A DNA stretch of 64,000 nucleotides from assembly GCA_951812925.1 (NCBI GenBank), contig OX638369.1:62758228-62822227 (forward strand), given 5' to 3'. This document shows, in pieces, positions 1 to 64,000 of this stretch. This DNA comes from Calliopum simillimum. Lineage: Eukaryota; Arthropoda; Insecta; Diptera; Lauxaniidae. Both the position numbers and the translations under genes were made by a program. The notes below the pieces were generated by a model that saw only the letters and a list, made by a program, of their open reading frames with translations, was not told the origin of the DNA and did not search any database. The first letter of the stretch is position 1, and each line of letters begins with the position of its first letter.

Positions 1-437
1 TGTTCAGTTGACTTCGTCTCTTTCTAAGTTTCGGTTGTGTTTTCTGTGTTACTAAATTTTGTGCATGTTTTTTCATCATTTTTTGTTAGTATAAAACAGT
101 GTTTGATAAATATAATTATAGTGGTATTTAGATCTTCACTAAAATATGTAATAATAATTTTTATTTTGTTTTGTTATATTTTACAAGTGCAAATTAACAA
201 ATAGAAATAATTTATTTTTTTTTTGTATACAAACTTGCATGCAGTGTTATTGCATTAGCTTTCAATTCTTCTTTCTGCTTTGTACGCTAACAAAGCTAGA
301 CTCTATACTGCTTGCACTATTTTGTTGTTGCTCGCTTACGGCAATTTTTTGCAGTTGAATTTAACCCTTCTGTCACCACGTTGACTAGTTAGTCACATAA
401 TTTTTTACATATTCAATTTTATTTTTGTCTTTCTAAA

Positions 438-1358
438 ATGGATTATTTTTCTTCGGATAATCTGGTTGCTTGCTCTCTTGGTGATTTTTGCAAATGCCAA
501 AATATTTTAAATGCGATGTTTTCTTGCTCTGGTCCATGTGAACAGATGTTTCATGCACAGTGTGCTAGTTTGACTAAATCTGTTACGGATCTCTTATGTT
601 CTGAGCGATCAGGTTTGCAATGGTATTGCCCATCTTGTAGGGCCCTCTCCCCGTCGAGTTTTTTCGACAAAATTAAAAAATTTGGGGAAAAATTGAACAA
701 TCTGAGTATTGATTTCAGAGATATTTTAAATAATTTCAGTGATTTTTCTCCTCAAATTGAAAAAAGTCTTAACGAGACTGTTATTGAAGAGACCATACTT
801 CACAATAATACCATTACCGCGTCTTCTGTGGTTATTGCATCCACTCCATCGATACCAACTCATACCAATAAAGCTAAGTCCCTTAAAAAGAAAAGAAAAC
901 CGAGACGAAAGCTTACTAAAAGTTTAGACAACACTGTCGCTGCAGCCAATTCATCTTCTTCTATTCCTACAACTTCGTCGAATATGCCGAATAGTGTCCA
1001 TCCAACCCCGTCAACATCAACCAATACCCAAGTTGTTGATACGGTTGTTATCCCTGTCTCCTTGCGTGCATTGCCTAAATCGAAATCAATTTTTGTTTCG
1101 CGGCTGCACCCTGACACAACTTCTGACAATATTATAGAGTTTTTAAGACAGAATAATGTCATTCCTCTTGACGCATATGTTTCATGTAGGAAACTTGGCA
1201 ATAAGCCAACACATGCTTCCTTTAAAATAACGGTGGCTTCTGATAATTTTCCTGCGGTCTGCAATTCAAAAGTATGGGTCGATAATGTCTTCATTTCTGA
1301 ATTCAAAGAAACTAAGAAGACTGCTCGATTTTCTAATAAACACAATTCAAAAAACTAA
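438..1358 (+). CDS. ORF1 protein of non-LTR retrotransposon (PHD-like finger, RRM-like domain)
   Basis: 306 residues from an ATG with A at -3. Residues about 18-67 hold a Cys/His array (CKC, FSC, CEQMFHAQC, then WYCPSC) that fits a PHD-type zinc finger. The middle (about 145-205) is basic, then rich in Ser, Thr and Pro. Residues about 210-295 (starting PKSKSIFVSRLHPDT) resemble the RRM-like fold common in ORF1 proteins of this group. Such proteins bind element RNA and form the RNP with ORF2. The end runs through A AAA AAC straight into the UAA stop, which suggests that some ribosomes shift to ORF2. Finger type and RRM call are by eye. Confidence 0.8.
   Translation: MDYFSSDNLVACSLGDFCKCQNILNAMFSCSGPCEQMFHAQCASLTKSVTDLLCSERSGLQWYCPSCRALSPSSFFDKIKKFGEKLNNLSIDFRDILNNFSDFSPQIEKSLNETVIEETILHNNTITASSVVIASTPSIPTHTNKAKSLKKKRKPRRKLTKSLDNTVAAANSSSSIPTTSSNMPNSVHPTPSTSTNTQVVDTVVIPVSLRALPKSKSIFVSRLHPDTTSDNIIEFLRQNNVIPLDAYVSCRKLGNKPTHASFKITVASDNFPAVCNSKVWVDNVFISEFKETKKTARFSNKHNSKN
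1349..1355 (+). promoter_or_regulatory. Candidate -1 programmed ribosomal frameshift site (A AAA AAC)
   Basis: The last ORF1 sense codons read TCA AAA AAC before the UAA at 1356-1358. The heptamer A AAA AAC has the X XXY YYZ form of a -1 slippery site in the ORF1 phase. A one-base backward slip puts the next codon at 1355, exactly the phase of ORF2, which is open from 1340. ORF2 has no in-frame ATG before its endonuclease core, so a shift or stop-reinitiation is needed to make it. I did not identify a clear downstream pseudoknot. Confidence 0.6.
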
Positions 1359-4228
1359 ATCGGCTATCCCTTTACTACCAAAATGTAAGGGGCCTACGTT
1401 CAAAGACGCATGATTTATTTTTAGCAACTCAGAATTTTTCTGAGGATGTTATCATTTTTACCGAGACTTGGTTAAATAACAATATACTTAACTCGGAGTT
1501 ATTTGACAATAGTTTTAATGTCTTTAGAAGAGACAGACACACAAATGACCTTTCTCCAGTTGGTGGAGGCGTTTTAATAGCAATAAAAAATCATTTGACG
1601 AGTTCTTTGTTTGACATTCCCTGTGTATCTGACATTGAACTAATATGCGTAGAAGTTACTATTCGCAAGTCAAGTTTATATATTCTTAACACCTATATTC
1701 CTCCTAATAGTAGCATAGAAGTCTACGATAGTCTTGCACAGGCCGTAGAGTACATTACTCAAAAACTTGACGTTAATGACGACATTTTATTGTTAGGTGA
1801 TTTCAATCTACCTGACCTAAAATGGACTTTGTCTGAGGAAGACACATATTATTATGCGTCATGTCCTAAAACCCGACAACAACAAATTTTTGTTGACGAA
1901 ATTTTAACTGATTTACAACAAGTTAGTTGTATAACGAATTGTCACGGACGACAACTTGACTTAGTTTTGGTTACAGATAGTAGTAAGGTTGTTGTAAATA
2001 ACGCCTTCAATGCCCTAAGTGTGGTTGATACTTATCATCCACCTTTGAATATATTGTACCAATCAGATCAAAATAATTTAAATAATGAATGCTCTTCTAT
2101 TAAAATTTATGAATTCAATTTCAAAAAAGCTGACTTTTGGAAGTTGAATGACATTTTAAGGAACAATGTTAATAATTTTTTAAACTTCTTTGAAAATAAT
2201 TCTTTGGATAATAACATTAAGTTTTTCTATAAAGAACTTTTTAAAGCTATAGCTTTGGCAGTGCCATATACATTTAAATACGTTAATAACTCTTCATACC
2301 CTTGGTATACAAGAGACTTAAAGAAAATTCGTAATAGTCGTAACAGGGCTTGGAAAAAATATATCTGCAGTCAAAACCGAAACGATTTAGAAAATTACAA
2401 CAAACTGTTTGACGAATTTAAATTAAAATCAGCTTCTGTTTATTCTGAGTATTTGAATAAAATGAAGCTGAACATTCTCCAAGACCCCAAGAATTTTTGG
2501 GCATTTATTAATTCAAAAAAAAAGTCAGACGGTTTTCCGACTGAGTTCAAGACTGGTGACGAGCTTACCAGCAACCCCGAAATAATTGCGGGGTTGTTTG
2601 CTAACTTATTTAAAAATTCTTTTTCATCTGACTTATTTAGCCCCGACATCCCCTATTTTGAATTCATGGAAACTGACCCGAAAGTTTCATTTAATGCAAT
2701 ATCTTTCTCCCCTGAACTCGTGGAGAAATATATTGCATCTATTGATGACGATATTGGAAGTGGACCTGATGGTATTCCAGCAACATTATTAATTAATTGT
2801 AGCTCTATCTTGAGTCATCCACTCAGTTTTTTATTTAATAAATCTATTAACGATAACTATTTTCCTCAATTTTGGAAGGAATCATTCATAAGTCCAATCT
2901 TTAAGAAAGGATGTAAAAATGATGTTTCAAATTACAGGCCCATAGCCAAGCTATCATCAATACCAAAGCTTTTTGAAAAAATTATATACGATCAAGTCAA
3001 GGTGTGCTGTGGTGAAGTCATTTCATCACGTCAGCATGGTTTTGTTAATGGCAGATCTACAGTATCTAACCTTCTTGATTTCACTTCTTTTACATTAAAT
3101 TCTTTGGACTCTGGTGGGCAAGTTGACTGTATCTACACAGATTTCAGTAAAGCATTTGACAAACTACCACATAACTTAATTTTGTTTAAATTAAAAAAGC
3201 TTGGATTTCCTTTAAATTTTGTCAGTTGGATCGAATCTTATTTGTCTGATCGTTCATATCAAATAAGATTTCGGAAGGTGTTGTCACCTCCTTTTACTGC
3301 GTCTTCAGGTGTTCCGCAAGGAAGCCACTTGGGACCTCTCCTGTTTATTTTAGCAATAAATGATGTTACTCACATTATTAAAAACTCTCATTTGCTAATA
3401 TATGCAGATGATATGAAAATATACAGGATCGTGAAGGGAGCTGAAGACAGTTTCCTACTTCAATCTGACTTGAAATCTTTTGAAGTTTGGTGTTGTAAAA
3501 ATAACTTACATCTCAATTCTGAAAAATGCCAAACAATGACTTTTTCTAGAAAAAATCAAATCGCAGAGTTTAATTATAAATTTAATGATAAACATATCTG
3601 TCGTGTCGGTTCAGTCAAAGACCTTGGTATAAATTTTGATGCTAAACTAACGTTCAATGAACATATTACTCAAATTTGTAAAAAATCTTCATCACTGCTT
3701 GGCTTTATAAAACGATGGGCAAAAGAATTTAATAGCCCTTTAGTAACGGTGACTTTATATAACACAATTGTGCGTCCTCACTTAGAGTACGCTAGCCAAG
3801 TTTGGTCACCATTTTATAATATACACATTGATAGAATTGAAAGAATTCAAAAAAATTTTGTTCGTTTTACTCTTAAAGGCTTTAATTGGACGGATTCTTC
3901 AAACATTCCTCCTTATGAGGATCGTTTGATGTTGTTACGTATGCAGTCTTTAAGTACACGTAGAAATATAGCGGACATACTTTATCTGCATCAGCTTATT
4001 ACAGGGTCTCTTGCCGCACCAGAGCTTCTTAAATATATTTATTTTAATACTAACCGAAGAAGTAATCGTAACACTAATCAATTATTTTATCAACCGGTTA
4101 GTAGAACTAATTATATGGCCTCAGCCCCTTTTAATCGCATGACAACTCTTATTAATCATTGCGAAGTATATAGCATTAGCTTGTCAAAAGGTCAACTCAA
4201 ACTTAGATTGAAAAATTATTATAATTAA
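1355..4228 (+). CDS. ORF2: apurinic-type endonuclease and reverse transcriptase
   Basis: The frame is open from 1340 to the stop at 4226-4228, roughly 957 codons if entered by -1 frameshift at 1355. Endonuclease motifs appear in order: YYQNVRGLRSK (about 1370), FTETWL (about 1460), GGGVLIAI (about 1567), LLLGDFNLPDL (about 1790) and the SDH-like VVDTYHPPL (about 2022). RT motifs follow: SNYRPIAKLSS, YTDFSKAFDKLPHN, SSGVPQGSHLGPLLF and the catalytic YADD at about 3400. A C-terminal region of about 250 residues ends LRLKNYYN. It would nick target DNA and copy element RNA at the nick. No in-frame ATG starts the endonuclease domain; the TTG at 1595 lies inside that domain and is not a start. It looks intact. 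Confidence 0.88.
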   Translation, partial: LNRLSLYYQNVRGLRSKTHDLFLATQNFSEDVIIFTETWLNNNILNSELFDNSFNVFRRDRHTNDLSPVGGGVLIAIKNHLTSSLFDIPCVSDIELICVEVTIRKSSLYILNTYIPPNSSIEVYDSLAQAVEYITQKLDVNDDILLLGDFNLPDLKWTLSEEDTYYYASCPKTRQQQIFVDEILTDLQQVSCITNCHGRQLDLVLVTDSSKVVVNNAFNALSVVDTYHPPLNILYQSDQNNLNNECSSIKIYEFNFKKADFWKLNDILRNNVNNFLNFFENNSLDNNIKFFYKELFKAIALAVPYTFKYVNNSSYPWYTRDLKKIRNSRNRAWKKYICSQNRNDLENYNKLFDEFKLKSASVYSEYLNKMKLNILQDPKNFWAFINSKKKSDGFPTEFKTGDELTSNPEIIAGLFANLFKNSFSSDLFSPDIPYFEFMETDPKVSFNAISFSPELVEKYIASIDDDIGSGPDGIPATLLINCSSILSHPLSFLFNKSINDNYFPQFWKESFISPIFKKGCKNDVSNYRPIAKLSSIPKLFEKIIYDQVKVCCGEVISSRQHGFVNGRSTVSNLLDFTSFTLNSLDSGGQVDCIYTDFSKAFDKLPHNLILFKLKKLGFPLNFVSWIESYLSDRSYQIRFRKVLSPPFTASSGVPQGSHLGPLLFILAINDVTHIIKNSHLLIYADDMKIYRIVKGAEDSFLLQSDLKSFEVWCCKNNLHLNSEKCQTMTFSRKNQIAEFNYKFNDKHICRVGSVKDLGINFDAKLTFNEHITQICKKSSSLLGFIKRWAKEFNSPLVTVTLYNTIVRPHLEYASQVWSPFYNIHIDRIERIQKNFVRFTLKGFNWTDSSNIPPYEDRLMLLRMQSLSTRRNIADILYLHQLITGSLAAPELLKYIYFNTNRRSNRNTNQLFYQPVSRTNYMASAPFNRMTTLINHCEVYSISLSKGQLKLRLKNYYN

Positions 4229-4578
4229 ATTTGTTGGTTATTGGTTGTTTTTTTATTTAATGTTTGTGTTGTCCGAGCCCCACAGCATGCAGGGTTAATT
4301 TTTTCTAACATTCAATCCTTGGATCATGTTATTACATACATACAACTGCATTTATGCATTTGTAGTTATGTATACAAGTGATCTGAGTGGGTATGTTGAG
4401 AAAGTGCGAAAAAGCTAAGAAAAAATTATAAAAAAATAACACATTAAAACTCATAATTTTTTCATTTTCCTAATTTATTTTAAGCTTTACTTGATTTAAA
4501 GCTTGAAGCTAAATAGTCAAGAAGGCTAATAGCTGTAATAGCTAAACTCTATTATTATTATTATAATATGAACAATTA

Positions 4579-5166
4579 CACTGGTCTACACGATTTTCGA
4601 CTGGAGCAACCAAATAGTGTTCCTAGAGTTATTTGGTGCGCTGAATTCAAATCTGTAATCGGTTTTTCTCTATCAGGTCAGGTTTTGGAGATAATCGACC
4701 TTTTCGATTTTTGAGGCTATAGCTCTATTTTTTCGAATATATTTTGAGAAACCCAATTTCGATCGAATACATTGAACTAAAATATATTTGTATAAGCTAC
4801 TGGCAAAAAAACCGTGTTTAATTTGGCTTAAACATGAAAAAGTGTAAAAAACTACTATAAAAATTAACTTTTCGTTGCTACAGCTCAGACAATTTGAATC
4901 GGATCTTAGATATTGGTACACTTGTTGAAAGTTTTAGAATTTTTCTCTATAATAGTGTAAAAACATATTCGATCGAGATTGGGTTTCTAAAAATATGTTC
5001 GAAAAAATGGAGCTATAACCTCAAAAATCGAAAAGGTCGTTTATCTTCAAAACCTGACCTGATAGAGAAAAACCGATTGCAGATTCTAATTCAGCGAACC
5101 CAAATAACTTAAGAAATATCATCCTCTTCTCCAGTCGAAATTTTTTTCGAAATTTGTCGACCAGTG
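4579..5166. mobile_element. 588-bp fold-back MITE, PIF/Harbinger-type TTA duplication
   Basis: The ends are CACTGGTC and GACCAGTG, flanked on both sides by TTA (4576-4578 and 5167-5169). The halves are inverted copies along their length: the segment holding ATCGGTTTTTCTCTATCAGG near 4657 recurs inverted near 5060, and the pivot is near 4870. A 3-bp TTA/TWA duplication is typical of PIF/Harbinger, and two Harbinger-type transposase relics occur in this window. Because the site is next to TTA repeats, the duplication could be coincidental. Confidence 0.7.
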
Positions 5167-5169
5167 TTA

Positions 5170-5806
5170 TTATTATTATTTTATTGATTGGTTTGCCTTT
5201 TCTTCTTAATACTTATCTTCGATTTGCTTTGTTCTTAATTACATTTAATGCCAATTGCCTAAGTGAATGGGTGCCATTTCGTCGAAAATCGCAAAAATTT
5301 GTTTATACGCAGATTTAAAATAAATCACGACAGAAATAGATTTAATTTTTGTATGGTAGATCACGTCATAAACTAAATCTCGAAGCAGCCGTAAATCACC
5401 TCTTAAAATTTGCGGTAGAAACATAGTATTATTTTATTGAAATTTCTCATGACCAATGAAATATATTTTAGTAGGTTAAGGTGATAAGCTCAAATGGAAG
5501 CTCATCTATGCATTGGATTTATTTGGAATTGTTGTAATAGAATTTTTGAAAAGTCACTGCATAGTAAAATATATCCTGAACGAAATTTTTTGAAATACAA
5601 AAGCTATGCATGTATGTATATGCAGTTGAAAATTGTGCCATTTAATTAGAAAAAAATAATCAAAATGTAACTTTTTATCAGAAAATGTATCGTTTTAGCA
5701 GCACAAATGTAACTTTCTCAAAAAAGCCCTTGCAACGCTGAGTTATACCTAGTTTTAACAGTCCTTTTTATAAATATATATTTCTTACAAAACAAAAAAT
5801 AGAAAT
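5170..5806. other. Non-coding, AT-rich, no gene recognised
   Basis: I find no ORF with a recognisable domain and no strong repeat here apart from the TTA run at its left edge. It leads into the 3' side of the HARBI1-like relic and may include that element's end, but I could not identify its TIR. Confidence 0.4.
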
Positions 5807-8667
5807 CTACAAACTATTCCCTATTTCTTGCCTAATTCGTGCTGCTTGTGCTTGTAGAAGTAAGTGATTATTATCCTCTTCCAACATCTCTTCATATTGC
5901 TGATCCAGTTCATTTATTTCAGCTTCGTATGCGGGGGCATTATATTGAATGCAAATGTTATGCAAAGCACAGGAAACATTTACAATTTGTATTGCTTTCT
6001 TGGGTGAATAATGAAGCTCTCTTGCTCCAAGAAAATACCTCCATCTGTTTTTTAGACGTCCATTCGTCCTCTCTATGATATTTCGACATCAAGAGTGAAC
6101 TTCACTAAATTTTGCTGCATTTACATTGTCCTCTGTTGATCGATGTGTTGTCAGCAACCATGGTTTTAAGGGGTAGCCACAATCTCCTGGTGAGAATTGG
6201 TAATAAAATTTTTACAAGAGGTTTAATAGAATGTTTACAAATGAAAGTTAAATTGAAAAAGAAATAAAAATTCAAAAAACAAAATTGCGAAGATATAATT
6301 TTCGGCTAAAATTTTGTTGTAGTTTTTACATACATATGGGCACATACGAGTATATATTTTCAATATACTACATAGTGAAATTTTGTTATAGAATATGGCA
6401 AAACTTTGGTCCTAACAAAGTCATAAATATGCTAAAAAAAGTGATCTTTTATAATTTTTAAAAATTTCTTTTAAAGATAAGTAACAATGGACATTTTACA
6501 ATATGATGTCTATCAATTTTTTGTAAATTTAATATTAATAATTGGCAGATTTCAAATAATCACCTTTTAAGAATATATTTTTCAAAAAATTGAAGACAAC
6601 ACGATTGCATTCTAATGTTTTAATGATAAGCATACAAAAAGATGAACTAAACAAGGCAGTAATTAAAATCAACATTTTTAAGCTCACCTAGCAACCATAA
6701 CTACGATGGACAATGTGAATGCTGCTCTTCCATAATTTTCCTCAAGGGACCAGCATTCCAAATGAACGCGTCATGGCATTAGGGAATGCAATACCGGTAT
6801 TACCGATACCGGTATCCCGGACCGAAATTCGATACCGAAATACCGGTATTAAATTATGCCAAATACCGGTATTTCGGTATTATAAAAAATTAAGAATATA
6901 ACCCGTTTTACAAAAAATAAAAAGATAGTGAAACAAAAATTTAGACGATGACTCGGATGATCATGTTTAACTGATGTAGACGACTTGAAATTAAATGAAA
7001 CAACAAATTCAAGGCACTTCACCCTAACCATCACCTATAAATTAAAAATTGCTATCCAAAAGGCTATTATAGATTCAAATATTAATGCAGATTACCGCCT
7101 GTCCGAAAATTTCAATTTCAATTAAACTTCCAATAAAATTAGCAGTAGTGGCAAGCTTCCATGAGAATGCTAACCTTTTATCAAGAACTTTAAAGACTAG
7201 ATTGACCGCTTGGAATAAGTTCAAAGAACAGTTGGAAACTCGTACATTTGAAAGAATAACGAATTCTCAAGCGTTTTACAATACCTACACAATCCAAATA
7301 AATATTAAAAGTTGAAATGTATAGTTTATAGTAGTTTCTTTGAATTGATGAGTAACTATATTTATTTTATTTCGTTCTTTTATTTGATATAAAAATAAAA
7401 CGTTATTCTAATTCATGTTTTTTTGTATTAAACCAGATCATTGGGCATAAATCTATGATCCGCGGTCTCATGTTATTCATGTTTGCCCCCTTTTTTTCCA
7501 TTTTTATTCTTGCAAAGAATACCGGTGTATATCGGGATCCCGGTTTTGAAAAAATTTCAATACTGGATAATGGTATCGCATTTTTTGCTCCGGTATTGCA
7601 TGCTCCGGGGTGAGTGGCATCCACATACCTTATCTTCATTGTATTGTCACAAACCTTTAGGAAATGGAAGTTTTTAAAATAAAATAAATACAAATATGTA
7701 TGTATACGAGTAAAATTTTTTCAACTGAGCCATCTAAAACGGACTTTTCGAAATGAACATTTTTTTTCTCCTTGTCGGGTACTTTTAAGGATAATAAATT
7801 TTTTGGCGTTTAAATTTTTCAAAATTTTAATTTTTGTATGTGTTGCGTACAGTAGAACTTTCGTGAGTTGTTTTCTTTCATTTGCTATTGCTCAGTAAAT
7901 ACTTAATGGAATTGAAAAATTTTTTTCTCAGTATATCCGTAAATGATACGAGCACAAAATTTAATGGCATCAAAATTTTTTAATGTTTTTTACTAATCAA
8001 AAATGCATTTTAAAATATGCAATTGCAAGCTAACTGAACTTCTCATATGCTTTGAAAACAAAAACAACAAGGGTATGATAGGACAAAAATTCATTTATTT
8101 ATCTACAAAAAAAAATGTTTGTGCAAACCATTACTGACAACGTTATGAATATTAGTCAGAGTAACCGAGTGCACTTTTACCCTGTTACTCAGCTCGTTAC
8201 TCCAGATCGTGAATAACTCTATTGAATATATAAAAGAAATGTAAAATCAGACTTGCTTATGCATTTTTTGTTGAATAATAGTTCCATAATTGCATTGGAG
8301 TTATTTAAATTTTATATTAAGAGTTCTGAGGAAGTTATTGAGCTATTCAGAGCGTACTAAAAAATCAACTTGACTTCACAGCATATGTTAAGAAATTTAT
8401 CACGTGTAAGGAACATAGTAGAAAAGCGGAAGAGCTTAAAAAATATGTTTTTCGAGTTTTAATGTGCACAAATAACCAGAATTGTTATACTGTCTTTAAT
8501 ATGGGAAATAAAAGCATAGTCCACATTTCCCTAACTTACTCTATTACTTACACGGTCTGTGGCAACTCCAATGGGTTTGATTTGTCCCTTTGATTTCTCC
8601 TCATTTCACGCAGCTCCTTCCTTTCTTCTTCCTCGAGAATAAGATGACGAGCAAACAAGCTATTCAT
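5807..8667 (-). pseudogene. HARBI1-like (PIF/Harbinger) transposase, broken, with introns
   Basis: Pieces in order on the minus strand. First exon 8667-8552, from ATG, MNSLFARHLILEEEERKEL to SNPLELPQTV, ends at a GTAAGT donor. The middle exon begins near 7654 after a CTAAAG acceptor with VCDNTMKIRYVDA, is interrupted by an insert (6787-7600), and resumes with CHDAFIWNAG to WLLG at 6688. An intron 6687-6187 (GTGAGC donor, CCAG acceptor) lets WLLG join GDCGYPLKPW. The last exon to 5807 carries ERTNGRLKNRWR, SCALHNICI and ends GNSL. These are hallmark motifs of the Harbinger DDE nuclease. Two in-frame stops are seen (after HSHCPS and after KFSEVHS), and an exon between 7654 and 8552 is not recognisable, so the gene is dead. 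Confidence 0.8.
6787..7600. mobile_element. 814-bp TIR insert in the HARBI1-like exon
   Basis: The insert begins TGCAATACCGG and ends CCGGTATTGCA. Both ends are studded with CCGGTATT-like motifs: several between 6790 and 6885, and more diverged ones between 7515 and 7600. It splits the conserved VDA...HDAFIW segment of the transposase, so it came later. The interior has no convincing transposase. A clean target duplication could not be read, so the superfamily is open; hAT is only a guess. Confidence 0.6.
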
Positions 8668-9945
8668 TTTTTTAACTTAATTTTCACAAAATTTACAAAT
8701 TGATTAAATGATTGCTTTTAATGAAATTTAGATATTCGTATTTTGTTTGGTTTTTTTAACCTTAACACATCGGTTGATAACTCAGTAGTCTAACACACAG
8801 ATAATCACTTGGAAAACAAGTGCCGCGTTTACTGCTTTTACAAGACAATGCTCCGTACCAAAATTCGATGAAAAAGATTGATGAAATGAATGATTTGAAT
8901 ATGTTTTTTGCTTTTATGCCATTGTGGCTATGGCGCTGGTTGGTTCATCTTTTTTCCAAGTAAGCAGATTACTACTTAATACCGATGTTAGTTAATTCCC
9001 ATCACTAAAATTGCATTAAAATACGATTTACCAAACTTATGTCAGTTTTTATTAAATTTGCCAGAAGCTTAAATTTTGTCACATATCCCCTTTTATAAAT
9101 GACTGATTCAATTTTGTCGAATAGCAATTTCCACGCACCCCATTCAATAGAGTTGTCTCCATGCGATTTTTAGCTGTTTGCAGACATGCTCACTGCAAAA
9201 TGATTTGGCTTAAAAAGAGGTGGTCGCCGAAAAAACTACTGCTTTGAGGTCGAATTTAAATCGTTCTACAGGAAAGGTATCAAAATGTTAGACGATTGCT
9301 AGAATAACTGAAGCGCTCTAAAATGTAGTAGCCCTTGTAGCCAAAAAAATTAATTTTTGAAACTTGCGCAATTTTTACTTAAAAAAAAAAATATATATAA
9401 AATAGATTTTGTTTTTTGATCTAAAAAAAAATAAAATTTTTTGAGGATTGAAAATTTGAAATTGATTGGAAGGAGAAGCAAATTTTTTTTTGCTTGATTT
9501 ATGAAAAGAATTTTATTCTTTTTAATGGGAATCACAGGAAAAATTTGGGCTTGCACAATTGGATTAAAACGGAGTCACTACTGCAGGGATACCGAATTAT
9601 TATGTTGCATTGACTCTTAAAACGCAAGCTAAATATATATATTATCACAAGATTCATCTCAAGCAAGATAACGCAGTAACGAATGCATCTATATATAGTA
9701 ATATTGATTAAAAAAAAAATAAAAAAATCTCAAGCTAAATACATAGCAAGTGGTGCATCTCAAATCTTAAGCTAAAGACATGCAACATTAAGTGGTTTTA
9801 TTTTTTTTTTTTTTAAATTTTTTTTTTTGGCTACAAGATTATTGAAAATCCTTTTTATTTAATTATAAAACCAACTAATAAAAATAAATTATCACAAATT
9901 TTATTAAACTTGAACTGCAATTGTTTGTTTATCTTTTTTGTTTTT
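8668..9945. other. Non-coding AT-rich stretch, nothing recognised
   Basis: No ORF of interest. It may contain the 5' leader and terminal repeat of the HARBI1-like element just after 8668. Poly-A and poly-T runs are frequent, as at 9380 and 9805. Confidence 0.35.
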
Positions 9946-10008
9946 TTTTTAAGTCAGCTGTCAAAATCCAGTGGAAAATGGAAAAAAATGTCAACAATTT
10001 ATGAAAAA

Positions 10009-10210
10009 TAGCGTTGCCACATGATTTTTTTTTGTGCAAAATGTCTACGGAATTGAAAAAAGTAAGCGTTCAGACTGGTTGTTTGCACAAAACGTCAAAG
10101 ATATGGGAAAGTATTAAAGTTGCCAGATGTTGTTTTTGTGCAAAATGCCAACAGTCTTGGAAAAACACAGCGTTGCAAACTGGTTATTTCGGAAAATGTC
10201 AACGATATTG
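10009..10210 (+). repeat. Four degenerate tandem units of about 50 bp
   Basis: Units start near 10009, 10065, 10117 and 10169. Each carries a GCGTTGC/GCGTTCA-like lead, a TGGTT or GTTTTTG middle and then AAAATGTC(A/T)AC. The inverted relative at 58.65-58.76 kb repeats TATCGTTGACAT every 50-60 bases. The repetition makes a spurious 68-codon ORF. Confidence 0.6.
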
Positions 10211-10311
10211 GTTATCGTGAATAAATATCCGCGGGGAATTTTTCTCAGACTGCCGTTCATTCTCTATTGCAGTTTGATAAAAATTCCCCGGGAATATTGA
10301 TTCACGATAAC
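10211..10311. repeat. Hairpin-forming inverted repeat, about 32-bp stem
   Basis: GTTATCGTGAATAAATATCC at 10211 is answered by GGAATATTGATTCACGATAAC ending at 10311; the stem continues inward through GGGGAATTTTT and AAAATTCCCC, leaving a loop of about 38 bases. It sits directly after the tandem units and is probably a structural part of the same repeat family. Confidence 0.65.
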
Positions 10312-10987
10312 CCCCATTAAAATAAAAAAGTATCCCTGCAGGAAGGGGAGTTTTCATTCATAAATTTGTCACTACTTCCAGTGCTTCCTCCCCGGGAGGG
10401 TGTATATTCTCGAGAATGGAAACTCCCTTCAGATTTACGATTAGGCCCAATGTCTCTTAATAATAAACAAATTCTAACGTTTCTATAGAAATTGAAAAAT
10501 AGTGCTGCCTATTACGTTGCATTGCATCAAAATCAGCTCTTAGATACGAGAAGGACGGGCATCGTAATTGTATTTTGGGGATGCGCATTTAAATTCTCGA
10601 TTGGGAATATTAAAAACTTTGGATAAAAGTATATTTCTATTATATTGGTGATTCTTTTTCAGTCCCACCGATGGCTCTGTCCATTCTATTTCTCTAAACT
10701 GTGAAAAGTCCATTGCGAAATCGTGTTCGCATAAAAAGTTATTCAAGGTCAAAGGTGGAAAAAATCAGTTTTTTGCAAATATCGCGCTAACAGTTAATTT
10801 TTCAAAAAAATAGTGCAAGACAATTTTGTAGCCCAGGAAATTTCCTATAAAATTACCTAAGGTGGTGACTTTGGTGGGCCTATAGACTTGATTGCTATAG
10901 AAAAACCAGTTTTCGGTCATAAAACGCGAGTTGGCGAGTTCTAAACGTCAATATTTTTTAGAAAAATTGGGAGAGCTTCATGTTTAC

Positions 10988-12621
10988 TAGACTGACCCAA
11001 AAAAACTAAAGGTGTTCCGATCTTAAGTGCTCAGCACTCAAAATGTTCGGTAGGGTCTCATAATTACGTGTGTAAATTTTGGTAAAAAAATATTGAGATG
11101 TAGCACTCGCGCAAGCTCGATAAGTGGCGCTGCCTTGACCGAACGAGAATGGGGTTCTTTCAGCCCGTGGAAATTGATAAAAAAGGATAGGAACAATTTT
11201 TTTTTTCTGTCCTACTTTATGTTTTCGAGGTTGCTGAAGACAATGGCATTGCCAGTTTTTGGAAAAGATTCCAAGATATTCAAGATATCTCTAACAAAAA
11301 AACGAAAAAATATGAGATTTTTGTTAGATTAAATTGCCATTAATCGTAGGAAAATGTTTTATTTTTTTTCTCGGACACTAGTCTTGAAGCCTAGGTTGTG
11401 ACAAACAAAATGAGTGGTCGCACAATATTTTTTGACAAAATCTTCTCGAGATATTGGCCATAGACTGAACCGCCGTCCTAACGTATTATTGTTCATTGCC
11501 GGTCACTGGGGATATCTGCCGATTTTACGCTATTTTCATTGATTTTTGAGATCCTCCCTTGTACTTTCGACGTCGTTGGAGATGCTGGAACATTTATTTT
11601 CACGATAAAATGCAAGTGTTTCAATACATTCAAGATATTCCTATGATAAATTTCCCTAGTAGGATTTCCAATGAAAAGCAGAACTAGCTCTTAAACCTCG
11701 ATATAATTTTTCCGCGCATGATTCATCTGAAGCTAGTGATTGATGACCATCGCGGTTTTCTTCTGGAAAGGTGCCAATGTGTCCAAAATTTTTCTATCTT
11801 CCACTGAAAAATTTGGGAGATATTGGCACCTTTCCAGAAGAAAACCGCGATGGTCATCAATCACTAGCTTCAGATGAATCATGCGCGGAAAAATTATGTC
11901 GAGGTTTAAGAGCTAGTTCTGCTTTTCATTGGAAATCCCACTAGGGAAATTTATCATAGGAATATTTTGAATGTATTGAAACACTTGCATTTTGTCGTGA
12001 AAATAAATGTTCCAGCATCTCCAGCGACGTCGAAAGTACAAGGTAGGATCTCAAAAATCAATGAAAATAGCGTAAAATCGGCAGATATCCCCAGTGACCG
12101 GCAATGAACAATAAAACGTTAGGACGGCGGTTCAGTCTGTGGCCGATATCTCGAGAAGATTTTGTCAAAAAATATTGTGCGACCACTCATTTTGTTCGCC
12201 ACAATCTAGGCTACAAGACTAGTGTCCGAGAAAAAAAAAATAAAAAATTATCCTACGATTAATGGCAATTTAATCTAACAAAAATCTAAATTTTTTTTTT
12301 TTTTTTTTCGAGAGATATCTTAAATATCTTGAAATCTTGGAATCTTTTCCAAAAACTGGCAATGCCATTGTCTTCAGCAACCTCGAAAACATAAAGTAGG
12401 ACAGAAGAAAAATTGTTCCTATCCTTTTTTATCAATTTCCACGGGCTGAAAGAACCCCATTCTCGTTCGGTCAAGGCAGTGCCACTTATCGAGCTTGCGC
12501 GACAGCTAAATCTCAATATTTTTTTAACAAAATTTACACACGTAATTTAGAGACCCTACCGAACATTTGGAGTGCTGAGCACTTAAGATCGGAACACCTT
12601 TAGTTTTTTTGGGTCAGTCTA
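10988..12621. mobile_element. 1,634-bp near-perfect palindromic fold-back element, 8-bp TSD
   Basis: The element runs from TAGACTGACCC to GGGTCAGTCTA and is flanked by ATGTTTAC at 10980-10987 and again at 12622-12629. The two arms, each nearly 800 bp, are inverted copies throughout: GAACGAGAATGGGGTTCTTT near 11140 has its reverse near 12450, and GACCATCGCGGTTTTCTTCT near 11747 its reverse near 11830. The pivot lies near 11,800 with about 40 unpaired bases. Differences are scattered single bases and small indels. The 8-bp duplication suits hAT or P-like superfamilies. No coding sequence; ORFs at its two ends are mirror images. Confidence 0.85.
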
Positions 12622-12764
12622 ATGTTTACATAAAATGGTGTTTAGGTATGTTCTTTCTACGTTTATCTACGCATTATTTTCGAATTGCTTATTATAATTA
12701 AATATTCAACGACTATAGTCGTGATTGAACAATCAATAATAAGTAATTGAAATTTGATAAGACA

Positions 12765-14100
12765 ATGGCTCCTCGAAAAGGACAAAGTAAAACGCATAAT
12801 GATTCGAAAGCTTTATTTAGGGTCCAGCATTGGCATAACTGTTGTAATCCATTTGGCTTCAAAAGTCATGAGCGGAAAAGTTTGCGGAGGGTGACAAAAA
12901 AAAAATGTTTGAATCTTTCCCAGATCTATGCAAAAAACATAAAATGTGTCACACAAGTAGGAAACATAATTCGAGAAAGGAAAATTACGATTCGCCAACT
13001 AACGTCGATTTGGAGCAAGAGTAATCACCAAATCAGCATTTTGATAATTGTGATACAGGAAGTGTCGATTCTAGAAGTGAGCATGACAAAGATCTGGAAG
13101 GCATGTTGACGCAATTAAAAACAAAATTTAGTTCATTACAAAAAAATTATACCTTTCGCCTCAGGTTTTTGACGATTGCACCAGACTCTTGGAGTGAGCG
13201 TAAAATTTCTAGCGAATTTGAAACTGACAGGCATGTGGTGCAAAGGGCAAAAAAAGTAAGGAATGAATTTGGTATCCTCGAAGAAGTGCGGTCGAAGAGA
13301 GAAAAGAACCTGAATCAAGGAGTAGTCGACTCTGTTGTTAGATTTTTCAACTCTGATCATAAAAGTAGGTAATTAGGTAATGCCGTCGATGAAGGATTCC
13401 GTCAAAATAAAAATCGACGGAGAAAAAAAAACAAGTACAAAAACGCTTGTTGTTTTTCAATTTAAATGAGCTTTACACCTTCTTCAAAGAGGAAAACGAA
13501 AAAGCGGTTAGTTTTTCCATGGTTGCTAAGCTGAGGCCAAAAAATTGCATACTGCCCGGGAAAAATAGAACACACGCTGTTTGTGTATGCACTTATCATA
13601 ACAATTTCGTCATGATGTTGAAAGCGATTAAGATAGATAAATTGACTGAAAAATGCAGCATTAAGTTGCAAGATTACCACGACTGCATCAGCATGATCGT
13701 GTGCTCTGCACCAGATGAAGAGTGGCATCTTGAAGAATGTGAAAAGTGCCCAATAATAGCATTGTTTAGATATGGTTATACTGTACAGAATGCATCTAGG
13801 TATATCACTTTAACAACGACCAATAAAGAAACGTACAGAATTGATGCAGAGAAGTGTTGTTTTCCTCTCCAAAAGTAGACAACATAATACGGCTTACGCG
13901 ATTCAATCGCGCCTGATACCTGAAATGAAGAAGTTTATTGGCCCCATTATTTACTTCTCGGACGGGGCAAAACAGCATTTCAAGAATAGATTCCAGATGG
14001 CCAATTTATTAAATCACAAGAAAGACTTTGGCATTCAAGCTGAGTGGCATTTTTCGGCATCTGCACAAGGCAAGAGTGCATGCGATGACTTGGTCTGAAA
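12765..14100 (+). pseudogene. Decayed transposase-like protein of an unnamed DDE-like family
   Basis: It starts MAPRKGQSKTHND at 12765 and continues across at least three frame changes. Diagnostic pieces: LTIAPDSWSERKISSEF (about 13166), the HAVCVCTYHNN segment (about 13573), ECEKCPI (about 13736), and IIYFSDGAKQHFKNR followed by HKKDFGIQAEWHF and GKSACD (about 13945-14090). I recall this motif string from unannotated insect and cnidarian repeat proteins. The acidic YFSDG and the AEWHF region look like RNase H-fold catalytic strands; that is inference. The part between about 13,870 and 13,910 seems to have lost a large internal section. It lies between the long inverted repeats of its element. 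Confidence 0.6.
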
Positions 14101-14778
14101 GCCAGACCGTGTGAAAGTATTTTGGATACCAATGGTCTGCTTCGATGGGCAACAGCCAAGTATGATAAGGACATAAGAATTATTAATTGAAGGAATAATG
14201 ATGAACCTTTCATTCAGAATATCCGGTGATAAAACTATTATCATGGAAAAATATTCAAGTCTGTGAAATTAAAAATTATTCCCGTAATATCTGCAGTTCA
14301 TAGTTTACTTACCTGCTTCCTAACGACCCATTTTCATCATAACCTCTGCAAAAAATTATCCGGATCAAAAAATTGTTCGGACAAAAGTTGCCTAATTTTG
14401 CTCCCTGAACTCGAATTGACGGAAAAGAAAATGGGGTCGCCATTTGAAATTCCAAAGTCACCCCTACCCCTAACATGGGGGTGATGGGTTGAGGGATGAC
14501 TCAGTGGTCAAACGATTGCAAACTTAAAACCAAGTAAGTTTTGTACCAAACGTATTTTTTGAAAAATCTAATCCCCCGGAAGAGCATTTTTCAGTGCAAC
14601 ACCAATCTCTCGGGTTCAATGTGCTTGAATTTTTGTAAACTGGTGGGGATTTAAGATGTCGGTATCGGTGTCAATTTCCATTTTTGGGGCTACATACGAC
14701 ATATTTTGCTTTAAGTGAGAAAAGGGATCTCGGCAACCAAAAGCACAAGTTCCAAGTTTTCTTTTGAGCCTTGGTATA

Positions 14779-15958
14779 CGGAGGGCCTAACAAAAGTTCG
14801 CTTAGTAGGTGTCATGTTATATATTTTAAGTAAATCAAAAAATTGCGTACTATTTGTTATAGTCTTACGATATATATTTTTAATTTTCAGAAAGATCGGT
14901 CAAAATGGAGAGAAGAAAACGTAAAATTCGTGAAACAATGTCTGCAGATATTCCAGTGCCAACGCAGCAAGAGATTCGGTTTGCTATTCTTTTTGGATTC
15001 CGGCGTAAGCTCAAGCCTGTGGAATGTGAAATAGCATTTGAAGTTAATGCACCATCCCTCATGGTTCCGAAAATTCCAGACAGGCAATATTTCTGTGGAG
15101 GACGACCATCGAGAAGGCCGCCCAAAATCTTCGACTGATTATGCAAGTGAAGAGCTGGTGAAATTGACGAAGATCCAAGATTGACCCAGAAAATCATTGC
15201 TGAGGAACTGGGTTTGAATGCCATGGCTGTATCGCGAATATCAAAAAATGATCTTGGATACACGAAGAAATCTGCAAGTATTTTCTTGAAAAATTCAACA
15301 ACGGAGAGTCTAACACTTTCAAGAAAATAGTAACAGGTGATGAAGCATGGTTTAAGAAGCACGACCCTGAAACCAAGCAAAAATCCATAGTATGGAGCCC
15401 AGAAAGTGCAAATCCACCTATTAAAGCAAAGGAAAAAAAGTAATGATATCAGTTTACTTCACCAGAGAGAAAGTTGTAGCTGCTATTCCTTTGGAAAAAG
15501 GTCAGACGGTTGTTGAGTAGTATACTGAAACCTGTTTACCAAAAGTTTTCCAAAATTTATTGGAAAAATGCCAAAAAAAAGGAACAACGTCGCTACTTTC
15601 GACCGATTTTATTACGCTTTCAGGCATCGAAGAAATTCGTCCAGCATCTTATTCCCCAGGTATAGCTCCTTTTGACTTCTGGTTGTTTCCAAAAAGAAAA
15701 AAAAATTTGAGAGGGAGAGTCTTCAACAGCAATGAGGAGATAATACTTAAATGCGGTTAATGATGAAATTGCAAAACTGTATAAAGCCGATTTTGAAGAC
15801 TGTTTTTCAAATTGGATTTATCCACTTCAAAAATGTATCAAAATAACTGGCGATTACGCTGAAAAAATGCAAATAGATGAACAATAAAGTTATAAACTTA
15901 AAAAATTTTTTATCCAGTTTTTTCAATTATACTAAGCGAACTTTTGTAAGGCCCCTCG
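14779..15958 (+). mobile_element. mariner-family element, TA-flanked
   Basis: TIRs of about 27 bp: GGGCCTAACAAAAGTTCGCT near the left end and its near match inverted at 15,930-15,954. TA at 14777-14778 and 15959-15960 gives the target duplication. Length 1,180 bp. It is nested in the 10.6-16.4 kb transposon, close to that element's right arm. Confidence 0.85.
14905..15887 (+). pseudogene. mariner transposase, inactive
   Basis: Begins MERRKRKIRETM at 14905. Mariner landmarks: RFAILFGFRRKLKP (N-terminal helix-turn-helix), GRP before the linker, LTQKIIAEELG, VTGDEAWF (first catalytic Asp, about 15,330), SYSPGIAPFDFWLFPK (the SPDLAP-DFW region, third Asp) and a C-terminal GDYAEKM before TAA at 15885. 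Several frame changes and stops occur (about 15,135, 15,185, 15,440, 15,518 and 15,760), and the second catalytic block between FDNA and AHR-type motifs is not recognisable. It is a dead copy. Confidence 0.8.
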
Positions 15959-16396
15959 TAAACATATAACTAAATGTCGTACGAACATAAACCTGAGGTT
16001 ATTTTTATAGGAAATTTCCTGGGCTAAAAAATTGTCTTGCACTATTTTTTTGAAAAAGTAATCGTTAGCGCGATATTTGCAAAGAACTGATTTTTTCGGC
16101 CATTGACCTTGAATAAGTTTTTATGCGAACACGATTTCGCAGCAGTTTATTTACCAAGCATAAATAAAAACTTTTTGAGTGAAAAAATTTCACTTGGCTT
16201 TTCTTGTCACAGAAATACGAACTATTTTTTGTTAAATTTCTAAAGGTAGTCGCCATTTTGAATTTCGAAATTTACAAAAAGGAGTGTGTTTAATCGAAAG
16301 ATCTTAAGCACACGAAAATTTTGAGACCTGGTACGTTCAAATTGGTTGAGAAATAGAATGTACAGAGCCATTGGTGGAATTGAAAAAGAATCACCC

Positions 16397-17849
16397 ATAT
16401 TAATTATTTTTTTTATTATTTCATATCCTTCATGACCTTCTTCTTTTGTATTTTTATTTTATTTATTTGAAAAAAAAAAACTCTACCATCTTCTATAAGA
16501 GTTCCCATCCGCATCTCTAAGCATTTGATTGTTCCTCCACATCTCATTGACTGAAATCTTTTATAAAATGGCATCAGTTAAGTTAAAAACAGGTGAACCG
16601 TTTAACTGCGGGAGATTTCGATCTTAAAAGAACTGTTCTGCAATTTTTCTCGATATTGCCTACCGGGCAAGCCTCTTCAACTTAATTGCAAGTTTTACCT
16701 TCTTTAAGTTTTCATAAGATGTCGGAATTGATTATTCCCTTCATCGATTAAATGTAAAAATTTGTGAAAAAAAATCTTAAAGATGTTCGCAAATTATTTT
16801 GACAATGGTGGAATTGAACAAATTGTTGTACGAATACATATGTCGAATATTCACCCTTTTCTTCAGATTTGACCACCATTTCTTAAGAAATTAAAACATT
16901 TCTTCATAAGTACCTAAGCGTTTATTCTTGAATATATTTTGTAATCCTTTTGGGATTACTCTACGCGGTGTTCTGAAGTTTCATAAAATTTTGTTGAATA
17001 AACAATCATCAACGCAAATAAAAAATAAAGTTTTTGATTGTTAGGCTGAAAATTTTCCACGTAATATGGATTTGGAACGAAAAGAAAGAATAAACAATTT
17101 TAGCAGACATTCCTTTTAACAGAAAAAAAAAAAAAAAAAATAAGTGCAAGACTTGATAACAAAAAAAAAAAGGGCCAGCTTTTGTCAAATTTCATTGAGT
17201 GCGTGAAAATTTCATAAGTACCAGAAAATAATCGAATAAAAAGAAAAACAAAAAATTTAATACCAAATCCGATAAAAATGAGTATAAACAAAATTCAATT
17301 TCCAGAAGCTTATCAACGTCTTGCACCTTTTTTTGTGTGTTACATTATATCCCTGTCACTATCATCACCAATACCTCCAAGTAACTCGATAAACTAAGCC
17401 TTGGAGCAAAATAAATCCTTTGCCTTACGCAAACAAAAACAGAATTTCCCACGCTGTAATTTATGAGTTTTCTGCCATATGGAATTTAGAAAAAGGAGAA
17501 AGAAAAGGAAATTTCTCAAAAGCGAAATTGAAAGAAACTCATAAAGTTTAGCAATGATACACCGAGCAAATAATGTGTTAATATGAAAGAGAAAAATCAA
17601 ATATTAATACACACATACATACATACATCCAATAGTACAGTTAAAGAGAGTCAGTGTGTCACCGAATGAAAGTTCAAGTACTTAGTAGTAAAAATAAAAT
17701 ATCTTTTGAAACTTTTAAATGTTTCAAAACTTTTTGAAAGGATCATAAAACTAAAATATTTTTTTTTTGGTTAAAAACCATACTTGTATGTAAGAGCATG
17801 GTTTTTTTGGTGGTCGCTACATGTTGACAAATTTATCTGTTTCTCTTTT
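16397..17849. other. Non-coding, no gene recognised
   Basis: AT-rich sequence with poly-A runs (17125-17170) and a short CATA/ACAT microsatellite at about 17,608-17,628. No domain or repeat family recognised. Confidence 0.35.
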
Positions 17850-17854
17850 AAAAG

Positions 17855-19005
17855 TTTGCATCAGTTTACACAGATTTTTTAAAAGCCTTTGACAAGGTGT
17901 GTCTTAAGGTCTTGTTGCTAAACTTGGAAAAATGGGCTTTCATTTAACTTTTTAAAATGGATACGATCACTTTAATAACAGAATTTGTTTTGTTCAAATA
18001 AGTAATGCAAAATCTTATCGGTTTACTGTATCTTCAAGAGTTGCTCAAGGCAGTATTCTTGGTCCACTTTTTATACCCTTCACCCAGGGTATATTCACTT
18101 TGTCCTTCCGTTTGTAACGCAGAGAAGGAGGAGTGGCAGATATAGAAAAGTATATATATTCTTGATCAGCGTCACCTCCTGAGTCGATATAGCCATCTCC
18201 GTCTGTCTGCCTGTGTGTGGAAATACACTTTTTGGGATAACTAAGCCACATAATTCAATGAAATTTAGTGCACAGCCTCCGTCGTCAAAGTTAGCTCGGG
18301 GTATTGAAAATGAGCGAAATCGGTCAACGGACACACCGGACACACCTACCGCCCATACAAAAAATATATTCAAAATGTAATTTTAGGAGTATTTTTCACG
18401 ACAATGCAACCAAAATACACATAAATACTACGAATTGTAAACGAAAGTTCTAAAAAAAACTGGGCGAATTTGGACAAGAGGGCGTGGTACCTCCCATATT
18501 AGGAAAAGCTTCAAAACGCTATCCTGAAAACGTTTTTTGATACATTCGAACCAAATTGAAGCAAAAGCTTCAAAAAGCTATGCTGAAAATGTTTTTTGAG
18601 ATAATCCAACCAAATTTCATTCAGACACTAAAAACTATAAATGCAAGCTCTGAGCAAAACTAGGTGAACTCGGACAAGAGGGCGTGACAACTCCAATATA
18701 AGCAAAATTTTCAAAATACTACTTTTCTTTACTGCAATTTATATATTTTAATCTTCCTTCTCGGCTATTGCGACATAATAACCTGTTTGCTATTGAAGGA
18801 TCTCAATGACCATTTAACTTGGGCTTTAACCCTTTATAGTTTTTTAATTATTGGTGATTATAATTTTGATTTTGCTTCAAACTGAGAAATAGTTTGCTTC
18901 TGTTATAAATATTTTATTTTATTAATAAAATTTTTGTCGAATTATTTGTTATCTAGTCTGTAAGAAATTCTTATTCGAAAGACCGAAATAAACATAAACA
19001 ACTAG
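17855..19005 (+). pseudogene. Jockey-like non-LTR retrotransposon relic, RT core and 3' end
   Basis: Fragments of reverse transcriptase are legible in shifting frames: VYTDFLKAFDKV at about 17,865 and SRVAQGSILGPLF at about 18,037, matching the TDFSKAFD and GVPQGSxLGPLLF motifs. The coding part then breaks into the dispersed repeat at 18,069. After that repeat, 18,740-18,800 gives FNLPSRLLRHNNLF, which fits the C-terminal end of Jockey-type RTs, followed by a 3' UTR ending near ACCGAAATAAACATAAACA (about 19,003). Heavily mutated. Confidence 0.6.
18069..18730 (-). repeat. Dispersed repeat with internal ~125-bp tandem units (copy 1, reverse)
   Basis: It begins ATACCCTTCACCCAGGGTAT and includes GTTTGTAACGCAGAGAAGGA, the GACACACC/TACCGCCCATAC segment and then units containing GACAAGAGGGCGTG and GAGATAATCCAACCAAATTT. 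It is the reverse of the block at 32.0-32.9 kb. Inserted in, or replacing part of, the RT relic. No protein: ORFs here are repeat artefacts. Confidence 0.75.
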
Positions 19006-19472
19006 CTGGCCCGGAAGCGACTTTGTTCGCCCGTTCCCGATGCCCTTTACATATGTTCCAAGTCCCATCTATCTCCGTCATCCTTCTTTTCCAACCTTCA
19101 GGTTTTTCAAGGTGAATAAAATATATATTTATGCACCAACTTTTATAATGATAGCTACTATAGTCGTAGTTGTGTTTTTTTCATATGATGGGTGCAACGT
19201 TCCCTAGTTCAAGCCCCCTCAAACTTTGCATGGTGAATGGTACATACATTATGCATAAGTTCACCAACTTTCATAATCATAGCTTCTATAACTGTAGAGA
19301 TAAAGCATTTTTTTAGTATGGGGGGTGCAACCCCCGTTCCCCTTAGTGGCATCTCACCCCCTTAAGAACCTTCTACAGACCAGAACAAACAATTTAAAAA
19401 AAAAATTATGTAAATCGGCCGTGTTGTTTCCGCGTTCATAAGCTACATACGGACACCATTTCTTTTTTGTAT
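19005..19472. other. Non-coding flank with a GC-richer dispersed-repeat look
   Basis: Contains ACTAGCTGGCCCGGAAGCGA and two similar segments (CACCAACTTTTATAATGATAGCT near 19,135 and CACCAACTTTCATAATCATAGCT near 19,263), about 125 bases apart, so it is itself an old internally duplicated repeat. No ORF. Confidence 0.4.
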
Positions 19473-19496
19473 ATGAAGCACTCCATGCCAAGTGTA

Positions 19497-20440
19497 TGAA
19501 TGTATGTATGTATTCTCCTTTAACTCCTAGGAGGAGCATAGGGCCAATATGAAATCTCTCCATTTGTCACGATCCCTTGCGATGACTTTGATCTCTTGCC
19601 ACGACTTTCCCGATTCTTGGATTTCCTTTTCCAACGACCTTTTCCAGTTGGTTTTGGGTCTACCACGTCCTCTACTGCCTTGTGGATTCCACTCAAGGGC
19701 CTGCCGACAAACTTCGCTGTGTGGTTTCCGGAGAGTGTGACCAATCCATCCCCATTTGCGCAGCTTGATCTCGTTTGCTATAGCCTTCTGTTTGCATTTT
19801 TGATGTAGCTCGGCATTTGATATAGTGCGAGGCCACCAAACCTTTAGTATACGCCTTAAGCATTTGTTGACGAATACTTGCAGCTTGTTTGTTAGTTGTT
19901 CAGTAACAAGCCATGTTTCGCACCCATATAACAAAACCGATTTCACATTCGAATCAAAAATACGCACTCTCGTTTTGGTGGATATAACGGATGGAGAGCA
20001 TATTTTGTTCAGTTGAGCAAACGCGCCTTTTGCTTTTGCTATTCTTGAGTTGATATCCTCTTTTGCTCCACCATCCATGGAGATAATGCTGCCTAAATAC
20101 GTGAAGCTATCGACGTTTCCGATGTCATCACTGCCAGCTTTAAACGTGATGTCATTGCTTGCATTTAGCTTCATGCTTTTAGTCTTGGATACGTTGATTT
20201 TTAGGCCGGCCTTTTGTGATTCCAAGACAAGGTCTTCAATTTTGCTTTGCATATCTGAATGTTTGGACGATAAGAGGCAGATGTCGTCAGCGTAGTCGAG
20301 ATCTTCCAGATGTTCGGTAAAGTTCCATTGAATACCCTTTTGGCCTTATTAAGAGCTTTATCTAGGATATCATCAAGAACGATAAGGAAGAGTGATGGTG
20401 ATAGTAAACACCCCTGCCGTACGCCTGAATTAGTGGTGAA
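19497..20440 (-). mobile_element. 5'-truncated RTE-type retrotransposon, 11-12 bp TSD
   Basis: The minus-strand copy starts inside the RT domain and ends with a (TACA)n tail (19,497-19,512). TGCCAAGTGTA occurs at 19,486-19,496 and 20,441-20,451, a target duplication that becomes a single site in the host fold-back arm when the insert is removed. A much shorter copy of the same family lies at 63,427-63,670. Confidence 0.85.
19527..20438 (-). pseudogene. RTE-type reverse transcriptase, C-terminal part
   Basis: From the 5' truncation it reads TNSGVRQGCLLSPSLFL, then, after a single frame change near 20,340, EDLDYADDICLLS with the catalytic YADD near 20,295. It continues open to the stop at 19527: SFTYLGSIISMDGG, VLLYGCETWLV, RKWGWIGHTLRKP, GRGRPKTNWKRS and a final WRDFILALCSS. 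These are standard thumb and C-terminal motifs of RTE/BovB-like RTs. About 240 C-terminal residues remain uninterrupted, so decay is slight despite truncation. Confidence 0.85.
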
Positions 20441-21310
20441 TGCCAAGTGTACCAAAAAAAAATTTTTTTTTCTCCGATTTCGCTCAAATTCGGCACTATG
20501 GTAGATCCGGTGTGCAAGAACAACATTTCGGGAGGATTTGGTCCTAGTACCATTTGTTGTTAAAATACAGGGTGTTAAAGTTGGCGTTTTTAGTCATTTT
20601 CATGAAGGGTGTTTTTTCAAAAATTTATAGCTTACACTAAAGTTTGTAAATTGATAAATCTAAGTTAATGGTCCCATTCATTTTGAAATTTTTCTTATTA
20701 TAAAAAAATATTTCTTGGTGAAAAAAATTTTTTTTCACCAAAATTTTTTACACTTAAAAATACTTGTGAATTTTTGTTAAAAAAAGCCCCCTTAGATTTT
20801 ATTTAAAAGTACTTTATATTAAAGCATAATTTATAAGCTTTAAAATTATGTATGACTCAAGATGGGATTCGGTCGCTACATGGGAGTTTTTGGTTTTTGA
20901 ACGCCCGCGTCAGGACAAAATATTTTTTTACTCGAGAGGAAAGCATCTTACGTAAAAAGTGTACTAGGCATAAAATACTTAGAATCGTCTAAGAAATACG
21001 TGTGAATTTTTTTGGAATTTTTTAAAACTTTTTTTTTTGAATAATTTTTGAAAAATTTTTTTTATGAAAAATTTTTCCAAAAAATATTGAGGGGAAAAAA
21101 AATTTTTTTTTTAGCTTTTCAAAAAACTCCAAAAAAAATCACACGTATTGCTTGGACGATTCTAAGCAATTTTTGCTATGTACACTTTTTACGAAAGATG
21201 TTTTCCTCTCGAGTAAAAAAAGATTTTTGCCTGCCGTGGGCTTTCAAATGCCAAAAACGCCCATGTAGCGACGGAATCCCATCTTGAGTCATACATAATT
21301 TTAAAGCTTA

Positions 21311-22020
21311 CACAGAAAAAAAAATATCGGTCAATCCAACCGATTTCAACGATAGAAATTGCACCAACCCGCAGTAAAGGTTAAATTGACTGAGCAGTCC
21401 AGTAAAATTACTGTAAAAATAGTACTGTACAGTTGCTGTTAAAATGTTAAGGTACTGTAAAAACAGTTATTTTAACCTAAATTTTCGATAGAAATTGCAC
21501 CAACCCGGAGTTTTTGTATTTTGACCGTTGAACTCTGTAAATGTAAATGTAAATGTACAGTTTACTCGGTTTAGAAACTATCAATCGCAGTTACAGTAAA
21601 AATAACCTTCTTAAAAGGTCAGCTAACAATATAAACTGTTCCAAACAGTTAAAACTGTTTTGGAACGGTTTAATAGTTAGCACCCCAGAAGGGCTGTAAC
21701 TAGACGTTTCCAAAAACTCGTAGAAATTGTAGCAAACAACTTCTACGGCGACACCATTTCAAATGGCAAAATATCAGTACAACTCTAGCAAACTTATGTT
21801 GATTTATTCTTAAACAATGTGAGAATTTTATGAACCTCAATTCAAAATATTATTCATATGAAAAAAAAAAATTTATGGAATACAAAATGTACAGTTGAAT
21901 TCAACTGTAGAAAAGTAAAGCTGATTCTGAAATTTTGAATTTTTGTTTCCTATAGAAAATTTGAAAAACTATAGAATACAAAATTTATAGTTAATTTTAC
22001 CGTCAGTTTTTTTTTCTGTG
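21311..22020. mobile_element. Tc1/mariner-type MITE (family B, copy 1), TA-flanked
   Basis: Ends CACAGAAAAAAAAA and TTTTTTTTTCTGTG, flanked by TA (21,309-21,310 and 22,021-22,022). Removing it joins the right arm of the host fold-back element exactly as in the left arm. Interior has CAATCCAACCGATTTCAACG and repeats of GATAGAAATTGCACCAACCC (about 21,352 and 21,486). This copy is about 130 bp longer than copy 2 because of that internal duplication. No coding sequence. Confidence 0.8.
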
Positions 22021-22434
22021 TATAAATTATGCTTTAATTTAAAGTACTTTTAAAAAAAATCTAAGGGGGCTTTTTTTAACAAAAATTCATAAGTATTTTT
22101 AAGTGTAAAAAATTTTGGTGAAAAAAAATTTTTTTCACCAAGAAATATTTTTTTTATAAAAAGAACATTTCAAAATGAATGGGATCATTAACTTAGATTT
22201 ATCAATTTACAAACTTTAGTGTAAGCTATAAATTTTTGAAAAAACACCCTTTTCATGAAAATTACTACAAACGCCAACTTTAACACCCTGTCTTTTAAAA
22301 ACAAATGGTACTAGGACCAAATCCTCCCGGATTGTTGTTCTTGCACACCAGATCGACTATATTGCCAAATTTGAGCGAAATCGGAGAAAAAAAATTTTTT
22401 TTTGGTACACTGGCATGGAGTGCTTCATATATAC

Positions 22435-24190
22435 ATAGATAATATCGAATAACACAACTGTTTTAGTACTATTTTCATTTCTTCAAATGCGTTTGATTTT
22501 GACAACTTTGCAAAATTATTTACTTATGTTAAAGTGAAGCCAAAGAGCGCCAAGCTTTTATTCCGTGGGTGAAGTTTAAAATATAGACTTTTTATTTTAA
22601 GTTACAAAAAGTAATGTATTTACTGCACATAACATATGTTTTTCTTATATAATTTTAATTTTATGTTGAAATAGGTGAAGTTTGCACTGAACTGCATACT
22701 ATCGATAGTTCGTGAGCAAACTATAGTCCACTATCAATAGTTTTCGAGCTCTAGTTGTAATTGTACGTATTGTTTCTGATTATGTAGATCTGTTTTGAAC
22801 TTTCGAAATTCGAATATTTATCCTAGTCTCATAGACTCCATAGAATAGTCTACAGCTCAATAATTTTAAAAATATTTGTTAGATAATGTTAAAGGTAACT
22901 TAAAGATAAAGTTTCACCTTAAACTTTTTAAAGTGTAGATTTAAGTATAATGTAATATCTTATGAAATAAAGAAACATTTCTTAATGCAAAACATTTAAG
23001 TTCGCATAGAATTTTGACATTGTCATTTTGCACGCTCATCCCATAGTTGTTATCCTTCGATTCAATTTGATTTGATGGAATTTTTTTGTCAATACTAAGT
23101 TGGAATGTGGCAGTTTTTGAAATTGGATTTTTTTCACCGCATAAGCCTTTTAAAGGACCTCAAAGCAAAACCTGCTCAACGCTCTCTAATCCATTATTAT
23201 TACATGTGAGAGCACAGCAACATCCAACCTGAAGGCTTTTTGGGCTGTCAAACGTTATGCTGTCCAAGCAAATTCTGCACATTACTATCCGAAATTCTTT
23301 TTAATACCATCGGTAGGCTTAATGGCAGCATACAGGTAGGCAGGCAAACAGCAACAACTTGAAAAGCATTTGTAAATGAAAAAATTTTACAACAAATAAA
23401 AAAAATTTTTTACATTTTCATTTGTCCGAAAGGCTTAACGTACAAAATCTGACTAAAAAAGCATGAAGCATTCCAACATAATGACAAAAAAAAATAAAAA
23501 TAATAAAAAAAAAAACGAGAAACATATGAAGCAATGTTTCGACGAAAAAAAAAGTCCTGCTAATCCGCTTATGTGTGCTGACGACTGTCCATATTGATTT
23601 ATATCCGTGTGGCCATTTTGTTGGAAAAACAACTTTCATTCATTTGGCCACAAATGACAGCATTTTGGGAGACGTCGTGGTCAGAGGTCTTTTTTGTTTT
23701 TTGTGTTTATTTTTTTTTTTTTTTTCTCAGAAATTTTAAAAGTTTAAGTCAAATTTTGTTAAAAGCATGTATCTTTTTCAAATTTATCCTTTATATGGAC
23801 CTATGTTTATTACGAATATGTAAAAATTATGGAAAGTTCAGTATGGATGTACTTCGGCTAAGACACATTATTGCAGTTATTCCCGGATTATGTAAAAACA
23901 AAATGATATGTACGAGTATTTACAAATATTTGTACCACATGAATGCAAATATTGATGTTCTTAAAAGTTGAAACGCAAGAATACATTAATCATAGAACAA
24001 ATTTGATAAATTTAAGGTTTAAAAACTTTGTCCTGAGAATGAAATATAGCTTTTAGTCCGTGAACCCGCGTACAACAAAAAATATTCATAAACACATTGC
24101 TGAGACTTCATGCATTTAATGTCCAGGTCGAGTTGGACAAAATTTTGAGAGAGGGGAAGTATCACAAATTCAATGGATTTCAAGTTATAC
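22435..24190. other. Non-coding, possibly unique sequence; nothing identified
   Basis: No repeat pair or domain was recognised. TATCGATAG at about 22,701 resembles a DREF-type site but has no promoter context. Poly-T near 23,700 and poly-A near 23,490 make small spurious ORFs. It could be intronic or intergenic host DNA. Confidence 0.35.
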
Positions 24191-24569
24191 TGGAATTAGC
24201 CAAGAAGTAGCGTTTCGTAACGTAACCTCACGGTTGCTTGTCAACGTAGTATCGATTAGTGAAAACGGTAGGAAATGTTCGAAATGTCACCTTACAACTT
24301 AAAAATTACTTGAAAAATTCCAGTTTTTGTAAACAAGCATCCATTGTCATACTTATTTTAATTAATTTGTTCAAAAAATTCCATTTATAACATCCAAATT
24401 TAATTTATTTTATCCAACAACGTAGTGCGACGTTTGAAGATTTAATTTCAACAGGTCTCAACGTTGCGTACCGCTACTTTACGATTTCACTAATCGCTTA
24501 CAAGCTTCTGCCATTTGATATATTTTGACAGAAGTTACGTTACGAAACGCTACTTCTTGGCTAATTCCA
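24191..24569. mobile_element. 379-bp MITE with ~37-bp TIRs
   Basis: TGGAATTAGCCAAGAAGTAG...CGTAACGTAAC at the left end is inverted at 24,532-24,569. Further inside, GATTAGTGAAA (24,253) pairs with TTTCACTAATC (24,484). No clear target duplication and no coding sequence. Confidence 0.75.
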
Positions 24570-24609
24570 CCATTAGATAAAAATTTATGAACACAACCTT
24601 GGTTTTTTT

Positions 24610-24860
24610 TTTTTTATTAGTTTCTGTGGGAAATTTGGTTGCATTACTGCAACAACGCTTTTTTTTACAGAATTTTCAAAACTTTTAGTGTATTAGAGGT
24701 ACCACGTCCTCTCGTCCGAATCAACAAAGTTTCCGATAAGAGCATGCATTTACTATCTTTAGTGCCTGAGGAAATTTTTGTTGGATTATCTCAAATAGCG
24801 CTTTCAGTTCAGCATTTGAAAATTTTTCTTCAATGGGAAGTGTCACGACCATCCGAATAA
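24610..24860 (+). repeat. Two diverged ~125-bp units of the dispersed repeat
   Basis: Carries GAGGTACCACGTCCTCTCGT and TGTTGGATTATCTCAAATAG, recognisable versions of the units in the 32-kb block and in the same orientation. The alternating units create a 73-codon ORF that I regard as chance. Confidence 0.6.
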
Positions 24861-25577
24861 TCGATGCTAGAGCATTCCCCGAGTATTTCTAGTATTAATG
24901 ATCAATCGCGTTTCAAATATTTTATTTTCGTATAAGTAGGTGGTAACTTTTACGACAAGGCAGTGTACAAATTTCATCGAATTATTTGCGTTCTGTTTAG
25001 CTGAAGGGGCAAATAAAGCGGACGCCAAAAACTAAATTCAGTGTAAAATAATTTATTATAATTAGTGGATTCAAATGGGTGTTTTGAAATTTTTCCATAT
25101 TATACAAATCTTAAATAAACTTTACAGTAGGGGAGATGTGTGTACCTTGGTCCAAGTGTACCTCGGTCCGAGTGCCGTTTGCCACTCAACAGCTGCACGT
25201 GTACGATAATGTTCTTCTATGGAATTTTCCACTCATACCGGTGACTCATATTATTTGACTTCAGACCGTCAAGCTGTATGCGTGTATAAAAAGCGACGGA
25301 AAAAGTGTTTTTTGAGTGTAAAAATTTGTTTTTGGAGTAAACTACGAAACGTTTTTTGAGAAACTTACTTGAAATATTTCAGTTTTACAACATCAGGAAG
25401 GAAGTTTAGTTATTGTTTTAAGCTTTTAGTGTGTTTTAGATGTATTTTCATTAATAAATGTTATGGGTTTTGACAGTTTTTAAAACATGCTGTGTGTGTG
25501 TACCTTGGACCTATGCTTATCGACCAGGAAGCCTTTTTCGACGGGCAACCATTAAGCCATAATCGCCACTCAATATA

Positions 25578-27241
25578 CAGCGGTCAAAAAAAGTATTCGA
25601 CATTGACTGAATTTTTTAGAAATCCTGCTACAACGGCAAAACGGAACGAAAAAATTTGAAACAAATAATTGAACTTTCAGCAGATAACATATTTTTATTC
25701 ATTTTTGTTGTTTTTAAACCAAAAAATTTCATACAAAATAACAAAAAAGCAATTCTAGTGCGAAACAACTTAAAATAGGTCAAAAAAAGTATTCGACATT
25801 TATGTAATAGTCTTAAGTTAAGATATCAAAAATATTATAAATAATATGTTTAATATTTTGTTATGCGTCCTCCACGTCTAATTACTTCTTTCAAACGCCT
25901 TTGCATTGATTGAACTAATTTTGATGTAATAGCTGGATCTATATTGGCCCATTCTTCCAATAAAATCTGCTGCATTTGTGTTTTGTTTGAGAAACTGCGT
26001 TTTCTCAATTTTAGTTCCAAATGTTCCCAAAGATGTTCGATGGGGTTTATGTCTGGACTTAGTGGAGGTGTTTTTATTACTTTTGGGCAATTATATAACA
26101 TCCAAAGCTTAGTATTTAACGCAGAATGCTTTGGATCGTTATCCTGATAATATTGAAAATCGTTACCAATGCCCAGTTTGTCTGCACTATCCTGCAAGTT
26201 TCTCTTCAATATGTCGATGTAGTATTTGTGATCCATTGTTCCATTTATTATTTCAATATTTCCCGCACCTGATGCCGCCATACATCCCCAAACCATTAAA
26301 CCGCCACCTCCATGTTTAACAGTAGCATTTGTATTGCGTTCTTCAAGCTCCGTAATTGGTTTTCTATAAACAATTACCTTGCCATCGCATCCAAAAAGGT
26401 TGAATTTGCTCTCGTCTGCAAAAATTACATTCGTCCAAAACGATTCTGGTTCTTTTACATACGCTCTTGCAAATTTAAGCCTTTTAATTCTATTAATTTT
26501 GTTCACAAATGGCTTCTTCCGTGCTGTTCTTCCTCTATAACCATGAATTTTAAGGGAATTTCGAATCGTCTGTGGAATAACCTCCACTCCTAAATATTCC
26601 TTAACGTTATTGCAGAGAATCGTTGCATTCGTTTTTGGATTTTTCTGAACTTGGCGTACTAGCCAACGATTATCCGCTACGGAAAGTGCTTTGGGTCGAC
26701 CAGATCTCGGCTTGTTTTCCACCGTTTTTGTTTCTTTCCACTTTTTTATAATATAATGAATTGTGCCTCTTGGCCTATTAACGATTTCGCTAATTTCTTT
26801 TTCCGTTAATCCACTTCTAAAATGTTTAATGATCAAAACTTTAACTTCATCTGAAACTTCTTTTAGCTTACGACCCATTTTGACACAATTAAAAGTTCAC
26901 TCAATAAAACACTTCACGACATGAAACCAAACGCTTACTTTTTCATAGGAAATAAAGTAACGGGATTTCACCGTTTTATTTTTGCCAATATTGAAGTGCT
27001 GCACAGAAGTGTTGCATAAATGTCGAATACTTTTTTTGACCTATTTTAAGTTGTTTCGCACTAGAATTGCTTTTTTGTTATTTTGTATGAAATTTTTTGG
27101 TTTAAAAACAACAAAAATGAATAAAAATATGTTATCTGCTGAAAGTTCAATTATTTGTTTCAAATTTTTTCGTTCCGTTTTGCCGTTGTAGCAGGATTTC
27201 TAAAAAATTCAGTCAATGTCGAATACTTTTTTTGACCGCTG
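25578..27241 (-). mobile_element. Apparently complete Tc1-like transposon, long identical TIRs
   Basis: 1,664 bp, flanked by TA (25,576-25,577 and 27,242-27,243). The TIRs are about 225 bp (25,578-25,803 and 27,018-27,241) and I found no mismatch when comparing them by eye. Each arm has the motif GGTCAAAAAAAGTATTCGAC at its outer and inner end, an IR/DR arrangement known from several Tc1 families where both repeats bind transposase. One uninterrupted transposase gene lies between. The second copy of host family C lacks the insert and shows the empty site. Confidence 0.92.
25850..26878 (-). CDS. Tc1-family transposase, DD34E, intact
   Basis: 342 residues from ATG (26,878) to a stop at 25,850, a normal Tc1 length. 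Residues 1-60 form the first paired-type helix-turn-helix, ending in the GRP linker (RSGRPKAL, 59-66); a second HTH follows to about 115. The catalytic triad is D155 (IFADESKF), D246 (YQDNDPKHSA) and E281 (NPIEHLWEHL), with 34 residues between the last two. A glycine-rich KHGGGGLMVWG lies at 189-198. It would bind the TIRs, cut and reinsert the element at TA in the nucleus. No frameshift or stop was seen. A basic nuclear-localisation stretch is plausible (RTARKKP, 117-123). Confidence 0.93.
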   Translation of the reverse strand: MGRKLKEVSDEVKVLIIKHFRSGLTEKEISEIVNRPRGTIHYIIKKWKETKTVENKPRSGRPKALSVADNRWLVRQVQKNPKTNATILCNNVKEYLGVEVIPQTIRNSLKIHGYRGRTARKKPFVNKINRIKRLKFARAYVKEPESFWTNVIFADESKFNLFGCDGKVIVYRKPITELEERNTNATVKHGGGGLMVWGCMAASGAGNIEIINGTMDHKYYIDILKRNLQDSADKLGIGNDFQYYQDNDPKHSALNTKLWMLYNCPKVIKTPPLSPDINPIEHLWEHLELKLRKRSFSNKTQMQQILLEEWANIDPAITSKLVQSMQRRLKEVIRRGGRITKY

Positions 27242-27704
27242 TAATAGTATTAATATTATTTACGGGATTAATGTATTTATCTGCAATCATTTTTGTTTAA
27301 TCAATTGTTTTTAACTAAATGCACTTTTTTGTGTTATAATTTTTGTTTATGAAAATTTTTTTTTTTTATTGAAACAAAATTTTACTTTTGATTACATGAT
27401 AAATGGTTCTATCATAATTTATTATCTAAATACAATGTATTCTCTTTTATTTTTAATAGTCCAAGGTACACTTGCATGGTGTACCTTGGACCGTTTGAAA
27501 TTGCAACGGAAAAAGTAATATTTCTATTCAATGGTAAGACATAGAAATATCATTTTCACGTCATTTGATGCTGCAAGCATTGTAGAAATATAAATTAATT
27601 AAAAAACTAAAGAAACTTTTTTGGAAAATCAGGCACATTGAAAAAACTGAAAAGTGGACCAAGGTACACACATCTCCCCTACAAATGGATTTGGTTGTAT
27701 ACAT

Positions 27705-29565
27705 TAGAGCGCCCACAAGATGTATGAAATGTGCAAAGTTTTGAATTTATTTGCTCCCCGTCCATTTCCTGAAATTAGAGGTCAAAAAAATAAGACCTCA
27801 AAAAAAAATTTGGAATCGATAGTGGAAAAAACCCAGCCGGTTTTCGATCAAAGGTCGAAAAATTGACTAAAAAAAGGGAAGTCGCTTTGACTGCCCATTA
27901 CTTCAAAACTAATCATTTTTTCATAATATTTTCAAGACAACTTTTGTAGAGCATTATTAGGTCAACATTATCTTCTTAGAAAGTTTTGGTCCAAAAATTA
28001 AACTTGATGCTGTTTCGGTACACAAATTTAAATTTTTTAGGAAAATTTTCATGTCTTTTTTGCTATAAATTGGTTGTTTGTAATTTTCAAAGGGCGGAAT
28101 ATTTGTTATGGAATTTTTATGTTAAAGGAAATTAAATGTTCATTAATTTAAAAAGAAAAAAAAAAATTTTACAAAAATATTAAATTTTAAGGTATGGAGC
28201 CGGTCTCAAAGTTTGGAAAAAAATGAAGTATTTTAATTTTTTTCTTTTAATCGCTTTTTTATTGGATGCAAGAAAATATATTGCTAGTTGTTATTAAATG
28301 CGTCATTTAGAACTGCTTTTTGCCTTCAAAATGAGCTATGAAATGGGCTTGTGCGACATTTTTTCAAAAAGTTATGATCATTTTAAAATGACATCATGAA
28401 AGTTGAAAATCATGTATGGATTTTCTATAGCAACTGCCATATTACTATATCTTTTATAATGTTATTTTAAAATGGTCATAACTTTTTAAAGAAAAATCAT
28501 ACAAGACTATTCTGTAACTCATTTTGAAGAAGAAGAACAGTACTAAATGGCGCATTTAATAGAAAAGACCAAAACAATTTTGTGCGTGTTCTACACAACC
28601 TGCAAAATCGTGTTTTTTGAACATTAGGGGTGAGATATCTCACAAACCATAAGTGGTACAGCAATTTCGCGCCCAATTTCGAATTCAGCATTAATAACTA
28701 CATCTAAAATGACTATTTTGGTTTTGATTTGTAGTCGTTTTTTTTTTAAATACCGTTTTTCGACCCCATTTTAAAAACCATGCCATGAACCGATTTTGAA
28801 AACTTTTTTTTCTTATTCAGTAAATGCTTGGGTGCAATTTCACAGCTTTGTGCAGTTCTCGACAACTTGATTGAAATTTTTTCCTGAACTGCGTGCACGA
28901 ATTTGGAAATTTTCGATTATCTCTACTGGAACAGCCCAAAAACGCACTAAAACGAAAATAAATGCTATTTTCGTGTTAAGCAATCCCAAATTAGTTTAAG
29001 AAATATGACTAGTAAAAAGTTTTTTTCCAGATTAAAAATTAAGAAGAAAAAAAAAAAAAAAAAATTTTTTTTTTTAACTTTGAAATAGGCTCCATTTCTT
29101 AAAAACTAAAATTTTTTAGTAATTTTTCTTTTAAATTAATCAACATTTAATTCCCTACAATATAGGAATTCCAGAACAAATATTCCATCTTTTAAAAATT
29201 ACAAAAAACCAATTTATTGAAAAAAAGTCATGAAAATTTCCTTAAAAAATTTAAGTTTTTGTACCGAAACAACAACAAATTTAATTTTTGGACCAAAATT
29301 TTTTAAGAAGATAATGTAGACCAAGTCAGTCTCAACAAAAGTTGTCTTGAAAATATTATGAAAAAATTAACAGTTTTAAAGTAACAGGCAGTCAAAGCGA
29401 CTTGCCTTTTTTTAGTCAATTTTTCGACCTTTGATCGAAAACCGGCTGGGTTTTTTCCACTACCGATTCCAAATTTTTTTTTGAGATCTTATTTTTTTGA
29501 CCTCTAATTTCAGGAAATGGACGGGGAGCAAACAAAATCAGAATTTCGCACATATGGGCGCTCTA
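27705..29565. mobile_element. Family D fold-back element, 8-bp TSD (copy 1)
   Basis: Ends TAGAGCGCCC and GGGCGCTCTA, flanked by GTATACAT at 27,697-27,704 and 29,566-29,573. Terminal arms of about 500 bp are inverted copies (CCCCGTCCATTTCCTGAAAT near 27,758, its reverse near 29,507; TTTTCGATCAAAGGTCGAAA near 27,841, its reverse near 29,430). Inside, 28,295-28,562 is a second inverted repeat. The first bases fit the hAT-type YARNG start and the 8-bp duplication agrees. Non-coding. A second, interrupted copy starts at 37,080. Confidence 0.85.
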
Positions 29566-29573
29566 GTATACAT

Positions 29574-31355
29574 CAGAGATGTGCACGATGTCCATTCACA
29601 GAAAAAAAAATATCGGTCAATCCAACCGATTTCAACGATAGAAATTGCACCAACCCGCAGTAAAGGTTAAATTGACTGTGCAGTCTAGTAAAATTACTGT
29701 AAAAATAGTACTGTACAGTTGCTGTTAAAATGTTTAGGTACTGTGAAAACAGTTAATTTAACCTAACAATATAAACTGTTCCAAACAGTTAAAACTGTTT
29801 TGAAACGGTTTAATAGTTAGCACCCCAGAAGGGCTGTAACTACCCGTTTCCAAAAACTCGTAGAAATTATAGCAAACAACTTCTACGGCGACACCATTTC
29901 AAATGGCAAAATATCAGTACAACTCTAGCAAACTTATGTTGATTTATTCTTAAACAATGTGAGAATTTTATGAACCTGTTAAAAACTCAATTCAAAATAT
30001 TATTCATATGAAAAAAAAAAAATTATGGAATACAAAATGTACAGTTGAATTCAACTGTAGAAAAGTAAAGCTGATTCTGAAATTTTGAATTTTTGTTTTT
30101 GTTTCCTATAGAAAATTTGAAAAACTATAGAATACAAAATTTATAGTTAATTTTACCGTCAGTTTTTTTTTTCTGTGTTCAAACGCTTTTATGAGACATT
30201 CGCAAAAAAACGAACCGAGAATCATCACTAGACAGCAAACGCACGAAACGAATGGAAGCACGACAGTAGACAAAAAAATGCAATGAGCTTCGCCGACACG
30301 AAGGCGAAAAGCAATAAAGACAGTGAAAAAGGCAACGAATGTTCTGAGTTTTGCTGACACGAAGCCTAAAAGCAATAAAGGCAGTGAAAAAAGTAACGAG
30401 TATTGGAAAAAGCACCACTGCATTGCATTGCGTTTTATTAAATTTTTTATGCATTATTATTAAGTTTAAAGCATTTCTTGTCTTTGGTGACCCCTCACGA
30501 AATTTTAAGTAGAATATATTTGTAGAATACATTAACCTATTATAACCCACTTTCCGAAAAGGGGTCAAAAAGATTCTAAAAGACAAGATATAATGGTTAA
30601 AAAATGTTTATTGCGTAGTTTCATGTTTACTCTGTAGCAACATATTTTGTCCAAAATGAAGATTTAGAGATTCGAAAATAAATTTTTTGTAAGTATTTAA
30701 GCCAAAAAAAAAAAAAAACAATATCTGGTTGATTTAAGTTTCCAGATATGATTTTTTTATACCTTAGGCGAAATATTTGTCATATCTCAGAACTCATTCC
30801 GAACTTTTTTGCAATTGTTATAAAAGAAAAACTGCATCAATCCGAGGTTTTGCATAAAACGGCGTTGAGCGACCTCTAAATGCAATTCCAAAAATTTTAC
30901 AAAACTCTCAGCTAATTTTTTTGACATTCTCTTTCAGATTTTTGAGGGTTGTTCTGGAATTTAAAAAAAATTGTTTTTTTCTTTTTTTAATCCTGAAGTC
31001 TAATGTGTCCAACATTGGAATATGAACAACAAAAACAAAAAAAGGAATTTTTCCTATTTTACATTGCATTTACTTAACTTTGTCCGCAATGCACGGCAAA
31101 TTTTAAATTTAACAGTAAGTTTGTACAAAACATGAGCGCTAACAGACTACTCGTTGCTTTTTCCAATATTCGTTGCCTTTTCCATTGCCTTTATTGCTTT
31201 CGCCTTCGTGTTTGCCGAAGCTCATTGCTTTTATTTTGAGCAAGCGTCAACACTGCAGCACACTACTCGCTGCTATCGATTCTGAATGAAAGCACGGCAA
31301 AGACAACGAATAACCGAAGAGCAAGTAAACGCGAGCTCTTCATTGGAGATCTCTG
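29574..31355. mobile_element. Family E element, hAT-type end CAGAGATG, 8-bp TSD
   Basis: Ends CAGAGATG and GATCTCTG, flanked by GTATACAT at 29,566-29,573 and 31,356-31,363. Subterminal segments mirror each other: GCAATGAGCTTCGCC...AAGGCGAAAAGCAATAAA near 30,280-30,320 pairs with the reverse near 31,180-31,225. The middle (30,430-31,130) is AT-rich without coding potential. A 581-bp family B MITE sits in its left arm. Non-autonomous hAT is the best call. Confidence 0.8.
29597..30177. mobile_element. Family B MITE, copy 2
   Basis: Same CACAGAAAAAAAAA ends and nearly the same interior as the 21.3-kb copy, lacking its internal ~130-bp duplication. It is flanked by TT on each side and not TA, so the 2-bp duplication is imperfect or mutated. 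Inserted in the left arm of the family E element. Confidence 0.8.
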
Positions 31356-31363
31356 GTATACAT

Positions 31364-32029
31364 ATGTATGTGTTTTGTGTAAATTCGTCCACCGATGTGA
31401 CGTCTTTTGTCCACCGTTGTGTGCAGTCTTCTGGAACGTATCTTTGGGTTTTTGGTGTCTTCTCTGTGGGATAGTGTGGTGTTCACGTTGATGTTATCAG
31501 TTTGATGTTCTTCATATGTTCATATATATAAGAATTGTCGATAATTTTGGGTTTTTATCTTTATGTACTTTTTATATTGATCAGTTCGCAGACTTTCTAT
31601 TTTTGTGTTAAGCAAAAGAATGACGAATTTCAGCTTGTCATTTTAACTCGTTGTTAGCATAACGAGTAAACGACAGCAGCGCTGTTCGGCAGGTTGCAAA
31701 GGCAGGCAGATAATCGGGATGCACACTGTTCACGTTGGACGTAAACACTTTCAAAAACTACGGATTAAGCTAGATGCATGAAATTTGGTACAGATAACAA
31801 CAATATTACTGGGCTACCTTGGACGTGATCGGTTTATCTCCATGCATAGTTCCCATACAATGTTTCAACTAGCTTATATGGGAGGTAGGCGTGAACATCA
31901 ACCGATGGCGCTCATTTTTAACCCTAATCAGACCACGGCTCTCAGTGTACCAAGTTTTACGTATACAGCTTTATCCGTTTGGGCGTAATTGTAATTTCAA
32001 AAAAAAAACTAGTAAGGGTGTAAAATTTG
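31364..32029. other. Non-coding; no family recognised
   Basis: Moderately complex sequence. The part from 31,740 to 31,985 (GGACGTAAACACTTTCAAAA, GCATGAAATTTGGTACAGAT, TATGGGAGGTAGGCGTGA) has the style of the neighbouring repeat block and is probably its left flank or a related repeat. Confidence 0.4.
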
Positions 32030-32925
32030 GCCTGGCCAAACATTAAATACCCTCCACTGCAGTATTTTTAAAATTTTGCACATATGGGAGGTGCTACGCT
32101 TTCTTGTCCGAGTTCACCCAGTTTTTGTCCAGAGTTAGGATTTATAGTTTTTAGTGTCTAAGTGAAAAACGTTTTCAGTATAGCGTTTTGAAGTTTTTGC
32201 TTATATAGGAGGAGCCACGCCCTCTTGTCCGAGTTCGTCTAGTTTAAGTTTAAAGCGTGCATTTATAGTCTTTAGTATTTGAGTGAAGTTTGGTTGGATT
32301 ATCTCAAAAAACTCTTTCAGTATAGCATTTTGAAACTTTTGCTTATATGGGAAGTGCCACGCCCCTTGTCCGGTTTCACCCAATTTTTGTTGAGAGCTTT
32401 CATTTATGATTCTTAGTGTCTGAGTCGAATTTGATTTGAATATCTCAAAAAACGCTTTCTGTATAGCGTTTTAAAGCTTTTGCTTATATGGGAGGTGCCA
32501 CGCCCTCTTGTTCGAATTCGTTGAGTTTTTTGTCAGAGCTTGCGCTTATAATTTTTAGTATTTATGCGTATTTTGGTTGCATTGTCGTGAAAAATACTCC
32601 TAAAATTGCATTTTGAATATATTTTTTGTATGGGCGGTAGGCGTGTCCGTTGACCGATTTCGCTCATTTTCAATCCCCCGAACTACCTTTAACGACGGAG
32701 ACAGTGTATCAAATTTCATTGAATTATCTTGCTTACTTTTCCCAAAAAGTGTATTTCAACACACAGCCAGCCAGCCATCCAGCCAGACAGACGGACATGG
32801 CTATATCGACTCAGGAGGTGATGCTGATCAAGAATATATATACTTTTCTATATCTGCCACGCCTCCTTCTCTGCGTTACAAACGGAAGGACAAAGTGAAT
32901 ATACCCTGGGTGTAGGGTATAAAAA
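32030..32925 (+). repeat. Dispersed repeat with four ~125-bp tandem units (copy 2)
   Basis: Starts GTGTAAAATTTGGCCTGGCC, has four units carrying TATGGGAGGTGCCACGCCCTC-like cores (about 32,085, 32,205, 32,345 and 32,490), then the TATGGGCGGTAGGCGTGTCC segment, GACTCAGGAGGTGATGCTGA, and ends ATACCCTGGGTGTAGGGTAT. Copies lie reversed at 18.07-18.73 kb, partly at 24.6 kb, and as a short end fragment at 46.86-46.97 kb. The ends contain a palindromic CCCTAC/GTAGGG-like signal. No coding role seen. Confidence 0.75.
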
Positions 32926-33535
32926 GATTTATAGTAATCTTAGAGCATAAAATTTGTAATGTATTGTAAACTGAAACCTACCAAGAAATGAAATTTTCAC
33001 ATATTTTGCATCTTTTTCAATATTTAGACTGTTTTGCTGTATTTTCCTTCAATTTAGTTTGAGAAATTCATATGCGTAACGTTATCAACGCTTTTGTGTG
33101 ACGTTACCAACGCTGCTTTAACGTCTGTAAATCCACCAATAATAATTTTTTCAACACAATTACCATTTCAATCTTAACTTTGATCCTCTACCTTCAAGTT
33201 GAAGAGGGTGCTTGCGAAAATACATTACTAGATTTGAAGATTTTTTCGAAAATGTGCACTGACCTCAAAATTCACTTCCAAAATATAGTAACGATACCGA
33301 CGCCACTTATTCTATTATAACTCCAAAGTCACAAGTGATAGTCAAAAACTTTGCTCCTATCAAAAATATTAGTCTCAGGGAGCTTTATTATATGCATTTA
33401 AGAAATTGTTTTTTTAATTATTTTCTAAGGGATATGAGCAAAAATTTGAGTGCGAACGTATTGCTGCAAACAGTGGCCGTACCTATATATTTTACCTATA
33501 TGGAAATATTTATTTACATATCTGTGGGCTTTTAA
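32926..33535. other. Non-coding, nothing identified
   Basis: AT-rich. A short local echo of AACGTTATCAACGC and GACGTTACCAACGC (about 33,080 and 33,102) is the only pattern seen. Confidence 0.3.
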
Positions 33536-33891
33536 CAAAACAACCTAACTTGAGGCAAGACAATTCTCGAGAATCTTAGTCATAAATACAAAATTTAAAT
33601 ACGCATCTTTTGGTATGTTCACCATATCTCTATAGTTTCCAGCTCAAGAGATATAAGGGTGTCCAATAATTCACGCAAGATTTAAACTTAGCGGCATTCG
33701 TGCGGTGATATGTTGCTAAAGAAGAAAAATATAGAAAATAATTTGACTTTTGACAGTTGAAGATTAGTAAAAATGTATTGAAAGAGGAGATTCATCGCTA
33801 AATCAATGAAGTTGAGCCACATTATTGAAAAGCAGTTAAACAGTTTTTTAGGTCTCCTGAAAAGCAGCCAATTTCGAGTTAGGTTGTTTTG
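33536..33891. mobile_element. Candidate 356-bp MITE with 15-bp perfect TIRs
   Basis: CAAAACAACCTAACT at 33,536-33,550 is exactly inverted at 33,877-33,891. The interior is non-coding. No target duplication was found, so the call rests on the TIRs and size. Confidence 0.5.
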
Positions 33892-35242
33892 TCAAAATGC
33901 CAACATATGTTAACAATTTCTATGTTAATATTTGTTGCATCTATTGTTAATAATTGAAAAACAACTGTTTAAAAGTCTTCTCTATGGTTTAAATCAGTTC
34001 AAATAAATTAATAAAAAAAAAACGTAATTTATTGCATTATTAAGTGGTAAAAATCATTACGAATAAGTACACACATCACTAATTTACTCCCTATAAACTA
34101 AATGTTTCTGACTTAAAAGGACTTAAATAGACTTCAATATTTCGCATAGATTAATGTGAAATTATCATCCGTATTTTATCTATGTATCTCATATTTGTTC
34201 CAGAAATGTTCACAATTTACCAAAAGCCAAAACATACAAATAATCCACATACTTTTCCCACCTCCAACTTTATTGTACGAACAGTTCATTATGAAATCCT
34301 TTCGTGCTGTAAAATCAAACCAAAACTACAACTTGTTAAAAGGGTTTTAAGGGAATATGAGGTAAGCAGTTTGTGAGCGCGTGCATGTTGGTACTCGCTG
34401 AACAACCCAACTGGCGTTGAATTGTAGCTTGCGTTGACTATTCAACTCGTTCCAACATTCTGTCGTAATCTCTCTCTAATCTTTTAATCCAGTCGAGTGA
34501 ATTTTCACTTGATTTTGAAACAGAGTTTCCCGTTTCCTTCGTTGCACAAAAACGATTTTTCAAGCCGCTTTTATTTCAGTTTTTTTGGATGTTTTTTCTT
34601 TTTTTCATGAAGTAGCTTTAGTCAATATGAAGTGGAATTAAAACTGTTTCTATGAGCGAGTGTCCTTCAGTATTTCTTTTAAAACCAGTTGCTGGATATT
34701 AAAAATGGAATGTGAAAAGTTGTGCTTTTAATGAAAATCGTAGCCCGTCTGAAGTGTTTTTTTTTTTGTCAACATTTAAATTCGTTAAAAATTTTCAGTT
34801 TTTCCTTTGTGGCTTTTTTGTAGAAATTTTTTCAACATTGACAATTTAAGTGGATTAAAGCATAAAAAAAACATATCTTCAATATTGAAAAGAATGTGAA
34901 AAGTTGACATTATTAATTTTAGAAACAACATTAACCAAAAAAGAAATAATATTTCTCAATTACTAAAACTATTTCGTACAATGTTTATACAGCGAACGAC
35001 CGGATTAAGGTGCGTTTGGATGTCGGCTTTATCGAAAGGAGTACTGTTGGCGATAAAGAAATTAATAACCTCCGCAAGGAATCTGGTCAGCATTTGGTTG
35101 AAGACGACAGAAGTGCTAGTTTTAAAACTGCTGTCATTAGCCCCAAATCTCTTGAATAATAAAATTCTTCGCAAAAAACTTTCATTTTTTTTTTTTTCGG
35201 CACAATAGGCTTATAGAAAGTTGACATAATCTTCTAACGAGA
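33892..35242. other. Non-coding, nothing firmly identified
   Basis: The stretch 34,975-35,165 has fairly even codon-like composition (reading RVRLDVGFIERSTVGDKEI in one frame) but is short and matches nothing I know. The rest is AT-rich with poly-T runs. Confidence 0.3.
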
Positions 35243-36501
35243 GTATAAAGAAAGTAAGTAAGTAAGTAAGCAAGTAATATTTATTGAGTCTTTTTCTGAT
35301 CAGTTACAAATTTTAACATTTTTTAGAAAGTTACTTAAGATTTTTTTTTTAAACTTACAACTAACTTGAAACTTGGAACTTAAATCTAATAAAACTACCC
35401 TCTGTGGGTGTTGGGACTTGCAAGCCTATAAAATTCTGGTAAAAGTGGTGCAGTGAAGTCGATATCAACGTTAATGTTTTCATTTATAAAAACAATTGGT
35501 GACAAATAGTAATTTGTGGACCAATTTGAATTATTATGTGAATAATAAATTTCTTTTATAAGCAAATTACAATGGTTCCACTCAAAAGCGGCCAAAAAAG
35601 AGCGGCCAAAAAAAAGGGGCCAAAAAATAGCGGCCAAAGAAAAACACGGGCCAAATACAAAAAGGGGCCAAAAAATTAGCGGCCAAAGGAAAAAAGAGGC
35701 CAAAAATGGTTAAAGTGTTAAATTATCATTATTTTGTTAAAAATCAAAGACATAAGGTAAAATAGTAAAGTAAATTGACAAATTGTGTAAATAATGAATG
35801 GAAAAAGTTAGTTAAGAAGTACAATGAGTGAGCATGAGTGAGATCTTCAGTTACCCATTTGGGTTCAAATCCAGAAACTACAGTCTTTCTGCTAGCCACA
35901 TTAAATTTTCATAAGAGTAGGGGTAAGTGGGCGGCCTGCGGCCTCAGCTCAGGATTTAAAACTCCCAAAAATCCAACACTGGCTTCGCGGCAGCCTTCGG
36001 CCGCGGATCAGTCTATAACATCCAACGATTCCACATTTGGCCTCTTTTTTCCTTTGGCCCCTTTTTATATTTGGCCCCTTTTTTATTTGGCCGCTATTTT
36101 TTGGCCCCTTTTTGTTGGCCGCTATTTTTTGGCCGCTTTTGAGTACCTCCTGAAAATCTCTTTATTTAGTGAAATTTTTCCTATTCCTTTTTTCGAAAAA
36201 ATTTGCATTACATCGAAAGAGTGATTTTCTTCGCCGCATTTTGTTAAAAGTGATTTTCTTGTCCGCTTTCGCAAAAAAAACCATCTTTTTTGCCGCAGTT
36301 TGAAAAAAAAAGGATTTTCTTGTCCGCATTTAAAGAAGAGATAGTCTTCGTAAGTACCGGCGATATGTTATTATTGGAGAAACGTTTGGTATAAGATTCA
36401 TATTCTCTATCAACACATAATCTAAAAATTTGTCTCTCAATTATTTCTAGTTCTTTATCGACGGAAGGTGAAATTGTGAACCAAATTGGAAACGCACACA
36501 A
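35243..36501 (-). pseudogene. Non-LTR retrotransposon relic, RT C-terminus and 3' tail
   Basis: On the minus strand, 36,501-36,335 reads CAFPIWFTISPSVDKEL and ERQIFRLCVDREY, the region after the RT thumb in Jockey/CR1-type ORF2. After a repeat-rich interruption and the MITE at 35,579-36,145, coding resumes with WSTNYYLSPIVF and ends LLPEFYRLASPNTHRG at the stop near 35,395. The 3' UTR follows to an ACTT/AGTA microsatellite at 35,243-35,276, a typical 3' tail. The microsatellite end, stop and orientation all agree. Heavily decayed. Confidence 0.55.
35579..36145. mobile_element. 567-bp MITE with GGCCAAAAA-repeat arms
   Basis: Ends CACTCAAAAGCGGCC and GGCCGCTTTTGAGTA. The left arm to about 35,705 holds roughly eight GGCC(A)nAAA units spaced 11-20 bases apart (alternating GCGGCCAAAA and GGGGCCAAAA), and the right arm from about 36,038 holds their inverse. 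The middle has no ORF of interest. Inserted in the non-LTR relic. Similar GCGGACAAGAAAATC units occur just beyond, at 36,215-36,330. Confidence 0.65.
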
Positions 36502-36559
36502 AAGGGATGGACGAATACAAACTTTTTTAGATTAAAATTTTAGTCTTTAAGTTCAAATA

Positions 36560-37079
36560 TTTGCTATTTAATAAACTTGAAAACGTTTCGTTGCTGATTT
36601 GGATTTAAAAACGCTCCAAGCTCATATTTGTATGGTGCGTTGATAACGCTGGTTGCCAAGCGTTGTTAAATCCAAATCAGCAACGAAATGTAGTCAAAAC
36701 ACCATGAAACGTAATAAAATCAAAATCAGCTTTGAAACGTAGTTAAAACACTCACGAAACGTAGTTAAATCCAAATCAGCTCATTTCAAAACAAATAGAC
36801 TTTCAGTCAACTTCAGAATAATGATGCACGTATCTGAGTTGTTTACGTCCGCATCTATCACACGACAGGTTCCAGGTTCAAATCTCTCCAATAACAGCAC
36901 AGAAAAAATTTTATTTAAAGCATAAAATTGAAAATAACAAAAGAAAATAACGTCAGTTTTCATTATCGTTGTTGACAGGAAAAAATTAATTAAAAAAACA
37001 TTTTTTTTCTTTTGTATTTTATTTAGCAACGCCCGTTGTTAAATCACTCATAAACGTAGTTGAAACCCATTTAGCAACG
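36560..37079. repeat. Local cluster of inverted and direct AACGTAGTTRAA repeats
   Basis: CGTTGCTGATTTGGATTTAA at about 36,591 is inverted at about 36,667, and ACGTAGTTAAA-type motifs recur near 36,736, 36,760 and 37,052, often beside AATCCAAATCAGC. It looks like an old MITE or a rearranged tandem repeat. Limits uncertain. Confidence 0.45.
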
Positions 37080-38880
37080 CGTGACTAAAAAAAGGCACGT
37101 CACTTTGACTGCCCGTTACTTCAAAACTATTAATTTTTTCATAGTATTTTTAAGACAACTTTTGTAGAGCATGACTAGGTCAACATTATCTTCTAAAAAA
37201 GTTTTGATCCAAAAATTAAATTTGTTGTTGTTTCGGTACAAAAATTTAAATTTTTTAAGAAAATTTTCGTGACTTTTTTCTGTAAACTGGTTTATTGTAA
37301 TTTTCAAAGGGCGGGATATTTGTTCTAGAGGTTTTATGTTGTAGGGAATTAAATGTTTATTAATTTAAATGAAAAATTATTAAAAAATATTAGTTTTTAA
37401 GAAATGGACCCCGTTTCAAAGTTACGAAAAATAATTTATTTTTATATTTTTTCTTTTTAATTTGGTAAGAAACCATTTTGGTAGTCATATTTTCTAAACT
37501 AATTAAGGATCGCTGAACATGAAAATAGCATTTATTTTGGTTTTAGTGCGTTTTTGGGCTGTTTAAGCAGAGATAATCGAAAATTTCGAATTTCATGCAC
37601 GCAGCCCCGGAAAAAATTTCAATCAAGTTGTCGTGAACTGCACAAAGATGTGAAATTGCACGCGAGCATTTACTGAATATGAAAAAAAAGTTTTCAAAAT
37701 CGGTTCATGGCATGGTTTTTAAAATGAGGTCGAAAAACGGTATTTTAAAAAAACGACTACAAACCAAAATAGTCATTTTATATGTATTTAATAATGTTGA
37801 ATTCGAAATTGGACGCGAAATTGCTGCATCACTTATGGTTTGTGAGATATCACACCCCTAATGTTCAAAAAACACGATTTTTAAGGTCGTATAGAACACG
37901 CACGAAATCGTTTTGGTGTTTTCTATTAAATGCGTCATTTAGTAGTGGAGATGTGTGTACCTCGGTCCGCTTTTCAGTTTTTTCAATGTGCTGGATTTTC
38001 CAAAAAAGTTTCTTTCGTTTTTTGATTACGTTATATTTCTACAATGCTTGCAGCATCAAATGACGCGACAATGATATTTCTATGTCTCACCATTGATTAA
38101 AAATATTACTTTTTCCGTTGCAATCCCAAACGGTCCAAGGTACACCATGCAAGTGTACCTTGGACTATTAAAAATAAAAAAATACATTGTATTCAGGTAA
38201 TAAATTATGAAAGAACCATTTATTATGTAATCAAAAGTAACATTTTTTTCAAAAAAAAAAAAAAAAAAATTAATCATATGCAAAAATCATTACACAAAAA
38301 AGTGCATTTAGTTAAAAACAATTAATTAAACAAAAATGGTTGCAAATAAATACATTAATCACGTAAATAATAATAATTATATTATATTGAGGGGCGATTA
38401 TGGCTTCCTGGTTGCCCGTCGAAAAAGGCTCGCTGGTCAATAAGCATAGGTCCAAGGTACACACAGACTGCATGTTTTATAAACTGCCAACACCAATAAC
38501 ATATATTAATGAAAATACATCTACAACACACTAAAAGCTTAAAACAATAACTAAACTTCCTTCCTGATGTTGTAAAACTGAAATATTTCAAGTAAGTTTC
38601 TCACAAAACGTTTCGTAGTTTACTCCAAAATCAAATTTTTACACACAAAAAACACTTTTTCGGTCGCTTTTTATACACGCATACAGATTGACGGTCTGAA
38701 GTCTACTAATATGAGTCACCGGTATTAGTGGAAAATTTCATAGAAGAACATTATCGTACACGTGCAACTGTTGAGTGGCAACCGACACTCGGACCGAGGT
38801 ACACTTCAAAATAATTTACAGAATGGTCTTTTATGGTTTTTCTTTTAACATAATAAAAGATATAGCATATATCATGAGGA
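37080..38880. mobile_element. Family D fold-back element, copy 2, interrupted by family C
   Basis: From GACTAAAAAAAGGCACGTCA the sequence follows the right half of copy 1 in reverse (29,400 down to about 28,550). It breaks at TTTAGTA (37,940s) where the family C copy enters, and resumes at 38,805 (CTTCAAAATAATTTACAGAA) in step with copy 1. The left terminus is missing (truncated) and the right limit is not clear. Confidence 0.75.
37945..38804. mobile_element. Family C element, copy 2, right end deleted
   Basis: Starts GTGGAGATGTGTGTACC after TA, in inverse order relative to copy 1, and runs to GGACCGAGGTACAC, where the last dozen bases of the TIR are missing together with a few bases of flank. 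It has no Tc1 insert and shows the empty target CTCAATATAATATAATT (about 38,378-38,394 on the opposite strand). Confidence 0.8.
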
Positions 38881-39373
38881 CTTATACGAGTCTCTTTAAA
38901 GGAAAATGCAAATACCTTGGTGCTGCTGCTGCTGCCGGAGATGTCACCGATGGGCGTTGTTCTTGCTGGGAGCACCTGCCTACGCAGAATTCACTTTCAG
39001 TGAAATAAAAAACACGTCAAATCTCGTTGTCGTTCAGTGGTTCTTTTGAACCTTCGGTTTATTGCTTCAACACTTTATAATGGTTTTTAATAACTACCAC
39101 AAAAGGAAACTTATTAAAAAGAAAATATGAGACTGCTTGGCTGCTGTTCTGTACGGTGGATATTCAACGAGTGTCTTATGACAAAAAACCTTGACATTGA
39201 CATTGAATGTCATTCCGCATGTCAGTCAGCGTATATAACGAAATAAAATATTGCTAGATATGAGTAGCGAGTGATCATTCGGTTGAGGGAATAGATAGGG
39301 TTGCCGCCTTTTGAGACTCGACTTTATTAAGATTTCCTTTGATGTGCACACGGGTATGACAATTTCTTAAGGT
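38881..39373. other. Non-coding, nothing identified
   Basis: Includes a short CTG repeat (about 38,921) and GC-richer sequence to 38,990, then AT-rich sequence. No domain seen. Confidence 0.3.
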
Positions 39374-41330
39374 TTACGTTTGTGCGTAAACATTATGTAA
39401 GCCTGAAGATTTTTTCTTATTTATTCTTTTAGAGGTAGTAATGAGATCTTCTTCTGAAATAAAATACCTAGAACTTTGAATATTAAGGAAAGTAGAATCT
39501 TTGAATATTATAATTTTAATTGTAATTTCTATGGTAAATCCTCTTAAGTTGTTTTTGCCATTCATACTTAATTTTGAATCGGGCATGTTCTGAAATCCGA
39601 TTCTCTTCGGAATCGTAATGAAAGGAATCTTCAAGAGCTCTGCATTGCGACAAATAAGGTGGAAACGGATTTGTCTTTAAACAAATAAAATTTGCTAAAG
39701 GTTCTTATTATATTGTCCGAAACATAAATCCGATTTGGTTTTAATCATCTAAAATTGCTTTCGTTCCGATTCCGAAGTGAATCGGATTTCAGAACGTGCT
39801 TGAATAATTTTTTAATATTATCTGAAACAATGAATTTTCTATTTTTGAAATCGAATGTTTGTGTGTAAGTAATCGTAATTGAGTTAATTTTTGCAGTGAA
39901 AAAATAAATATAACTATCAATCTCAACATTAGTTAAATTTGAGTTTATAGGAGGCATATTATTAATGAAAGAATCTTCTATATCATTTTTAAATTCAATC
40001 CAGTTAGAATTTTTGAATGAAATAAAACTTCGCGGTTGATTTAATAGGAAGTCAAAATCATTTGAATTAATTTTTAACTTTAGAGGATAATGGTCAGAAA
40101 AAGTTGATAAGCTTTTAATACTAAAATTTGGGTTTATCAAAACGAGTGAATATGAGCTTATTAAGAAATGATTTAAGAATGAAGAACCTAAGGGGCAAGA
40201 CGGTAAGCTATGCAAGATTGTACAACTCTTAAATTGCAGCCAGTTATATAAAGTTTTGCCATTAGAATTGTCAATATCATAGCCCTAAAATATATTATTT
40301 GAATTTAAATCTCCACCAACGAACGTTCCATCAAAATTTCGTGCAAAGTCATTAAGTAAATTTTTAAGAAATTTTTTGCTAAACCACCAATAAGTAATTC
40401 AGCTTCAATAAAAGAGTTTGGAAAAAGTACACCATTAATATGCACAATGTTATATTTGTAATTGTTTTTAGTTGCAACAGCCTCAGCCTCACCTAGGGAA
40501 GATTTGTCCCTGATGAAATCAAAGTCTTCTAACAAACATTTATCAGAATGTGATAAATGAGTTTCTTGAAAAAATGCAACGTCAGTTTTGTTATAATGCA
40601 AAATACGTAATAGTTCGTATTTCTACTTGTTTCAATGAGGGATCTTGCATTAGAAGTAAATAAATTTATAAACTTATGGACCATTACAATTTTTAACTTC
40701 TGATAATTATTTGAAATATTCGGTTTTAGCTTGCGAAATCGACATTTTTTTAAAATTATACCTCTTAAAACCAAGCTAATATGTCTAAATTCTTTTGGGC
40801 TGTAAGAAAATGAATCTATGTGCTTTTCTTTCAATAACTGTATCACTTCCGTATGTGCTGAAGCATCATTTAAATACAGTTTACTTCTATACTTACTTTT
40901 GTTAATAATTTTAAAGAAAATTTTGGGTGATTTTGAATTTAATTGGTCCTCTAAATTTTTAATATTGAAGAAATATCGGAGGACACATATATTTAGTCGG
41001 AGCGGACACTACAACTTTTCTACCAGTATTTGCTTTTACATTTACATTTGATTTTTCAGAAACTTCAAAATCTAAATCTCCTAAAATTGCAAATCTATTG
41101 GAAAAAAACATTATTGTTATTATTCGAAATGACCTGGTTTGTTGTAGAGCAGTTCCGGAAATTCGAAAAATCGATGCTAACAGCTTCTGGAGGGCTTGCC
41201 CTTTTCCGTTTGTGATATGTTTCAAATTCTCCATCAGAGAGTTCTGCATTATTTGTCGAGTCAATTGACATCGGATACAGATCAGGATTAGCGTTTTAAA
41301 TTGCTGGAAGGTGAGGGACAGGAACATCGC
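39374..41330 (-). pseudogene. Jockey-like non-LTR element relic: ORF1 end, endonuclease, RT start
   Basis: On the minus strand, about 41,000-40,740 gives PPIFLQY, KYRSKLYLNDASAHTEV and FSYSPKEFRHISLVLRGI, the gag-like ORF1 region of Jockey-clade elements. About 40,665-40,305 reads INLFTSNARSLIETS, HYNKTDVAFFQETHLS and SFIEAELLIGG (endonuclease), 40,215-39,745 continues SLPSCPLGSSFLNH and STFSDHYPLKLKI (SDH motif), and 39,480-39,380 reads LITTSKRINKKKSSGLHNV, where the RT begins. Frame changes occur near 40,600, 40,300 and 39,740. Everything 3' of the RT start is gone, so this is a 5' fragment, unusual for target-primed insertion and more like a later deletion. Confidence 0.7.
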
Positions 41331-42800
41331 CATTCACTTGCATAGTTTCAAAGCTTGCAGTCATATTAAGATTTTCAATTATTTTTGCGCTATCTGGAGG
41401 CTGTGTTTTTTGGTAGCATTCAAGAGATAGGATGTTTATATTTAATTAATGTGGAGTTCTCATATTCTAAGATTGAATTTAAATTTTCTTATTTTTTTAT
41501 TTCTGAAAACACGTCTGAATTCGACAAAAATTTCAATGAAAGTCTCGAGTAGAAAAAAAAAGTCTAAAAAAAAAAATTTTTATTTTATCTTGAAAAGTGT
41601 CGTAAGATGTTTCTTTTAAAAGTTATAGATATTTTAAGATGGCATCACGAAATCCATAGCCTGTGTCGTTTTAGTCGTTATAAAGTATCAATGACCCTCT
41701 CTCTCATATCAGACTAACATTGTATTCAGTTTCTGTGTGAAATTTTTACGCAATTTATCTAAAATTTCACACAATTTGATTTAGATTTTTTAAATTACAG
41801 GAAAATCCACAATATATATTTTATAGAATATAAATTGATTTCGACCGACTAACTCAAAACAAAAGTAACCAGGAAAAAACACCTTTTATTATCGAACATC
41901 AATCAAATGAAAGCGTAAAAAACAACCATTTAACATTTCAGTAGCATAAACATTTTAATGCCATAATAAATTTTAAGTACTTTCCAAAACATTGGTTTTT
42001 CCCATTGCTGGTTTTTTGGCAGCTCCTTTGTATTGAATCCATATTGTGGTAAATTCAAATTGGCGAAATGGAAAACTTAATTTATCAAATATACGTAGTA
42101 AAAGAAAAATATTTCAAAGGAATCAAATACATAAGTTAAATGTTGCATGAAAACAATAAATAACATTAGAATGAAAAATAATTTTTCATCTTGAAGATGA
42201 AGCATTTAACAGAATATATCCCGCTTCCCATAAAGAAATATGCCACATAAATGTGGAAAACTCACTTAATTATAACTAAATGTAATACCGCTCGTTTTAG
42301 GCTTAAGTTTTCTTTTCTTTACATATTTTTATATTCGATTTTATTTTATAATTTTTTTTTTTTTTTTCAAATAACTTTCACTAAACTTTTGCAAGTTTCG
42401 CCACAATGAATTTTGCTCATATTTCAAACTTACTTTTAGGTACTTCTTCTTGCACAATCAGCTTTTTTTTAACACAACGCTCTTGAACAATTTCCTTTAA
42501 AATACTTACGAGAACTTTCTACATCATTTCTTCTTTTTCCGCTTACTTTGGAGTTTTCTTAAATTTATTTTCATTTCATTTTCATTTTGCAGACAACGAC
42601 TGCGCCGCTTTAAGAACCACTTGCAAAATGTATGTCAAATTTAATTAATTTCTTGATTTATACGCAAAACTTTCAACACTTTTTTCACTCATTTCTATTT
42701 TCAGTCCGTAACGCTTCATTTTTTGCTATATTGAAACGTGCCTAGCCTTTGGCCTTTTTGGTTCTGGCCAAGTCGAGCCAGGAAAGCCAAGTTAAATGGT
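41331..42800. other. Non-coding; nothing identified
   Basis: AT-rich, no recognised repeat. From about 42,400 the sequence becomes more complex and less like the repeats seen elsewhere, which may mean host DNA. Confidence 0.3.
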
Positions 42801-42829
42801 GTTAATGTCGTCGGCCGGCATGTAAAGTA

Positions 42830-42970
42830 CAAAAGTGGCAACACTGTATCAGCATAAATATCGCCCGAAAAATGTCACGTTCGAAGCCCATAAAATAACC
42901 CGCCTCTGGGCTACTCAGTCGATGCCACAGCATCACGAACTTTTCACTCTCTCTCTCTCTCTCGTTTGTA
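42830..42970. promoter_or_regulatory. Promoter-like patch: GGCAACACTG and a CT/GA run
   Basis: AGTGGCAACACTGTATC at about 42,835 resembles the fly core-promoter Motif 1 (consensus YGGTCACACTR) loosely, and CTCTCTCTCTCTCTCTC at 42,947-42,965 is a GAGA-factor-type run. GC content is higher than around. On the minus strand a 69-codon ATG frame (MCAPQSKPMKLMF..., 43,142-42,933) starts nearby; on the plus strand no good start is seen. Weak evidence; included as the most host-gene-like spot in the middle of the window. Confidence 0.25.
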
Positions 42971-43642
42971 TTAAAAGCAGTACAACATGGTGCAGTATCG
43001 CACCCAACATAGCCTTGGTCAACGAGTTACGTTTTGATATAATGTTTGTTGCCATTCTACCCTCATCTGCTGGCGATCTGTTCGAAAGTTTTCTATTCAT
43101 TTTAGGTGTAAACATTAGTTTCATCGGTTTTGATTGAGGCGCACATTTTACGAAATGCAAAATTTTTATCTTGATTGGAAAAGTTCTGACTTTTCATTTT
43201 GGATTTGAATCGGAAAATGAATTTTGTGTTTTATGTACATACAGGGATTTCCTTAACGTAGTGATTGTTGTTATAAATCCTTACGTATTTTTATCCCTAA
43301 AGTTTTCTTTGTTTGAAATTGTAATTAATCTTTTAAAGTTTCTAAGGAACTTACAAGACTGCGGTGCTTTCCTGAGGGATTGTTTTTGCTATCAAAATTA
43401 AATAAAGTTTCGACTAATTGAAAATGTCAAGATAAGTTTTCTATTTGTAAATTATAGCGCAAATAACTATCTACGAGGTACAAGTGTTGTTTCTTGCAAT
43501 GTAATTTGCTGTTGATGCAGCAAACGAAAGTATGTTAAGAAATAAATTTGAATGGTGTTTAGCTTGACTTTGGAGTAAAAGTTAGCGACACCAAATTAAA
43601 TTTGCAAATATATCAATAGAAAATAAGTAATAACAATTAAAA

Positions 43643-43662
43643 GGTAGGTTAGGTTAGGTTAG
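43643..43662 (+). repeat. Short (TTAGG)n array at the LOA-like 3' end
   Basis: AGGTTAGGTTAGGTTAGGG contains three to four TTAGG units, the canonical insect telomere repeat, which flies have lost from telomeres. Here it is simplest to read it as the 3' tail of the retroelement. Confidence 0.6.
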
Positions 43663-43732
43663 GGTGGCAGCAATACTGCCACACATAGACCACAAGGGTC
43701 CATAGTGATACCACAAACTCTCTTATTAAAAT

Positions 43733-45440
43733 CTATTCATAAAATCTGGTTCTTTCAGTATGATGTTTGTCCAAACTAAAAGATCCTGTCAGTACAGCGA
43801 ATCTTTTAATGTCACTTAGGTGAATTTTAGTGAGTTCCTTTAAGGAGATGAAGAACGGCTGTCCAAAGCATTTTAGCTTAGTTCTTGCCAAAGCAAGGCA
43901 GAGACATAAAATATGTTCAATTGTTTCCTCTTCTTCAGGCTCGTGACAGTTTCTGCACCAGTTGTTTGAGACTATGCCCAATCTAAAGGCATGATGCTCA
44001 ATTAGACAATGACTAGTCATAATTCTGGTCAGTAAGCTACACTCACTCAGCGTCAAGGATAGCATATATTTGGAATATTCTGCTCTGTGAAAACGAGGCC
44101 AATAATGCTTTGTTATAGCGCTAGTAGGAGATTGTTCCCAGCGTCTGTTTGCCACTGTTAGCAATTGCGAGTTCTTCAAAGAGAAGAAATGTTGAACCGG
44201 GGCTGGAATTTTAATGGCTTGAGCTTCTAGAAGAGCTCCGGTTTTTGCTAATAGATATGCCTTTGCAATGCGATGGCACCCACCTTAGAGATACTTGATA
44301 TTTTTCGCTGAGGAAAGTTAAATCGGTTAAATCGGTCACTGAAAAACTGTCTTTGATTTAAAACAGTCTGATTTTAAGGCCTTTAAGGCGGCTTGAATAT
44401 CGACGTACAAAGCGATTTCCATATTGTTTACTTTTTCCTTAAGGTAGTCGACAGCTTTGTTAATCGAGAAAATGCTGCATTCATCTGGTAATTTAAATGA
44501 TTGTTCTTCGCGTAAGTTAGATACATAGAAGCCTGCGCCGGATGTTACCTATGTTACTGTGTCTATATTTGAAGCCTCCCGATCCTTTAAGTCTAAGTAT
44601 AGTTTTGTAGACCACTCCTTTGGCAAAAAGATCGATAGGCAACAAAAGAAGTATAGCGTTTAAAGATTCTGAAGAAGTGGACGTCAAGGTTCCCGTGATG
44701 CCGATGCATAAAAGACGTTGTAATCTTTCTAGTTTCTTTTGTATGTATGCTGTGCTTAACGCTGTCCACCACAAATGTGTTGAGTACAATAAAATTGGCC
44801 TAACTATTGCAGTGTAGATTCACATGGTAATTTTAGGGTCAAAGCTCCAAGTGATTCCGTAGAATTTTTTACAAGCAAAGAAAGCACCATATATTGGGTT
44901 TCCAGTTTAGTTTGCGGTTTAGAACTGTTTCTAAAAATTTTGCTTCATGAGATAGAGTAACTCTATTAGAGTTAAATTGATATTATCAAGAAAAATATTT
45001 CTGAATACAGGAACTTTGTGTTGTAAATAATACCAGTTCTGTTTTTGAAGGATTAACATTAAGCCCATTTGCTGGTTAAAGCGAAAGCACTTTCAAAAAG
45101 TTCACTCATTGTGTCTAGAAATTTCCCTTTGACTTGAATAACAATGTCATGTGCATAGGCTACCACTATGACACTCTTTTATTAAGTGCCCGTAAAACGG
45201 GGTTGATAGCAAGTATCTACAGAAGTGGTGATAAAACACCTCCCTGTGGAGTACCTCCCTGTGGAATACCTCTCGTTGCGTATTTCTGGCAGACACTCTG
45301 CCCATTCTACTTTAATAACGCGATTGCATACTACGGCAATCTAAAGAAGAATTTTGTTCAGAGTTCGTTATAGGTGTCGGATTTGTAAGACAGCCAGGAA
45401 AATTAGTGCTCAAAAGAACCTCCACCGTTTCCTGCTCATC
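43733..45440 (-). pseudogene. LOA/R1-like ORF2: RT, RNase H, C-terminal finger
   Basis: From 45,320: ATRGIPQGGTPQGGVLSPLL (motif C with an internal GGTPQ duplication), VVAYAHDIVIQVKG (catalytic YADD changed to YAHD, about 45,150), PSKTELVLF, LNRKLNWKPNI (about 44,930), STHLWWTALSTAY, ERLQRLLCIGITG, LLPIDLFAKGV (44,789-44,590), then an RNase H-like part CSIFSINKAVDYL and LYVDIQAALKAL (about 44,470-44,370). The last open stretch ends HAFRLGI, WCRNCHEPEEEETIEHILC (a CCHC-like finger) and TGSFSLDKH to a stop at 43,733. Multiple stops and frame changes. A dead copy. Confidence 0.75.
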
Positions 45441-46618
45441 TGCAACCCACGCACCGTTGTATTTTTGGATTAATGCATGCGGAATTTCTCTCTTGAGTAA
45501 TATAAGATGGTTACAATTTTAACAATTTGGCCCTTCCCAAAATTCGAATTGCACGAATATCAAGTAATGTTTGACTTAACGCAGTATTTTGCATTGGTTT
45601 GATGAGTAGCCCAGTTGCAAAACCCGACATCTGATAACTCATCATTTTCTACAAAACTGGCAAAGCCTTAAGATAAAAATTATTTTCTTTCTAAAAAAAT
45701 ACTTTAAATCAGTGTTGCGATTGCTTTTTTAAGAAAGTTACATATTTGTTGCAAAAGAGTTAAATTATATAAAAGCTTATGATATGATTTTTTTTGTCAT
45801 TTGGTGTAAATTCAAATAGAAGAAACAAAATGTCCTCATTAATATCAAAAACAAAAAAAAAAAAAAATAAATGTATTTTTGAAGGATTTGCTTTTTGTAT
45901 AGATTTATTATGGACCGTTTTTTTTTCGGATGCAAGATGTTTATTTTAAAAAAATTTTTTTTAAGTTTTTCATTTTATGGTTACGTTTTAATTTTAATTA
46001 TTTAATTTTTTAAGGCGTTATTTAGTAACCGAAAATTTTTTTTTTGTTTAATTAAAAACAAATAAATTAAACAAATTTAAATTTTAATTTTAAAAATTTG
46101 CCAACGTTTCGCAGATTGTTAAAAAAAATTAATTTTAAGAATTTTTAAGAGTGTTACTTTATGACATTTATACATTGAAAAATGATTTTTTAATTAAACT
46201 TTTAGTCATATATTTGCAAAGATCGATTTACATATAAATCTATCAATGCATTTTCTAACACATAATAATGACAAATCAAGGAACGGATTAAAAACACGGC
46301 TATAGTGACATATGTTTCGTCTTTCGCCACAAAGACTCATCAGACTATTTTTGTTGTAATTAAAATTATATTTATTTCACTAAATTAATTATAATTGAAA
46401 AATTGCAAGTTTGAAAACTTTTTGTGTTTTAAAAAAAATGTAATTTTTACTTCAGAAAAAAATACCTCTTGTTCTCTGAATAAATAGAACAATTTTCAAT
46501 TTCATATACAAACCTATTTCGTGATACTTTACTTTACATTTAGGAGGTTTTTTTCTGAAATATATTGAATGGGTTTCGAGGAATATTTATAAAAAAAATA
46601 CTACGTTTCCACCGGAGA
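45441..46618. other. Very AT-rich non-coding stretch
   Basis: Long A/T runs (45,850-46,450). No ORF or repeat pair recognised. Confidence 0.35.
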
Positions 46619-46859
46619 GTTATGAGTAGATTGCGGATTATATGCAAAAACATATTTTTTGTTTTTTATTACTTTTTTATGGGAGTTTTAAGGCAATAAG
46701 TTTCATCAAAATTGGGATATATTCAAGTACATTTAATTTTGCATATTTGGCATATTTGCATATTCAGTGCATATTCACCATAATTGACACAGTTCTGGTT
46801 CATGAACATGTTGGAAGTGTTTAAACTTTTTAAGGTTCCTTGGCAAGCTTAATGAAAGT

Positions 46860-46975
46860 ATTAGGACGCTGATCAAGAATGTATGTATTTACTTTTCCAT
46901 AACTGACACGCCTCCTTCTCTGCGTTACAAACGAGAGGACAAAGCGAATATACCCTGAATGTAGAGTATAAAAAT
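46860..46975 (+). repeat. End fragment of the dispersed 32-kb-type repeat
   Basis: GACACGCCTCCTTCTCTGCG, TTACAAACGAGAGGACAAAG and GAATATACCCTGAATGTAGA match the right end of the block at 32.8-32.93 kb, in the same orientation. It lies inside the left part of the hAT relic. Confidence 0.65.
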
Positions 46976-47064
46976 AGTAAGGAGAATAAGAAAATGTGAC
47001 CATCCACAGGAAGAAGAATCTGATCTTCATAAAATCAAAAACATTATTAAGATTTTGGCCTGGA

Positions 47065-47628
47065 GGAAATAATAAAATAGTTCTGTTGCTTGTGACAGAT
47101 GCTGCAGCCTACATGGCAATAGCTGGAGACCATTTAAAATTGTTTTATGCGAATTTGATTCATTTGACCTGCGCAGCTCATGGATAACATCGATTGGCGG
47201 GAACGATAAGAAATAATTTTAAATTATTCAACAAATTAATATCGTCTGTAAATAAAATTTTTCGCAAGGCTCCACTCCGGATTCAATTACATCGGGAAAA
47301 GTTACCCAATGTTCCTTTGCCCCCTGAGCTAATACTCACTAGATGGGGAACTTGGCTGGAAGTAGCATTATTTTTTAATGCAGGGCATTTAAATGAAATT
47401 AAAGATGTTATCTGGCAACTCGACCAGAACGATGCAAAAGCTAAAGCAAGATCAGTTATCGGAAAACCTCAGCTCTTTGCAGATCACGCATACGTGAAAG
47501 CACATTTTGGATTTTTTTCGGAAATTATTAAAAAACTGGAGACAAGAGAGGTTATGCTTTCTTATTCATTGGCATTGATAAATGAAGTTAAAAAAGCTGT
47601 GGAAAAAATCAAAGGAAAAGACGGTTAA
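47065..47628 (+). pseudogene. hAT transposase relic, central part
   Basis: Reads LLVTDAAAYMAIAGD, then LIHLTCAAHG, an in-frame TAA (47,185), HRLAGTIRNNF, LPPELILTRWGTWLEVALFF, a second in-frame TAA (47,626), and meets the LTR element at 47,633. The VTDAAAYM and LTCAAHGLHR-like blocks and the TRWGTWLE block are typical of a CGBP1-like hAT group common in insect genomes (family name from memory). The frame runs on across the LTR insert into the piece at 55,770. The N-terminal BED finger and first catalytic block are missing. Confidence 0.7.
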
Positions 47629-47632
47629 ATAT

Positions 47633-49071
47633 TGTGAGGAACAAATAAGTTCCCAATTTGCACCATATATTTTCATGATACAGCCCCGTCAAAACAACGC
47701 CAACAACAACAGGAGCAACAAGGGGAAAAAATCAGAAACGCCACTAGAACAACCCCCAGCAATAACAAAACAAAATAACAACAATAACAACAACAACCAC
47801 CATAGAAGTAACAAAAACCTACAACAACAACAATAGCTGAAACAACATCAATAGCAGAAACAACAACAATAGCAGAAACAACAACAATAGCAGAAACAAC
47901 AACAATAGCAGAAACAACAACCATAACAGAAACAACAAAAATAGCAGAAACAACAACCATAAGAAAAACAACAACAACAGGCACTCCAGTAACAACATCA
48001 CCAACAGTAACAACATCACCAACAGTAACAACATCACCAACAGTAACAACATCACCAACAGTAACAACATCACCAACAGCAACAACAACAAAACCTCATA
48101 GCAACAGCAGTCAATAAAATCAACAGCCACTGCAAACATAAAATGCAACAATATCAGCTTAAAACCGGTTTGACGAGCTTGCAGCAGAACCCCATAGCAA
48201 CAGCGGTAAATAAAAACCAAACACAATTAGCAGCAGCATCATGTGACGTGTGCAGAAAACCGGTTTGACGAGTTTACCGTTAATCCACAGCTGTACGTGC
48301 AAATTGGTTTGTAATAAATACAGCGGCAACAGTGGCAGAGGGATCAGTCTCGGAGTATTCATAGGCGCGTCAACACGTAGAGTTTTTTTTAAAAAAAGTT
48401 TGAAACATCACGGTCAAAAGTACAGTGCGCGTCGTCGAAGTGACATCGTATTTACCCTGCAAGTGAACAACATAGTGGAAATAACTAAGGATCAGAGTGG
48501 AGAAGACAAGGCAGCCACCCAGGACTCAGATTCAGGTAAGGGAACGATTTTCCAAAAGAGTAAAGGAAGCAAATATAGATTGGTGGTTGAAATATATTAT
48601 TTATCTGATCAATCGAATCGCTGTGGGTATCCCACCGTTGGTTGTGACTGATAACGATATTTTTCTGCCACTGCATATATTTGTAGCCCTAAGACGTAGG
48701 AGAATTGGAGCCGTGTGGCCTGCTTGGTTGCACAATTGAATCGCTGTGGATCTCCCACCGATAATTGAGCTTGCAAGCTGGTTATCGCGACTAGTCCAAC
48801 TACGAATCCGGAGGTTTTGACGTCTCGCGCCTGAAATCTGAAACTTGGAAGTTGTCAGAGAAGCTTCATGGAGGTTTTGGAGACCAATCTAAAACGAAAA
48901 GGCAGACAGCAGAAAATTTAGAGTCCCACAAAAATAAATATTTTTGTAACGAGAAAGATATAAATAAAACGCAAGAATTGAAAAGTGAAATTTACAAGTT
49001 TTCCAATTTCTTCTAACGAAACGCCTGGACAATCCGGCGAGCATCACCCCGGCAACAGAAAGTTCGTTACA
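47633..49071 (+). repeat. 5' LTR, 1,439 bp
   Basis: Begins TGTGAGGAACAAATAAG and ends AAAGTTCGTTACA (TG...CA type). A CAA-rich 5' third carries two 18-bp tandem arrays. A plausible start site lies at 48,344-48,350 (TCAGTC, initiator-like) with ATAAATA at 48,313-48,319 about 30 bases upstream. AATAAA occurs near 48,931 and 48,962, so polyadenylation signals are available in R/U5. Confidence 0.9.
47826..48077 (+). repeat. 18-bp VNTRs in the 5' LTR
   Basis: AACAATAGCAGAAACAAC-like units (about eight, 47,826-47,965) and five exact AGTAACAACATCACCAAC units (47,988-48,077). The 3' LTR has about three and one. Nine fewer 18-bp units (162 bp) explain practically all of the 163-bp length difference between the LTRs. 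Confidence 0.85.
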
Positions 49072-49073
49072 AA

Positions 49074-49091
49074 TGGCGCCCGAGCAGGGAC
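49074..49091 (+). promoter_or_regulatory. Primer-binding site, tRNA-Lys type
   Basis: TGGCGCCCGAGCAGGGAC follows the LTR after two bases. It is one base from the well-known 18-nt complement of tRNA-Lys(UUU) used by many retroelements. The tRNA identity is by similarity only. Confidence 0.75.
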
Positions 49092-49287
49092 TCTAAGATA
49101 AGAAAAGCAGAGAAAGCCTAATTACGAGAAAACTTTCCAGCAAAAAAAACCAGAGGCGGGAAAACCCAAATCTCCCCTAAACACTAAGATGAAGAAACCT
49201 GACAGCAATCAAGGTTCCCGAAGAGAAAAATTAACAAACGTCAAGCACAGGTGAAAGTGAAAAGTGGAAAAAAAAAACAGCAGCGTC

Positions 49288-50319
49288 ATGACTCTGAAAA
49301 CATCCTGGGTTTATACCCTAGACAAAACGGAGATAATCCAGTACTGCGAGGAATTTGGGTTGCTCACGACGTGACAATACGCATGACAAAGATGAAGAAA
49401 ACCGCCTAACAGAGCTGCAGAAAAGGCACACTCGTGCTTCTTCGCCATCAGCCATAGCTAAACGCACGGGGGAGGAGAAAACCCACGTCCCGGAAATAAT
49501 TACACGGATGCACACGAGCCTGAACTCAGCAGAGCCTCATCATCACGTGCCGAACCCGTGGAAGCTACGGATAGTTCGCATCACCAAGTTAAAGACAAGA
49601 TAAGAATATGGTCTATAAAGTTTAATGGCCATAAAGGTCCTATCGAATTACTAACGATACGTTGCCAAGACCCATGCCAGAACTATTGCAGGAGAAGGCC
49701 TTAATGTGGCTAAGAAATAACAACAAACAATCGAAATCGTGGACAGACTTCAAAAACGACTTTATACTATTTTTCCTGCCAAGTCGATACTTCAAGCGTC
49801 TTGAAGATGATATCCGCCAGCGCAAATAGAGGGCAGTGAGTGCTTCATTTTGTGCTCGAGATTCAAAATTTGATGCATGTAAGTTTCACCGAGGATCAAA
49901 AAGTGGAGCGAATTTATCGAAATAGTGCAACAAACCTTCAGCTCTACGTCAAACGGAAGGACTTCGAGGACTTGGACCAGCTCATAGCATTAGGCGAAGA
50001 ATTTGAATATCTGCATCAGGCGAATAATCCAACAAGAGCTTCACAAGCACGTGGTCGCACGGAGCAGAATCGTGTGTCCAGCATACCACAAAATTTCGCA
50101 GCCCAAACGATAGACCCCAGAACAGCCTGCCGTCGATGCGGACAGAATGGTCACATGGCAAGAAATTGTCGAAATCGGCAAATATACTTTTGTTGGGAAT
50201 GTGGCCGACAGAATATCCGATCAGTAGAGTGTTGTTGGCGTTCGGGAAACGAGGAAGGACTTCGTCGAGAGCGAGGAGCGGCGGAGACCCAGCCGTCATC
50301 CCATCCTCAGAATCAATAA
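49288..50319 (+). pseudogene. gag polyprotein relic with zinc knuckle
   Basis: Starts MTLKTSWVYTLDKTE at 49288. Frame changes near 49,368 and 49,600 and a stop near 49,828 interrupt it. Legible parts: WSIKFNGHKGPIE (about 49,610), KSWTDFKNDF and LPSRYFKRLEDDI (about 49,735-49,815, capsid-like), EDQKVERIYRNS, and a CCHC knuckle CRRCGQNGHMARNC at about 50,129 followed by a second Cys pair (CWEC). The protein would have packaged element RNA. Ends at the stop at 50,317-50,319. Confidence 0.75.
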
Positions 50320-50359
50320 AAGAAATTCGCTACGACAACACCAACCTGCTTGCATGAGT

Positions 50360-53300
50360 TGAGGTAGAGGGGCACATCGTTTCAGCAACCATTGACACGG
50401 AAGCCACGCGGAGTTTCGTAAATGTTCATTTCGTTCAAGAAATGAATTTGGGAAATTTTATTTTGCCTTGCACGAAGGAAGTCAAATTGGCGGACGGCAG
50501 TAGAGTCCAGGTACGTGAAACCGTTCGATTTGATGTCAGACTTGGAGCAGCCTAAGTATTTTTGGAATGCTTGATTATGCCGGATGCTAAGGACCCTTTA
50601 TTGTTAGGGATGGACTTCCGAGCGCAAGCAAGGGCAATATTTACTCAGTTACAACCAGTGCTGGAGGCAACAAAATATGTATGAACCAGAAATCAACTCG
50701 ATGGGTGTCAATGAGAGCCCTACCGCGAACGTTTCAACGACAACAGATATCAAGTATCCGACAATCATAGAAGATCTATCTGAGAACGAGCCCACGAGAG
50801 TTCAAACATTCCTGGAGTGAGTGATCCGTTCTTTCGACGAAGTCAAAGGACCATCTACCATTGCTACCCACAATATTGTGATGAAGGACGATAGACCTAT
50901 CAAACAAAGATATTATCCACAGAATCCTGCCATGCAAGCAGTAATCAACGAACAGGTGGATGATCTACTACAGAAAAACTGCATTGAACCATCGAAGGGT
51001 CCTTACAGTGCACCTGTTGTGTTAGTCCCTAAAGGAGAAGGATGGAGATTGTGCATCGATTATCGACAGTTAAACTCTCGCCTAGACGAGTACCCGTTAC
51101 CAAGAATCAATTACATCCTGGAAAACTTAAGAGGAGCAAAGTATATTAGTAGTATCGATCTCAAAAGTGGTTACTGGCAAATTGCAATGTACCCAGACAG
51201 CAGAAAATCTACAGCGTTCACAGTACCCGGAAGGGGCTTATTTCAGTGGCGAGTCATGCCTTTTTGGTTGCACTCTGCCCCAGCTACGTTCCAGAGAGCT
51301 CTGGATAGCGTAATAGGACCAGAGAGCTCTGGATAGCGTAATAGGACCAGAGCTAGCCCCGAGGGCCTTCGAAAATTTGCAGTTACTAAAAGAGGTTTTT
51401 AGACGACTACGTGCAGAAAATTTGTGCATTAACAAAGAAAAGTGCCAGTTCCTGAGAAAAGGGTTGAAATATTTGGGCACGTGGTAACCCCCGAAGGAAC
51501 AAAAACTGACCCTGGTAAAGTAAGCGCAATTCAAGCACTAGTGGCGCCAACGAACGTAATAGCTATCCGTCGTTTCTTGGGCATGGCCTCATGGTATCGA
51601 CGATTTGTGCCGAACTTTGCTGAAGTGCCAAAACCCTTAACTGCTCTGTTAAAAAAGGGAAAACATTGGAAGTGGAGCCAAGAACAAGAAGAGGCTTTCG
51701 AAACATTGAAAAAACGTCTTACTGAAGCACCAATTTTAGCCTGCCCGGACTTTTCACAGATGTTCACTCTTCAAACGGATGCAAGCGATTGTGGTCTTGG
51801 CGCCGTATTGACCCAGGAAATAGATAACGAGGAGAAGGTTATAGCTTATGCAAGCCGATCGCTGAATCCAGCGGAGAAAAACTACACAGCTATTGAAAAA
51901 GAGTGTCTAGCGATTATCTGGGGCATTCGCAAAATGAGGCCATATCTCGAAGGGTATCACTTTAAAGTCATCACCGATCATCTCGCTTTAAAATGGTTGA
52001 ACTCCAACGAAAGCCCATCTGGAGGATTGGCTCGCTGGGCACTAGAATTGCAGCAATATACTTTTGAGGTGGAATACCGCCGTGGCCGATTAAACGCCGT
52101 GGCCGATGGACTATCACGAGAACCGCAGGAAGTACTCCTTCAAATCACGGACACCTCGGACATGGAAGAACGATGCTCGTGGAAGGAAAAGCGTATGGCC
52201 GAAGTCCAAGCAAATCCTGAGAAGTTCGCGGGCTACCACATTGAAGGTTCCCAGTTATACCGGCACATTCCAATTCGTACTGGAGACGGGGAAACCAACC
52301 CATGGAAACTTTGCATCCCTAAGCCACAGCGAAAGAGGGTACTTTTTGAAAACCACGATAGCCCATCAGCGGGGCAAATGGGTATAAGGAAAACTTGCGC
52401 CCGAATCTACCAAAGATATTACTGGCCAGGTATGTCTAGGGATATACGCAGATATGTCCTACACTGTGAGTCTTGCCGGAAATATAAAGAAAGCCAACAA
52501 AAACCCGCAGGAAAAATGTTCACCCAGATACCAGAAGAGCCGTGGTCTATCGTATGGGAACACAGTTTTGTTGGTCCTTTTCGATAAATGGACGGAGTTA
52601 ATCCCCATGAGGAAAGCTTCGATTGAGAGTTTGAAAAGGCATTCCGAGAGCGTATCATCGGCAGATGTGGGGTTCCCAAAGTTTTTGTGACGGACAACGG
52701 TTCCCAATTTACGAGCAGAGTGTTTCAACGTTTTTTGAACGAGAACGGAGTGAGGCAACAATTCACCGCTCCGTATACACCGCAAGAGAATCCAACAGAA
52801 TGAGCAAATCGCACCGTCAAAAGGATTATCGCACAGGTTTCTGGTGAAGATCAACGCAAGTGGGACAACTTGTCCCTAAGATATCACTTGCGATAAATTC
52901 AAGTGCTTCAGACTCAACTTCCGTTTCGCCCCCATTATTGGTACAAGGACGCGAGCCACGGTTGCCACACAACTTGTACGATGAACGAACGTTGGGACAG
53001 GGAGAAGCCCAGAAACACCAGAGGGTAAAGCGAGCCGTCTGAAAGAGGTTTTCGAAATCGTACCAGCAAGTTTGGGGAAAGCAGCTATAGACCAGGCACG
53101 AAATTACAATCTTCGAAGACGGCAGTGGGCGCCTAAGGTGGGAGATATGGTACTAGTGAAACAACACCACCTCTCAAAAGCGATCGATGGGCTTAGCGCA
53201 AAGCTTGCACCAAAGTTTGACGGGCCGTTTCGGGTAGCTGGCTTCATTTCGGCCGTAATTGTGCAGCTCGAGAAAGAGAGAAAGCACGCTGGACCCGGAA

Positions 53301-53374
53301 GAAAATCTAGTAGGAGAGCTCACATCCGCGATTTGAGGCTTTTCCTTAGCCCAGAAAACCTAGGCCTCACATAG
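50360..53374 (+). pseudogene. pol relic: protease, RT, RNase H, integrase
   Basis: Protease: ATIDTEATRSFVN (about 50,385; the active-site DTG reads DTE), then LLLGMDF. RT: RLCIDYRQLN, SSIDLKSGYWQI and GLFQWRVMPF (51,047-51,266); just after, a 22-bp direct duplication (51,297-51,345 region) and a deletion remove the catalytic YLDD block. RNase H: LQTDASDCGLGAVLTQ, IEKECLAIIWGI, VITDHLALKWL, NAVADGLSR (51,770-52,120), intact. Integrase: zinc finger with LHCESCRKYKE (about 52,458), VFVTDNGSQFTSRVFQRF (52,682) and PYTPQENPTE (52,771); the first catalytic Asp position appears changed (WEHSFVGPF). A C-terminal KFDGPFRV module ends at 53,374. Several stops from 52,585 on. Confidence 0.85.
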
Positions 53375-53520
53375 GAAAAAAAAAAAAAAAATAAAATTAA
53401 AATATATACCGTTACAGTTCAAAACACAATTTAACACAGATCGTCATTCCGAATTATAATACGCAAGTGACAACATCGCGAATTTCCAAAGTAAGAACAA
53501 AAAAAAAAAAAATAATTAAA

Positions 53521-54264
53521 ATGACAACTAATGCCGGCGGTGCTCTTTTTGTGTTCCCAGGAAGCTACCTACGGTTGGGTCCTGGACGGTTCCTCGACGA
53601 TCTGGTGATCGATTTTTAGGGGAAGTGGCTGCTGGAGCAGGTCAACGTGGTCACTTCTATAGACGGCTAATCGGAGATGGGTCACTGGATCCCCTACAGC
53701 ATCACCAGAGGGTAGCACGCTGGACACCTCTTCACAAAAGACCTTATTTTTGTTCCCGTAAACGAACAGCAGCATTGGTTCCTGGTGGTGGTACGGAATC
53801 CAGGAGGAATCCGTGGAGGGCCGACTGGGGCCGAGATTATTGTACTGGACTCACTCGCCATTAAACGCCGAGATCACGTCATTCCCGCCATAAGGGAGTA
53901 TTTGGCGGTGGAATATGTGACCAGGATGGCAGGAACGGGACAAGAGTTCGCCAAAGTCTCGGTCCCAGGATATTGTGCCACCGTACCGCAGCGAGAGAAC
54001 GGGTTCGACTGTGGCATCTTCCTGCTTCATTTCATGGCGCTCCTGGTTAAGCAGCCTAACAAAAACCTTCATGAGGCAAAAGAGTGGTTTCAACTACAGA
54101 AGACCGTGGTGAAACGAGGAAAAATCGTCAGCCTGATGGAGGCATTAACTTGGGACAAGCGCCGCCTGCCACTGCCCTCATCAGCCAGCACTTCCCCGTT
54201 TCAAGCCCAGAACCGGAACACGAGAAGTAGGAGGTCGAGCCACCCTAAAAGCGTCAACGATTAG
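53521..54264 (+). pseudogene. ORF3: Ulp1/SENP-like cysteine protease domain in env position
   Basis: Begins MTTNAGGALFVFPG at 53521 and continues GRFLDDLVIDF, the 'FL(D/N)D..IDF' opening of C48 peptidases, then an in-frame TAG. After frame changes (near 53,625 and 53,725) comes KDLIFVPVNEQQHWFLVVV with the catalytic His codon at 53,773, IIVLDSLA with Asp at 53,848, and VPQRENGFDCGIF with the oxyanion Gln and catalytic Cys (codon 54,010). The tetrad order H-D-Q-C and spacing match Ulp1/SENP proteases, which cut SUMO-like tags. The C-terminus is Arg/Ser-rich. It lies between integrase and the polypurine tract, inside the LTRs. Dead in this copy. Whether it came from a host gene or another transposon is unknown. 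Confidence 0.8.
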
Positions 54265-54475
54265 CCAGCGAAGAAACTGAGGAACCGGCCCAAGCAGCAA
54301 GCGACAGTAAGAGGGTGATGATGTACAGCACAATTGAATAATGCCGAGCACACTGTACTGCCGGAAACCCTCCAAGTATGCGTTGAGCGCATGGTTAAAC
54401 TCGTGAATGTGAAGAAACCAAAGCTTCGGTACCGCATAATCATCACCAGGACATCAATCGTTCTCAAGCCCCGCT

Positions 54476-54489
54476 GAGAAGGGAGGTGA
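54476..54489 (+). promoter_or_regulatory. Polypurine tract
   Basis: GAGAAGGGAGGTGA sits immediately before the 3' LTR start TGTGAGG, the expected position of the plus-strand primer. Confidence 0.75.
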
Positions 54490-55765
54490 TGTGAGGAACA
54501 AATAAGTTCCCAATTTGCACCCACATATTTTCATGCTACAGCCCCGTCAAAACAATGCCAACAACAACAGGAGCAACAACGGGGAAAAAATCAGAAACAC
54601 CACTAGAACAACCCCTGCAATTACAAAACCAAATAACAACAATAACAACAACAACCACCATAGAAGTAACAAAAACCTACAACAACAACAATAGCTGAAA
54701 CAACATCAATAGCAGAAACAACAACCATAACAAAAACAACAACAGGCACTTCAGTAACAACATCACCAACAGCAACAACAACAAAACCTCATAGCAACAG
54801 CAGTCAATAAAATCAACAGCCACTGCAAACATAGAATGCAACAATATCACCTTAAAACCGGTTTGACGAGTTTGCAGCAGAACCCCATTGCAACAGCGGT
54901 AAATAAAAACCAAATACAATTAGCAGCAGCATCATGTGATCGTGTGCAGAAAACCGGTTTGACGAGTTTACCGTTAATCCACAGCTGTACGTGCAAATTG
55001 GTTTGTAATAAATACAGCAGCAACAGTGGCAGAGGGATCAGTCTCGGAGTATTCATAGGCGCGTCAACACGTAGAGTTTTTTTTAAAAAAAGTTTGTAAC
55101 ATCACGGTCAAAAGTACAGTGCGCGTCGTCGAAGTGACATCGCATTTACCCTGCAAATGAACAACATAGTGGAAATAACCAAGGATCAGAGTGGAGAAGA
55201 CAAGGCAGCCACCCAGGATTCAGATTCAGGTAAGGGAACGATTTTCCAAAAGAGTAAGGGAAGCAAATATAAATTGGTGGTTGAAATATATTATTTATCT
55301 GATCTATCGCATCGCTGTGGGTATCCCACCGTTGGTTGTGACTGATAACGATATTTTTCTGCCACTGCATATATTTGTAGCCCTAAGACGTAGGAGAATT
55401 GGAGCCGTGTGGCCTGCTTGGTTGCACAATTGAATCGCTGTGGATCTCCCACCGATAATTGAGCTTGCAAGCTGGTTATCGCGACCAGTCCAACTACAAA
55501 TCCGGAGGTTTCGACGTCTCGCGCCTGAAATCTGAAACTTGGAAGTTGTCAGAGAAGCTTCATGGAGGTTTTGGACACCAATCTAGAACGAAAAGGCAGA
55601 CAGCAGAAAATTTAGAGTCCTACAAAAATAAATATTTTTGTAACGAGAAAGATATAAATAAAACGCTAGAATTGAAAAGTGAAATTTACAAGTTTTCTAA
55701 TTTCTTCTAACGAAACGCCTGGACAATCCGGCGAGCATCACTCCGGCATCAGAAAGTTCGTTACA
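54490..55765 (+). repeat. 3' LTR, 1,276 bp
   Basis: Same start and end as the 5' LTR, with about nine fewer 18-bp units. Remaining differences are scattered single bases (for example CAGCAGCAACAG against CAGCGGCAACAG near 55,015). Confidence 0.9.
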
Positions 55766-56036
55766 ATATATCAAGATAAATTAGATAACGTTTTGGAGAG
55801 AAATCCTGGATATATGTAATTTCATTACAAAAATTAATGACGTATTGAATGGTGTGACAACAAATGAAATTACTGCTGTCAGTCCAGAAGTAGTGTCTAA
55901 ATACAAGTACGCCCTTAGATTTAGAAAGATAATTTTTTGCTTACAAAATGATTCTTACAGATAAACGGCAAAATTTTACTTCAGAAAATTTTGACAAAAT
56001 ATTTATTATTTACTGTCAACTGAATTACAATCAATA
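55766..56036 (+). pseudogene. hAT transposase relic, C-terminal dimerisation part
   Basis: YQDKLDNVLERNPGY continues the frame broken at 47,632 once one copy of ATAT and the LTR element are subtracted. Further on, in shifting frames: VVSKYKYAPLDLER and MILTDKRQNFTSENF, fitting the hAT C-terminal dimerisation motif (the usual FKYAP...VERSFS...L...R..L..EN pattern). At least two frame changes. Confidence 0.65.
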
Positions 56037-56400
56037 AGTTTTACTGCATAAAATGCACAGAAATAATTTAATTTGTGGTTTTTTTAAACTTTATTACTAC
56101 AAAATCGAAACCATAACCTTTTAATCAAATTTAAATAAATAAAACTAAATAAAATACATTTGTTTTCTACAATAATTCCCCGAAACGTATAAAAATGTGG
56201 CATATTTTCAGAATAATTTTGCATATTTTTGAAATATTTTAGAATATGCAAAGAATATGTTTTGCAAATTTTTGTTATATTCTGATATGCCGCTATAAAT
56301 CAATTCTAGAACACAGAAAACATATTTTACAAACAATATAACATTTTCTTAATGATCACCAAAAAAGTGGAATATAATCCGCAGTCTACATAGTTATGAG

Positions 56401-56700
56401 GTTATTTATGGCTGTTTTGAGTTTTAGCTCTAAATCTCGCTGAAAATCACTTGATTTACCATACAAAAATAAATCTACTTCTACAAGATTTATTTTAAAT
56501 TTTCATCCAAATTTTGGCAGGGTTACCGATTTTGGGTAATTTCGATCCTTCAACTTTGGGAATTGGCATTAAATGTCATTAAAAAGAGTGAAATGAAGAA
56601 AAATATTCAGAACAGAAGGACGAACCACTTTCATTTTCCCGCTTATGTCATTTACTGTCAAAAATAAATGTCTTTCGGCGGGTGGAAACGAGTAGGATTC
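56401..56700. other. Non-coding, nothing identified
   Basis: AT-rich single-copy-looking sequence between the hAT relic and the small ORF at 56,785. Confidence 0.3.
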
Positions 56701-56784
56701 AACAACTAGTTTTATAAATCGTCACAGCTATTTATTCGTTGGAATCGTAGTGTCAATTTCGTTTTTTTTTTTTATTTCTGCAAA

Positions 56785-57009
56785 ATGTTAAGAAAAGTTA
56801 CGAAAAATTGTCAAAATACAAATTTTACTTACAAGCTACGTGAGCAACTAAATATTAAAAAGAAAATACCCGTGTGTCGTCGCTTTTCTCCAGAACGTCA
56901 GATACTTTTTTATTACAATGTACAATTAAACTATTCGATCCTTGAAATGTATTATGTGTTCAGCGAACTTATGCACATACCTACCTCGTACCTACAAATA
57001 AAAAATTAA
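56785..57009 (+). CDS. Small ORF of 74 codons with flanking promoter- and polyA-like signals
   Basis: ATG with AAA before it, 74 residues rich in Lys, Tyr and Asn (MLRKVTKNCQNTNFTYKLRE..., ending SYLQIKN). TATAAAT lies at 56,714, 71 bases upstream, and AATAAA overlaps the 3' end (about 56,998). No signal peptide, membrane segment or domain is evident; the N-terminus is basic and could be a mitochondrial presequence. I do not recognise it. An ORF of this size can occur by chance, so this is a weak candidate. Confidence 0.2.
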   Translation: MLRKVTKNCQNTNFTYKLREQLNIKKKIPVCRRFSPERQILFYYNVQLNYSILEMYYVFSELMHIPTSYLQIKN

Positions 57010-57352
57010 AATTTTCTTAAAAAATATTAATAGTGTAAGCGAGGGTAATATGGACCACACGTTTATTTTTCATCCACCTTTCTGTAAAAAAAAATTTTAT
57101 CAACTTTTAAGATTTTTCAAAACATGGCCGCCATTTTGTAAATTCGTAATTTAAAAATGGAAATCAAAGTAGCGTTTAAGTAAAATGCTACAAGAATCTG
57201 AAAAACAAAAATCAAAAAAATTTATTTTTGACAAAATGGCGGTAATATCAAAATAAAAGTGCATCGATTTTTCGCATAACTTTTTTTGGAATATTCGCTA
57301 ACGGTTACTTTCTCAGAAAAATTTTCAACAGTTTTATGGTTAAAAAAATGTA
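57010..57352. other. Non-coding flank with GGTAATATGGACCACAC near 57,045
   Basis: No ORF. The motif near 57,045 resembles the repeated GGTAATRTCGTGCAC motif of the adjacent element, so an older element of the same kind may be buried here. Confidence 0.3.
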
Positions 57353-58216
57353 GAGTAGATCGGGGTAATGTCGTGCAGGGGGTAATATCGTGCACGGCTG
57401 TTTTAGCCCAAAGAATTGAATGATTTACCAACTGTTCGTATATAATACTAGCAATTTTCACCAGTTCGTCTCTACAGAGTAACCTTTTTTTCAAAACGCA
57501 CGCTTTCGGGACGATAAAAGTGTTTTTTTATCGGGTCAGAAAAATGATTTTCCTTCCGGGAAAATATACCAGGTAAGCGTTTTCTGAAACGAAATATCCT
57601 GCCAAAGAAAAGAAGTATTTGGTTTTCGAAAAAAATTTTGGGCTTCACCGAGTTATCGAAGTTGACCTTTAAAACGACCATTGGGGTAATGTCGTGCACA
57701 TTCACTTACACAAACACAATTTCTCGCTGCACAAATGTTGTTACACATGGATGTAACCAATGAAATTATCTTTCGATCGGATGCTTACTCGTTGCATTCG
57801 CTTGAGATGTACGGCTTTACGAGCATGCCAAAGTTGAGTGCACGACATTGCCCCGTTCTACTCTACACAACATATTATGTACTTCACACTTGTATAATAA
57901 TGAATAAATACATGATAATGCTAAATCTAAACTAATAGAACCACTACCTATCATTTCTCACACATTTTGGTACCTTTACTACACTCGGAAAACAATACAC
58001 GACATTACCCCACAAATTTTGAGGGGGGTAATATCGTGCACATTTTTTTTTTCTTCACTTACACAAACACAATTTCTTGCTACACAAATGTTGTTACACA
58101 TGGATGTAACCAATGAAATTATCTTTCGATCGGATGCTTACTCGTCGCATTCGCTTGAGATGTACGGCTTTACGAGCATGTCAAAGTTGAGTGCACGACA
58201 TTGCCCCGTTCTACTC
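57353..58216. mobile_element. Family H element, TA-flanked, with internal duplication
   Basis: Ends GAGTAGATCGGGGTAATG and CATTGCCCCGTTCTACTC, flanked by TA (57,351-57,352 and 58,217-58,218). GGTAATRTCGTGCA or its inverse occurs about seven times (57,364; 57,382; 57,685; 57,838; 57,993; 58,026; 58,193). A ~190-bp block with CACATGGATGTAACCAATGA and GATCGGATGCTTACTCG occurs twice, about 360 bases apart, the second time ending at the right terminus. Size, TA target and repeated end motif recall family C. Non-coding. Confidence 0.75.
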
Positions 58217-58539
58217 TACTATGAAACGATGAAGAAGCTATTTTCATTAGATTTATAGTTTAGGAGATATCTTCTCTTAAAAATGCACATTTCTATATCT
58301 GTGCCAAAGCTTTTTCTCAAAATGGGATGGGAGCATTTTAATGAAACTTTAGACAATGATGCACATTAGCATGGAATGAAGAATGGACTAAGTATCAGCT
58401 TTGTAATTTCCCACTGGAAGGCGTGGCTTCTCCCTAAATTTTGAATTAAATCTGGGAATTATATAAAATATTTTTATTTTTGAACGAATCAACGCAATAA
58501 TAAATTTTCGCTATAACGCATCGATGCAACATTGGTCCT

Positions 58540-58800
58540 GATCGTAAATCTGCCTGGAAAATTCATTCTTGAGGGGAAGTACTTGCAATAATGAATATTT
58601 TATGAATGGAAACTCCCTTTCCAACAGGGATACTTTTTTTTACTATCGTTGACATATCCACAAAAAAATAGTATGCAACCATGACTTTCTCAAATATCGT
58701 TGACATTTTGCCAAATTAACCAGTATGCAGCGCTGAATCTTTCCAATATCGTTGACATATTTTTCCATTTTCCACTGGATTTTGACGGCCAACTTAAAAA
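58540..58800. repeat. Dispersed repeat, inverted relative of 9.95-10.44 kb
   Basis: Holds GGGGAAGTACTTGCAATAATG, GGAAACTCCCTTTCCAACAG and three TATCGTTGACAT units, then TTTCCACTGGATTTTGACGG. It matches the 10-kb repeat in reverse. It lies directly left of the DD41D mariner. Confidence 0.6.
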
Positions 58801-58851
58801 AAAAAAACAAGATATGCAAGCAATAGCAATCAAATCAACAATTATAAATTA

Positions 58852-60155
58852 AAGGGTGTTTTTTTTAGAGGTTTGTTTTTCGAATAGAGATAAAACTGGC
58901 ATTTTGTGGTCAAATCTGGCACCTCTAATGTCATATATGTTCAGTTTGGTTTGTCATTTCATCATGAACAGGTTGACAAAAGAACAACGCTTGCAAATCG
59001 TGCAAATTTATTTCGAAAATAATGGTTCAGTTCGCGAAGTTTACCGCAAGCTCCGTCCATTTTATGGTCGACATAATCGTCCATCAGAGCAATTAAATCG
59101 GTTAACCATGGGTCGTTTTCGCACTACGTTTACTCTATGTGATAATACGCATCCGCAGGGACGTCGAACAGTGCGCACCGAAGAAACAATTGCCGCTGTA
59201 GAGCAAAATGTTGAAGAGGACCCGAATGAATCGATTCGCCACCGTGCACAGCAATTGGAGCTTTGTCCATCAACTTTATGGAAGATTTTGCGCAAAGATC
59301 TTGGCTTGCGACCTTACAAGATCCAGCTTGTGCAAGAATTAAAGCCGCGAGACCATGCAATGCGTCGTGATTTTGGTGTATGGGCCGAAAATGAGATTGA
59401 TCTCGATGCTGATTTTCATCGCAAAATTTTGTTCAGTGATGAGGCTCATTATTGGTTGAATGGCTACGTCAACAAGCAAAATTGCCGCATTTAGAGTGAA
59501 GAGAATCCACATGAGACTCTTGAGACGCCATTACATCCACAAAAACTGACTGTTTGGTGTGCTCTATGGGCTGGTGGAGTCATTGGGCCATACTTCTTCC
59601 GAAATAATGCTGGAGAGTCAGTTACCGTTAATGGAGACCGGTATAGAGCCATGATAACCGACTATTTTGTTCCCGAATTGGATGGCATGAATGTGGATGA
59701 GTTGTGGTTCCAACAAGACGGCGCTACATGCCACACAGCGCACGTCACAATCGATTTATTGAAGGAAACATTCGATGAGCGCATAATTTCGCGGAATGGA
59801 CCTGTCAATTGGCCACCAAGATCGTGTGATTTGACACCATTGGATTATTTTCTTTGGGCATATGTGAAGTCGCTCGTCTACGCCAACAAACCAGAAACGT
59901 TAGGGGACTTGGAAGCCAACATTCGTGGCGTTATTGCCGACATACGGCCCCATATGCTCGAAAAAGTGGTTGAAAATTGGACCTGTAGAATTGGCTTTAT
60001 TCGAGCCAGCCGCGGCGGCCTCATGCCCGAAATCATTTTTAAACATCAATGGCATAAAATTATCCTTCCAATAAAGCCAAATTGATGGACATTAAAACGA
60101 TTTTCTTGTGTTTTATTTCAATTCGAAGTTCTATACCTCTAAAAAAAACACCCTT
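58852..60155 (+). mobile_element. mariner-like element, DD41D type
   Basis: Ends AAGGGTGTTTTTTTTAGAGG and its inverse, about 24 bp, flanked by TA (58,850-58,851 and 60,156-60,157). 1,304 bp. One nearly complete transposase gene inside. Little other damage. Confidence 0.88.
58964..60085 (+). pseudogene. DD41D mariner transposase with one nonsense codon
   Basis: ATG at 58,964, TGA at 60,083-60,085, 373 codons in one frame with a single TAG at codon 177 (59,492), just after CRI where relatives have Trp. N-terminal HTH: TKEQRLQIVQIYFENNGS. Catalytic residues: D159 (LFSDEAHYWLNG), D252 (WFQQDGATCHTAH) and D294 (CDLTPLDYFLW), with 41 residues between the last two. This spacing is known from the 'rosa'-type mariners of fruit flies and related insect elements. 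The in-frame stop precludes full-length protein, so the copy needs help in trans or readthrough. Confidence 0.88.
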
Positions 60156-60224
60156 TACATGTGTGGTGCTTTTCAAGATGATGATGATGAACCGTATTTG
60201 TTTGAAAATGCCACGAACCGGAGT

Positions 60225-60352
60225 GATAAGGAGTATATGGCTTTGTCAGCATCTACCAAGAATGATTTGTGGTTGAAAAACTTAAACAAGGGACTTGGCG
60301 TTTTAAAAACAATTGTACTGAAAATTTATTGCGACTTCCAACTAAATAAGGA
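60225..60352 (+). pseudogene. Short copia-type RNase H fragment
   Basis: Reads EYMALSASTKNDLWLKNL, then VLKIYCDF, matching the EAEYMALS..KEALWL...IYCDN region of Ty1/copia RNase H. The usual preceding SSTEA and the catalytic DN are changed. About 40 residues only; flanking sequence in the same frame does not continue the domain. Confidence 0.5.
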
Positions 60353-60476
60353 TATCATGCAAAAAGACTCTTTAGAAAAACATCTGCAATGCTGTGAAAT
60401 TTGGAATTGGAAAATTGATGTTCATTTACTTCTATTCAACATTGGTATTGTATTTGTTACTTCAAATATTTTTTAA

Positions 60477-61137
60477 ACAACTGCTAACAAGCGTCATATG
60501 AAAGTTATTTCAAAAAGCTACAAAATTCATTCAAGAATTTAATTTGTCAAGCATTACTTATTAATTTATACATCATTACTCCCTAGTAATATGTTGAGAA
60601 TAAGCTTTTCCAATAAACGTTAGAATAATCCCGCCCAAATTATTGCCCAAAGCCTTATTTTTCAGTGAATTTTGCCATTCCAGAATTTTTTTTTTTTTCA
60701 TTTGCAAACTACGGAGTAAGTGAATAAATTCCTGAGGATATTTAACTGACTGAAATAATGTAGTGATGTTTTGTTAATTTTTTTTTGCCTTTTTAGCAAC
60801 CTATTGGTTAGAATCGGTAAATGGTTGACACCTTCAGTGACTCTAACTATATTTTTAAGGGCCGCATTTAAAAAAAAAAAACAATGGTAACTTCCGAACC
60901 GCTGGCATGGTATAGGCAGATTCTGAAATGGGGACTTATAATTTACCCCAACAAGGCAACAAGAAATGGTTTAAACAGGATTTTGGGCGGATAGGTAAAA
61001 ACGGATCCAGATTCGGAATAAGCGACCCTAAATTACCCAAAATATTGATTAATAGCGTTTTCTTTTCTCAAAAAAATGTTACCCGTTTAGTTTTGCACTC
61101 TACCCGAATAAAATGTTACATTTTTTCATATAAGAAT
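60477..61137. other. Non-coding, nothing identified
   Basis: AT-rich to 60,880, then a GC-richer patch (60,895-61,070) without a recognised domain. Confidence 0.3.
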
Positions 61138-61285
61138 CCCAGTGTGCCAGACGGTTGAAATTTCCGCTTTTTTACCCGTTACGGATCCGTTACTGATCCG
61201 TTGGCGGGAGAGATTCCCAAAAAAAAGCGAATAGTTTTTTTTTTTTTGTGAAAAAGCGAAGATATGAACCGTCTGGCACACTGGG
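61138..61285. mobile_element. 148-bp MITE with 19-bp perfect TIRs
   Basis: CCCAGTGTGCCAGACGGTT at 61,138-61,156 is exactly inverted at 61,267-61,285. Inside, TTTCCGCTTTTTT pairs loosely with AAAAAGCGAAGA. AT on both sides could be a 2-bp duplication. Non-coding. Confidence 0.7.
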
Positions 61286-61382
61286 ATAGAACAAAAAAAA
61301 AAAAAAAGAAAAAAAAAACCAACCTTGTCAAAAATTAAATTTTCATTGACAATTCTGAAAAAAATTGGAATTAATTTGAGCA

Positions 61383-62126
61383 ATGCCACGACGAGCCTCA
61401 AAAATTGAAAAAAGGGAGGCGTAAGTAAAACGACAACTACTCGTATATGTGACCTGGTCTATGAAAAGGAGGCTTACGTGCGAAAAAAAAATTTCGTGAA
61501 AACAGCTGGAAAACAACTTTTAAGGGTCAATTTATGCGAATCGGCGAAAAATTGGAAACATTTTTCATAAACCAGGTCACATATAATTCTTTTGTATAAT
61601 TCCTAACCATTATATTTTTTATAAAGTGTGGTCGGATGGCGAAACTCGTTTGCTTCTGGATAAATATGCTGGGTACATGACGGAAATTGGCTCACTTAAA
61701 ACTTTGAAGAATAAGAAGGAAATGTGGGTAAAAATTGCAACTGAACTGCATGACAAAAGTCCCAAACAGTGCGAAGAAAGATATAAGACCGTCATAAGAA
61801 GCAAAAAAGCCGCTGTAGAAAATAACAATATGTCTGGTGCCAAAAGGCAAAAAGTTGGATTCGAGGAAAAACTCCAACGGATTAGTATGCTGGATGACTC
61901 GATTGAACCCTAGTTTCAAATAAGCAGCCAGATGTCGGTGCGGAAGAACACGACTATGGAAAAGCAAAAGAACTCAATAAAAAGAAAAGGAAAAACCATA
62001 CAGTAAACGTTAATTGAGATAGCTGAAAAAAAAGAAGAAGCTCGAGAGAGAAGACATCGGGAAAAAATGGAAGCGGTGGCTACAAGTCACAACTTGCTGC
62101 TTAGGTTGTGTGGAGAGAGGACTTAG
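61383..62126 (+). pseudogene. Harbinger-associated Myb/SANT-like DNA-binding protein, damaged
   Basis: Starts MPRRASKIEKRE at 61,383, meets a GTAAGT donor at 61,421, and resumes near 61,625 after a TTTTTTATAAAG acceptor with WSDGETRLLLDKYAGYM and MWVKIATELHDKSPKQCEERYK, a Myb/trihelix domain. A stop (TAG, 61,911) and a frame change follow. The last part reads EEARERRHREKMEA and ends LLLRLCGERT at 62,126. PIF/Harbinger elements carry such a protein next to, and facing, the transposase, as here. The exon junction is one base out of phase as read, so either the splice site or a base has changed. A small MITE sits in the intron. Confidence 0.65.
61444..61585. mobile_element. 142-bp MITE in the Myb-like gene intron
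   Basis: TATATGTGACCTGGTCTATG at the left is inverted at the right (CATAAACCAGGTCACATATA), with AAAA/TTTT continuing the stem. TA duplications are possible inside the terminal TATA. Confidence 0.65.
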
Positions 62127-62213
62127 GCTTTGTTCCGTTATTTCTTTAAGTTTTTGATAAATGAAATACTAGAATTGATTTTGTTCTTTTATTATTATGG
62201 TTGATTAAACAAG

Positions 62214-62650
62214 TTAGTCTCTTAAACTATAAAAACTGTTCTGTATTCCGTCTCTTTTTATTCGTCCTAGCTGTGTTAGCAGGTTCTCTCTTTTGTCACT
62301 TTGCTCGATAGGACTGCTTTCAGGATCCTCACAATCTGCAAAACCGTTATCCAGGTCCATTTCACAATCATCATTTCTATCAATGCAGATATTATGCAGA
62401 GTACAACAAGCTAATATGAATTATGGCCATGATTTCAACATTATGAAAATCCAAATGCATTAGCTGATGAAAGCGGTTCTTAAGCAACCCAAAAGCATTT
62501 TCAATTTTGACTCTCGTTTGGCAAAATTTGTGGTTGCAAAATTTTTCCGCTTTGCTTAAACTGCCATAATCTCGAAATGGCGTCAACAAATATTCTCGAA
62601 GGGGATGAGCTGCATCACCTAGCAGATAATACTTTGGTAAAAATACAATA
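62214..62650 (-). pseudogene. Harbinger transposase, C-terminal part, frameshifted
   Basis: On the minus strand: VFLPKYYLLGDAAHPLREY, LLTPFRDYGSLS, VKIENAFGLLKNRF (the E-containing IE..FG.LK.RF motif), HNVEIMAIIH, then a one-base frame change near 62,415, and LACCTLHNICI (the conserved CAxLHN block) to SFYSLRD at a TAA, 62,214-62,216. Convergent with the Myb-like gene. The N-terminal half, with the first two catalytic Asp regions, is absent; the sequence right of 62,650 is a hairpin and then another element. Confidence 0.8.
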
Positions 62651-62745
62651 CAAAAAAGAAAAAATTCAAATACTTTTCATAATTTTATATGAAACAAGAA
62701 TAAAAAATTTGAATTTTTTCTTTTTTTGTATTGTATTTTAAGGTA
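62638..62745. repeat. Hairpin-forming inverted repeat, ~32-bp stem
   Basis: AAAATACAATACAAAAAAGA at 62,640 is answered by TTTTTTTGTATTGTATTTTA ending near 62,744, with AATTCAAAT/ATTTGAATT continuing inward. It directly truncates the Harbinger transposase, so it may mark a rearrangement breakpoint. Confidence 0.6.
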
Positions 62746-62776
62746 CTACATCAAAACTTCAACGCAATTAACGGCG

Positions 62777-63919
62777 CACAGTGCGAAATTTTCAGAGTCT
62801 AGCGGAACTTAATTCATATCTCAGCACATATAGCAGTTATAGTTATGAAACTTAATGCTTGGATATATATTTAATTGGCAAAACATTATGCAAAAATTAA
62901 GGGGGATCAGACAAGGGGTTATTATACCCCCCATATATAAAAATGCTTAAGACGTTGTATTTCTGCTCCCATACCAGATATCGCTATGAAACTTGATAGA
63001 TATAACCATTTTCTTATCAAAACACCATTAAAAATGAAGGGGGTAAGACAAGGGGTATTTGCTGTTTCTTACATTTTTATTCAGAAATGCTTCTTCGAGA
63101 GGATTCCCCCTACCTTTTTAGTTGGTGGCCTCATTTTTTCCAAAACAAAACCAACGATGGCGTCCGATGTCGGTTTTTCATGAAATTTCCAAAGACATTC
63201 TAGAAAAGGTTTAGTTAAAAAGAAGATCGCAAAATAACACCTTTTAAAGTATCCAATGAAGTTGAAAATGTAAATCTTATCCACTTCTTAAAAAGCACAA
63301 TTTTCACAAACAAATCACATACGAGTAAGAAAAGATTTTGCAATTATTTGAATGCCAACAGTGACAATTTTATTAAAAAATAAATGATAAAAATTTCGCG
63401 GCCTACTGACTTACCGTTTGTATGTATGTATGTATTCTCCTTTAACTCCTAGGAGGAGCATAGGGCCAATATGAAATCTCTCCATTTGTCACGATCCCTT
63501 GCGATGACTTTGATCTCTTGCCACGATTTTCCCGATTCTTGGATTTCCTTTTCCAACGACCTTTTCCATTTGGTTTTGGGTCTACCACGTCCTCTACTGC
63601 CTTGTGGATTCCACTCAAGGGCCTGGCGACAAACTTCGCTGTGTGGTTTCCGGAGAGTGTGAAAAAAAAAACCGTTTGTATGTACCACTCTATTAACTTT
63701 AACAAATCGAAAAGCTTTTAATAGGCAAAAAGTATGATTGAATAAGTAATGCAAGTTTCAGGTGCATTTTGCAGTTGTTTGGCAGGGTTTTTCACCAAAC
63801 TGAGTATGAGGTTTTTGAGGTGGGATATTAAGCTACTGAAATAATGAATAATCTTACCCATTTTATGTATTTCAAAAATTGAATAAAGTTCCGCTAAACT
63901 TCCCAAATTTCGCACTGTG
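62777..63919. mobile_element. 1,143-bp TIR element with nested RTE fragment
   Basis: Left end CACAGTGCGAAATTT...AGCGGAACTT (62,777-62,820) is inverted at 63,878-63,919. CGGCG flanks both ends and may be a 5-bp duplication or part of the TIR. Interior holds GGGGGTAAGACAAGGGGTAT and a weaker echo at 62,903 but no transposase. Without the RTE insert it is about 885 bp. Confidence 0.65.
63427..63670 (-). mobile_element. Short 3' fragment of the RTE family, 14-bp TSD
   Basis: Minus-strand copy of only the last ~230 bases of the RTE seen at 19.5 kb (GRGRPKTKWKRS to WRDFILALCSS), with the (TACA)n tail at 63,427 and a 10-base T run at its 5' side. ACCGTTTGTATGTA flanks it at 63,413-63,426 and 63,671-63,684. 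The 5' T run is not part of the longer copy and may be untemplated. Confidence 0.85.
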
Positions 63920-63924
63920 CGGCG

Positions 63925-64000
63925 GCTCGATATTAATTTTAGACCCATGGTTTTTCTTGGGCAAAGTTTTTTAGAATTTCCATAGATTTTCTTGTTGCTA
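63925..64000. other. Right edge, nothing identified
   Basis: Short AT-rich end of the window. Confidence 0.3.

What the first reader, a model, noticed from the sequence alone, without database searches (positions are those of the whole stretch)
53521..54264. Gypsy-group element with a Ulp1/SENP-like protease ORF where env would sit
Seen: an opening FLDDLVIDF, then QQHWFLVVV, IIVLDSL and PQRENGFDCGIF in the right order, between integrase and polypurine tract and inside matching LTRs. Known: Ulp1/SENP (peptidase family C48) uses H-D-Q-C with exactly these blocks; such domains are known from plant Mutator-like elements, and I do not recall them as a standard third ORF of insect gypsy elements. 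Inference: the element may have captured a deSUMOylase-like enzyme to act on SUMO-dependent silencing (the piRNA nuclear pathway is SUMO-linked in flies) or on its own proteins. This copy is dead, so intact relatives are needed.
Basis: partly seen in the sequence, partly recalled or inferred. Interest (0 to 1): 0.9.

Follow-up and report, generated by a model that had tools for sequence, protein, structure and literature searches.

The report
Retrotransposon families carrying SUMO-protease gene
Several related virus-like jumping-gene families in this animal genome carry, where retroviruses keep their envelope gene, a gene for an enzyme resembling those that strip the SUMO tag from proteins; natural selection has preserved it, and it may help the element escape the host's SUMO-dependent silencing.

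Summary
Window 47633-55765 is a degraded Ty3/gypsy LTR element (4-bp target duplication, tRNA-Lys primer site, gag and pol remnants). Between integrase and 3' LTR lies a Peptidase_C48 (Ulp1/SENP) ORF (Pfam 6.6e-18) with catalytic H, D, Q and C present, broken by three in-frame stops. It is no private insertion: I count 23 C48 loci of this kind in five families (A-E) of the same genome; 13 of the 18 read at length lie beside gag/pol of this lineage. One relative has gag, pol and a 487-aa ORF3 all open and nearly identical LTRs. The C48 part shows dN/dS 0.11-0.62 in 16 of 16 within-family comparisons and third-codon-position excess in all five families. For families A, C and D the best solved match is SENP7. 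The elements look Osvaldo-like, not errantivirus-like. Printed precedents found are DNA transposons (Ginger, Mutator-like, Crypton); my searches of an open-access library showed none in an LTR retrotransposon. Anti-silencing function is plausible but untested; enzyme activity is untested; two families carry Asn at the catalytic Asp; some copies have lost the domain.

The parts
47629..47632 (.). target site duplication ATAT (5' copy)
   Evidence: read directly; same four bases after the 3' LTR
47633..49071 (+). 5' LTR (TGTGAGG...GTTACA)
49074..49091 (+). primer binding site TGGCGCCCGAGCAGGGAC
   Evidence: exact complement of the 3' end (plus CCA) of a tRNA-Lys(TTT) gene of the same genome
49498..50298 (+). 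gag remnant; zinc knuckle in the open piece 49840-50316
50821..51333 (+). pol: reverse transcriptase piece
   Evidence: Pfam RVT_1 4.8e-16
51442..52584 (+). pol: RNase H and integrase zinc-binding (H2C2) piece
   Evidence: Pfam RT_RNaseH 2e-40, Integrase_H2C2 1.4e-20
53072..53371 (+). pol: integrase C-terminal piece (SH3_Tf2-1-like, 27.4 bits, below the 30-bit cut-off)
   Evidence: also matched by the pol end of an open relative
53521..53616 (+). ORF3, first C48 block (GPGRFLDDLVIDF), ended by a TAG stop
   Evidence: in the C1 copy this block and the His block lie in one open frame (L023:127-462, Pfam C48 1.5e-9)
53716..54264 (+). ORF3, catalytic C48 blocks with His, Asp, Gln and Cys
   Evidence: Pfam 6.6e-18; best solved relative SENP7 3.5e-17
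54391..54477 (+). short open piece MVKLVNVKKPKLRYRIIITRTSIVLKPR before the polypurine tract; possible equivalent of the C-terminal tail of other families' ORF3 (compared by eye only)
   Evidence: tails of other families
54478..54489 (+). polypurine tract
   Evidence: read directly
54490..55765 (+). 3' LTR; 36 substitutions in 1272 aligned sites against the 5' LTR (K2P 0.029) plus 169 gapped columns
   Evidence: the aligned spans started and ended 1-2 bases off these limits
55766..55769 (.). target site duplication ATAT (3' copy)
   Evidence: read directly

Best explanation
A lineage of Osvaldo-like Ty3/gypsy retrotransposons carries, as a third ORF downstream of integrase, a SENP/Ulp-type (C48) SUMO-protease gene, in three families closest to SENP7, and selection maintains it. 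Shown: the domain, its place in the element, an open copy, retained catalytic residues in three families, purifying selection in five families. [quoted passage not shown] The SIM-like motif just before the domain in families C and D would help bring it to SUMO-rich chromatin.
For: C48 in the window at 6.6e-18 and at 23 loci in five families by my count. A relative at C3:48.18 Mb has gag 408 aa, pol 1066 aa and ORF3 487 aa open, the ORF3 scoring C48 at 7.2e-24, with 1 substitution in 2643 aligned LTR sites. dN/dS 0.11-0.62 on the C48 part in 16 of 16 pairs, each p <= 0.024; third-position excess at p < 0.05 in 12 of the 15 pairs that aligned, flat in the LTR control. H-D-Q-C retained in A, B and C copies. 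SENP7 best for C, A and D. SIM-like motif at the same spacing before C48 in C and D. [quoted passage not shown] Panx needs SUMOylation to repress, and endogenous deSUMOylating enzymes cleave a SUMO-Panx fusion (PMC13195609); plant Vandal elements with a Ulp1-bearing VANC protein lift silencing of their own family (PMC13317346); Drosophila petrel piRNAs target a SUMO-protease gene, pirate (PMC9962485).
Against: No activity, expression or small-RNA data. Families D and E have Asn instead of the catalytic Asp. Six family-C copies match only the ORF3 tail, so the domain is dispensable or can act in trans. Only 7 of the 34 C48 matches lie within 3 kb of a listed pol-end match (a capped list of 151), so most pol relatives listed have no C48 match beside them. 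Family B matches SENP1 better than SENP7 and family E matches only weakly. Outside the C48 part selection is less clear: ORF3 N-terminus of C against L034 has dN/dS 1.53 (p 0.80), C tail against L034 0.46 (p 0.23), B tail against L049 0.58 (p 0.20). A SIM-like match somewhere in the protein is not rare in shuffles (229 of 2000 for C, 55 of 2000 for the D piece of L032), and the D copy L037 does not match the same expression. The step from deSUMOylation to anti-silencing is inference.
Confidence: 0.5

Rival explanations
1. Same enzyme, but it acts on the element's own life cycle: it removes SUMO from Gag, integrase or the integration complex, or frees the DNA intermediate from SUMO-dependent repair, without touching piRNA silencing.
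For: Ulp1 or OTU domains are fused to transposases in Ginger1, where the authors suggest a role in transposition and DNA repair (PMC2836005 passages); the ORF sits in an element that encodes its own integrase.
Against: Here it is a separate ORF, not fused to pol; SUMO sites on Gag or integrase were not looked for.
Confidence: 0.25
2. It is a SUMO-binding protein that has lost or does not need protease activity (a decoy or recruiter), at least in families D and E.
For: Asn in place of the catalytic Asp in both D copies and all three E copies read, while the domain still evolves under constraint (E dN/dS 0.12 and 0.23, D 0.62).
Against: The Cys is kept in all five D and E copies and the Gln in four of five; families A, B and C have full H-D-Q-C; an Asn can serve in the triad of other cysteine proteases (recalled).
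Confidence: 0.1
3. It is a protease for another ubiquitin-like tag (NEDD8, ubiquitin), as some C48-clan enzymes are.
For: SENP8-class enzymes share the fold but act on NEDD8 (recalled); family E is far from any solved SENP.
Against: Nearest solved relatives of A, C and D are SENP7, of B SENP1/5/2, all SUMO proteases (their specificity recalled); SENP8 scores far lower for C (best 1.3e-5) and is not listed for A, B or D.
Confidence: 0.1
4. A passenger: a host C48 gene fragment caught by chance, of no use to the element.
For: Several copies lack it.
Against: Purifying selection in five families, open ORF in a very young copy, C48 downstream of pol in the families read.
Confidence: 0.03

Closest known systems
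SENP6/SENP7 (Ulp2-class) SUMO proteases; the host's own SENP6/7-like gene at C4:112.29 Mb (L026)
   Same: SENP7 is the best solved-structure match for families A, C and D and for L026; YPxG...LND entry block and H-D-Q-C order
   Different: Encoded in an LTR element, as one open frame in family C, without the long insert inside the host catalytic domain, followed by an acidic/Ser-rich linker and a basic tail
Osvaldo lineage of Ty3/gypsy (Osvaldo, Isis, Ulysses; Culex Osvaldo-like elements)
   Same: LTRs of 997-2055 bp and a tRNA-Lys primer site are given as its hallmarks in Culex (PMC3286476 passages); a blow-fly Isis-like element has 2.57-kb LTRs and 4-bp duplications (PMC3630058 passages)
   Different: In those passages the elements have one or two ORFs, and Isis an env; no C48 is mentioned. 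Whether the reported Isis env hides a C48 could not be checked, as the sequence was not at hand
Kaonashi/VANC-Ulp1 in plant Mutator-like (Vandal) elements
   Same: Ulp1 domain conserved in a mobile element, in a protein that lifts silencing of its own family (PMC13317346 passages)
   Different: DNA transposon of plants; Ulp1 is part of VANC, and what it does there is unknown according to the same passage
Ginger1 and Crypton elements with Ulp1/C48
   Same: C48 domain in a mobile element; Ginger1 integrase is gypsy-related (PMC2836005 passages; PMC3212892 passages)
   Different: DNA transposons; in Ginger1 the C48 is fused to the transposase, not a separate ORF in an LTR element
Errantiviruses (gypsy clade) with env
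   Same: Third ORF between integrase and 3' LTR
   Different: Their third ORF is an envelope protein (PMC12992720 passages); here Pfam finds only C48 above its cut-off

Membership tests
Peptidase C48 (Ulp1/SENP) | Pfam PF02902 above its cut-off (20.7 bits) | tested here: met
   window 65.8 bits; the C, D, B and E frames scanned 29.8-85.3 bits
Peptidase C48 (Ulp1/SENP) | catalytic His-Asp-Cys with oxyanion Gln (motif roles recalled) | tested here: met
   H-D-Q-C in the window and C1 copies (A), three B copies and three C copies; H-N-Q-C in D and E, so not fully met there
Peptidase C48 (Ulp1/SENP) | Ulp1 fold | tested here: inconclusive
   single-sequence model of the window piece is useless (mean pLDDT 39.1); no fold search was made on it
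Peptidase C48 (Ulp1/SENP) | cleaves SUMO | not testable with these tools
   needs biochemistry
SENP6/7 (Ulp2) subclass | closer to SENP6/7 than to SENP1/2/3/5 | tested here: inconclusive
   A, C and D best with SENP7; B best with SENP1; E weak
Ty3/gypsy LTR retrotransposon | LTRs, target duplication, primer site, gag zinc knuckle, RT, RNase H, integrase after RT | tested here: met
Osvaldo lineage | tRNA-Lys primer and long LTRs | tested here: met
   exact 18-nt primer site in the window, L033, L038, L042 and L044; tRNA-Lys(TTT) gene with the matching 3' end; LTRs 1.3-1.4 kb in the window, about 2.8 kb in L042/L043
Osvaldo lineage | pol groups with Osvaldo in a tree | not tested
Errantivirus (env-bearing gypsy clade) | third ORF encodes an envelope glycoprotein | tested here: not met
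   ORF3 of L042 matches only C48 above a Pfam cut-off
Ginger1 / Mutator Ulp1 elements | DNA transposon, C48 encoded with a transposase | tested here: not met
   LTRs, RT and a separate ORF3

The most novel reading that the evidence does not exclude
Animal LTR retrotransposons encode their own SENP6/7-type deSUMOylase as a retroviral-style accessory gene that disarms SUMO-dependent piRNA silencing, an arms-race weapon comparable with viral silencing suppressors; and the traffic went both ways, the cluster of single-frame C48 genes at C4:82.4-83.4 Mb being ORF3 genes taken over by the host.
Probability: 0.3. Interest if true: 0.92.

Novelty: new variant of a known kind. Interest (0 to 1): 0.77.

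Why it matters
Piwi-guided transcriptional silencing in flies runs through SUMO (Su(var)2-10, Panx), while transposon-encoded counter-measures against it are, as far as I recall, hardly known. A selectively maintained SUMO-protease ORF in a young LTR element gives a concrete candidate that can be tested: one catalytic Cys separates active from inactive protein. It also shows that the third-ORF slot of gypsy-type elements is not reserved for env, which bears on the annotation of 'env' in the Osvaldo lineage.

Tried and rejected
Protein database (about 5.8 billion sequences): two of three searches used, with the family-C ORF3 and with a nine-row alignment; no hit at E <= 0.001. This says little, since not even ordinary SENPs scored, so animal proteins may be poorly covered. 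Viral contigs: no relative of family-C ORF3. Spread beyond this one genome could therefore not be tested.

Structure: AlphaFold2 on the window piece alone gave pLDDT 39.1 and pTM 0.26; no fold search was run on it.

Single capture: a tree that holds the element C48 rows together apart from the host rows is rejected (AU p 0.003; 0.015 without the SENP1-like row), but branches are long; and if the tree is rooted on the SENP6/7-like gene, one capture plus host take-over of the cluster fits too. Direction and number of captures remain open.

Rejected: chance similarity, private insertion, passenger gene.

First, cruder dN/dS run: C48 pieces within families gave 0.12-0.44; between families dS was saturated or nearly so; one pol piece (L042 against L034, 17 differences in all) gave 1.79, and the longer pol comparison gave 0.55.

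Rows dropped: in the second trees B_L035 (decayed active site) and E_L030 (partial) were left out; B_L029 gave no DNA alignment; the C N-terminal region against L031 had no codons. One search printed pol matches only down to E 1e-12.

Full report
What is there. The window (G000:C2:62758228-62822227, in an unnamed 690-Mb assembly) holds at 47633-55765 a degraded LTR element: two LTRs flanked by ATAT on both sides, an 18-nt primer binding site at 49074-49091, gag remnant with zinc knuckle, RT, RNase H and integrase pieces, a purine tract, 3' LTR. The primer site is the exact complement of the 3' end (plus CCA) of a tRNA-Lys(TTT) gene of the same genome. The two LTRs differ by 36 substitutions in 1272 aligned sites (K2P 0.029) with 169 gapped columns.

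The third ORF. Between integrase and 3' LTR, 53521-54264 encodes a Peptidase_C48 domain. The open part 53716-54261 scores 6.6e-18. His, Asp, Gln and Cys are present.

Not private. A genome-wide C48 search gave 34 matches, and searches with the ORF3 proteins of the window and of families B, C and D gave further places (family E was not used as a query). I count 23 C48 loci of ORF3 type: A 2 (window and C1:55.14 Mb), B 12, C 4, D 2, E 3. Family names are mine, and the count is by eye from those lists. Twenty-two of the 23 were read at least in part (not C4:40.59 Mb). Of the 18 for which about 7-20 kb were read, 13 have gag or pol of this lineage in the same or the adjoining stretch; the five without are L027, L028, L030, L031 and L036. 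Other C48 genes look like host genes: SENP1-like (C5:13.34 Mb), SENP6/7-like with an insert (C4:112.29 Mb), a C48 ORF at C3:11.44 Mb that I take for SENP8-like from memory, and a cluster on C4.

An open relative. At C3:48.18-48.19 Mb a family-C copy has gag 408 aa, pol 1066 aa (protease, RT, RNase H, integrase) and ORF3 487 aa, all open. Its LTRs differ by 1 substitution in 2643 aligned sites, with 9 gapped columns (about 0.17 kb at one LTR end not included), ATAT flanks both ends, and the primer site is identical to the window's. ORF3 begins 489 bases after the pol stop, so it probably needs its own message (spliced or subgenomic; inference). Its order is: SIM-like VIELSSEDE, C48 (7.2e-24), Ser/acidic linker, basic tail ending YRRFEKIGSQRYVISYNKKG.... 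Family D has VIHI(D/Y)SDTDE at the same distance from the YPxG entry block. Similar tails can be seen by eye in E and, less clearly, in A, B and D; no statistic was run on that likeness.

Selection. Comparing copies within families on the C48 part, dN/dS is 0.11-0.43 in B (9 pairs), 0.18-0.47 in C (3), 0.12-0.23 in E (2), 0.40 in A (1) and 0.62 in D (1); all 16 are below 1 with p <= 0.024. Pairs share a reference copy and include dead copies, which pulls values towards 1. Two pol controls in family C gave 0.55 and 0.56. Outside C48 most pieces are constrained too (B tail 0.21-0.58 in 8 pairs), but the ORF3 N-terminus of C against L034 gave 1.53 (p 0.80) and three further pieces were not significant (p 0.10-0.23). 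A check that does not use the other copy's frame, mismatches by codon position in DNA alignments, gave a third-position share of 0.40-0.68 in the 15 of 16 pairs that aligned, 12 of them at p < 0.05 and at least one in each family; the LTR control was 7/6/7.

Catalysis. H-D-Q-C is intact in the window and C1 copies (A), in L027, L024 and L025 (B), and in L042, L034 and L033 (C). Both D copies and two of three E copies read H-N-Q-C, the third E copy H-N-P-C. The remaining eight B copies read and the C copy L031 show a change at one or more of these places or do not cover them. So A-C look like proteases; D and E may be weak or non-catalytic.

Which SENP. Sequence search of solved structures puts SENP7 first for C (5.4e-21), A (3.5e-17) and D (5.1e-24), SENP1 first for B (7e-9; SENP7 6.6e-6), and only weak Ulp1-like and Ulp2 matches for E (2e-4, 3.1e-4). 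That SENP6/7 prefer poly-SUMO chains is recalled. In the trees A, B, D and the host SENP6/7-like gene fall on one side, and C, E and the C4 cluster on the other (99/98 and in the first tree; 94/93 without the SENP1-like row); the SENP1-like row joins B with 82/83 and 88/89, perhaps by long branches. A gag tree also groups C with E (99/98), so ORF3 and gag agree on that split. A tree holding the element rows together is rejected (p 0.003 and 0.015); whether this means two captures, or one capture and a later take-over by the host, I cannot say.

Loss. Six family-C copies match only ORF3 residues of about 390-487; the one read (L045) lacks most of ORF3. Another family-C copy has no real ORF3 match in the 2.2 kb after pol (L046), and a pol relative with a 1235-aa open frame none in 1.5 kb (L047). 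By eye, 7 of the 34 C48 matches lie within 3 kb of one of the 151 pol-end matches listed (150 of 1596 candidates were scored). C48 is thus an accessory trait of a minority of these elements.

How it most likely works. The nuclear Piwi pathway of flies silences elements through SUMO: Su(var)2-10 is a SUMO ligase tied to Piwi (PMC7272611, passages), and Panx needs SUMO on N-terminal lysines to repress, while deSUMOylating enzymes of the cell strip a fused SUMO from it (PMC13195609, passages). A SUMO protease made by the element while it is transcribed could break this step. The nearest working analogy is the plant Vandal VANC protein with a captured Ulp1 domain, whose family escapes silencing (PMC13317346, passages). 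That Drosophila piRNAs target a SUMO-protease gene (pirate; PMC9962485, one passage) would fit a conflict over SUMO proteases. None of this shows the function here.

Novelty. Ten full-text searches of an open-access library were run; eight bore on C48, Ulp1 or SUMO proteases in mobile elements, two on Osvaldo env and on SUMO in piRNA silencing. They showed Ulp1/C48 in Ginger, Mutator-like and Crypton DNA transposons (passages) and none in an LTR retrotransposon. I saw listings, some of them cut to 15-20 of up to 1,702 papers, and the passages named; I read no whole paper, and most listed papers were not opened. Subscription papers and Repbase entries are not covered, so a printed case may exist. 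The reported env of Isis (PMC3630058, passages) deserves a check.

Noticed in passing
G000:C4:82.43-83.41 Mb and C4:58.69-58.71 Mb (L002, L003, L006-L008 read); C2:95.07 Mb (L004): Eleven C48 matches in two groups on C4, each in one open frame of 220-300 aa, so probably intronless. The members read group with family C/E ORF3 (99/98), and five of them evolve under constraint (dN/dS 0.31-0.61 in 10 of 10 pairs); no gag or pol match was printed within 1.5 kb of the six loci read. Donor or domesticated descendants of ORF3.
   Followed up: partly
L041:4386-7604 (C4:27.11 Mb): A 1073-aa open frame with C48 near its C-terminus (1.1e-6) followed by a PHD-like cysteine pattern (by eye; not scored by Pfam), reminiscent of Ginger1 transposases with Ulp1 plus PHD; no transposase domain was scored.
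   Followed up: partly
L045 (C1:104.12 Mb) and C4:43.70, C4:99.55, C1:36.16, C2:102.35, C3:58.27 Mb: Family-C copies that match only the ORF3 tail; four of them also share a 689-aa pol frame: a C48-less subfamily that seems to have spread. Only L045 was read.
   Followed up: partly
L024/L025 (C3:53.67-53.68 Mb): Two family-B C48 copies 6,991 bases apart in a tandem arrangement, 98.6% identical over 4.3 kb.
   Followed up: no
window 47086-47632: Just 5' of the element a 33-aa piece has a weak DUF659 match (E 0.005, below cut-off) and the 144-aa ORF next to the LTR has no Pfam match; possibly an older transposase relict in which the element landed.
   Followed up: partly
window 57701-57866 and 58054-58219: A 166-base direct repeat pair, 98% identical, 353 bases apart.
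   Followed up: no
L037, L032, L038, L030, L036: Asn replaces the catalytic Asp of the C48 triad in the five copies of families D and E that were read.
   Followed up: yes
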